A stretch of 37,577 bases of DNA from an uncultured Alphaproteobacteria bacterium (GTDB lineage Bacteria > Pseudomonadota > Alphaproteobacteria > Rs-D84). The notes under the pieces are model-generated. The model saw only the letters and a list, made by a program, of their open reading frames with translations. It was not told the DNA's origin and did no database searches. This document shows, piece after piece, positions 1-37,577 of this stretch. Position 1 is the stretch's first letter. Every line of letters begins with the position of its first letter. Location: contig CALXOX010000003.1 of the NCBI GenBank assembly GCA_944390125.1, forward strand, positions 85,280 through 122,856, read 5' to 3'. A program made the translations under genes and the position numbers.

Positions 1-959
1 ACTATTTTCTTAGCTGTACCCAAAACATCTGGCGTTATGTTTTCAAATGTCATACCCATATCATCGGATACAACAGTTGCACCTGTTACGGCAGCGATAT
101 CTTTTAACATTTCTTTACGTCTGTCGCCAAAGCCTGGTGCTTTTACCGCACAGACTTTCAAACCGCCGCGCAACTTGTTCAATACCAATGTTGCCAATGC
201 TTCTGATTCAACGTCTTCTGCAATAATCAACAGTGGGCGACCAGATTGTGCAACAGGTTCCAAGATAGGCAACAGTGCTTGCAAACCTGTAATTTTCTTT
301 TCAGAAACTAAGATTTGCGCGCCGTCTAATTCAGCAATCATTTTTTCGCTGTTCGTTACAAAGTATGGAGACATAAAGCCTTGGTCAAATTGCATGCCTT
401 CCACAACGTCAATTTCCGTTTCCAAGCCTTTGGCTTCTTCAACGGTGATGACGCCTTCTTTGCCTACTTTTTCCATCGCGCCGGCAATCTTTTCACCGAT
501 TTCTGAATCAGAGTTTGCAGAAATAGTTGCAACCTGCGCAATTTCAGAACTGTCTTTTACTGGACGTGCGTGTTTTTCAATGTCTTCCACAACAGCGGCA
601 GTTGCCATATCAATACCGCGTTTTACATCCATCGGGTTCATACCGGCTGCAATTACACGACGACCTTCACGAATAATCTTCTGCGCCAATACTGTCGCAG
701 TTGTTGTCCCGTCACCTGCGTCATCGCCAGCTTTCTTTGCAACTTCTTGAACCATACGAGCACCAATGTTTTCTTGAGGGTCCTTTAAAGAAACGGCTTT
801 TGCAACAGTAACACCGTCTTTGGTTGCAACAGGTGCGCCGTAAGACTTATCAATAACAACCGTGCGACCTTTTGGCCCCATAGTAATCTTCACAGCGTTA
901 GCTAATTTATCAACACCCGACGCCAATTTATCTGTATCAAATACAATTTCTTTTGCCAT
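1..959 (-). CDS. groEL: GroEL chaperonin, 60 kDa (3' part cut by window edge)
   Basis: This encodes the first 319 residues of the ATP-dependent chaperonin that folds cytosolic proteins in a double heptameric ring with the GroES lid. The reverse complement of 1-959 reads without a stop from ATG at 957-959 and begins [15 protein letters not shown]. It contains the ATP-binding [11 protein letters not shown] segment, the DGTTT catalytic loop and the start of the apical domain ([10 protein letters not shown]). The reading frame runs off the left edge, so about 230 residues of the usual 545 are missing from view. It lies 21 bases downstream of groES in a standard groESL operon. The plus-strand open frames over this region are antisense shadows. 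The family call is essentially certain. Confidence 0.97.
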
Positions 960-980
960 CGTCTATATCCTTTCTTTTAG

Positions 981-1268
981 TTATTCTAAAATACCCAATA
1001 TGTCTGTTTCTTTAATCAGAACGTAATCTTTCCCATCAATTTTGACTTCGTTGGCAGATGCCGCCCATTTCGCAAATAGAACAGTATCACCAACTTTTAC
1101 AGACATAGGAATACGGTCGTCTCCATCAAACGCACCATCGCCGACCGCAATTACGCGACCACGAGAAGGTTTTTCTTTTGCATTATCAGGGATTATAATT
1201 CCACCAGCTGTTTTGTTTTCTTCTTCAATACGTTCCAACAGAACATAGTTATGTAAGGGCTTAAACAT
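981..1268 (-). CDS. groES: GroES co-chaperonin, 10 kDa
   Basis: This is the heptameric lid of the GroEL folding chamber. The 95-residue product has the normal family length. It shows the N-terminal [25 protein letters not shown] signature in slightly divergent form, the mobile loop (KTAGGIII), and the C-terminal [18 protein letters not shown] strand. ATG at 1266-1268 is preceded by a GGAGAA ribosome binding site at 1275-1280. It is the first gene of the groES-groEL operon and is driven by the heat-shock promoter at 1308-1335. Confidence 0.98.
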
Positions 1269-1307
1269 ATTTAATTCTCCTTGTTATCTGTCTGCTTCTG
1301 GGCATAG

Positions 1308-1335
1308 ATATAGTGCGGGTGGACACGATTTCAAG
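1308..1335 (-). promoter_or_regulatory. RpoH (sigma-32) heat-shock promoter of groESL
   Basis: On the minus strand CTTG (1332-1335) is followed after exactly 18 bases by CTATAT (1308-1313). This fits the alphaproteobacterial heat-shock promoter consensus CTTG-N17/18-CYTATNT as I remember it. It lies about 40 bases upstream of the groES start. No convincing CIRCE element accompanies it. Confidence 0.75.
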
Positions 1336-1338
1336 GGC

Positions 1339-1367
1339 TTGATTTTGCGTTATTTGCGTGCTAGTCT
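1339..1367 (+). promoter_or_regulatory. Probable sigma-70 promoter of the HIT gene
   Basis: TTGATT (1339-1344), a 17-base spacer, then TAGTCT (1362-1367). It lies 24 bases upstream of the HIT start and points away from groES. The -35 matches the TTGATT seen at several other promoters in the window. The -10 is only fair. Confidence 0.45.
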
Positions 1368-1391
1368 GTCGAGTGATAAAAAGGGGGAAAT

Positions 1392-1766
1392 ATGTACGAT
1401 AAAAACAATGTTTTTGCGAAAATAGCAAGAAATGAAATACCTCGTGAGGCAATTGTAGAAAACGAGTATGCGCTGAGTTTTAATGATATAAACCCACTGT
1501 TTGAGAAACATGTTTTAGTTGTTCCAAAAGGCGAATACGAAAATATATTAGATTTTACTTCCAACGCGTCACCGGAAGAACAGGCTGGTTTTTGGCGTTG
1601 CTTCAAAGAAACCGCAGAAAAGTTAGGAATTTGTGAAAACTTTAATGTGCTGGCGAATGCTGGAGCAAATGCGCCTTTTGTAAAGCAATCAGTATTTCAT
1701 TTCCATTTACATTTAGTATGCGGTGCAAAGAAACCTGAATTGAAAAAACTGCTGGAAGAAATATGA
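1392..1766 (+). CDS. HIT-family nucleotide hydrolase/transferase
   Basis: A 124-residue histidine-triad protein. The hallmark H-phi-H-phi-H-phi-phi motif is present as HFHLHLV with His103, His105 and His107, and the upstream NVLANAGANAPFVKQSVFH segment corresponds to the usual N-x-G-x2-A-x-Q-x-V-x-H-x-H block. Family members hydrolyse purine nucleoside phosphoramidates or dinucleoside polyphosphates in the cytosol; the exact substrate cannot be read from sequence. An AAGGGGG-type ribosome binding site (1380-1387) precedes ATG 1392. The stop overlaps the start of the next gene by four bases (ATGA), so the two are probably translationally coupled. Confidence 0.93.
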   Translation: MYDKNNVFAKIARNEIPREAIVENEYALSFNDINPLFEKHVLVVPKGEYENILDFTSNASPEEQAGFWRCFKETAEKLGICENFNVLANAGANAPFVKQSVFHFHLHLVCGAKKPELKKLLEEI

Positions 1767-1978
1767 TTGTAAATATTCGTGTAATACCGCGTGCGCGCAG
1801 GAATCAGATAACTGTAGATACAGATGGTACTGTTCGCGTTCATACGACGGCCGCTCCAGCTGATGGGGCGGCCAATGAAGCGGTAATAAAAATGCTGGCA
1901 GAACACTTTAAAGTTCCAAAGACCAGCATAAATATTATTCGTGGCTCTACTTCACGAAACAAAGTTATAGAATTTTAA
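1763..1978 (+). CDS. DUF167 (YggU-family) small protein
   Basis: A 71-residue protein matching the DUF167/YggU family. It has the N-terminal VIPRARRNQI segment, the AAPADGAANEAVIKMLAEHF core (the family signature P-x-G-x-A-N) and the C-terminal IIRGSTSRNKVIEF strand (family G-x-x-S-R-x-K). The biochemical function is unknown; the fold is a small alpha/beta domain. The ATG overlaps the HIT stop by four bases. The stop codon shares bases with the stop of the convergent LOG gene, so no terminator separates them. Confidence 0.92.
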   Translation: MIVNIRVIPRARRNQITVDTDGTVRVHTTAAPADGAANEAVIKMLAEHFKVPKTSINIIRGSTSRNKVIEF

Positions 1979-2526
1979 TATTCTAAGATTTTTTCAACTA
2001 ACTCATCGACAGTGTTTGCACCGTGAATATTATAGTCATGGATGCTTTCTATAAAACCATTACGTTGCATATGAATGAATAATCGCACAAAAGGAATCCA
2101 GAAGCCGGCTGTATTCAAGAAGAACAAAGGCTTTTTAGATTCGCCAATTTGTTGCATTGTCATAATGTCGGTCAGTTCGTTTAAAGTTCCGATGCCACCA
2201 GGCAAAATGATGAATGCGTCAGATAATTCAATCATTTTTTGTTTTCTTTCGTTGACGCCGTCAACAATTTCTACTTCGACACCTTTATGCACAGGTTCTT
2301 GCTTTTCAATAACGTTGTTTGTTGATACGCCAATAACGTGCCCACCTGCATCTAAAGCAGCTGTTGCGACAGTGCCCATTAAACCGACGTTTCCGCCACC
2401 GAATACCATACGAATATTGTTTTTACCTAAAAATTCACCGATTTTTTTCGCGTCAGATGCAAAGTTTGGATTCGTACCGAATTCATGACCGCAATAGACC
2501 GCAACAGATTTTAACTTTTCTGACAT
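1975..2526 (-). CDS. LOG-family (TIGR00730) nucleotide phosphoribohydrolase
   Basis: A 183-residue Rossmann-like protein of the LOG family. In plants and some bacteria these cleave ribose 5-phosphate from cytokinin nucleotides or AMP-like nucleotides. The diagnostic PGGIGTLNE motif is present, as are FGGGNVGLMG and the internal ERKQKMIELSDAFIILPGG run. The first nucleotide-binding loop reads CGHEFG rather than the more common CGSSxG, a modest divergence. The gene converges on the DUF167 gene with a four-base overlap and diverges from tilS. Substrate is unproven. Confidence 0.9.
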   Translation of the reverse strand: MSEKLKSVAVYCGHEFGTNPNFASDAKKIGEFLGKNNIRMVFGGGNVGLMGTVATAALDAGGHVIGVSTNNVIEKQEPVHKGVEVEIVDGVNERKQKMIELSDAFIILPGGIGTLNELTDIMTMQQIGESKKPLFFLNTAGFWIPFVRLFIHMQRNGFIESIHDYNIHGANTVDELVEKILEY

Positions 2527-2552
2527 TCTTTATTTTTCCTTTATTTTTGCGA

Positions 2553-2561
2553 ATTATATCA
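2553..2561 (-). promoter_or_regulatory. Extended -10 promoter of the LOG gene
   Basis: On the minus strand TGA-TATAAT forms an extended -10, ending 26 bases before the LOG ATG (2526). The -35 region is weak. A plausible plus-strand -10 (TAAAAT, 2562-2567) directed at tilS lies immediately beside it, nine bases before the tilS ATG. Confidence 0.5.
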
Positions 2562-2576
2562 TAAAATACCGTTGTT

Positions 2577-3569
2577 ATGAATCAAAACTTTTTGGATTTT
2601 ATGCATAGTTATAAGGGCATGCGTATGGCAGTTGCAGTCAGCGGTGGGGTTGATTCTGTATGCCTTTTATGCTGGTTGGCTGAAATTGGGGCGGATGTAG
2701 TATGCTTGCACGTCAATCATGGGTTGCGCGCAAATGCTGATATCGAAACACAGTATGTACAGGACTTGTGTCAGAAGTTGAAATTGCCATGTAAAAATTT
2801 TTATTGGACGGGTAATAAGCCGTCGTCTGGTCTAGAGGCAGCGGCTCGTGACGCTAGATATAAGTTTATGACAGATTTTTGCCATGAAAATGGTATAGAA
2901 ATTTTGCTGACTGCACATCAGGCAGATGACCAGATTGAAACCTTTTTGATGAATTTGGGACGTGGCAGTGGTTTATACGGTTTGGCAGCAATGCGTAGGG
3001 TGACGTACAGAGACGGAATTAAAATTGTACGCCCATTGTTGTATGTTCCAAGGGCGGAATTAAAGCAATATTGCGATGATAACTGTATAAAATACTTTGT
3101 TGACGAAATGAATAGTGATCCGCATTATACGCGTGTTCGTATTCGTCAGAACAGAAAATTATTGTCTGAAAAACTTGGGATTACTGATTCCAGAATTCTT
3201 TTGGCCATTCAAAATTTAGGGCGAGTCCGTGATGCGTTGGATGAAGAAATTGCCGAAAAGGTTGAAAAAGTTACGAACAATTGCCGCGCTGTATTTTCTG
3301 ATTCTTTTCTGTTTGACCTTTCACCAGATATTAGACTAAAGTTTCTTGGAACATTGATTCAAAAAATTGGGGGGGACGAATATCAGCCACGCTTGAATTC
3401 GTTATCAAATGCACTAGATAAACTGGAGCACGATTGTAAATTTACGCTGGGGCATTGTACATTACGCAGATTGAACCAGAAGATTTTAATCGTACCAGAA
3501 GGGGCAAAAACAAGTTTTAGGACGAGACATGGAAAACCAAAATTTGAAAAATCAAAAAAAGAAGACTAA
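2577..3569 (+). CDS. tilS: tRNA(Ile)-lysidine synthase
   Basis: Converts the wobble cytidine of the CAU-anticodon tRNA-Ile to lysidine using ATP and lysine, so that it reads AUA. The PP-loop SGGVDS is at residues 22-27. It is followed by the family-typical CLHVNHGLR, LTAHQADDQIETFLMNLGRGSG and IVRPLL segments. At 330 residues it has the N-terminal catalytic domain plus a short C-terminal part, like the shorter family members. Its 3' end overlaps the ftsH start by 41 bases, recalling the common tilS-ftsH gene order. Confidence 0.96.
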   Translation: MNQNFLDFMHSYKGMRMAVAVSGGVDSVCLLCWLAEIGADVVCLHVNHGLRANADIETQYVQDLCQKLKLPCKNFYWTGNKPSSGLEAAARDARYKFMTDFCHENGIEILLTAHQADDQIETFLMNLGRGSGLYGLAAMRRVTYRDGIKIVRPLLYVPRAELKQYCDDNCIKYFVDEMNSDPHYTRVRIRQNRKLLSEKLGITDSRILLAIQNLGRVRDALDEEIAEKVEKVTNNCRAVFSDSFLFDLSPDIRLKFLGTLIQKIGGDEYQPRLNSLSNALDKLEHDCKFTLGHCTLRRLNQKILIVPEGAKTSFRTRHGKPKFEKSKKED

Positions 3570-5430
3570 TTTTTTCCGTGGTGGAGACAACGGAAATATA
3601 TTTCTAATAGTATTTGCATTGCTGTTTGTATTTATCATAGGCCGTGCTTTTGTTGGCGGTGGTGTTGCGCCACAAATGTTCAACGGCGGTCAACAAGTGC
3701 AGCAGCCCGTAGAGCTGACATTTTCAGACGTTTTGCGTCGTGCGCCAGAAATAGATGATATGAAGATTCGTGGCAATGACGCAACTGGTACATTAAAAGA
3801 TGGCACGCCATATACAGCAACGATTACATATGACCCAGAATTATTGAGTCAGATTGCAGAAAATGGTGCGACAATTTCAATTGATACGTCGAAGTCCTGG
3901 GTTGATTATTTAGGTACATGGGTTCCTATTCTTATGGGATTATTCTTTATTTGGTGGATATTCCGTGGTTTTAAGATGGGCGCGGGCGGTTTAAGTCGCA
4001 GTTTGGCGCAACAGAATCCAACAAAAATAACAACAGGTAAAACAAAGACCACGTTCAAAGACGTCGCCGGCATAGATTCTGAAAAGCAGGAACTTATGGA
4101 AATTGTTGATTTCTTGAAAGATGGTAAAAAGTTCCGCGATGTTGGTGCGCGCGTTCCACGTGGAATTTTGCTGTCAGGTGAGCCTGGAACTGGTAAGACT
4201 TTGCTTGCCCGTGCTATTGCCGGCGAGGCAAATGTTCCTTTCTTTGCGGCATCCGGCAGTGATTTTTCAGGGATTATTGTTGGATTGGGTGTTGCAAAAA
4301 TAAAAGAAATCTTTGATATGGCAAAGCGTAATGCGCCGTGCATATTATTCATTGATGAAATAGATGCAATTGGGCAGCGTCGCAGTACACATTCTTATAA
4401 TGACCAAGACCGCGAACAGACTTTGAACCAATTATTGATAGAAATGGACGGTTTTGCGAATGATACAGGAATTATAGTTATTGGTGCGACTAACCGTGCC
4501 GATATGTTAGATCCTGCGTTGTTGCGTCCAGGGCGCTTTGATAGACAGGTTTATATTGAATTACCTGATTTGTCTGGTCGTCGTGAGATATTGGATTTAT
4601 ACGCCAAAAAGGTAAAAGTTTCTGACGATGTAAATTTGCAAGATTTGGCGCGTGGTACAACGGGATTTTCTGGTGCAGATTTGGAAAACTTGTTGAATGA
4701 AGCGGCTTTGCATGCGGTTCGTAATGGTCGCAAAGAAATATCTCAGGTTGACGTAGAAGAAGCTAGGGATAAGATTTTGATGGGACCACGTAAAATACGT
4801 AAAATGCGTCCCGAAGATATAAAGTTGACGGCTTACCATGAAGCTGGACATGCATTTGTAAGTATAATGTACGCAGATATTACAGACCCAATTCACAAGG
4901 CGACAATTATTCCGCGTGGCCGTGCGCTGGGAATGGTTCAGCATCTGCCGATTGATGACAAAGTCTCAATGACAATTGCAGAAGTTCGCGCTAATTTAGC
5001 CATTTCTTTGGCGGGGCGTAGTGCAGAAGAAGTATTCTTTGGTGCTGATAAGATTACGACAGGTGCAGAAAGTGATATTGCGATGGCAACTCGTTTGGCT
5101 CGCTATTCAATTACTACCGCAGGTTTGTCGCCTAAATTGGGCTTGGCGGCGATAAACCAAGTGAACTCTTTCGGTACACGTAGCGCATTGGAAAATGCAT
5201 CCGAGAAAACAGCACAGATGGTGGACGAAGAAGTTCGTGCATGGTTGGATGCAGCTCATGCAGACGCGACAAAACTGTTGTCAAAGAATAAGGAAACTGT
5301 TCGCAAATTGGCTGAAGAGTTGCTAGCACGTGAAACTCTGACCGGTGAAGAAATCAAACAAATTGTTTTGGGTAACAAATCGGTCAAAAAAGCAACCGCT
5401 AAAAAAGTGAAGAAAGATGCCGGAAAATAA
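3529..5430 (+). CDS. ftsH: ATP-dependent zinc metalloprotease FtsH
   Basis: Membrane-anchored AAA+ protease that degrades misfolded membrane proteins and regulators. In order: TM1 (about residues 23-41), a periplasmic domain, TM2 (about 125-143), Walker A GEPGTGKT at 217-224, Walker B ILFIDEID, the second region of homology with ATNRADMLDPALLRPGRFDR, and the zinc motif HEAGH at 437-441. The third zinc ligand is probably in GAESDI. At 633 residues the length is normal. The start is supported by AGGA at 3519-3522; it lies inside tilS. The pore loop is unusual: the conserved aromatic-V-G reads I250-V-G, and the neighbouring residues are also changed. The last 14 bases overlap the next gene. Confidence 0.97.
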   Translation: MENQNLKNQKKKTNFFRGGDNGNIFLIVFALLFVFIIGRAFVGGGVAPQMFNGGQQVQQPVELTFSDVLRRAPEIDDMKIRGNDATGTLKDGTPYTATITYDPELLSQIAENGATISIDTSKSWVDYLGTWVPILMGLFFIWWIFRGFKMGAGGLSRSLAQQNPTKITTGKTKTTFKDVAGIDSEKQELMEIVDFLKDGKKFRDVGARVPRGILLSGEPGTGKTLLARAIAGEANVPFFAASGSDFSGIIVGLGVAKIKEIFDMAKRNAPCILFIDEIDAIGQRRSTHSYNDQDREQTLNQLLIEMDGFANDTGIIVIGATNRADMLDPALLRPGRFDRQVYIELPDLSGRREILDLYAKKVKVSDDVNLQDLARGTTGFSGADLENLLNEAALHAVRNGRKEISQVDVEEARDKILMGPRKIRKMRPEDIKLTAYHEAGHAFVSIMYADITDPIHKATIIPRGRALGMVQHLPIDDKVSMTIAEVRANLAISLAGRSAEEVFFGADKITTGAESDIAMATRLARYSITTAGLSPKLGLAAINQVNSFGTRSALENASEKTAQMVDEEVRAWLDAAHADATKLLSKNKETVRKLAEELLARETLTGEEIKQIVLGNKSVKKATAKKVKKDAGK

Positions 5431-6067
5431 TATAGAGCCCAAATTTGAAGTTCTGCATATGCCACCAGAAAACACTAATTCTGTATTGGTTAGTGTTGGT
5501 GGAGATGCGGTTATATTTGACGCGTGGGGTAATGCAATAGATTGGGAAAAGTTGCTGGAAACGCGTGGACTTCGTTTAAGGGCTATATATTCTACGCACG
5601 GGCATGGTGATCATATCTCTGCGGCACCTACATTGGCGGAAAAGTATGATGTGCCGTGGTATATGAACAGCGAAGACAATGTGCTGATTGGTTGGTCTAA
5701 CGGGTTGCTGAAATATTTTGGTTTGCCATTGATAGAGGGCAATTATCGTCAACCAACAGATATTGAAGCTGGAGTGATAGAAGTTTTACCGGGGATAGAT
5801 GTAGAGATAATCGAGACTCCAGGGCATACTCCTGGTGGCGTAGCATATTATTTTCCGGATTTTGGGATTTTACTTACTGGGGATACATTGTTCCGCGACG
5901 GCATAGGCAGGTATGATTTGCCAGGTGGAGATGTGAATGCCTTACTGCAGTCTGTTGCAAAGTTATACGAAATGAACTTTCCAGAAGAAACATTTGTTGT
6001 TCATGGGCATGGTATAGATTCTGTAATAGCCGATTTAAAGCGAGATAATAAGTATTTTTCTTGCTAG
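5417..6067 (+). CDS. MBL-fold metallohydrolase (glyoxalase II-like)
   Basis: A 216-residue metallo-beta-lactamase-fold hydrolase. The binuclear metal motif HGHGDH is preceded by YST, and the further ligands are in ETPGHTPGG and LLTGDTLFRDGIGR, with a final VVHGHG histidine. The GDTLF-x-x-GIGR pattern is typical of the YcbL/glyoxalase II-like subgroup that acts on thioesters, but the true substrate is unknown. The ATG lies inside the last codons of ftsH (14-base overlap), so the gene is almost certainly co-translated with ftsH. A substrate involved in proteostasis cannot be assumed from this. Confidence 0.9.
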   Translation: MPENNIEPKFEVLHMPPENTNSVLVSVGGDAVIFDAWGNAIDWEKLLETRGLRLRAIYSTHGHGDHISAAPTLAEKYDVPWYMNSEDNVLIGWSNGLLKYFGLPLIEGNYRQPTDIEAGVIEVLPGIDVEIIETPGHTPGGVAYYFPDFGILLTGDTLFRDGIGRYDLPGGDVNALLQSVAKLYEMNFPEETFVVHGHGIDSVIADLKRDNKYFSC

Positions 6068-6077
6068 AGTGAGATAG

Positions 6078-6106
6078 TTGATTTTTTTCCGGTTCTCATT
6101 TAAAAT
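6078..6106 (+). promoter_or_regulatory. Sigma-70 promoter of the GT2 gene
   Basis: TTGATT (6078-6083), exactly 17 bases, then TAAAAT (6101-6106). The start codon at 6134 follows an AAAGGGG ribosome binding site (6122-6127 region), giving a conventional leader of about 20 bases. Confidence 0.7.
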
Positions 6107-6133
6107 GCACTAAATGCATATAAAGGGGTTAAA

Positions 6134-6997
6134 ATGCCAGAATCAAAATTTTCCGTTGTTTTGCCTGTATACAATAAAGAAAAATTTCTTGCCAAATGTT
6201 TGGAACATTTATTACATCAAACATATAAAAATATTGAAATTATTTTGGTTGATGATGGGTCAACGGATAATTCTGCAGCAGTTTATTCAAAATATGCAAA
6301 AAAAGATAAAAGAATATTTGTGATAAAGCAGAAAAATACAGGGGCAGCAACTGCTCGTAACAATGGTTTAAAAAAGGCTACAGGAAGTTATGTGCACTTT
6401 ATGGATGCCGATGATTATGTAAACTTAGATTATTATGAAAGAATGATGGCAGCTGCCAGTCTTACAGATTCAGATGTTGCATGTAGTGAAGTAAATGAGA
6501 AGGGGTATGCGTTTCCAAATTTTAAATCGATGGAAATATTGGTTTCACAAGAGGAAAAATTTTGGAAAACGCGTTCTAATCGATTGCGTCCTGCTTGGCG
6601 CTTTTTATTCAGAAAATCATTTTTAGAAAAGTTTAATATAGTATTTCCAAAAGGTGTTTTTGTTGGTGAAGATGGATACTTTTTAGCACAAGCCATCGCC
6701 AAAGCAAATAAGGTCGTAACAGTCCCAGGTGCAATTTATAATGTCGTTGCGGATATGTGCGCAGAAACACTAAGAAATCAGAATATAAAATTGAAGGGCA
6801 ATGGCAATATGGATTGGGACAATATGCTGAAAGAAAACGGCATATATGAAATTTACAACACGAACAGGGATGAAACACCAGAAGTTTATAAATATTATTT
6901 AGGACCACTGCCAATATTGGAAAAACGAAAATACATGTACAAGACCACGATATACTTATTCGGAAAAATCCGGATTGGAAAGCGCGCTGTTGCCTAA
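6134..6997 (+). CDS. Family 2 glycosyltransferase
   Basis: A 287-residue GT-A-fold glycosyltransferase, probably adding a sugar to a surface polysaccharide or lipopolysaccharide from a nucleotide-sugar. Family marks are the N-terminal VVLPVYNKEKFL, the nucleotide-binding VDDGSTDNS at 39-47, NTGAATARNNGL and the metal-binding DADD at 91-94. VGEDGYFLAQAI is a likely catalytic-base region. There is no membrane segment. The last 42 bases overlap the convergent prmC 3' end, so part of both C-termini is encoded on opposite strands of the same DNA. Donor and acceptor sugars cannot be inferred. Confidence 0.92.
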   Translation: MPESKFSVVLPVYNKEKFLAKCLEHLLHQTYKNIEIILVDDGSTDNSAAVYSKYAKKDKRIFVIKQKNTGAATARNNGLKKATGSYVHFMDADDYVNLDYYERMMAAASLTDSDVACSEVNEKGYAFPNFKSMEILVSQEEKFWKTRSNRLRPAWRFLFRKSFLEKFNIVFPKGVFVGEDGYFLAQAIAKANKVVTVPGAIYNVVADMCAETLRNQNIKLKGNGNMDWDNMLKENGIYEIYNTNRDETPEVYKYYLGPLPILEKRKYMYKTTIYLFGKIRIGKRAVA

Positions 6998-7762
6998 ATG
7001 GAAAACAAGAACTCTTTCGATTCCAGATAGGTCTTTTTCTGTTCGTTCAAACGACCAGCCTTCGTTTGCAAAGATTTCTTTTACGGATTTAGTCTGACCC
7101 TCACCAATTTCTAAATAGATTTTTCCAAGTGGTTTTAACCAGTTTTTGGCATTTTGGGCTATTACCTTATACGCAAACAATCCATTGTCGTTTGCATAAA
7201 GCGCAATTTTTGGGTCGTGCGTTGCACCAATATTGACTCGTGTGTCTCCGTGCGCTATGTAAGGTGGGTTTGAAACAATAATATCAAATTGTTCAGAAAA
7301 TGCTTTTGGTTTACTAAAATCTTTCCTGACAATTTGAACTTTATCAGATAAATCTAAATTTTTTATATTACGTCTGGCAACGCGTATTGCGCCACGTGAA
7401 ATATCAGCGCCGACTCCGGTTGCACCATAAATATTTTTTACAAGGGATGATATAATGCACCCAGTACCAGTTCCTAAATCAAGGATTCTTGGTGATGAGT
7501 CTTTGTTGCAATCAGAAATTACCGCAGCAACCAGCGTTTCAGTGTCTGGACGAGGGTCCAAAGTGTACCGATTTGTATAGAATTTTAGTCCATAAAACCA
7601 TTTTTGATGAATTATTTTTGCAACAGGAACGCCACGTTTCAAGGCATGTGCGATATAGCATACTTTTATAAAAGAAAAATTATTTGTATTTTCAATAATT
7701 ACCCTAGCATCATGAGGGTTAGTTTCTTTTGCTAAGATTTCAAATGCTTGATTTTTTTTCAT
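6956..7762 (-). CDS. prmC: Release-factor glutamine methyltransferase PrmC/HemK
   Basis: Methylates the GGQ glutamine of peptide-chain release factors with S-adenosylmethionine. The SAM-binding DLGTGTGC lies at residues 95-102, and the glutamine-binding NPPY, with flanking IIVSNPPYIA, at 165-168. The N-terminal release-factor-binding part includes FYGLKFYTN..TLDPRPDTE, the normal hallmark region. At 268 residues it is slightly short. The GT2 gene overlaps its 3' end. Its ATG follows the -10 box at 7769-7774 by only six bases, within a promoter shared with the divergent M23 gene. Confidence 0.94.
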   Translation of the reverse strand: MKKNQAFEILAKETNPHDARVIIENTNNFSFIKVCYIAHALKRGVPVAKIIHQKWFYGLKFYTNRYTLDPRPDTETLVAAVISDCNKDSSPRILDLGTGTGCIISSLVKNIYGATGVGADISRGAIRVARRNIKNLDLSDKVQIVRKDFSKPKAFSEQFDIIVSNPPYIAHGDTRVNIGATHDPKIALYANDNGLFAYKVIAQNAKNWLKPLGKIYLEIGEGQTKSVKEIFANEGWSFERTEKDLSGIERVLVFHLGNSALSNPDFSE

Positions 7763-7776
7763 GGCTCCATTATAAT
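7748..7776 (+). promoter_or_regulatory. Sigma-70 promoter of the M23 gene, leaderless type
   Basis: TTGATT (7748-7753), 17 bases, then a perfect TATAAT (7771-7776). The preferred ATG (7784) begins seven bases after the -10, which is where transcription should start. No Shine-Dalgarno sequence is visible in the gap. Confidence 0.75.
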
Positions 7777-7796
7777 CGGGCTTATGAAAAAAGCAA
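7769..7796 (-). promoter_or_regulatory. prmC promoter sharing its -10 with the M23 promoter
   Basis: On the minus strand TTGCTT (7791-7796), 16 bases, then TATAAT (7769-7774). The prmC ATG (7762) begins six bases after the -10, so the transcript would be leaderless or nearly so, unless the GGAG inside the gap acts as a ribosome binding site. The -10 overlaps the plus-strand TATAAT in the palindrome ATTATAAT. Confidence 0.6.
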
Positions 7797-9040
7797 AAGA
7801 TATTCTAAATATAAACAATATTGCACGTGCGGTTGTTGCGTTGGCAATAATTATGGTATTTGTCGCGATTATATTGGTTTTTACGCGTAATAATGGTGTT
7901 GGTTCTGATTCAAGTGATGATGGTTATCGTTCTATAGTTGTTGTCTCTTCTGGGGATACATTATCAAAACTGCTGACGGAGCAAGGCTTTTCGAATGCCC
8001 AGGTTTTAGAAATAGCAAAGGTATTAAAGTCAGATGCAGATATAACAAGTTTGCGTGCGGATAGTGATAAAATAGAATTTGTTCGTTCTGAAGAAGATGC
8101 GCCTGTTTCAAAGGTTGTAATTGTCCCATCTCCTTGGCGCCAGATAGAAGTGACATGTAATGCTGAAGGGCAGTGGCAATGTCAAACTATAGACATAAAA
8201 CCGGATACGCGCGTTGTATACCGTCAGGGCGAGATTTTAGACGGGGATAGTTTTTATTTAGCAGGGGCTCGTGCTGGGATACCGGACGGCATTTTGGCAG
8301 AAGTTTATGATTTGCTTGCTTTTGAAATGGACTTTGAACGTGATGTACGTGCTGGCCAAAAATTTTCTGTTTTGTTCGAAGAAAATTATGCAAATGGCGA
8401 AAAAATAGATAATGGTCGTGTTTTGGCGATACAATTTGAAGCTTTACGCGGCAATGTAAAAATGTACCGTTTCAAAAAAGCAGACGGCAAGACGGGGTAC
8501 TACGACGAAAATGGTAATGGTGCGATTAAATCATTGAAGCGTACACCCATAAATAATGCGCGTGTAACCAGCAGCTTTTCAACAAGACGAAAGCATCCTG
8601 TTTTGGGATATACGCGTGCTCACAAGGGTGTGGACTTCCGTGCGTCAACTGGAACACCGATTCCGTCGGCGGGCGCGGGGCGTGTAGTTGCGCGCGGGTA
8701 CAACAGCGGTCATGGGAATTATATAAAGATACGTCACAATGCTTCTTATGAAACGTTGTATGCGCATATGTCTAGATTTGCGAAGGGTGTAGTTGTTGGA
8801 ACAACAGTAAAACAAGGGCAGACAATAGGTTATGTTGGTTCAACGGGTTTATCAACGGGTCCGCATTTACATTATGAAATAATCAAAGATGGCAAACATG
8901 TAAATCCTATGACAGTAAAATTACCAGCAATAAGTAATTTGGATAAGAAAGACAAGGAGCGCTTTCAAGAATATAGAAAAGTTTTAGATGATGGAATAGG
9001 GCACTTGTCCAAAAATCCGGATTGGTTTATTCAGTTGTGA
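7784..9040 (+). CDS. M23 peptidoglycan endopeptidase (MepM-like)
   Basis: A membrane-anchored LytM/M23 zinc peptidase of 418 residues that would cleave peptide cross-bridges in peptidoglycan. An N-terminal membrane anchor (about residues 14-35, ARAVVALAIIMVFVAII) precedes a LysM/OapA-like region with SSGDTLSKLL, then a linker domain. The C-terminal M23 domain carries HKGVDF (first zinc His and Asp), YAHMSR and the final HLHYE. I chose ATG 7784 over the upstream in-frame ATG at 7748 because the upstream one lies inside the promoter and the divergent prmC start. The gene stands alone between prmC and the Cys-rich operon. Confidence 0.92.
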   Translation: MKKAKDILNINNIARAVVALAIIMVFVAIILVFTRNNGVGSDSSDDGYRSIVVVSSGDTLSKLLTEQGFSNAQVLEIAKVLKSDADITSLRADSDKIEFVRSEEDAPVSKVVIVPSPWRQIEVTCNAEGQWQCQTIDIKPDTRVVYRQGEILDGDSFYLAGARAGIPDGILAEVYDLLAFEMDFERDVRAGQKFSVLFEENYANGEKIDNGRVLAIQFEALRGNVKMYRFKKADGKTGYYDENGNGAIKSLKRTPINNARVTSSFSTRRKHPVLGYTRAHKGVDFRASTGTPIPSAGAGRVVARGYNSGHGNYIKIRHNASYETLYAHMSRFAKGVVVGTTVKQGQTIGYVGSTGLSTGPHLHYEIIKDGKHVNPMTVKLPAISNLDKKDKERFQEYRKVLDDGIGHLSKNPDWFIQL

Positions 9041-9068
9041 TGTGAAGTCTTTTTGTTAAATTATGTCG

Positions 9069-9097
9069 TTGACATTGGGTGTTGTTTTTTTTAGAAT
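9069..9097 (+). promoter_or_regulatory. Strong sigma-70 promoter of the Cys-rich/LicD/TagD operon
   Basis: A perfect TTGACA (9069-9074), 17 bases, then TAGAAT (9092-9097). The leader to the GTG at 9198 would be about 95 bases. Within it a small hairpin, TATCG/CGATA around 9149-9163, precedes the ribosome binding site. The 157-base gap 9041-9197 otherwise shows nothing I recognise. Confidence 0.8.
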
Positions 9098-9197
9098 CGT
9101 CATAGATATGACTTGCGATTTGTGCCGAGGTGAAATAAGTTTTTTATTATATCGCTAAATCGATAAAGCCTGCAGTTTAAGAACGAGGGATAAGAAA

Positions 9198-9932
9198 GTG
9201 GGAAGGAATAATAGTTCTGTATGCTTAAAACGTTTTTATTTGCTTATTGCGGCCTTTATAGTGACGAAAATTGGGCCGGCCGCTGCAGCTGCGCCGGATA
9301 TTGATAGAATTCTAGACAATTGGTTTGATAGTCGGCGTATTTGCGGTAAAGGATTACATGCTTCTGATGACGAAAATTGTTTCGTATGTATTCCAAAGTT
9401 TATGAATGAGACTGCTTATCCAGATGAGCTGGACAGGATGTATGAATCTGGTGAGTTGGACGAGTGCGTTGATACTCCAACGTGTAATATTGACCCTTCA
9501 GGAATTCTTGCATATGGTGTGACATCAATAGGTGGAAGAACTAAGTCAGGAGAAGGTTGTCCTGCATATGAGTGTACAGCGGACGGTTGGAAGGAAATTG
9601 GCGGTAGTGTTACTTGTAAAGATATTCATGCATGGAACGGAACGTATATAAACTGTTGCAATCCGCGCCAAGACGAGTCTGATAGATGGTTGTGTGATAG
9701 TTATGATGAGGCTTATTGCGATAGTGGATATTATGGAACTTGGTCAGGTCATAATTCTGACTGCACAGCTTGTCCTTTGGGGCCTTTGGATGCAAATGGA
9801 AATCGTGTTGTAATTTCGAGTTCAAAGGTAAATGGCAACTCTGCAACAGATTGTTATATCGGTGGTTCTTATACGTTTGCTGACGCTATGGGAAAGTTTA
9901 TTTATACAAAAGCTTGTTATTGGAAGAAATGA
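9198..9932 (+). CDS. Secreted Cys-rich protein with C-terminal GYYG module
   Basis: A 244-residue exported protein of unknown function. A hydrophobic segment (about residues 13-31, ending PAAAAA) is a probable Sec signal peptide. The mature part has about 20 cysteines, suggesting disulfide bonds in the periplasm or on the surface. Its C-terminus holds a module GYYG (177-180), CTACP (189-193), NSATDC (214-219), F-x-DA-x-G-x-F (227-234) and a last Cys at 240. The same module ends the protein at 29667-30332. The pattern loosely recalls eukaryotic GCC2/GCC3 or TNFR-like Cys repeats, but that is only a resemblance. It starts at GTG with GAGGGA seven bases upstream, and is four bases ahead of the LicD gene, so it heads that operon. 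Confidence 0.8.
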   Translation: MGRNNSSVCLKRFYLLIAAFIVTKIGPAAAAAPDIDRILDNWFDSRRICGKGLHASDDENCFVCIPKFMNETAYPDELDRMYESGELDECVDTPTCNIDPSGILAYGVTSIGGRTKSGEGCPAYECTADGWKEIGGSVTCKDIHAWNGTYINCCNPRQDESDRWLCDSYDEAYCDSGYYGTWSGHNSDCTACPLGPLDANGNRVVISSSKVNGNSATDCYIGGSYTFADAMGKFIYTKACYWKK

Positions 9933-9936
9933 TGTT

Positions 9937-10893
9937 ATGACTCAAGAAGAATATAAAAAGTTATTTGCATATATTTCAGATTTTTATAGAGCAGTAGATA
10001 CTAAACTCAATTATTTAACTTCCGCTGCAGGAATGTTGCGTGATCATATTACACGTTTGTACGCGTTAGAGCATGATGCGTATAGTATGTCGCCTGCGAC
10101 CGGGCATTTGAAATTAAAACAAGACGCATGTTTAAAGCTGCTACGAATGATAGATTCGGTTTTAAGAAAAAATGGTATACAATATTTCCTTGGCTATGGG
10201 AATCTTCTTGGGGCGGCTCGTACGGGTAATTTTATACCATGGGATGATGACGTTGATATTTGTTTAATGCGTGAGGATTTTAAGAAAGCTGTAGAAATTC
10301 TTGAAAAGGAATTTAATCATGACGACTTTTTTACAACCTGGGGTGTTAGTGGCGGAATCTTTAAGGTGTTGATAACAAAGCGAGTTTGCGTTGATTTATT
10401 CCCGTGGGATTTTTATTCACATAGAATTGCTGATGACGAAGAAATGAATGTTTTTAAAAGCAATTATATGCTGGCGATGGAAGCGGCGCGTCAGATGGAG
10501 GCGGATAAGGCTTTATTAGCAGAGAATCCAAACGCTGTAATACAAAGCAAATATAATAATTACGAAGAAATCCGAGACGAACTTATTATGGGGGAAACAA
10601 AACCTGATACAAAGGGTGGGGATATATTTGAGGGAATAGATTGGCAAACATATCCAGAGCGTATGGCAGGATTCTTTCATGATAAACCTTTTCGTCATGA
10701 GTGGATATTTCCATTAGGTGAAATAGATTTTTGTGGTTATAAGTTTCCTGCACCTAATAATGTAGATGCGTTTTTAACGACGCGCTTTGGCGATTGGTCA
10801 GAATTTAAACCGGATTTTGTGAGACATAGTTCTATACCTTTTTCATATGAAGAATTAGAGATAATTCGTGGTTTTTTAAGAGAAGATAAATGA
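9937..10893 (+). CDS. LicD/fukutin-family phosphotransferase
   Basis: A 318-residue nucleotidyltransferase-fold protein of the LicD family, which transfers phosphocholine or similar phospho-alcohols to surface glycans. The diagnostic G-N-L-L-G-A-A-R lies at 88-95 and the metal-binding IPWDDDVD at 100-107. A matching VDLFPWDFY segment follows. I start it at ATG 9937 rather than upstream in-frame codons because those lie inside the preceding gene. It sits four bases after the Cys-rich gene and overlaps the TagD-like gene by four bases (ATGA). With a TagD-like partner the likely donor is CDP-glycerol rather than CDP-choline, which is inference. Confidence 0.88.
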   Translation: MTQEEYKKLFAYISDFYRAVDTKLNYLTSAAGMLRDHITRLYALEHDAYSMSPATGHLKLKQDACLKLLRMIDSVLRKNGIQYFLGYGNLLGAARTGNFIPWDDDVDICLMREDFKKAVEILEKEFNHDDFFTTWGVSGGIFKVLITKRVCVDLFPWDFYSHRIADDEEMNVFKSNYMLAMEAARQMEADKALLAENPNAVIQSKYNNYEEIRDELIMGETKPDTKGGDIFEGIDWQTYPERMAGFFHDKPFRHEWIFPLGEIDFCGYKFPAPNNVDAFLTTRFGDWSEFKPDFVRHSSIPFSYEELEIIRGFLREDK

Positions 10894-11285
10894 AAAGAAT
10901 TTTAACATATGGCACATTTGATACGTTCCATTGGGCGCATATGAGCTTGCTGCAGCGTGCAAAATCGCTAGGAGATTGGTTGGCTGTCGGATTGTCGACA
11001 GATGAATTTAATAAACTGAAAGGGAAAAAATCGTATTTTTCTTACGAACAGCGTAAGGAAATTTTATCTGGTGTAAAGCATGTTGATTTTATATTTCCAG
11101 AAGATAATTGGCAGCAAAAGCGTGCAGACATTATAAAATATAAGATTGATGTATTCGTAATGGGTGACGATTGGGCCGGAAAATTTGATGATTTGTCAGA
11201 TTTATGTAAAGTTGTATATTTGCCGCGTACCCCTAATATAAGTAGTACGGTTATTAAACAAATAATGAAAGATTTCGAAAGATAG
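10890..11285 (+). CDS. tagD: Glycerol-3-phosphate cytidylyltransferase-like (TagD family)
   Basis: A 131-residue nucleotidyltransferase that should make CDP-glycerol from CTP and glycerol 3-phosphate. It follows TagD closely: TYGTFDTFHWAHMSLL, VGLSTDEFN, YEQRKEIL, VDVFVMGDDWAGKFD (with an I in place of the first V) and VYLPRTPNISS. The catalytic HxGH motif reads HWAH (His14-Ala16-His17), so the small residue between the histidines is Ala instead of Gly; both histidines are kept. RTxxISTT reads RTPNISST. Operon position after LicD points to phosphoglycerol decoration of a surface polymer, since no teichoic acid genes are expected in this envelope. Confidence 0.9.
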   Translation: MKRILTYGTFDTFHWAHMSLLQRAKSLGDWLAVGLSTDEFNKLKGKKSYFSYEQRKEILSGVKHVDFIFPEDNWQQKRADIIKYKIDVFVMGDDWAGKFDDLSDLCKVVYLPRTPNISSTVIKQIMKDFER

Positions 11286-11330
11286 TTTGCTATTTCAATT
11301 ACCTTACTGTTGGTGTTTTTGTAAAAATAC

Positions 11331-11358
11331 TTGACAAAATATTTTTGTGTGTTATTGT
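11331..11358 (+). promoter_or_regulatory. Sigma-70 promoter of the small Cys protein
   Basis: TTGACA (11331-11336), 16 bases, then TATTGT (11353-11358). The start codon at 11394 lies about 30 bases downstream of the expected transcription start, with AAAGGA at about 11381-11387. Confidence 0.7.
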
Positions 11359-11393
11359 TTGCGGCAGTGTTTAAAAAAACAAAAGGATTTGAT

Positions 11394-11657
11394 ATGTCAT
11401 ATTGTTTAACATGTGCCAATAAAGATAGCAAAACAGGAGCTTGCACTTATTCTGGCACTTGTATTTTGAAAACTTTGAACATAGACCCAAACTATGTACC
11501 TGATTTTATTGCTTCTGCTAAAAAAATTATCGCAGAAGAAAAAAAGAATGTTAAAAAGGAAACGGAAGCAGAAGTTGTTTTCAATCCTTTCCAGCGTGGT
11601 AATGGCTGCACATTGGCAGGTTATACTTTGCAGGAAATATTAGCTCATACTCGCTAA
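11394..11657 (+). CDS. Small Cys-motif hypothetical protein
   Basis: An 87-residue cytosolic-looking protein I do not recognise. The N-terminus has a CLTC-x9-C-x5-C arrangement (Cys4, Cys7, Cys17 and Cys23), which could bind zinc or a metal cluster. A Lys/Glu-rich helix (IIAEEKKNVKKETEAE) follows, and the C-terminus reads NPFQRGNGCTLAGYTLQEIL. I start at ATG 11394, supported by AAAGGA and by a clear promoter. An upstream in-frame ATG at 11331 lies in the -35 box. The gene is monocistronic and ends in a terminator. Confidence 0.75.
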   Translation: MSYCLTCANKDSKTGACTYSGTCILKTLNIDPNYVPDFIASAKKIIAEEKKNVKKETEAEVVFNPFQRGNGCTLAGYTLQEILAHTR

Positions 11658-11678
11658 TACATTCGTTAAAGAATAATG

Positions 11679-11702
11679 GCGGTGTTTATACACCGCTTTT
11701 TT
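11679..11702 (+). terminator. Rho-independent terminator
   Basis: GCGGTGT (11679-11685), a four-base loop, ACACCGC (11690-11696), then six T. It ends the small Cys gene and overlaps the last codons of the convergent MGMT-domain gene. Confidence 0.85.
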
Positions 11703-11991
11703 CTTTGTTTAATAAACACTGTTTTGTTGCAACGCCACCTTTGGCAGAATAACCGCCGATTCTGCCGTCGCTACGAATAACACGATGACAAGGTATAATA
11801 GGGGGCATTGGATTCTTTCCGATAGCGTTCGCAACTGCGCGTATTGCATTTGGATGCCCCGACATTTTAGCTACTTGTGCATAGGTACGTGTTTCCCCAT
11901 ATGGGATTTTAAGCAGAGCTTTCCATACATCGTGCTGAAACTTAGTGCCTTTTAAGTTATCTATATCTGCATCGGTTATCTTAGTTGGCAT
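11686..11991 (-). CDS. MGMT-like methyltransferase, DNA-binding domain only
   Basis: A 101-residue protein equal to the C-terminal domain of methylated-DNA-protein-cysteine methyltransferase. The active-site PCHRV is intact (Cys68), with the preceding RAVANAIGKNPMPPIIP and following GRIGGYSAKGG segments. The N-terminal RNase H-like domain of Ogt/Ada is absent, so it resembles compact MGMT or ATL-type proteins. ATL proteins lack the Cys, and this one keeps it, so direct O6-alkylguanine repair is possible. Its start lies inside the 3' end of the TfoX-N gene (11-base overlap), giving a two-gene operon. Confidence 0.85.
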   Translation of the reverse strand: MPTKITDADIDNLKGTKFQHDVWKALLKIPYGETRTYAQVAKMSGHPNAIRAVANAIGKNPMPPIIPCHRVIRSDGRIGGYSAKGGVATKQCLLNKEKSGV

Positions 11992-12322
11992 TTTTACGCT
12001 TTTTCTTTTTGGGTATTGGCAAAATTTGTGATAATAGTCGTACCATGTCTATGGATAGTTCAGTATTTTCTATATCAAGAATATAGTGAGTTCGTGCACC
12101 TTTGAAAGGAATGCCACTATCTGGTACTATGCCATACTGGTTAAATAGGTTTAATGTTTCTGGCAGCTGTTTTACATATACGGTGTCATCGCAAATAAGT
12201 AAGACGGGGCGCTGATTACAGAATAGCATATAATCACCGAACATTTTACGATAAGTAATATCGTCAGATGCACTTGCAACTTGGTCATACACAAAATCCA
12301 TAAAATCTTTGCTAGACGCCAT
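11981..12322 (-). CDS. TfoX N-terminal domain protein
   Basis: A 113-residue protein of the TfoX_N family: YRKMFGDYMLFCNQRPVLLICDDTVYVK and a PFKGARTHYIL segment are typical. In Gammaproteobacteria full-length TfoX promotes competence gene expression, but stand-alone TfoX_N proteins are widespread and unassigned. A basic tail (KKKKRK) ends the protein. It overlaps the MGMT-domain gene downstream by 11 bases, so the two are probably co-expressed; a DNA-related role is only suggested by that. Confidence 0.8.
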   Translation of the reverse strand: MASSKDFMDFVYDQVASASDDITYRKMFGDYMLFCNQRPVLLICDDTVYVKQLPETLNLFNQYGIVPDSGIPFKGARTHYILDIENTELSIDMVRLLSQILPIPKKKKRKNAN

Positions 12323-12363
12323 ACCAAGAGTTTAGCAAAATACGCATATTATTCCAATGAAAA

Positions 12364-12387
12364 ATAAAACCGGTCATAAAGACCGGC
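12364..12387 (-). terminator. Terminator of tRNA-Arg
   Basis: On the minus strand CCGGTC (12381-12386), a five-base loop, GACCGG (12370-12375), then TTTTATTTTT. It follows the tRNA 3' end by about 10 bases. Confidence 0.8.
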
Positions 12388-12395
12388 TTAAACTC

Positions 12396-12472
12396 TGGCG
12401 CGCCCAGAAGGATTCGAACCCTCAACCTTCTGATCCGTAGTCAGATGCTCTATCCAATTGAGCCATGGGCGC
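12396..12472 (-). tRNA. tRNA-Arg (anticodon ACG)
   Basis: A complete cloverleaf on the minus strand. The acceptor stem is GCGCCCA/TGGGCGC with discriminator G and encoded CCA. The D-arm is GCTC/GAGC, the anticodon stem TCTGA/TCAGA with loop CTACGGA (anticodon at 12436-12438), and the T-arm GAGGG/CCTTC (with a G-C edge) around TTCGAAT. The ACG anticodon would be edited to ICG and read CGU, CGC and CGA. Confidence 0.97.
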
Positions 12473-12529
12473 AACGTTCGTATATTTTATACTTTTTTAT
12501 TGCAATTGCAAGCAAAAATGTATGCTTTT

Positions 12530-13120
12530 TTATCTGTTGCCTTTCCCTTTGTTGCCAATGCCGTGATAAAGCATATTGAAATGTTGACGACATACAGATT
12601 TATAATTGCTGTCGCCGACTGCTATTTGCGCGCCTTCGCGTACGACATTACCTGCAGAATCAAAGCGCAAATGATGTGTGGCCAAGTGCATGCAACCCGG
12701 TATTTGACAAGTAGATTCCATACGATGCAATTTCGCGCCAACTTCTATCAACCTACGTGATGCCGGAAAAATGTGCTCATTACTGTCAACCATTAGGCCA
12801 TAACACATAATTATCACTGGCTGACTGTCGGCAATACGAACCAGATGATTTATGTCTTCTGGTGAAAAGAACTGTATTTCATCAATCAATACCATCTTTG
12901 TATCTGGGGCAGGTGACCAGCCTTGTAATGTTGGTAATACTGTTGCCGGTGCGGATATGCCAATACGAGAATTTACTTTATCTTCACTGAATCTGTTGTC
13001 AATTTTTGGCTTTATAATTTCAGTCTTATTTCCGTTCTTATTCTGGTTATAAGCATTTATTACCAATTGCGCCGATTTAGAGCACCCCATTGTCCCATAA
13101 TGAAAATGTAAATTTGCCAT
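12530..13120 (-). CDS. tdk: Thymidine kinase
   Basis: Phosphorylates thymidine to dTMP in the salvage pathway. The 196-residue product has the type II thymidine kinase layout: a P-loop written GTMGCSKSAQL (variant of GxMxxGKS), Walker B VLIDEIQFF, the YGLMVDSN lasso-side motif and C-terminal zinc-type Cys/His residues (CQIPGC..VCRQHF). I prefer ATG 13120, eight bases after AAAGG, over the in-frame GTG at 13129. It lies 27 bases downstream of htpX on the same strand and may be co-transcribed with it. Confidence 0.93.
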   Translation of the reverse strand: MANLHFHYGTMGCSKSAQLVINAYNQNKNGNKTEIIKPKIDNRFSEDKVNSRIGISAPATVLPTLQGWSPAPDTKMVLIDEIQFFSPEDINHLVRIADSQPVIIMCYGLMVDSNEHIFPASRRLIEVGAKLHRMESTCQIPGCMHLATHHLRFDSAGNVVREGAQIAVGDSNYKSVCRQHFNMLYHGIGNKGKGNR

Positions 13121-13147
13121 CTTTTTCACCTTTCCTTAAATATATTT

Positions 13148-14077
13148 TTAAACCATAGATTCCAATCTTTTAATGCGTTCTTCAACAGGTGGGTGTGTTG
13201 CCATCAAAGAGCTAACAAACTCACGCGGACCGCTTGGATTTGCTATGCATACTGTTGCCATTGACTTTACTTTATCTAAGCATTCAACGCGTGAATCCGT
13301 TGTGATTTTACGCAGCGCATTTGCTAGTGCTTGTGGGTTATGTGTTATTTGTGCACCGGTTGCATCGGCCGCGTACTCACGATTTCTTGACACTGCCATA
13401 CGTAATAAGGGGGTAATTATCCAGTTGAATACCATAAATGCCAACCACACCATCAGCAATATTGCACCACTGTTTTTATTATCATCACGATTATTGCCAC
13501 CATAAATAGCGGCACGTAAAATCACGTCCGCAGCAAATACAGTTACCCCGACGCCTGTTATCAGCATCATGTCTAAACGAATGTCGCGATTGCCAATATG
13601 AGCCATTTCATGAGCAATTACGCCTTCAAGTTCAAGTTTATCCAACTTTTTTATTATTCCGCGAGTCAACGCAACCGTTGCGTCCTTAGGACTGCGACCT
13701 GTTGCGAATGCGTTCATAGAATCGTCATCAATGATATATACTTTTGGTGTTGGAAGACCAGCAGCCAGTGCCACGTTTTCAACGCTGCGAAATATTTCGC
13801 GGTTTTTAGGGTCAGTATCTGATATTTCGTGTGCATGTGCAGAATGCAGCATCATAGAATCTCCAAAGGCCCACGATATCAATAACCATACTGCACATGC
13901 GATAAATGTCGGAATTGCAACACTGATTGCGGTCTGCAAGGCTTGTTCAGCAGGTACGACAATCCAAGTAAATAAAAATATCAAAGCGATAAAAATAAGT
14001 GGAAAAGATATCACCAATAAAAGGGTTTTGATATTGTTGCTGCGAATATGATCATAGACAGTTTTGACTTTGTTCAT
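13148..14077 (-). CDS. htpX: M48 membrane metalloprotease HtpX
   Basis: Inner-membrane zinc endopeptidase that complements FtsH in membrane protein quality control. It has two N-terminal membrane segments (about residues 17-41 and 50-71), the zinc motif HEMAH with IAHEMAHIGNRDIRLD, two further hydrophobic segments and the Glu-bearing NREYAADATGAQIT. The C-terminal LMATHPPVEERIKRL is the usual M48B ending. At 309 residues it has the usual length. Its upstream region contains TATAAT (minus, 14117-14122) with a weak ATGACG -35 16 bases earlier. Confidence 0.95.
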   Translation of the reverse strand: MNKVKTVYDHIRSNNIKTLLLVISFPLIFIALIFLFTWIVVPAEQALQTAISVAIPTFIACAVWLLISWAFGDSMMLHSAHAHEISDTDPKNREIFRSVENVALAAGLPTPKVYIIDDDSMNAFATGRSPKDATVALTRGIIKKLDKLELEGVIAHEMAHIGNRDIRLDMMLITGVGVTVFAADVILRAAIYGGNNRDDNKNSGAILLMVWLAFMVFNWIITPLLRMAVSRNREYAADATGAQITHNPQALANALRKITTDSRVECLDKVKSMATVCIANPSGPREFVSSLMATHPPVEERIKRLESMV

Positions 14078-14116
14078 AGTAAATACTTCCTGTTAAAAAA
14101 CGTTTTTTCGCACCTT

Positions 14117-14144
14117 ATTATAAACAAAAAACGGGGCACGTCAT
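14117..14144 (-). promoter_or_regulatory. Possible htpX promoter
   Basis: On the minus strand ATGACG (about 14139-14144), 16 bases, then TATAAT (14117-14122). A plus-strand TATTAT (14116-14121) that could serve the gene at 14146 overlaps it, but that one has no good -35. Confidence 0.4.
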
Positions 14145-14145
14145 T

Positions 14146-15300
14146 ATGAAAAATATAATCTCTCTTTTTGCGTTGTTATTTTGTTTTGATGCTGTGGCTG
14201 CGGTACCGCAGAAATTGTTTTCTGGTATGCCAGATTATTTGCTTGAGGCAGCAAATGCGTGGGCTGGTATTTATTCAGAGTTTGGCCCAAGTGCACAGAT
14301 TGCATCTTATATAAATCAAGCTCAGACAAATAATGTCGGTCAGTATTTGAATGCGATATCAATTTTAGGTTTTAACAATACAGCAATGGCATTGTTTGAA
14401 ACTAATTATCATATAGCACAAGCCTTTAATGTTTTGAATTCGCCACTTGTTGCGCGACGTAATGCCTGTACACAAAATTTAAAGGATTGTACTTATGGTG
14501 ATCGAACATTGGTTATAGATGCTAATGTTTTTGGTTCTTTTTCAGACTATCATGGCGGTGAAAATGGGGATTTTAAAACGCAAAATACAGGTTTTGTGAT
14601 AGATGCTAAAAGTTATATTTCAGATGGATGGCTGCTTGGTGTTGAATATACTAGGTCAATGACAGATACGCATGACACAAGAGTTTACTCTGATGCAACA
14701 GGTAATAGTATAACTTTATTCAGTCAGTATTTAGCACGTTCTGGCTTGTTCTTGAATTTAGGTATGAATGCGGGTCATATCAGTTGGAATATAGATAAAA
14801 CAATTGCAGAAATTTCAGATAATGGTACGTATGATACAGAATTTTATGCGGGGCAGATGAATTTTGGAATTCGTATGATGCGTAGCCGTATATCAATGAC
14901 GCCGAGTGTTTCGGTAAAATATTCTTTAATTACGGCAGATAAATATGTAGATGGGGCGTTGCAAGAGTTTGATAATTGGTGGTATAACACTTTAACAACA
15001 TCGGGTAATGTGGATTTCAGTTATGATTTTATTGGCAGCGATTTTGTCGTGCGACCGACTTTGCGTCTTGGTGGCGGCTATGATGCTATTAGTCGCGGAA
15101 CAGAAAAAATGAGAGTACAATTAGTTGATAATCAGTTGTATAACATACCAATTGAATCTCCAGACAGGGCGTTTTTGAGTTCTGGTATTGGCGTAGATTT
15201 CTTTAATCAATATTTTATGGCGGGACTGAATTATATGTTTGATGTGCGTAATGACTACACCAATCACACAATTAGTGGAAAGATAAAGATTGCATTTTAA
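14146..15300 (+). CDS. Autotransporter-like outer-membrane beta-barrel protein
   Basis: A 384-residue outer-membrane protein. A Sec signal peptide (about residues 1-19, LFALLFCFDAVAA) is followed by a short alpha-helical region. From about residue 115 come alternating amphipathic strands resembling an autotransporter barrel, such as GWLLGVEYTRSM, GLFLNLGMNAGHISW and DFVVRPTLRLGGGYDA. The last residue is Phe in KIKIAF, the BAM-recognition C-terminus. There is no long passenger, so it is either a barrel with a small N-terminal domain or a porin-like protein. Export would depend on the BamA/BamD machinery (bamD is nearby). Function unknown. Confidence 0.82.
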   Translation: MKNIISLFALLFCFDAVAAVPQKLFSGMPDYLLEAANAWAGIYSEFGPSAQIASYINQAQTNNVGQYLNAISILGFNNTAMALFETNYHIAQAFNVLNSPLVARRNACTQNLKDCTYGDRTLVIDANVFGSFSDYHGGENGDFKTQNTGFVIDAKSYISDGWLLGVEYTRSMTDTHDTRVYSDATGNSITLFSQYLARSGLFLNLGMNAGHISWNIDKTIAEISDNGTYDTEFYAGQMNFGIRMMRSRISMTPSVSVKYSLITADKYVDGALQEFDNWWYNTLTTSGNVDFSYDFIGSDFVVRPTLRLGGGYDAISRGTEKMRVQLVDNQLYNIPIESPDRAFLSSGIGVDFFNQYFMAGLNYMFDVRNDYTNHTISGKIKIAF

Positions 15301-15315
15301 TTTGAGTCATAAATC

Positions 15316-15324
15316 TGATATAAT
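15316..15324 (+). promoter_or_regulatory. Extended -10 promoter of the second M23 gene
   Basis: TGA-TATAAT, with TATAAT at 15319-15324. No good -35 is present, as expected for an extended -10. The ATG at 15334 begins nine bases after the -10, so the mRNA leader would be only a few bases. Confidence 0.6.
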
Positions 15325-15333
15325 GTCCATGCT

Positions 15334-16179
15334 ATGAATAATATCAGATTGTGTATGTTTGTTTGGGGGGCATTGTTAGCTCAGGTGGCTAGTGCTGCCA
15401 GTTTGTTGCAACCACAATCGTTTCCAAAAACGTCAGCGGATATAGGTTTTATAGACAGGGTTGTTATACAGCAAGAAGGCTATGAGCCGTGGGAAAAAGA
15501 ATACGATAGGAACGGTAATTGCATATCTGGTTGTACATATCCAGGTTTAACAATACAGGATGATTTAGAATTATCACGTCAGCGCACTGAAAATGCGTGG
15601 ATGCAGACTCAGCAATATTTAAGACAACAACGATTGAGTTCTCAACAGACACCTTCGGGAATAACTGCAGAGCAGCCAAAACAATCTGGTAATTTGTCGC
15701 AAGCCATTTCTAATTGGGTTGAAAAGCAAAATGCGCGTCGCTGTACCCCAGTAAATTCAAGTGTGCCTGTTGGACAGATTATGCCTTTTGGTACGCCACT
15801 AGTTGGTACGCCAACAATAACATCAAAGTATGGTGCCAGAACACATCCTGTGACAGGCAATTTATCTAAACATGAAGGTGTTGATTTTTCTGCAGTGATT
15901 GGGACAGACGTTTTTACTCCTGCAAATGGTACTGTTGCTGCCGTTTGGTCAGATTCCACATGTGGCAATGGGTTACGTATATCGCATGCGAATGGTTATG
16001 AAACTGTTTACTGTCATTTGAATAAAGTTGTTGTGAATAAAGGTGATAAAGTTGAAGCGGGTTGCAAGGTGGCAGAAACTGGAAATACAGGGCGTACAAC
16101 AGGGCCGCACTTGCATTATGGAATCAAAGCAGGTGGTGATTATATAGACCCGATGAATTGGATAAATACCAAGAACTAG
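15334..16179 (+). CDS. Secreted M23-family peptidase
   Basis: A 281-residue exported M23/LytM peptidase. The signal peptide covers about residues 1-21 (FVWGALLAQVASA). A Gln-rich linker (about 80-120) joins it to the peptidase domain. The domain carries ITSKYGARTHPVTG, the zinc-binding HEGVDF, YCHLNK and HLHYG; all ligands of an active enzyme (His, Asp, His, His) appear present. It lacks the LysM-like part of the first M23 protein. It ends four bases into the convergent Smr-like gene (CTAG overlap). Likely role: cell-wall remodelling in the periplasm. Confidence 0.9.
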   Translation: MNNIRLCMFVWGALLAQVASAASLLQPQSFPKTSADIGFIDRVVIQQEGYEPWEKEYDRNGNCISGCTYPGLTIQDDLELSRQRTENAWMQTQQYLRQQRLSSQQTPSGITAEQPKQSGNLSQAISNWVEKQNARRCTPVNSSVPVGQIMPFGTPLVGTPTITSKYGARTHPVTGNLSKHEGVDFSAVIGTDVFTPANGTVAAVWSDSTCGNGLRISHANGYETVYCHLNKVVVNKGDKVEAGCKVAETGNTGRTTGPHLHYGIKAGGDYIDPMNWINTKN

Positions 16180-16547
16180 TTTTTTTGCTTTTTAAATTTT
16201 ACGCTAAAACTTCCATTGTTCAAGGACTCGGCGGATAGAATATGTGGAGCCAAAATACTTTCAGTTGCCCATTGGGGAAATTTTACTCGTAATACGCCGC
16301 TGGCACCTGTTATGATTGTTGCCTGTCTCACACCAGAATTAGCCAGATTCATAATCTCGTTCCATGCTTGTTCTTCTGTATGCTGATGCAAATCTAGAAC
16401 GGCTTGTTTAGGTAATGGAGAACTTTCTGCAGGAATGCGTTTTGATAATTTTAATTCAGCCCTGACGCTTTTTCGTGCGGCGGCGTCATCAGGGATGAAG
16501 ACGCCGTCTGACATTTGTTCAATATCTGTATCAGAAAGTTGTTTCAT
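16176..16547 (-). CDS. Smr-domain-like protein
   Basis: A 123-residue protein with a degenerate Smr (MutS2 C-terminal) domain. The core LDLHQHTEEQAWNEI corresponds to LDLHGxTxxEA, and IITGASGVLRVKFPQWA corresponds to the TGxGxxxLRxxVPxWL block. The Gly after His is replaced by Gln, and the final GGxGAxxV block is altered to LNNGSFSVKF. Smr domains bind branched or single-stranded nucleic acid and some have endonuclease activity; activity here is uncertain. The start codon overlaps the bamD stop by one base (TAATG), so translation is probably coupled. Confidence 0.6.
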   Translation of the reverse strand: MKQLSDTDIEQMSDGVFIPDDAAARKSVRAELKLSKRIPAESSPLPKQAVLDLHQHTEEQAWNEIMNLANSGVRQATIITGASGVLRVKFPQWATESILAPHILSAESLNNGSFSVKFKKQKN

Positions 16548-17311
16548 TATTTTTCTTTCCCAGATTCAAAATCACCGGCCTTTTTGTCTAATTTCTTGGT
16601 CCATTCGTTGTCTGGAAAGTTTAGACGCAACATTTCTGCATAGCCATAAGCTTGTTCTGGTAATCCGATGGCAGTATAACATTCAGTCAAGCGATATAAG
16701 GCTTCTGGTGTCATAACAGTTTCTTGTGCTGTTTGCACGACTGATTGCAGGCGAGAAATTGCACTTGGCCAGTTTTGTTTTGCCATATCAGAACGTGCCG
16801 AGTACATAGCTTTACCGGCTATATAGTTCTTCAGAACAGTTATTTTGTTTTTCGCGTTTTCTGCGTATTCTGATTTCGGGAACCGCTCGACTAATTGCTG
16901 GAATTGTTGTAATGCATATGCTGACATTCCAGGCTCACGACGAACGTCGCTTACCTGACGATAATAGCACATTCCGCGCAGATAAAGCATATATGGAACG
17001 TCTTTATGTCCTGGATGAAAACGCATGAAACGATCAACAACCAAAATAGCACCAGCAAAATCGTCATCCATATAGTGTGAATATGCAGCCATTACTAATG
17101 CGTCTGCCGCCCATGGACTGGATGGATATTGTGATTCGACCTTCAAGAATTCGGCCGCAGCCTGCTCATAGTCCTTGTCGTTTAGCTCCGCATAGGCTGT
17201 TTCGTAAATTTCTGGTAGACTACGCTCAATATCGATTTCATTGTCTGTACCGGCACAAGCGGTCAATATAGACACAGCGCCTAATAAAACTAATAATTTT
17301 TTTGTATGCAT
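16547..17311 (-). CDS. bamD: Outer-membrane assembly lipoprotein BamD
   Basis: Essential lipoprotein of the BAM complex that inserts barrel proteins. The product has 254 residues. A lipoprotein signal ends in the lipobox LTAC, with Cys19. TPR-like repeats follow: YETAYAELNDKDYEQAAAEFLKVE, a segment with AADALVMAAYSHY, then YMLYLRGMCYY..EPGMSAYALQQFQQLVERFPKSEYAENAK, the last being the family hallmark. I start at ATG 17311 rather than upstream, because the lipoprotein signal begins there. A minus-strand promoter TTGCCT-N17-TATACT lies at 17343-17371, inside the murJ 5' end. Confidence 0.94.
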   Translation of the reverse strand: MHTKKLLVLLGAVSILTACAGTDNEIDIERSLPEIYETAYAELNDKDYEQAAAEFLKVESQYPSSPWAADALVMAAYSHYMDDDFAGAILVVDRFMRFHPGHKDVPYMLYLRGMCYYRQVSDVRREPGMSAYALQQFQQLVERFPKSEYAENAKNKITVLKNYIAGKAMYSARSDMAKQNWPSAISRLQSVVQTAQETVMTPEALYRLTECYTAIGLPEQAYGYAEMLRLNFPDNEWTKKLDKKAGDFESGKEK

Positions 17312-17320
17312 ATTCCTGCC

Positions 17321-17350
17321 TTGATTTTTTATTTCAAAGGTGAGTATAAT
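17321..17350 (+). promoter_or_regulatory. Sigma-70 promoter of murJ, leaderless type
   Basis: TTGATT (17321-17326), 18 bases, then TATAAT (17345-17350). The murJ ATG at 17358 begins seven bases after the -10. Confidence 0.7.
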
Positions 17351-17371
17351 CGAAACTATGAGACTAGGCAA
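17343..17371 (-). promoter_or_regulatory. bamD promoter overlapping the murJ -10
   Basis: On the minus strand TTGCCT (17366-17371), 17 bases, TATACT (17343-17348). Its -10 shares the TATA core with the plus-strand murJ -10. The bamD leader would be about 25 bases. Confidence 0.6.
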
Positions 17372-18818
17372 ACATATTTTCGGTGTCGGCGTTATGACTG
17401 GAATCAGTCGTGTGTTCGGCTTTGTGCGTGATATGCTGATAGCGCACGTTTTTGGCGCTGGGCGTTTATCAGACGTGTTTTTAGCAGCGTTTAAATTACC
17501 AAATTTATTCCGCGATTTACTGGGTGAAGGTGCGCTGTCTGCTATTTTTATTCCTATGTATACGGATAAAAATAAGGATGAAAACTTCGCAAAGAATGTT
17601 TTTTCATGGTTGATGGTCGTTTTGTTGGGAATAACGTTGCTGTTTGAGGTATTTATGCCGCTGGTGGTATGGGTGCTTGCGCCTGGATTTTCAGATGATC
17701 CTGGAAAGATGCAGTTGACGGTTCAAATTGCCAGAATTATGTTCTGGTATGTAATTTTCATATGCGGTGCGGCGTTTTTGTCCGCGATATTGAACGCTTT
17801 TTCAAAGTTTTTACTTGTTGCCTTTATGCCAGTATTGTTAAACATAATGCTGATAGGTGCATTATTGTTGGGGGCGTTTTTTGCTCAGGGAACAGTGCTT
17901 TATATAATGGCATTTACGGTTGTTTTATCTGGAATTATCCAGTTCGGTGTTTTGTGGCAACGAATTCGTAGCCGGCATTTTGGATTGCGTTTAATATGGC
18001 CACGTTGGACTCCGTCAATCAAAAGTATGTTTAAGCGCCTTGGAATCGGTATTATAGGTAACGGTTTTTATCAAATAACAATAATTATTGGAACGTTAGT
18101 TGCCAGTTTTCAGAACGGAGCTGTATCGTGGTTATATTATTCGGATAGAATAGTTCAGTTGCCGTTTGCTTTGATAGGTTTGGCGGTTGGAACGGTTTTG
18201 ATGTCGTCTATTTCAAATGCGCTGGCTGAAAAGAATATGCGCAGTGTATATATTCAGCAGAATTCATCTATGCGCCAGTCGATGATGCTGATTATGCCGT
18301 GTATGGTTGGATTGTTTGTGCTGGCAGAACCAGTTATTCGATGTCTGTTCCAGTATGGTGCTTGGACGGCGGCATCAACGCATGCGGTGGCTATGGCGAT
18401 AATGATACAGGTGTTGGTATTGCCGGCAATGATGATAAGCCAAATTTATAGTAAGACCTTGTATGCTTCGCAAGATGTTCGTACACCTGTGAAGACAAGT
18501 ATAATATCTTTGGCTGTGGCATCGGTAATATATTTGACTGCGTTCCATTTTATCGGGTACTTAGCAATACCTGTTGGTGTGGTTGTTAGTGGTTATCTGA
18601 AAAATTACTTATTACGTCGTGCATGTAAACGCCGTAATTTGATTCATACAGAACCTCGTACAATTCGTGCTGTATTTGCATTTGCGGTGTTGGCGGTTGT
18701 TATGGGGGTAGGTCTGTGGTTTATACCGATACCAAACGTATGGATGCTGTTTATAGCAATAGGTGTTTTTGCAATAATTTATTTGCCTTTGGCGTATTTA
18801 ATCAATAAAAAAATATAG
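17358..18818 (+). CDS. murJ: Lipid II flippase MurJ (MviN)
   Basis: Polytopic inner-membrane flippase of lipid II for peptidoglycan synthesis. The 486-residue product has the characteristic N-terminal ISRVFGFVRDMLIAHVFGAGRLSDVFLAAFKLPNLFRDLLGEGALSAIFIP block and roughly 13-14 hydrophobic segments. I start at ATG 17358; the in-frame codon at 17340 lies in the promoter. Leader is essentially absent. It diverges from bamD. Confidence 0.95.
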   Translation: MRLGKHIFGVGVMTGISRVFGFVRDMLIAHVFGAGRLSDVFLAAFKLPNLFRDLLGEGALSAIFIPMYTDKNKDENFAKNVFSWLMVVLLGITLLFEVFMPLVVWVLAPGFSDDPGKMQLTVQIARIMFWYVIFICGAAFLSAILNAFSKFLLVAFMPVLLNIMLIGALLLGAFFAQGTVLYIMAFTVVLSGIIQFGVLWQRIRSRHFGLRLIWPRWTPSIKSMFKRLGIGIIGNGFYQITIIIGTLVASFQNGAVSWLYYSDRIVQLPFALIGLAVGTVLMSSISNALAEKNMRSVYIQQNSSMRQSMMLIMPCMVGLFVLAEPVIRCLFQYGAWTAASTHAVAMAIMIQVLVLPAMMISQIYSKTLYASQDVRTPVKTSIISLAVASVIYLTAFHFIGYLAIPVGVVVSGYLKNYLLRRACKRRNLIHTEPRTIRAVFAFAVLAVVMGVGLWFIPIPNVWMLFIAIGVFAIIYLPLAYLINKKI

Positions 18819-18829
18819 TCAAAATAAAG

Positions 18830-18858
18830 TTGAAAGTGGACTTTTTATATGATAAAAT
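18830..18858 (+). promoter_or_regulatory. Sigma-70 promoter of rlpA
   Basis: TTGAAA (18830-18835), 17 bases, then TAAAAT (18853-18858). ATG 18888 follows an AAGGAG ribosome binding site. Confidence 0.7.
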
Positions 18859-18887
18859 CCAAGCATAAGAATGTAAGGAGTCCCATA

Positions 18888-19793
18888 ATGAAAAAAGTAA
18901 TATCTTTGGCAGTTTTGACAGCCGTTTTGGTCGGTTGTACAGACTTGAATACCACAGATACCAGCAGCATGAACAGCTATGGTGCTGATGGTTTTGGTGA
19001 AGAAACGTTGGTTACAACTGATGATTCTTTGAATAATACATATTTACTGGCGCCAGCTCCTAAATATTATGTGGGCAGTGCTTATAAAGTCGAAGATGTA
19101 CAGTATATTCCAGTAGAAGATTTGACATATAACCAGACAGGTATTGCTGGTATTATACCTGCCGAATTGAATGGAACGAAAACCAGCAATGGTGAAGTTT
19201 TTGATATGAATCAGATGGTTGCAACAAGTAAGACGTTGCCATTGCCAACGATTGCTCGTGTAACTAACTTGGATAATGGTCAATCTGTTGTTGTGCGTGT
19301 AAACAATCGTGGTCCATTTGTAAATACTCGTATTATGGACTTGTCCCCAGCAGCGGCCCAGAAAATTGGCATGAATGGCCAGACAAAAGTTCAGGTACAA
19401 GTAATGGCTAATGAATCAACGGCGGTAAAGAATGCTACATTGGGTTCCAGTGTACAGACAGCTCCGGTTCAGACAACTCAGCCGGCACAGACGGTTGAAA
19501 CGACGGTAATTACAACAACGACTGCACCTGGTGCGACTGCGCCTGCAGCATCTGGTGATTATAGCGTTCAGGTGGCGGCTTTTTATGCTCAAGACAGTGC
19601 AGACGCTTTAGCTTCTCGTATGTCTAGATACGGTAACGCAGTTGTTGTTCAAGAAGGCGATATGTACAAGGTACGTATTGTGAATTTGGATGCTTCTCAG
19701 GCGCGTAGCGTAATTGATGCACTGCGTGCTAATGAAGGTATGGCGCCGGGTCTGTTGCAGAATGGTCGCTGGATAAATGCAGACAGCATTTAA
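18888..19793 (+). CDS. rlpA: RlpA-like lipoprotein with SPOR domain
   Basis: Septal-ring outer-membrane lipoprotein, 301 residues. The lipobox ends at Cys17 (AVLVGC). A double-psi beta-barrel covers about residues 82-172, followed by a Thr/Ala/Pro-rich linker and a C-terminal SPOR domain (about 223-295, starting GDYSVQVAAFYAQ) that binds denuded glycan. In active lytic RlpA the barrel has AAHKTLP and NDRGP. Here these read ATSKTLP (Ser114) and NNRGP (Asn140), so two residues reported as important for transglycosylase activity are replaced. Peptidoglycan binding may remain without catalysis. Start at ATG 18888 fits the AAGGAG. Confidence 0.88.
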   Translation: MKKVISLAVLTAVLVGCTDLNTTDTSSMNSYGADGFGEETLVTTDDSLNNTYLLAPAPKYYVGSAYKVEDVQYIPVEDLTYNQTGIAGIIPAELNGTKTSNGEVFDMNQMVATSKTLPLPTIARVTNLDNGQSVVVRVNNRGPFVNTRIMDLSPAAAQKIGMNGQTKVQVQVMANESTAVKNATLGSSVQTAPVQTTQPAQTVETTVITTTTAPGATAPAASGDYSVQVAAFYAQDSADALASRMSRYGNAVVVQEGDMYKVRIVNLDASQARSVIDALRANEGMAPGLLQNGRWINADSI

Positions 19794-19810
19794 TCTAACA
19801 ACTGTTTAAA

Positions 19811-19840
19811 AAAAAGCCCCGTATTGGGGCTTTTATTTTT
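19811..19840. terminator. Bidirectional terminator between rlpA and dcd
   Basis: AGCCCC (19815-19820), five-base loop, GGGGCT (19826-19831). A T-run follows on the plus strand and, reading the minus strand, a T-run corresponding to the A-run at 19808-19815. It serves both convergent genes. Confidence 0.85.
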
Positions 19841-20552
19841 GCTTTTGGTGTATTTTTTCAATAGGTATTACGGCTGCTGGCGTTGGTCCCATTTGGCCAT
19901 TGTAGTGGCTTGTTTTGTTTTTATTGTATGGTCTGCGCTTTCCAACAAACTGTTCGTAGTATATTTGACCAATTCGCATATTAGGACGTACAACGGTCGG
20001 ATATAAAACTTTTATTTCCAAGGTCCATTGGCCACAGAATCCGTCATCGCCACGACCTGCAGTATGGTGATTTAAGATAAAATTGCGTCCGACAGACGAT
20101 TTGCCGTCAATGTAAGGAAATAAATTATACGTTTCTGTGTATTCTATTGTATGCCCTAAATATCCTATGTCAGGAGATAAAATCACGCCATTTTCCGGTA
20201 TTGTTATATCAATAGTTTCATGCGATGCTTCATCACATGGGTCTATTAAGAAAGCAGGATTTCTATGATCAAAATAGTGTGGATTTTTCAGATATCTTAA
20301 AAAACAATCTTTATTTATAAACCAATCTTCCATGGAATATTTTTTCCCTGGTACATATTCAATTACAGGCAACATTCCATCAGGTAAAGTTTTCTTATAT
20401 ATTTTTAAGACTTCACCTAAATGCAAATCATAACTATTACTACCTAAACAGTTTTCACTAAAAGGCGTAATGATGATGTCTGGTTTATTATCCTGGTTGT
20501 TTGGATTAGGTGTATTTATACACCGCAATATTTCTGGCCCTGTTAGTTGCAT
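19833..20552 (-). CDS. dcd: dCTP deaminase family protein
   Basis: A 239-residue protein of the dCTP deaminase/dUTPase superfamily, which converts dCTP to dUTP for thymidylate synthesis. The trimeric active-site motif is clear: GKSSVGRNFILNHHTAG, then GFCGQWTLEI with the catalytic Glu in TLE. SNSYDLHLGE is the N-terminal signature. It is about 45 residues longer than E. coli Dcd, with insertions in the N-terminal half; a bifunctional or dUTPase-like activity cannot be excluded. An AAAGGA ribosome binding site precedes ATG 20552. Confidence 0.88.
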   Translation of the reverse strand: MQLTGPEILRCINTPNPNNQDNKPDIIITPFSENCLGSNSYDLHLGEVLKIYKKTLPDGMLPVIEYVPGKKYSMEDWFINKDCFLRYLKNPHYFDHRNPAFLIDPCDEASHETIDITIPENGVILSPDIGYLGHTIEYTETYNLFPYIDGKSSVGRNFILNHHTAGRGDDGFCGQWTLEIKVLYPTVVRPNMRIGQIYYEQFVGKRRPYNKNKTSHYNGQMGPTPAAVIPIEKIHQKQK

Positions 20553-20619
20553 AAGAAATCCTTTAAATTAAACTTTATTGACAATTTAATACGACAGTCC
20601 ATTTTTTTCAAGATTTTTG

Positions 20620-20647
20620 TTCACTTTTACCGAAAGTGTGCTATGTT
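20620..20647 (+). promoter_or_regulatory. Possible era promoter
   Basis: TTCACT (20620-20625), 16 bases, TATGTT (20642-20647). The era ATG (20654) would begin six bases after the -10. Confidence 0.4.
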
Positions 20648-20653
20648 TGCGGT

Positions 20654-21547
20654 ATGACTAAGACATATTCAGGATTTATAGCAATAATTGGACCGACAAA
20701 TGCCGGTAAAAGTACTTTGTTAAATCAAATAATGGGGCGCAAGGTATCAATTGTATCTCATAAAGTGCAGACCACTCGTACGAATTTTCGTGCGATAAAG
20801 ATGGTTGGTGACCGTCAATTGATATTTGTAGATACTCCGGGTATTTTTCGTCCGTCCAGACGCCTTGACCGTGCTATGGTTGGCGCGGCAATGGAGGCTA
20901 CATCAGATGCGGATGCGATATTATTGGTAATTGATGCGCAAAAGGGTATAACGGATACTGTGCGTGGTCTGATAGATAAAGTAAAAGAGCATAAGAATTT
21001 GTTTGTCGCGCTGAATAAGGTGGACGCGATTGCAAAAACAGACCTATTACCGTTGACGGCGCAGGTTGTAGAATTAGCAAATCCATCCGAGATATTTATG
21101 ATATCGGCCTTAAAGAACGACGGCATAAAGCAAATGTTGGAAAGTTTAGCAGCAGTTATGCCAGAAGGTCCGTATTTATTTGACACCAAAGATGCAGCGG
21201 ATGTACCAGATAATTTGTATTTGGCGGAATTGACGCGTGAGAAGGTATATAAGTATATTCATCAAGAATTACCGTATCATATCAATGTTGTTACAGAAAA
21301 AGTAGATGTTGATGAAGAAGGTGTACTGGATATATACCAAAAGATAGCGGTTCAGAACGAAGCGCATAAAAAGATAGTAATTGGTCGTGGTGGGGCGCAG
21401 TTAAAACGAATTGGAACAGCCGCCAGACATGATATACAAGATCAGTGGGGGGTAAATGCGCGTCTTCACTTGTTTGTACGTGTAGAGCCAGATTGGGAAA
21501 ACAAGGCAGAAAACTACGAAGAACAGGGGTTGGAGTTTAAAAAATGA
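20654..21547 (+). CDS. era: GTPase Era
   Basis: Ribosome-assembly GTPase that binds the 3' end of 16S rRNA. The 297-residue product has G1 GPTNAGKST (13-21), G2 within TTRTNF, G3 DTPG (60-63) and G4 NKVD. The C-terminal KH domain includes KIVIGRGGAQLKRIGTAARHDI. I start at ATG 20654 because the upstream in-frame ATG (20636) is inside the promoter-like sequence. Its TGA overlaps the ATG of a 38-residue ORF by four bases (ATGA). Confidence 0.96.
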   Translation: MTKTYSGFIAIIGPTNAGKSTLLNQIMGRKVSIVSHKVQTTRTNFRAIKMVGDRQLIFVDTPGIFRPSRRLDRAMVGAAMEATSDADAILLVIDAQKGITDTVRGLIDKVKEHKNLFVALNKVDAIAKTDLLPLTAQVVELANPSEIFMISALKNDGIKQMLESLAAVMPEGPYLFDTKDAADVPDNLYLAELTREKVYKYIHQELPYHINVVTEKVDVDEEGVLDIYQKIAVQNEAHKKIVIGRGGAQLKRIGTAARHDIQDQWGVNARLHLFVRVEPDWENKAENYEEQGLEFKK

Positions 21548-21660
21548 GAGAAGAATTCGATAAAAAGTTAAACGCAGCGACACAGACACATGTAAAGACA
21601 CCTGTGGCGGCGGTCATAGCTTTTTTATTGTCTATAGGTAAAATAAAAGGGAGAATATAA
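21544..21660 (+). CDS. 38-residue small protein, possible membrane peptide
   Basis: A tiny ORF of 38 codons. Its ATG overlaps the era stop by four bases (ATGA) and its TAA overlaps the next start by one base (TAATG). Both are the overlap types used for coupled genes in this genome. The N-terminal half is charged (MREEFDKKLNAATQTHVK), and the C-terminal half carries a short hydrophobic stretch (VAAVIAFLLSIG) before a basic end. This looks like a small membrane-associated peptide. I recognise no family. Alternatively it is only a coupling relay for the downstream gene. Confidence 0.6.
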   Translation: MREEFDKKLNAATQTHVKTPVAAVIAFLLSIGKIKGRI

Positions 21661-22058
21661 TGCGAAAAAGTATTTATTATGGATGTTGTTTTATTGGTTG
21701 TGTTATTGGTGCCAATATTGGGGTACATCTTTCAAGTGGTAAAGATTATGTTGTTACAGATAAAGCTGAAAATTCTATAATTTTTAGTGGGGTTAATAAA
21801 GATACTTTGACGCGTGTAATGCAGTTTAAAGATGTCGATTACGGCATGGAATATTATAAGTATATAAATGTTGGAGATACATTAAAATTAGCCTTTGTCA
21901 AAAAGGGGTTAATATATAAAAATTATTTTTCATGCATTGGAATTAATTGTTCAAGAATAAAAAAAATAAATGGAAAGTCTCTTGGTGAGATGAAAAAATT
22001 AGCTAAACGTGACAGTCTTGTGTATAAAATTCGTCAATCAAATCAGAAGGTAAGATAA
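21660..22058 (+). CDS. Hypothetical protein with N-terminal membrane segment
   Basis: A 132-residue protein I do not recognise. Residues 6-24 are hydrophobic (YYGCCFIGCVIGANIGVHL), either an uncleaved membrane anchor or a signal peptide. The rest is a Lys-rich soluble domain with a few cysteines (SCIGINCSR). AGGGAG precedes the ATG, which overlaps the stop of the 38-residue ORF by one base. It sits between era and queA in one direction with four-base spacing to queA, so all are probably one operon. Confidence 0.7.
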   Translation: MRKSIYYGCCFIGCVIGANIGVHLSSGKDYVVTDKAENSIIFSGVNKDTLTRVMQFKDVDYGMEYYKYINVGDTLKLAFVKKGLIYKNYFSCIGINCSRIKKINGKSLGEMKKLAKRDSLVYKIRQSNQKVR

Positions 22059-22062
22059 TTTT

Positions 22063-24215
<2,153 letters not shown>

Positions 24216-24217
24216 AT

Positions 24218-24565
24218 ATGTTTGATGAATTAAAGACAAAGTTAGCAATTAAATGGTTGAGTAATAATAAAAAAACTCCAAAACTTATGCTAAACGCAAA
24301 CGATAAGTTGTATTTAGCGGTATCAAAGAAGAATATAGGCAAGCTTGTTTATATATATACGCTAGTAAATCAAAAGGCGTCTGGTAATCGTTGGGATTTG
24401 TTTCCGACAACGGAAGTAGCAACATTTGATAAGAAGCACAAAGCAGATATATATTATCAAACAGTAAATGCGATTATGAATTTTCAACACGAATTGTTTG
24501 GTGTTCAGTTTATGGCAAAGGCTTTCCAAGACGAAATATTAAAATTTAAAGAACATACCAAGTAA
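24218..24565 (+). CDS. Hypothetical protein downstream of tgt
   Basis: A 115-residue soluble protein I do not recognise. It has a basic N-terminal helix (MFDELKTKLAIKWLSNNKK), a beta-rich middle and a helical C-terminus (QFMAKAFQDEILKFKEHTK). No signal peptide or membrane segment is evident. The start is two bases after the tgt stop, so it is in the queA-tgt transcript. Proximity alone does not show a role in tRNA modification. Confidence 0.65.
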   Translation: MFDELKTKLAIKWLSNNKKTPKLMLNANDKLYLAVSKKNIGKLVYIYTLVNQKASGNRWDLFPTTEVATFDKKHKADIYYQTVNAIMNFQHELFGVQFMAKAFQDEILKFKEHTK

Positions 24566-24626
24566 AAACTATTGAAATAAAATTGTAAAATTTATTACAC
24601 TGCGAATATCAGGAAAGGAGTGTTAA

Positions 24627-25658
24627 ATGCCAAGAAAAAAGAAAGAAATAGAAGTAATTGACCAGGGCGGGGCAAAGACGGTAAAAAAGAAAACATCTTT
24701 TGTTACGTGGACTAAGCGTATATTTGCAATTGTTTCTATAATTTGGATTGCGCTGGTTATTTGGTCGCCTTTGTGGGTAAAGAACACGTATTCTCAGCCT
24801 ATAAAGAAGTCAATCGTTGTATCAATGTTCTTTGATTTACAAAGAAACATAGTAGAGCAGTATGAAAAGTTATTAGACGGCATAAAAGATGCAATCAATT
24901 TAGAAAAACCGGTTGCTGCAGCAATTGATACTGTTCGTATGGCAGAAGGAGTTGTTGACAAAGTAACGGATACAACTGCGCAGGCCAAAGATGCAACAGC
25001 AAAGGCAGAGGAAACAACAGGTAAAGTTCAAGAAACAACGGATAAAGTTCAGAAACTAAGTGGCTTAGCCAGCAAGTTCGGTATTGACACCAGTGGTGTA
25101 GATAAGGCTTTGAATGAAGTAAATAAGGGTGTTGATACAGCGAATGAGGGCATTGATAAAGCAAATGAAGCTATTGCCAAAGTCGATGATACAGCTGCGC
25201 TGGTAAATGAAAAATTAGATGAAGTCGAAAGTCAACTGACCAGTGTTTTACAAGTTCAAATCGACGACATGATTGATGAAGCTGTAAAGAAACAGTTAGA
25301 TAAGAATACTGGAGGTTTGGGTACAACGCTATTGACCAATTATGGCATAGAACATGTGTATCCATGGCGTCCATCTTCATGGGGTGTGGCGACAAAAATA
25401 TACGATGACTTATCAAAGTCTAATGTGGATGTAATAACAATTATTACAGACACGGTCGACCAGTACTTTGGCTATGTTGCTTGGGGATTGGTAATCGCCG
25501 TATGGCTATTAGGTTTGTTAGTATGGATAGCAATGTTCAAAAAGACAAAAGCATTGATATCACCGTTTATAGTATGCCCACGTTGCGGTCATACTTTCTC
25601 GGATAAACGTACTGCATACAGCTTGTTAAAGGTTTTACAGCCTTGGAAATGGTTGTAA
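24627..25658 (+). CDS. Two-TM coiled-coil membrane protein with C-terminal zinc-ribbon motif
   Basis: A 343-residue protein I do not recognise. A basic cytosolic N-terminus precedes TM1 (about residues 31-50). Residues about 95-215 form a long Ala/Thr/Asp/Val-rich segment with KVTDTTAQAKDATAKAEETTGKV-like heptads, likely coiled coil. A short structured region follows (HVYPWRPSSWGVATK). TM2 is at about 285-308, and a cytosolic tail carries CPRCGHTF (Cys317, Cys320). That gives half a zinc ribbon, so a dimer or partner may complete it. GGAAAGGAG precedes the ATG. It resembles no named family to me. A weak TTGAAA at 24572 may be its -35. Confidence 0.7.
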   Translation: MPRKKKEIEVIDQGGAKTVKKKTSFVTWTKRIFAIVSIIWIALVIWSPLWVKNTYSQPIKKSIVVSMFFDLQRNIVEQYEKLLDGIKDAINLEKPVAAAIDTVRMAEGVVDKVTDTTAQAKDATAKAEETTGKVQETTDKVQKLSGLASKFGIDTSGVDKALNEVNKGVDTANEGIDKANEAIAKVDDTAALVNEKLDEVESQLTSVLQVQIDDMIDEAVKKQLDKNTGGLGTTLLTNYGIEHVYPWRPSSWGVATKIYDDLSKSNVDVITIITDTVDQYFGYVAWGLVIAVWLLGLLVWIAMFKKTKALISPFIVCPRCGHTFSDKRTAYSLLKVLQPWKWL

Positions 25659-25669
25659 AATATCGTAAA

Positions 25670-25700
25670 GAAACCCACAATACGTGGGTTTCTTTTTTTA
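25670..25700 (+). terminator. Rho-independent terminator
   Basis: GAAACCCAC (25670-25678), a five-base loop, GTGGGTTTC (25684-25692), then a T-run. It ends the coiled-coil protein gene before tRNA-Gly. Confidence 0.88.
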
Positions 25701-25753
25701 TATAAAAAATGCTTGCAATTATAAAAAATATATGTCAGAATGTGCCTCACAGT

Positions 25754-25830
25754 GCGAGCGTAGCTCAGTTGGCTAGAGCGCAACCTTGCCAAGGTTGAGG
25801 TCGAGGGTTCGAGCCCCTTTGCTCGCACCA
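25754..25830 (+). tRNA. tRNA-Gly (anticodon GCC)
   Basis: Acceptor stem GCGAGCG/TGCTCGC, discriminator A and encoded CCA (25828-25830). The D-arm is GCTC/GAGC. The anticodon stem is CAACC/GGTTG with loop TTGCCAA (anticodon at 25788-25790). The T-arm is GAGGG/CCCTT around TTCGAGC. Confidence 0.97.
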
Positions 25831-25912
25831 GAGTTTTATAGAGGTCAGTACACATGTTTTTGAATATCAAAAAAATTTTTAATTGATACGGTGCGACCTT
25901 CAAGAATTATGG

Positions 25913-25941
25913 CGGACGCACTTTTTAGGCGTCCGTTTTTT
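25913..25941 (+). terminator. Terminator or attenuator between tRNA-Gly and lysS
   Basis: CGGACGC (25913-25919), a nine-base loop, GCGTCCG (25929-25935), then six T. It lies 31 bases before the lysS ATG. Upstream, GTGCG (25891-25895) could pair with CGCAC (25917-25921) and break it, which would make an antiterminator. An inverted repeat TATCAA/TTGATA lies at 25865-25888. It could instead simply end the tRNA transcript, with lysS started from a promoter such as TTGATA-N16-AATTAT (25883-25910). Confidence 0.7.
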
Positions 25942-25971
25942 AATTTTTTAACACCCAAAAAGGAAAAGAAA

Positions 25972-27450
25972 ATGTCAGAAAACACAAACAACGCAACAAA
26001 GATGTCAACGAATGAATTAGAAGCGCGTTTGCAGAAAGCGGAAAATATTCGTGCACGCGATGGTGTTGTTTGGAAAGACAAATACGACAGAACGAATACA
26101 ATTGCGTCCGCTCGTGAATTATCTGATGGTGCACATGTAAGATTGGCGGGACGCGTAACGGCTTTACGTTGGTTAGGTAAGTTGATGTTTGGTCGTATAT
26201 ATGATATTGATGGAGAAATTCAATTCTCTATGTCTCGTGAAGAATTGGGTGAAGAACAATATAAATTTATGAAAGCCAATGTTGATTTAGGTGATTTTAT
26301 TGGCATTGATGGTGAATTATATCATACTACAGCTGGTGAATTGACAGTACGTGTGGCGAAATATGATATTTTATCCAAGGCTTTGCGTCCGTTGCCAGAA
26401 AAGTTTCACGGACTTACAGATATGGAAACAAGATATCGTCAGCGTTATTTGGATATAATTTCAAATGAAGATACACGTAATACGATGAAAATGCGCTTCA
26501 AGATGTTACGCTTGATTCGCGAGTACTTGAATAATAGTGGCTTTGTAGAAGTAGAAACACCAATTATGCAAGTTGTTGCAAGTGGTGCAGCAGCCAGACC
26601 TTTCATTACACATCACAACGCATTGGATGCAGATTTTTATCTGCGTATTGCACCAGAATTGTTCTTAAAGCAGACAATTGCGGCTGGTTTTGATAGGGTG
26701 TATGAGTTGGGCAAGAATTTCCGTAATGAAGGCATGGATGCCATGCACTTGCAGGAATTCACTATGTTGGAATGGTATGCAGCATACTGGAATTACCAGG
26801 ACAACATAAAGTTTTCTTGGGATATGGTTCAGAAACTGCTGATGGATTTACGTGGTTCTCTGCAGATAGAATACCAGGGCAACAAATTGGATTTCAGCAA
26901 GTATGAGGAAATTGATTACACAGCCCGTATGAATGATTTGCTGGGCGTAGATATTTTGGAATTCAAGGATACTGATGCATTAAAGAAGCAATTGGTTGAA
27001 AAGGGTATGTTCCCAGCGGACGAATTAGAACCATTAAAGTCAGTACCATCTATTGTTGATTATGTATTTAAGCGCAAGATTCGCGATCAAATTATTCAGC
27101 CTGCGATAGTTTATAATTATCCAGCGTATTTGATACCTTTGGCGCGTAGAAACGATGAAGATAACCGTCGTATAGATATATTCCAGTTGATTGTATGTGG
27201 TGCAGAGTTGATAAAGGCATATTCCGAGTTGGTCGATCCAATTGTTCAACGTGCTGCATTCGAAGAGCAAGCCAAGAACAAGGCAGCAGGTGATGAGGAA
27301 GCGTTTGATTTAGACGAAGACTTCTTGCGTGCGATGGAACACGGTATGCCGCCAATTTCCGGTTTAGGGTTGGGAATAGACAGATTCTTTTCAATAATTT
27401 CCAATCAGCCGACTTTGCGCGATGTTATATTATTCCCGATAATGAAGTAA
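25972..27450 (+). CDS. lysS: Lysyl-tRNA synthetase, class II
   Basis: Charges tRNA-Lys. The 492-residue product has an N-terminal OB-fold tRNA-binding domain, with a catalytic class II core: motif 1 region FVEVETPIMQ, motif 2 FRNEGMDAMHLQEFTMLEWY and motif 3 GLGLGIDRFFSIISN. The usual HNPEFT reads HLQEFT, and PGGA reads ASGA, a variant seen in some divergent bacterial lineages as I recall. Many Alphaproteobacteria instead use class I LysK. ATG 25972 follows AAAGGAAA; an upstream in-frame ATG at 25891 would span the terminator. The next gene starts 10 bases later, so it is probably co-transcribed. Confidence 0.94.
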   Translation: MSENTNNATKMSTNELEARLQKAENIRARDGVVWKDKYDRTNTIASARELSDGAHVRLAGRVTALRWLGKLMFGRIYDIDGEIQFSMSREELGEEQYKFMKANVDLGDFIGIDGELYHTTAGELTVRVAKYDILSKALRPLPEKFHGLTDMETRYRQRYLDIISNEDTRNTMKMRFKMLRLIREYLNNSGFVEVETPIMQVVASGAAARPFITHHNALDADFYLRIAPELFLKQTIAAGFDRVYELGKNFRNEGMDAMHLQEFTMLEWYAAYWNYQDNIKFSWDMVQKLLMDLRGSLQIEYQGNKLDFSKYEEIDYTARMNDLLGVDILEFKDTDALKKQLVEKGMFPADELEPLKSVPSIVDYVFKRKIRDQIIQPAIVYNYPAYLIPLARRNDEDNRRIDIFQLIVCGAELIKAYSELVDPIVQRAAFEEQAKNKAAGDEEAFDLDEDFLRAMEHGMPPISGLGLGIDRFFSIISNQPTLRDVILFPIMK

Positions 27451-27460
27451 GGAGAGAGAT

Positions 27461-28888
27461 ATGCCTTCTTCCTATTCAGAAGGTTATGTAGCTGATTTGG
27501 TTGCAGAACATGACAGAAAGAATCTTGTGGCGATTGAAAAAGCCAGAGAGACGGGTCGCATAAATGACGAGGCTGCAAAATATTTATCTGAGTTGTATTC
27601 AGATAGTTTGGTATGGTTTCAAGAAGTCTTTTATTTCCTAGGAAAATGTTTTGGTGCACCAAAGGCACCCGTTATGCGGTACGACTATGCGACAGATAGT
27701 GCGATAGAGGAGCCCATAAAGATTTCTGATATAAATCCTCTCTCTCCTTATATTGTACATCATCGTTTGGACGCAGACCCAATGCGAAATCAATTTTTTA
27801 CAAGTGGTGTTGGACATAAAATTGACTTGGCAGTTTCTTCAATTGTTACAGTTATTGTTGGTGCACAAAAGAATATTGATAGGGCGTTAGATAAAATTAC
27901 TGGTAAGTACTATGCGGCGTATGTTGAAGAGGTCGCTAATACAGTTTACCGTGTAATTTCTGCTGATGAACGTGAATCTTCTGCGCGTGCTGTTTCCGAT
28001 AAAATTCGTGCCAAATTAAACGAGAAATACATTTCAACGCCATCTGAAACTGTATTGGCCATTATTGGTTCAGGGCATGAAAAGTTGGCTGTTGATTTGG
28101 TGCGTGCTTTGGACAAGGTTGAACGTCCACGTATGCGTTTGCAGGATGTTTGGCGTGTAAAGTGCTTGTTTGACTTGATACCTCAGGCCAGAACGTTTAT
28201 AGAGCGTGTTTGCGATATGATGCCGGATAGAATTTTATCTGTACGTGATAATTTCTATGACATGAAAAACCCACGTAATTATCGTGATGCTAAATTGGTT
28301 ATAGATATTGGTAAAAACGGTCGAGTTGTGCCGATGGAAATTATTTGCCAAGTGCGTACGTTTTTTGAATTTGAAAAGCAAACGCATGGGCATTACGAAA
28401 TATCCCGTAAAAGCGAGAATAAAAAGAGCAAACAATTGGCCACAGCTAGTGCAAAAATCGAGCGCGAACTTGCAGACTTTATGGAGCGTGGTGTAAAAGA
28501 ATATAATTTGATGATATGTCAGTGTTTGGAAGATTTGTTTGATAGAGTCGGGTGGAATATTTTATACAGTCAGGGCAATGGGGTGTCTATGTTCGATGGC
28601 TTCCCCAAACAGTGCAAGCTGTATTATCCACAAAAAATTCTGGATATTATTGGTGAAAAATTGGATAACGCGATTGAGAACGAAGTTTTTCGCTTTAAGA
28701 ATGCTCCTGCTACATTGACAATGGCGCAAGAAAGCGAAATTTTCCACTTTATGGCTCGTTTTATTCTGGTGGCGGCCATGCCATATCCACAAAATGACTG
28801 GGCTGTTCCATTGGATACGATGGCTGGAAAATTGTTCAATTTTGTAATGACGGAAGTGCAGCGTTATTACAAAAAGACTACTAAATAA
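27461..28888 (+). CDS. Unknown protein, possible divergent RelA/SpoT-like nucleotidyltransferase
   Basis: A 475-residue cytosolic protein I cannot firmly assign. Residues about 227-310 recall the (p)ppGpp synthetase core: RPRMRLQDVWRVK, a DLxxxxR-like segment (DLIPQAR), NPRNYRDAK at 270-278 (compare PKxNGYRSLH) and MEIICQVRT at 292-300 with Glu293, Gln297 and Arg299 (compare VEIQVRT). HGHYEISRK follows. The catalytic-site spacing is off by one or two residues, so activity is doubtful and the link itself is uncertain. N- and C-terminal regions are alpha-helical without known motifs. It lies 10 bases after lysS with GGAGAG before its ATG, so it is probably in the lysS operon. Confidence 0.45.
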   Translation: MPSSYSEGYVADLVAEHDRKNLVAIEKARETGRINDEAAKYLSELYSDSLVWFQEVFYFLGKCFGAPKAPVMRYDYATDSAIEEPIKISDINPLSPYIVHHRLDADPMRNQFFTSGVGHKIDLAVSSIVTVIVGAQKNIDRALDKITGKYYAAYVEEVANTVYRVISADERESSARAVSDKIRAKLNEKYISTPSETVLAIIGSGHEKLAVDLVRALDKVERPRMRLQDVWRVKCLFDLIPQARTFIERVCDMMPDRILSVRDNFYDMKNPRNYRDAKLVIDIGKNGRVVPMEIICQVRTFFEFEKQTHGHYEISRKSENKKSKQLATASAKIERELADFMERGVKEYNLMICQCLEDLFDRVGWNILYSQGNGVSMFDGFPKQCKLYYPQKILDIIGEKLDNAIENEVFRFKNAPATLTMAQESEIFHFMARFILVAAMPYPQNDWAVPLDTMAGKLFNFVMTEVQRYYKKTTK

Positions 28889-28893
28889 TTGAC

Positions 28894-28948
28894 AAAACAC
28901 CCAAGTTTTTCTGTAGGAAATCAAACAGAAAAGCGCAGGGTGTTTTTT
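28894..28948 (+). terminator. Long terminator after the RelA-like gene
   Basis: AAAACACCC (28894-28902) pairs with GGGTGTTTT (28938-28946). An inner helix TTTTCTGT/ACAGAAAA (28907-28914, 28925-28932) is stacked inside. A T-run follows. Confidence 0.85.
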
Positions 28949-28952
28949 CTTG

Positions 28953-29038
28953 CTTTCTTAAATTTAATCGGCAACAATAATCATAGGTTCCTGTTGTATA
29001 TATGGGGACATAACAAGCATAAGAAAGGAAGGCACATT
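28953..29038 (+). promoter_or_regulatory. Cold-shock gene leader with RBS-proximal stem
   Basis: CTTTCTTA (28953-28960) is exactly complementary to TAAGAAAG (29020-29027), which abuts the GGAAGG ribosome binding site (29027-29032). An inner GTTCC/GGGAC hairpin lies at about 28987-29009. The promoter is not clear; an extended TTGTATATAT lies inside. A leader that changes structure with temperature would suit a cold-shock gene. Confidence 0.45.
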
Positions 29039-29383
29039 ATGCGTCAAGGTAAAGTAAAATGGTACAATGGTAAAAAGTGCTTCGGGTTTATTACGCCGGA
29101 CACACCAAATGAAAACGGCAATACAGATGATGTATTTGTTCATTCTAGCGCTTTGAAAGCAGCGGGTATCAGATTCTTAAATGAGAATGATATTGTCGAA
29201 TTTGATGAAGAAGTCCGCAATGATAAATTGTCTGTAACGACATTGAAATTGGTACAGCGTGATGAAGAGTCCGCACGTCGTTTCCAAGAGCGTCGTGCCG
29301 AACGTCGTCGTGCAGCGGAAGACCGCAAACAACGTGAAGAAAAATCAGAACGTCGTTCAGGTTTTGCGTTTTGGAAAAAATAA
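29039..29383 (+). CDS. Cold-shock domain protein with basic tail
   Basis: A 114-residue CspA-type RNA chaperone. The cold-shock domain (residues 1-67) shows GKVKWYNGKK, RNP1 KCFGFI (Cys in place of the usual Gly) and RNP2 DVFVHSSAL. Beyond the usual 70 residues is a 45-residue tail almost entirely Arg, Lys and Glu (RRFQERRAERRRAAEDRK). The tail could be a helix that binds RNA or a partner. ATG 29039 follows GGAAGG. A clear terminator follows at 29404. Confidence 0.9.
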   Translation: MRQGKVKWYNGKKCFGFITPDTPNENGNTDDVFVHSSALKAAGIRFLNENDIVEFDEEVRNDKLSVTTLKLVQRDEESARRFQERRAERRRAAEDRKQREEKSERRSGFAFWKK

Positions 29384-29403
29384 TTTTTACTAATAAAAAA
29401 ATT

Positions 29404-29427
29404 ACCCGCGTAAAGCGGGTTTTTTTG
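29404..29427 (+). terminator. Terminator of the cold-shock gene
   Basis: ACCCGC (29404-29409), a five-base loop, GCGGGT (29415-29420), then seven T. Confidence 0.9.
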
Positions 29428-29448
29428 TGGAATTGTTTGTATTATTGG

Positions 29449-29457
29449 TGATATAAT
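29449..29457 (+). promoter_or_regulatory. Extended -10 promoter of the structured leader (copy 1)
   Basis: TGA-TATAAT, with TATAAT at 29452-29457. Transcription would begin around 29460-29464 at the CCGT that also begins copy 2. The -35 is poor. Confidence 0.6.
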
Positions 29458-29459
29458 AA

Positions 29460-29637
29460 CCGTGGCTCGATGAGAAAAAGTGGGCCGGGGCGTCGAAACC
29501 CTTATCTAATGTGTTCCTGTTTAAGGAACAGACTAACACTCCAATCTAGGTTGGAGGGCGGTGAATATGTTGAATAAACCCGCTATTTCATTAGATGTAG
29601 TTTCGAACCTCCAACCACCTAATTTTGGTGGTTTTTT
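29460..29637 (+). ncRNA. Structured attenuator-like leader RNA, copy 1
   Basis: In order: hairpin GGCTC/GGGCC (29464-29468, 29482-29486); GGCGTC..ACCC; ATCTAATG (29504-29511); hairpin TGTTCCT/AGGAACA (29512-29518, 29524-29530); hairpin CTCCAA/TTGGAG (29539-29544, 29551-29556); GAATAT-N3-GAATAA (29563-29577); a short hairpin CTAT/GTAG (29583-29586, 29597-29600) with loop CATTAGAT (29589-29596) that pairs with 29504-29511. The terminator AACCACC/GGTGGTT (29613-29619, 29627-29633) plus T-run ends it. GGTTGGAGG (29549-29557) can also pair with CCTCCAACC (29608-29616), overlapping the terminator arm. The order matches copy 2. No known riboswitch family was recognised. Confidence 0.75.
29613..29637 (+). 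terminator. Attenuator terminator upstream of the Cys-rich gene
   Basis: AACCACC (29613-29619), a seven-base loop, GGTGGTT (29627-29633), T-run to 29637. It ends 30 bases before the ATG with the ribosome binding site after it, so it would stop transcription before the gene unless read through. Confidence 0.85.
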
Positions 29638-29666
29638 CATTCACGATGAAAAAAGGAGGCCAAGGA

Positions 29667-30332
29667 ATGAAAAAACTATTTTACGTTGTTTTTGGAATAA
29701 ACCTGTTTTTTATCGGTCAGTCATTTGCTGATTTTTGCTTTACCATTAATAATTACTGTTATTGGTGTAATACGCAGGGGCCATCACCTGGTGCTTATTG
29801 CGATCGTGGTTATGCTGGGTGCACAAACACAGATCAAATACTTAAAAGCAATGGCTCAATCATGGAAGACCGGTTTGGAAGAACTTGGAAGTGTACCTAT
29901 AGTGGTTGGTGCTATTCCAGTTGTAGTTGGGTTACACCAACTTACAGGTATGTTGATATTGGTGGAGGATATGCACAAATAGAAGCTAATAATACAGGGT
30001 GTTTTTGTACCGAGTGGGGACGTGCATATATCAATGGTAATTCATATGTGTGCTCAGATGGATATTATGGAACGCCAAATACATCTGGAACATCTGGATG
30101 TACAATATGTCCAAAATATACAAATGCCGCAGGTCAGAGTTTTAATGGAGACAGCGAAGCGGGTAACAATAATAGTATAACTGATTGCTGGATGAACGGC
30201 AATAATGGTCCATTTAAAGACGCAACAGGTACGTTTGCAATAATAACAGATAAGTGTATGTACTCAAATTTTGTTGTAATCCCTGGTGGAAGTGTGATCC
30301 CTGGTGGAACAATTGTTACTCCTGCAAATTAA
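29667..30332 (+). CDS. Secreted Cys-rich protein with C-terminal GYYG module
   Basis: A 221-residue exported protein of unknown function. The signal peptide spans about residues 1-21 (VFGINLFFIGQSFA). The mature part has about 18 cysteines, with YCYWCNTQG and CTYSGWCYSSCSW. The C-terminal module matches the protein at 9198: GYYG (132-135), CTICP (145-149), NSITDC (169-174), F-x-DA-x-G-x-F (183-190) and a last Cys (197). A short tandem repeat, VIPGGS-VIPGGT, follows. ATG 29667 has AGGAGG at 29654-29659; an in-frame TTG at 29625 falls inside the terminator and is not the start. The next gene is convergent. Confidence 0.82.
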   Translation: MKKLFYVVFGINLFFIGQSFADFCFTINNYCYWCNTQGPSPGAYCDRGYAGCTNTDQILKSNGSIMEDRFGRTWKCTYSGWCYSSCSWVTPTYRYVDIGGGYAQIEANNTGCFCTEWGRAYINGNSYVCSDGYYGTPNTSGTSGCTICPKYTNAAGQSFNGDSEAGNNNSITDCWMNGNNGPFKDATGTFAIITDKCMYSNFVVIPGGSVIPGGTIVTPAN

Positions 30333-30335
30333 TAA

Positions 30336-30360
30336 ATCGCCCAAAAGGGCGATTTTTATT
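30336..30360. terminator. Bidirectional terminator between the Cys-rich gene and RNase J
   Basis: ATCGCCC (30336-30342), a four-base loop, GGGCGAT (30347-30353), T-run on plus. On the minus strand it lies three bases beyond the RNase J stop, with a weaker T-rich tail. Confidence 0.85.
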
Positions 30361-32158
30361 TTTGAATAAAGTGAACGCTGTATTGCGGTTTTTTATCCGC
30401 ACCCAAAGATGCACGAACAACTCTATTTGATGCGGCTTGTACAGCGCGAATCAAATTGTTTTTGTCTTTGCGTTCTGTTTTAGTCAGACTCTCGATTGCC
30501 TTTGTGATTTCAATTTGAATCTGACGCTTCATAAAGCCTGTATCATCTGTTTCAAATATACCGGCACTGGATACTTCTGGTGCGCCTTTCAAAAAGCCGC
30601 GTTTATCAACAGGTAGTGTTACGAATATTGCGCCGTTTGTAGCAATCTTTTTACGTGTTTTATATACAGGATCGTCCGTACTACGTTCTGTTTCGCCTTC
30701 CATAACGACAAAGCCTGTTTCGATTGTTTCTGCAACGTATGGGGCTTCACCATCTGCCAACGCAATCATTTCACCGTTATGAACAACCATCATATATTTT
30801 GCGCCGCCTCGTTCCATAGCCATTTTACCATTCAACATTTCGTTGATGTAATCACCGTGCATTGGAACGGATACTTGTGGATGTACCATGTCGTAGAAAC
30901 GTTCAAATTCTGGACGGCCCGCATGTCCACTGGCATGTACATGGTCTGTATCATAAATTGTATGTGTTTTAATACCCATACGTGCTAATTTATTATACAG
31001 GTAAGAAACGTCTTGTTCGCGGCCTGGAATGATAATTGAGCTGAATATTACAGTATCAGTTGGTTGCAATTTCATTTCTTTTACATGGCCACGGCACAAA
31101 CGAGTCAACATAGCAAACTGTTCGCCTTGTGAACCAGTCAGGAATATGGCCTGTTTTTCTGCAGGCAAATCTTTGATTTCGCTATGCAGATAAACATCGT
31201 CTTTGTTTAAATAACCAAATTCAATGCCCATTTCACGGAATTCTGGTAATCCAACAAAAGGCACTGGATTCGGGTTACTACGTTCTTTAATTGCAGCAAC
31301 ACGACCTGCGGCACGTGCTGCTTCTGAAAACATTTTCATACGTGCAATAGAACGAGAATACCCAGTTACCAAAACACGACCTGGTGCGTTTTTCATCAGT
31401 TCCGTCAATGTTTCACGAACTTGAACTTCAGTTGTTTGCGGTTGCTGACGAGATGCTGAAGTAGAATCAGACATACAAGCCAATAATTTTGGGTCAGAAC
31501 CGATTTCGCGCAAGCGTGCGTAATCTGTTGGTTCTTCAATTGGGTTGTCGTCGTTAAAAGTCCAGTCACCTGTGTGCAGAACTTTACCAGCAGGTGTTTT
31601 AATTATCAGCATTTGTGCTTCTGGAACAGAGTGAGACACATGGAAAGTTTCAACTTCAAATGGGTCAAGTTTTAATGTTGCACCATGATGATCAAATTCA
31701 ACGATATCTTTTTCTGGGTTAAAATCCATTTCTACTCCACGGAAAGTTTGACGTAAGATTTCCGCAGGAAAACGTGTGCAGTAAATAGGCTTTCTGAATT
31801 TTGGCCAAACGAATTTTAAAGCACCTATATGATCTTCGTGTCCGTGAGTAATGACGAAACCCACAACGTCTTTTTTGCGCTTTTCCAGCCAGGTTGTGTC
31901 ACAGTATTGTACATCACCGGCACCGATTTCTTCTTCCAAAAATCCCATACCGCAATCAACGACCAGATATTTACCTTTGTATTTATATACGTACATATTC
32001 TGACCGACGTGTTCCAAGCCGCCCAAAGCCATAAAATACAATTTTTCGTCGTTTTTATCGCTTTCGTGTTTATTCATACCTGTGATTTTCGCGGGCTTTT
32101 TAATATCAGCACCAACTTCTGTTTCTGGTGCTGTTTGTTTTTCTCTTACTTTAACCAT
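30356..32158 (-). CDS. rnj: Ribonuclease J
   Basis: Metallo-beta-lactamase/beta-CASP ribonuclease that degrades and matures RNA by 5'-exonuclease and endonuclease action. The 600-residue product has LGGLEHVGQNMYV, the metal motif HGHEDHIGAL, LHTGDWTFND, MSDSTSA and the beta-CASP region GSQGE..VIFSSIIIPGRE..HVHASGHAGRPE. The C-terminal domain ends SVHFIQK. I start at ATG 32158 with AAAGGAT; upstream codons to 32281 lie in a structured leader. RNase J next to a structured 5' region suggests possible autoregulation. Confidence 0.95.
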   Translation of the reverse strand: MVKVREKQTAPETEVGADIKKPAKITGMNKHESDKNDEKLYFMALGGLEHVGQNMYVYKYKGKYLVVDCGMGFLEEEIGAGDVQYCDTTWLEKRKKDVVGFVITHGHEDHIGALKFVWPKFRKPIYCTRFPAEILRQTFRGVEMDFNPEKDIVEFDHHGATLKLDPFEVETFHVSHSVPEAQMLIIKTPAGKVLHTGDWTFNDDNPIEEPTDYARLREIGSDPKLLACMSDSTSASRQQPQTTEVQVRETLTELMKNAPGRVLVTGYSRSIARMKMFSEAARAAGRVAAIKERSNPNPVPFVGLPEFREMGIEFGYLNKDDVYLHSEIKDLPAEKQAIFLTGSQGEQFAMLTRLCRGHVKEMKLQPTDTVIFSSIIIPGREQDVSYLYNKLARMGIKTHTIYDTDHVHASGHAGRPEFERFYDMVHPQVSVPMHGDYINEMLNGKMAMERGGAKYMMVVHNGEMIALADGEAPYVAETIETGFVVMEGETERSTDDPVYKTRKKIATNGAIFVTLPVDKRGFLKGAPEVSSAGIFETDDTGFMKRQIQIEITKAIESLTKTERKDKNNLIRAVQAASNRVVRASLGADKKPQYSVHFIQK

Positions 32159-32262
32159 AAATAAATCCTTTTTAATAGTTATACATTTACGCCAACCCAA
32201 AATCCATTGCCAATAAAGAAAGTCTTTATTTGTAGTGAATCTGGGGTGGCGTGGTTTTATTT
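32159..32262 (-). promoter_or_regulatory. Structured 5' leader of RNase J
   Basis: On the minus strand ACGCCA (32247-32252) plus CCCA (32242-32245) pair with TGGG (32196-32199) and TGGCGT (32189-32194). An inner hairpin AATAAAGA/TCTTTATT (32212-32219, 32223-32230) lies inside. A weak promoter TTGCTC-N15-TATAAA is at 32268-32294. The rest of the 32159-32402 gap shows only a short TTTCGG/CCGAAA hairpin around 32309-32326. Confidence 0.5.
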
Positions 32263-32373
32263 CCCGTTTTATAATCAACAATCAATTAGAGCAACGGGAA
32301 CGTTTTTCGGAAAATACCGAAATCTCTCATACCCCAATAATTCTACTCTGTTTTTAAATAAAAGCAAGTGAAA

Positions 32374-32400
32374 TAAAAACACCCCATTTGGGGTGTTTCT
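32374..32400 (-). terminator. Terminator of alaS
   Basis: On the minus strand AAACACCCC (32390-32398), four-base loop, GGGGTGTTT (32377-32385), then a T-rich tail. It sits only a few bases after the alaS stop. Confidence 0.88.
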
Positions 32401-32402
32401 TT

Positions 32403-34460
32403 TTATTCTGCCAATGTTCCTACAGACATTGTTATACGGCGAATACCGCTGCTGATAGATTTTTCTTTATTTACCTTGGCTTTTATTATCTCGCCTGTGT
32501 GATAAACGTGTGTGCCACCGCATAATTCACAAGATACATCGCCAGCAGTAATAACTTTTACTTTATCACCGTATTTTTCATCAAACAAAGCCATTGCTCC
32601 CCGCTTTTTTGCGTCGTCCAATGACATTTCTTCGTGAGATACTGGTAAATCTTCATTTATCCACTTGTTTACTAAGTCTTCAACCGCTTGTTTTTCTTCT
32701 GCCGTCATCGCGCGACCAAAACGGAAGTCAAAACGGACTGAGTCAGGTGATACCTTGGAACCACGCTGTTCAACATCCTCATTCAACACCTGACGTAACG
32801 CAGCCTGCAACAAATGTGTTGCTGTATGGGCGCGAGTCGTCTGTTGGCGTATTGCAGAACTAATTACTGTTTTTACTTCATCGCCAACAGATAATGGCGC
32901 AGTTAAAGTTCCTTTATGAATGACAACGTTATCAACGCGCGCGGCTTCGCTAACGTTCATTACCGTTACGCCGTCCTTGGTCAATTCGCCTGCGTCACCA
33001 ACTTGGCCACCCTGTGTGCCATAGAAATTTGTCTTGTCTAAGGCAACTTCAACATTGTCGCCGACATCAGCAGATTCAACAAATTCACCTTCACGCAAAA
33101 TTGCCAGGACCTTAGATGTCATATTGTCGTCTGGTTCGTACTTAAAGTGGTCGTCTGTTGCAGATAACTGAGTCTGAGATTCCCACAGTGTACGTGTTCC
33201 CTTTGTGTCGGCACGACTGCGTTCTTTTTGTTCTGTCATTGCACGTTCGAAACCTGCCACATCAACATCTATGTTTTTATCGCGTAAAATCATTTGCGTT
33301 AAATCCAGTGGAAAGCCATAAGTATCAAATAACTTAAAGGCAATTTCGCCCGGCAATACACCGTTCTGAACTTTTGGAATTTCATTATCCAGCAATTTCA
33401 TACCGTTTTGCAACATATCAGCGAAAGCGTTTTCTTCGTTCTGAATTATTTCAACAACGTGTTTTTCTTCGCGTGCCAGTTCTGGATAGGCTTCACCCAT
33501 TTCTGTAATCAGAGCAGGGTACAATTTTGATAATAATGCACCCTTGTGGCCCAACAGCTGACCATGACGCATTGCACGACGTAAAATACGGCGAATTACA
33601 TAACCACGGTCCGTATTGTTTGGAATTACACCATCTGCAATTGCAAAACCTACTGCACGTAAGTGATCCGCGATAACTTTGAATGAAGGTGTGTTTTCTG
33701 CTGTCTTTTTTACACCAACAATATCTTCTGTCGCATGAATTAGATTTGCAAATAAGTCGGTATCAAAGTTATCTACTTTGTTTTGCAGTAGCGCAGCCCA
33801 GCGTTCCAGACCACCGCCAGTATCGACGTTTTGCTTTGGTAATGGAGTCAAATTGCCGTTTGCGTCACGGTCAAATTGCATAAAGACGTCATTCCAGATT
33901 TCAACCCAGCGGTCGTCTTCATTTTGAATGTCTGCGCCAAAGTCATAGAATATTTCTGTACACGGACCGCACGGACCGGTATCGCCAGCGGACCACCAGT
34001 TGTCTTTGTCGCCCAAACGAATTGCTTCTTTACCCGCAACTTTGCGCCAAATTTCTGTGGATTCTTCGTCGGTTTCATGTGTCGTCACGCGTAAACGGGC
34101 TGGGTCCAACTTTAACACTTTGGTCAATAATTCCCAGGACATCTCTATGGCACCTTCTTTAAAATAGTCGCCAAAAGACCAGTTTCCAAGCATTTCAAAG
34201 AAAGTGTGGTGGCGACCGTCAAAGCCTACTTCATCCAAGTCATTATGCTTACCACCCGCGCGAATACATTTTTGAACGTCGGCAACACGGGGCGCAAAAG
34301 CTGGTTCTGTTCCTTGTAAAATTCCCTTCCATGGAACCATGCCCGCAACAGTAAATAACAACGTCGGATCATTTGGTATCAAAGAAGCCGAAGGTACAAT
34401 TTTGTGTCCCTTTGATTCAAAATAGTCTAAAAAAGTTTTACGAATTTCATTGTATTTCAT
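32403..34460 (-). CDS. alaS: Alanyl-tRNA synthetase without C-Ala domain
   Basis: Charges tRNA-Ala. The 685-residue product has a complete class II catalytic core (HKIVPSASLIPNDPTLLFTVAGM, VRAGGKHNDLDEVG-like and GRHHTFFEMLGNWSFGDYFK). It also has a tRNA-recognition region and the editing domain with HTATHLL and CELCGGTH zinc ligands. It ends right after the editing domain (SISSGIRRITMSVGTLAE) and lacks the DHHA1/C-Ala domain that brings most bacterial enzymes to about 870 residues. A stop followed within a few bases by a perfect terminator argues against a sequencing frameshift. Strong promoter TTGAAA-N17-TAAAAT at 34489-34517. Confidence 0.93.
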   Translation of the reverse strand: MKYNEIRKTFLDYFESKGHKIVPSASLIPNDPTLLFTVAGMVPWKGILQGTEPAFAPRVADVQKCIRAGGKHNDLDEVGFDGRHHTFFEMLGNWSFGDYFKEGAIEMSWELLTKVLKLDPARLRVTTHETDEESTEIWRKVAGKEAIRLGDKDNWWSAGDTGPCGPCTEIFYDFGADIQNEDDRWVEIWNDVFMQFDRDANGNLTPLPKQNVDTGGGLERWAALLQNKVDNFDTDLFANLIHATEDIVGVKKTAENTPSFKVIADHLRAVGFAIADGVIPNNTDRGYVIRRILRRAMRHGQLLGHKGALLSKLYPALITEMGEAYPELAREEKHVVEIIQNEENAFADMLQNGMKLLDNEIPKVQNGVLPGEIAFKLFDTYGFPLDLTQMILRDKNIDVDVAGFERAMTEQKERSRADTKGTRTLWESQTQLSATDDHFKYEPDDNMTSKVLAILREGEFVESADVGDNVEVALDKTNFYGTQGGQVGDAGELTKDGVTVMNVSEAARVDNVVIHKGTLTAPLSVGDEVKTVISSAIRQQTTRAHTATHLLQAALRQVLNEDVEQRGSKVSPDSVRFDFRFGRAMTAEEKQAVEDLVNKWINEDLPVSHEEMSLDDAKKRGAMALFDEKYGDKVKVITAGDVSCELCGGTHVYHTGEIIKAKVNKEKSISSGIRRITMSVGTLAE

Positions 34461-34488
34461 TTTATAAGTCCCTGTTCTTGTCGGAGCA

Positions 34489-34517
34489 ATTTTATATGCA
34501 TTACTCCGTTATTTCAA
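34489..34517 (-). promoter_or_regulatory. Sigma-70 promoter of alaS
   Basis: On the minus strand TTGAAA (34512-34517), 17 bases, then TAAAAT (34489-34494). CGGAG (34504-34508) and CTCCG (34482-34486) form an inverted repeat around the -10, a possible operator. Confidence 0.7.
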
Positions 34518-34560
34518 TCAGATAATTTGTTTTTTGTAAAAATGTAAAAAAGTATCGATT

Positions 34561-35373
34561 CTAGCCCCTTGGGGCTGCAGCTGCATCAAGTGCATTCTTC
34601 AATACAGTTTCATATTTGACCAGTGCGCGATGATATGCTTCTGCGATGTTTCTAGCAGGTTTTGCCAGATAACCATATTTCATACAAGAAGTATCTATGT
34701 CGTTCTTTATATAATTCACACTGTCCATGTAAATTGGTACTAAATCAGGATTTATATGATGTGCATATATATTTACAAACGACCACATAATATCGTCGAC
34801 TGGGGCGCAAAAATCAAGCTTAGTTGTAATTTTTTGCAATTCTTCTATTATATCGGGAATGATTTTAGCAAGGCCAAATAAAACATTGGCGCGAACGACT
34901 GTACCAGCCAACCCCATATGAGGTCTTATCAAGCAAACATTTTCGCCATCTATATCAAGTTCTTTTGGATTTTCCATGACTTTTACCAAGTCTAAAACGC
35001 GATGTTTTAATACGGCAGCATTTTGAATTATTGCAAAATTGTCTTTTGATACGTTTGGTATTTCTATGTCTGTTAGTAAATCATCGTCATCACAGAAAAT
35101 AATCCAGTCTGGTTTGTGCTCTTGGGCGGCTTTTATTATTTCAAAACGGGCTTTAAATTCACCAAGATTTTCATTTGTGTTTATAACTTGTAAATCACCA
35201 CAGTACCCAAGACGTCTGATGTCTCTGCGAGAAATATTTACCATAGGGTTATCGTTGTATAGTATCAACAAAAATTTTTGACGTATTTTACCCAATGCAG
35301 GTATGGATATTCGCAGCATTTCTGTGTTAAAAGTCGTCATACCTACTACAATATTATTCTTTCTGCGCATCAT
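34561..35373 (-). CDS. Glycosyltransferase-like protein
   Basis: A 270-residue GT-A-fold-like protein. It has an N-terminal NIVVGMTTFN, a NTNENLGEFKARF segment and a metal-binding run IIFCDDDDLL. VDDIMWSF could be the catalytic region. It is only distantly like family 2 enzymes and is unlikely to be resolved further by eye. I start at ATG 35373 because its -10 lies seven bases upstream; an in-frame TTG at 35409 lies in the promoter. It ends in an Ala-rich tail whose stop overlaps a small AGCCC/GGGCT hairpin (34563-34576). It diverges from the next gene. Confidence 0.7.
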   Translation of the reverse strand: MMRRKNNIVVGMTTFNTEMLRISIPALGKIRQKFLLILYNDNPMVNISRRDIRRLGYCGDLQVINTNENLGEFKARFEIIKAAQEHKPDWIIFCDDDDLLTDIEIPNVSKDNFAIIQNAAVLKHRVLDLVKVMENPKELDIDGENVCLIRPHMGLAGTVVRANVLFGLAKIIPDIIEELQKITTKLDFCAPVDDIMWSFVNIYAHHINPDLVPIYMDSVNYIKNDIDTSCMKYGYLAKPARNIAEAYHRALVKYETVLKNALDAAAAPRG

Positions 35374-35380
35374 GACTCTG

Positions 35381-35409
35381 ATTGTAAATAAAAGTTTATC
35401 AAATTGCAA
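35381..35409 (-). promoter_or_regulatory. Leaderless promoter of the GT-like gene
   Basis: On the minus strand TTGCAA (35404-35409), 17 bases, TACAAT (35381-35386), then seven bases to ATG 35373. The -35 hexamer is palindromic and is shared with the opposite promoter. Confidence 0.65.
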
Positions 35410-35433
35410 TTCATTACTTATTTATGTTATAAT
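35404..35433 (+). promoter_or_regulatory. Extended -10 promoter of the membrane-protein gene
   Basis: TTGCAA (35404-35409), 18 bases, then TGT-TATAAT (TATAAT 35428-35433). The ATG is at 35464 after AAGGAA. Confidence 0.65.
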
Positions 35434-35463
35434 ATAAAACAAAGATTTTAAGGAATCAAATAA

Positions 35464-35940
35464 ATGAAACCATTGATGTTGTTTGCAATCATAATGCTGG
35501 TATCAATAGTCGTAGTTGTGTCGTTTGGATTACAACTGTCTCCTAACGCGCCAATCGCGTTATCTCCTGAGTCAGCCGCAAATGCATTATATATATGTCC
35601 AACTACCAGTCCTTTTTGGGACGGGTTCGCTCAGGCACTAATTCCGTTTCATAGATACCTTGTTATAGGATTGTTCTTTGTTGTAATGTTATTGATGTTC
35701 AGTTGGGGTTGGGCGCTATATCAGAATTTGCTTAGTGATTCTTTCAAGCGTGATAGTTTTAAAAAGCCGTGGCAAATGACGAAGTTTACTTTTTGGGTAA
35801 GCGTAATAGTTTTATTGTTTGTCATGACACCGAACTATTATCGTACTGTAAAAGTTGATGGTTTGTCTGGTGAATATGTTTTGTGTGAAAGCGATAGTCC
35901 TGGGGCACGTGCAGTGCGTGCGGATGCAGTTCATGGCTAA
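35464..35940 (+). CDS. Three-TM hypothetical membrane protein
   Basis: A 158-residue protein I do not recognise. It has hydrophobic segments at about residues 3-22 (MLFAIIMLVSIVVVVSFG), 65-90 and 108-125, with a periplasmic-looking loop between the first two (SPESAANALYICPTTSPFWDG). The last part is polar and ends RADAVHG. It is a single gene with AAGGAA before ATG. A paired role with the divergent glycosyltransferase is possible only from shared promoter DNA. Confidence 0.72.
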   Translation: MKPLMLFAIIMLVSIVVVVSFGLQLSPNAPIALSPESAANALYICPTTSPFWDGFAQALIPFHRYLVIGLFFVVMLLMFSWGWALYQNLLSDSFKRDSFKKPWQMTKFTFWVSVIVLLFVMTPNYYRTVKVDGLSGEYVLCESDSPGARAVRADAVHG

Positions 35941-35993
35941 AAATTTATTATTTTGTCAACATTTATAAAAAAGCATAAAAATTAAATATACTC

Positions 35994-36022
35994 TTGACTT
36001 AAAGCCGCGAATTCTCTACGAT
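35994..36022 (+). promoter_or_regulatory. Sigma-70 promoter of hup
   Basis: TTGACT (35994-35999), 17 bases, TACGAT (36017-36022). Transcription would start near 36029, giving a leader of about 140 bases. Confidence 0.7.
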
Positions 36023-36028
36023 TCGTAC

Positions 36029-36171
36029 AAGCAGCACAGGCAATGTCCGTGGAATACAAAGGTTGGCGACGGTAAGGTAATAAAAAACGGCGCATATCTG
36101 CAAAAGTTTTCACAGACATTGCTTGGGACTGCCGGACACCTTATATAAATTTATATGAAAGGAGAAAACAA
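36029..36171 (+). ncRNA. Structured 5' leader of hup
   Basis: CAGGCAATGTC (36037-36047) is complementary over 11 bases to GACATTGCTTG (36115-36125), enclosing 67 bases. TGTCCG (36044-36049) can alternatively pair with CGGACA (36133-36138), and the two pairings exclude each other. Next to the start, CCTT (36139-36142) can pair with AAGG (36159-36162), across ATATAAATTTATAT (36143-36156), hiding the ribosome binding site. This is a candidate switch; no known family was recognised. Confidence 0.55.
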
Positions 36172-36444
36172 ATGAACAAACAGCAATTGATTGAAGCAAT
36201 CGCAAATGAAGTTGAAGTAACAAAAGCAACAGCAGCTGCATGCTTGGATGCGTTCATCAACACAGTTACAAAAGTTCTGAAAAAGAAGGGTGAAGTTCGC
36301 TTGGTAGGTTTTGGTACATTCACAACAGCAAAACGTAAAGCGACAACAGGCCGCAATCCTCAGACAGGTGCTGCTATTAAAATCCCAGCTTCTACTCAGC
36401 CTAAATTTAAGCCAGGTAAAGCTTTGAAGGATGCTTTGAACTAA
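36172..36444 (+). CDS. hup: HU/IHF-family DNA-binding protein
   Basis: A 90-residue nucleoid protein that bends DNA as a dimer. The full family pattern is present: MNKQQLIEAIANE, a KGEVRLVGFGTFTTAKRKA segment and the DNA-arm GRNPQTGAAIKIPASTQPKFKPGKALKDALN. The arm Pro (KIPAS) is in place. AAAGGAG precedes the ATG. The leader is discussed separately. A terminator follows the stop. Confidence 0.95.
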   Translation: MNKQQLIEAIANEVEVTKATAAACLDAFINTVTKVLKKKGEVRLVGFGTFTTAKRKATTGRNPQTGAAIKIPASTQPKFKPGKALKDALN

Positions 36445-36464
36445 ATCGTTTGAATTTTGTTCTA

Positions 36465-36495
36465 TAAAAAATCCCGCCGATTGGTGGGATTTTTT
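36465..36495. terminator. Terminator of hup, also facing the Cys-rich operon
   Basis: AAAAATCCCGCC pairs with GGTGGGATTTTT (36465-36477 with 36483-36495), with one G.T pair. Both directions have a T-run, so it could end the convergent operon at 36544 too. Confidence 0.88.
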
Positions 36496-36543
36496 GTTGT
36501 TTGTTCACTCGGTTACGAATAACCGATAATCAGCAGCAGGTAA

Positions 36544-36822
36544 CTATTCCAGCGGACACGCAGACGTAAATTCATATGAACCGCTGTCGTCGGTATAAGT
36601 TACCCCGGTTGATGCATACATTATACACGACCCGGCGGGTGATGAAATCAGACAACTGTCCGCCGTACCGGCGGATGTATATCCACTGGTACACGTGCTA
36701 TTCGCGATTTCCATATATTCTTCCACCACGGTAACATAACCCGCCGGACACGAAGTGGACGGCGCGGCGGCAAATGCGCCAATCGGCGCAATCGCCATAA
36801 TTAAAATAAATATGCGTTTCAT
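36544..36822 (-). CDS. Small secreted Cys-rich protein
   Basis: A 92-residue exported protein of unknown function. The signal peptide ends about residue 19 (MAIAPIGAFAAA). The mature part has six cysteines with SCPAGYVTV, STCTSGYTSAG and CLISSPAGSC. It is only 12 bases downstream of the next gene, so both are translated from one mRNA under the structured leader. Its DNA is visibly more GC-rich than the rest of the window (codons such as GCC, GGC, CCG). Confidence 0.75.
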   Translation of the reverse strand: MKRIFILIMAIAPIGAFAAAPSTSCPAGYVTVVEEYMEIANSTCTSGYTSAGTADSCLISSPAGSCIMYASTGVTYTDDSGSYEFTSACPLE

Positions 36823-36834
36823 ATTCGCCCCCGT

Positions 36835-37260
36835 TTAGTCAGATAGTCCACTAAACAGCCCCGACCGGAAAGCGGCGTAGGACCGAGCGTTGGCCCCACA
36901 GCTGCGCGCGCAACGGCTGCAATCGCCGGCGGACGAGAACGAGTGGCTGAACACCCACGACGAAACCGCGGGCGAAACCATTTTGCACCAGCAATGTTTG
37001 TTATTGTCACTGGTTGAACTGATCGTGACAGTTTCGGATGTTGTACCCATTGAACCACCCTCTTGAGAGCCACAAAATGCAACACCCTGAATTTCTATAT
37101 CTTCACCGCTACAGAGTGCTGACCAATTTGACTGACCGGTCGAGCCATAAGGCCTTACGCACGTTGTTGATGATGACAGTCTTACGCATTTTGTGACCGC
37201 ATACGCTGGTGGGATTGATGCCGCACAAATTATGCCGGCGATGATTAAATGTTTTTTCAT
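36835..37260 (-). CDS. Secreted Cys-rich protein downstream of structured leader
   Basis: A 141-residue exported protein of unknown function. The signal peptide ends about residue 21 (CAASIPPAYA). The mature part has CVRPYGSTGQSNW, a segment with HCWCKMVSPAVSSWVF, and DCSRCARSCGANARSYAAFRSGLF. It does not share the GYYG module of the 9198 and 29667 proteins. ATG 37260 has AGGGGG upstream; an in-frame start at 37299 falls inside the terminator. It is followed by the 92-residue gene. Its 5' region matches the leader of the 29667 gene although the proteins are not obviously related. Confidence 0.75.
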   Translation of the reverse strand: MKKHLIIAGIICAASIPPAYAVTKCVRLSSSTTCVRPYGSTGQSNWSALCSGEDIEIQGVAFCGSQEGGSMGTTSETVTISSTSDNNKHCWCKMVSPAVSSWVFSHSFSSAGDCSRCARSCGANARSYAAFRSGLFSGLSD

Positions 37261-37285
37261 TCTAAACCCCCTTTTCATTGCGAAT

Positions 37286-37315
37286 GAAAAAACCACCAAA
37301 ATATTTCAGGTGGTT
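37286..37315 (-). terminator. Attenuator terminator upstream of the Cys-rich operon
   Basis: On the minus strand AACCACC (37309-37315), an 11-base loop, GGTGGTT (37291-37297), then T-run. It ends just before the ribosome binding site and ATG 37260. Confidence 0.85.
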
Positions 37316-37459
37316 GGAGGTTCATAGCTATATCAGGTATAGTGTGCTTATTCTATATATTCGCAACCCTCCAACCCAAAACAGTTGGAGCTTTTTTACA
37401 TCTTGATTGATGCCTGAATTCGGGCTATGACACCCCGTCAATGGAACACCCACTGACGG
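37286..37459 (-). ncRNA. Structured attenuator-like leader RNA, copy 2
   Basis: Read on the minus strand: hairpin CCGTCA/TGACGG (37454-37459, 37435-37440); GGTGTC..GCCC; TCAGG (37413-37417); hairpin CATC/GATG (37409-37412, 37399-37402); hairpin CTCCAAC/GTTGGAG (37384-37390, 37369-37375); GAATAT-N3-GAATAA (37348-37362); hairpin CTATA/TATAG (37338-37342, 37328-37332) with loop CCTGA (37333-37337) pairing with TCAGG; terminator. GGTTGGAGG (37368-37376) can also pair with CCTCCAACC (37312-37320). The order matches copy 1 while most stems differ in sequence. Confidence 0.75.
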
Positions 37460-37464
37460 TAATT

Positions 37465-37494
37465 ATTATAATCACAACAAAATTTCATTTGCAA
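37465..37494 (-). promoter_or_regulatory. Sigma-70 promoter of structured leader copy 2
   Basis: On the minus strand TTGCAA (37489-37494), 18 bases, TATAAT (37465-37470). Transcription would start at or near the CCGT of the leader. Confidence 0.7.
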
Positions 37495-37510
37495 TATAAA
37501 AATAAAATCT

Positions 37511-37539
37511 TTGCTTTTAGCGGGTGTGGTATATAGAAT
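37511..37539 (+). promoter_or_regulatory. Possible promoter of the gene at the right edge
   Basis: TTGCTT (37511-37516), 17 bases, TAGAAT (37534-37539). The ATG at 37570 follows AAGGAG. Confidence 0.5.
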
Positions 37540-37569
37540 ATAAAACATAAAACAAAAAAGGAGTTTTCT

Positions 37570-37577
37570 ATGTGGGT
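37570..37577 (+). CDS. First codons of a gene cut by the window edge
   Basis: AAGGAG (37558-37563) lies seven bases before ATG 37570, and only ATG TGG GT is inside the window. Product unknown. Confidence 0.5.

What the first reader, a model, noticed from the sequence alone, without database searches (positions are those of the whole stretch)
29460..29637. New attenuator-like leader RNA before a secreted Cys-rich gene
Three mutually exclusive pairings are visible: hairpin CTCCAA/TTGGAG (29539-29556), antiterminator GGTTGGAGG with CCTCCAACC (29549-29557 with 29608-29616, nine perfect pairs), and terminator AACCACC/GGTGGTT (29613-29633). The antiterminator takes four bases of the terminator arm. 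That is the logic of riboswitches and attenuators. A pseudoknot-like loop (CATTAGAT, 29589-29596) pairs over eight bases with an upstream segment (ATCTAATG, 29504-29511). I recognised no known riboswitch consensus (TPP, cobalamin, c-di-GMP, T-box, ZTP, guanidine). Ligand or trigger is unknown; it might sense an envelope or metabolic signal.
Basis: partly seen in the sequence, partly recalled or inferred. Interest (0 to 1): 0.88.

Follow-up and report, generated by a model that had tools for sequence, protein, structure and literature searches.

The report
Phage-type antisense RNA turned transcription attenuator
The leader RNA is real and is one of many copies, in tiny-genome gut bacteria, of an antisense RNA module otherwise found in front of phage antirepressor genes; here it is joined to a transcription terminator and sits mostly in front of secreted, cysteine-rich genes.

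Summary
The pairings at 29460-29637 exist, covary and recur: at least 14 clear copies in the same 0.9 Mb genome, and hits in 53 of 59 genomes of the genus (Candidatus Enterousia, Alphaproteobacteria), up to 52 per genome. Terminator, antiterminator (P1) and anti-P1 are conserved. Two largely private loop pairs (a1:a', b1:b') covary in nearly every copy, and this identifies the RNA: it has the anatomy of phage P1 C4 antisense RNA plus its c4-a1b1 leader. It is a divergent relative of Rfam sRNA-Xcc1 (RF02221), which the evidence shows to be C4-type itself: leaders upstream of BRO-N, KilA-N, P22-antirepressor, Rha and SymE genes, with a2/b2 target repeats near the start codon in 15 of 20. In the Enterousia order such target sites are hardly above background; instead an intrinsic terminator follows directly and shares four bases with P1. 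Best mechanism (inferred): a1/b1 pair with a'/b' in cis, P1 cannot form, transcription stops; if something occupies a1/b1, P1 forms first and polymerase reads through. Trigger unknown. A metabolite riboswitch is unlikely. New variant of a known kind.

The parts
29449..29457 (+). extended -10 box TGA-TATAAT of the leader promoter
   Evidence: Sequence. TATAAT-like box recurs 30-50 nt before a1 in 29 of 35 copies (43% in shuffles). A strict sigma-70 scan finds no full promoter, so this is a prediction.
29464..29486 (+). P0 hairpin, first hairpin of the c4-a1b1-like part; diverged in this copy (other copies have a GUGUU or GGGA loop)
   Evidence: MFE fold, comparison of copies by eye, layout of RF03163 in phage P1
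29488..29501 (+). H1 hairpin GGG-CGTCGAAA-CCC carrying a1 (29493-29499, TCGAAAC)
   Evidence: Sequence; a1 complementary to a' in nearly all copies
29504..29511 (+). b1, ATCTAATG
   Evidence: Complementary to b' 29589-29596; covaries in nearly all copies
29512..29530 (+). variable spacer hairpin
   Evidence: Fold; differs between copies
29539..29545 (+). anti-P1 strand CTCCAAT
   Evidence: Run of 6 or more in 39 of 41 copies versus 4.6% of shuffles; compensatory CTCCTGA in CAGGAG copies
29549..29616 (+). C4/sRNA-Xcc1-like core: P1 (29549-29557 with 29608-29616), P2 (29558-29561 with 29580-29583, conserved loop), P3 (29583-29586 with 29597-29600) with b' 29589-29596, then a' 29600-29606; predicted RNase P cut before G29549
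   Evidence: Covariation; RF02221 alignment over 1-87; R1 match 97.5 bits. RNase P site by analogy with C4 (PMC5320573), not tested
29613..29637 (+). intrinsic terminator sharing 29613-29616 with P1
29653..29659 (+). ribosome-binding site AAGGAGG
   Evidence: Sequence
29667..30332 (+). gene for a 221-aa secreted Cys-rich protein (6.8% Cys), no Pfam match
   Evidence: signal peptide by a crude heuristic only
37287..37465 (-). second complete copy in the window (core and terminator 37287-37376, leader upstream), with its own a1/b1
   Evidence: L069
36835..37260 (-). gene for a 141-aa secreted Cys-rich protein (7.1% Cys) behind the second copy

Best explanation
It is a C4-type antisense RNA module (c4-a1b1-like leader plus C4-like core; nearest Rfam family sRNA-Xcc1) used as a cis-acting transcription attenuator. 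Shown from sequence: a -10 box, P0, H1 with a1, b1, anti-P1, a three-stem core with b' in the P3 loop and a' beside P1, a terminator that shares four bases with P1, a ribosome-binding site and a gene, with little room for another promoter. Inferred: while a1 and b1 are free they pair with a' and b' as these emerge; this leaves the 5' strand of P1 with anti-P1 and the 3' strand to the terminator, so the default is OFF. If a1/b1 are occupied before the core emerges, P1 forms first, takes four bases of the terminator stem, and polymerase reads through (ON). The occupant is unknown; by analogy with C4 the likeliest is the matching processed core RNA acting in trans, otherwise a protein or ribosome. 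Because each a/b pair is largely private, copies should be addressed individually.
For: Covarying core. a1b1 with a'b' joint complementarity: own leader mean 14.6, 95% at 12 or more, versus 12% for mismatched leaders; within the own genome diagonal sum 236, best of 100000 permutations 197. Same layout as phage P1 a1-b1-C4 with b' in the P3 loop and a' between P3 and P1 and as Rfam c4-a1b1. RF02221 matches in the genome and order. Terminator sharing 4 bases with P1 and anti-P1 conserved. Terminator fold better than P1 fold by 14.4 kcal/mol in 38 of 38 copies; before the terminator emerges P1 probability is 0.00 with a1/b1 free, median 0.95 with that region blocked. Start codon a median 59.5 nt from P1', so the gene lies just behind the terminator.
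Against: No transcript, structure probing or read-through data exist here. RF02221 is below its cut-off on this copy, and RF01695 (C4) does not match the family (which had no positive control). With the full terminator transcribed, the terminator mostly wins even when a1/b1 is blocked (median P1 0.04), so a kinetic switch must be assumed. Folding ignored pseudoknots. The trigger is not identified. L075 has lost a1/b1 complementarity.
Confidence: 0.6

Rival explanations
1. The locus mainly makes a trans-acting C4/sRNA-Xcc1-like small RNA, cut by RNase P and ended by the terminator, that silences other mRNAs; the downstream gene gets only incidental read-through.
For: C4 and sRNA-Xcc1 are known as small RNAs (PMC5320573, PMC2996969); P1 starts with GG in 65 of 79 copies of the order; two leaders lie in tandem (L104/L099).
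Against: Matching sites are kept in cis upstream (a1/b1), other leaders of the genome rarely match (12 of 240 at 12 or more), the leader is consistently about 60 nt from a start codon, and 14 of 15 genes behind it are secreted-protein genes.
Confidence: 0.2
2. A leader peptide is translated across a1/b1 and the ribosome's position sets the switch, as in amino-acid operon attenuation.
For: A ribosome on a1/b1 would free the core to form P1; 18 of 35 copies have an ATG frame across a1/b1 versus 29% of shuffles; this copy has an ATG at 29470.
Against: About half of the copies have no such ATG frame, and I saw no conserved start or peptide.
Confidence: 0.1
3. A ligand-binding riboswitch, or a protein-binding leader whose sensor is the conserved P2 loop (GAATATATTGAATAA).
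For: The P2 loop is the most conserved unpaired stretch of this subtype, is shared with a viral copy, and is absent from P1 C4.
Against: No riboswitch family matches; genes regulated range from antirepressors and SymE to secreted proteins and glycosyltransferases, which fits no single metabolite; the loops that vary are base-pairing loops. Protein binding to P2 is not excluded and could act together with the main model.
Confidence: 0.1

Closest known systems
sRNA-Xcc1 (Rfam RF02221)
   Same: P1-P2-P3 core with a' beside P1 and b' in P3; upstream a1/b1; a GAATATATTGAATAAGC P2 loop in a viral copy is identical to that of Enterousia copies
   Different: In 20 phylum loci a2/b2 near the start codon in 15 and no terminator behind P1; genes are phage antirepressors and SymE. 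This copy scores below the family cut-off.
C4 antisense RNA (RF01695) with c4-a1b1 (RF03163), phage P1 immI
   Same: Order a1-b1-C4; a1 in the loop of the second hairpin; b' in the P3 loop, a' between P3 and P1
   Different: P1 of C4 is longer, P2 is a short tetraloop stem; C4 acts on a2/b2 at the icd start, sites not detectable here; no intrinsic terminator after C4 in phage P1 was seen. RF01695 does not match this family.
C4-like sRNAs of Acinetobacter baumannii (PMC5320573)
   Same: Many chromosomal copies, variable a' loop, GG at the processing site
   Different: Reported as sRNAs processed from longer transcripts with unknown targets; fusion to terminators and secreted genes is not described in the passages I read.
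Amino-acid operon attenuators
   Same: 1:2, 2:3 and 3:4 alternative pairings with terminator
   Different: No conserved leader peptide; instead variable loop-loop pairs that covary.

Membership tests
sRNA-Xcc1 (RF02221) | Score above the Rfam gathering cut-off (53 bits) | tested here: not met
   34 bits here, 50.7 bits on another copy of the genome; over the cut-off in 3 of 114 genomes of the order
sRNA-Xcc1 (RF02221) | Full-length P1-P2-P3 alignment | tested here: met
   Model positions 1-87 aligned, E 2e-4
C4 antisense RNA | a' and b' loops in the core, b' in P3 and a' between P3 and P1 | tested here: met
   compared with phage P1 C4
C4 antisense RNA | a1 and b1 sites upstream on the same transcript, a1 in a hairpin loop | tested here: met
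C4 antisense RNA | a2 and b2 target sites at the start of the downstream gene | tested here: not met
   Score 0 for this copy (L100); order with terminator 13 of 71 versus 11% control. Met in 15 of 20 RF02221 loci elsewhere.
C4 antisense RNA | Match to the RF01695 model | tested here: not met
   0 of 40 genomes of the family; no RF01695 line at E up to 10 for this leader; model works on phage P1 (68.8 bits)
C4 antisense RNA | RNase P processing at the GG of P1 | not testable with these tools
   Sequence compatible: GG in 65 of 79 copies, often followed by ACC or GCC after P1'
Transcription attenuator | Mutually exclusive antiterminator and intrinsic terminator, conserved | tested here: met
Transcription attenuator | Measured regulated read-through | not testable with these tools
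   Only folding energies
Metabolite riboswitch | Match to a known riboswitch family | tested here: not met

The most novel reading that the evidence does not exclude
Enterousia runs much of its secreted-protein expression through dozens of individually addressable, phage-type C4 attenuators, each switched by its own matching small RNA, so that what is elsewhere a phage immunity device has become a chromosome-wide system for choosing which secreted proteins are made.
Probability: 0.3. Interest if true: 0.88.

Novelty: new variant of a known kind. Interest (0 to 1): 0.74.

Why it matters
It gives an unexplained Rfam family (sRNA-Xcc1, so far discussed as a virulence-linked or vesicle-borne sRNA) a concrete C4-type anatomy and a predicted first target, the gene next to it (for example symE). 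It shows what looks like a phage immunity RNA taken over and multiplied, with a new output (transcription attenuation), in a genome-reduced lineage proposed to live as an obligate symbiont or parasite (PMC12306168). It also makes the role of the a1/b1 sites, annotated only as 'putative' targets in phage P1, directly testable, because here they remain while a2/b2 are not detectable.

Tried and rejected
Integron attC site (suggested by sRNA-Xcc1's integron link): the GTTGGAG...CTCCAAC order is the reverse of an attC site; judged by eye and from memory of attC only. tRNA- or tmRNA-like end: no ARAGORN or Rfam hit. T-box-like reading of the variable triplet in the H1 loop: dropped once the triplet proved complementary to a'. 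Leader-peptide attenuation: only weak enrichment of frames, kept as a rival. RF01695 in the family: nothing. Several look-ups in the phage P1 record missed the immI region. The 17-base P2-loop search in viral contigs gave 16 stretches, only 4 of them R1 matches; whether L323, L327 and L326 are truly viral was not checked. The 2011 sRNA-Xcc1 paper (PMC3256417) is not held, so its content was not read.

Full report
OBSERVATION. A strict sigma-70 scan finds no full promoter, but a TATAAT-like box recurs 30-50 nt before a1 in 29 of 35 copies (43% expected in shuffles).

COPIES. A DNA search of the same genome (897 kb, 8 contigs) found eight copies. A covariance model R1 built from this subtype found 14 at E below 1e-3 and two weaker ones with the same anatomy. 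In the genus 53 of 59 genomes have matches at E up to 1e-4, with up to 52 copies per genome. One genome of that genus has a contig of 1,001,484 bases, the length of the Candidatus Enterousia intestinigallinarum chromosome OX097180.1, so the genus is very probably Candidatus Enterousia (order Rs-D84 in GTDB, PMC12306168). In a spread sample of 190 genomes of the class only 6 outside the genus have R1 matches.

STRUCTURE. On 45 distinct cores 99.4% of cells form standard pairs and 13 of 20 pairs have changes on both sides; no shuffle of 500 reaches this, and slid structures collapse (the alignment was fitted to the model and leans towards it). The terminator directly follows P1' in 71 of 79 same-order copies (40 of 41 of this subtype) and in 0 of 20 copies from other Pseudomonadota. 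In 60 of the 71 it shares exactly four bases with P1. The anti-P1 strand (run of 6 or more) is present in 39 of 41, against 4.6% of shuffles, and changes together with P1 in the CAGGAG copies.

THE KEY TO IDENTITY. Both strands change from copy to copy and stay complementary. Scoring the two pairings jointly over 99 loci gave a mean of 14.6 for own leader with own core, 95% at 12 or more, against 12% for mismatched combinations under the same search freedom (some loci are near-duplicates, so they are not fully independent). Among 16 copies of the window's genome the diagonal sum is 236; 100,000 permutations reach at most 197; 12 of 16 cores match their own leader strictly best. The few low scorers mostly keep the pairing through G-U pairs (by eye); L075 has lost it.

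COMPARISON WITH C4. The phage P1 record annotates putative a1 and b1 sites, then C4 RNA, then a2 and b2 at the start of icd-ant. In P1 C4, b' sits in the P3 loop and a' between P3 and P1, as here. Rfam c4-a1b1 (RF03163) consists of two hairpins with a1 in the loop of the second, which corresponds to P0 and H1 here. C4 is cut by RNase P at a GG at the 5' end of P1, and its a' loop varies between the Acinetobacter copies (PMC5320573). Here P1 starts with GG in 65 of 79 same-order copies and is mostly followed by ACC or GCC.

sRNA-Xcc1 IS C4-TYPE. The only Rfam family with a meaningful match to the window leader is RF02221 (34 bits, cut-off 53, E 2e-4). RF02221 scores 50.7 bits in the same genome, matches 74 of 114 genomes of the order with 3 above cut-off, and 51 of 299 of the phylum with 35 above cut-off. 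Of 20 top phylum loci, 19 score 12 or more for collinear a1/b1 upstream and 15 have a2/b2 downstream near the start codon (control 5-16%). Several also share with phage P1 an element (ACCGC...GCGGTATTTTTGTG) between b1 and the core (by eye). Genes downstream include BRO-N, KilA-N, P22_AR_N, Phage_pRha and SymE. [quoted passage not shown] Most subscription papers, including the 2011 sRNA-Xcc1 paper, could not be read.

WHAT CHANGED IN THIS LINEAGE. In the order, a2/b2 sites are hardly above control (13 of 71 terminator-bearing copies versus 11%) and the terminator is new. A terminator-less copy before a Rha gene with an a2/b2-like score of 14 (L038) may be the phage-type form inside the same order. 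In the window's genome 14 of 15 downstream genes with a usable frame look secreted and 14 are Cys-rich; in the order 59 of 72 look secreted, against 10 of 34 window genes and 1 of 18 in other Pseudomonadota (crude heuristic). Others encode an outer-membrane barrel, a glycosyltransferase, a Stealth protein and HTH regulators. The start codon lies a median 59.5 nt from the start of P1' (quartiles 56 and 62), just behind the terminator, so the gene is most simply transcribed through it.

MECHANISM. For 38 copies the terminator-containing fold beats the P1 fold by 14.4 kcal/mol on average, and 34 of them include a1:a' and b1:b'. Before the terminator emerges, P1 has probability 0.00 with a1/b1 free and median 0.95 with that region blocked. 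With the terminator complete, the terminator mostly wins even when a1/b1 is blocked (median P1 0.04), so I infer a kinetic switch: what holds a1/b1 as the core emerges decides. Pseudoknots are not modelled. The occupant is not shown; a matching core RNA in trans is the most economical guess from C4 biology. The conserved P2 loop may bind a protein.

VERDICT. Real, conserved, widespread in its lineage, and identified. Not a new kind of riboswitch, but a new variant of the C4 antisense system with an attenuator output and unusual amplification, and a reinterpretation of RF02221.

Noticed in passing
window 29631-29642 with 29665-29676: The terminator's T-run plus CATTC is perfectly complementary over 12 bases to GAATGAAAAAAC at the start codon, so read-through RNA could hide its own start; runs of 9 or more occur in 9 of 78 copies versus 0 in shuffles.
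   Followed up: partly
L075 (G350:C3:48931-49017): A copy whose core a'/b' matches that of the window's second copy but whose own a1/b1 do not pair with it, as if the core had been exchanged between paralogues.
   Followed up: no
L024:2890-2958 (-): A sub-threshold c4-2 (RF02944) match lies about 1.3 kb from an sRNA-Xcc1 copy with a P22-type antirepressor, so two C4-type RNAs may share one element.
   Followed up: no
window 9198-9932: A third secreted-looking Cys-rich gene (7.0% Cys) in the window that has no R1 leader.
   Followed up: no
L038 (G361:C7): An RF02221 copy over the cut-off in the same order, without terminator, before a phage Rha gene: a possible phage-type ancestor form.
   Followed up: partly
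G000:C1:384452-384787 (L104, L099): Two complete leaders in tandem, 243 bp apart, each with its own promoter-like box; the second precedes a short HTH-like gene rather than a secreted one.
   Followed up: no
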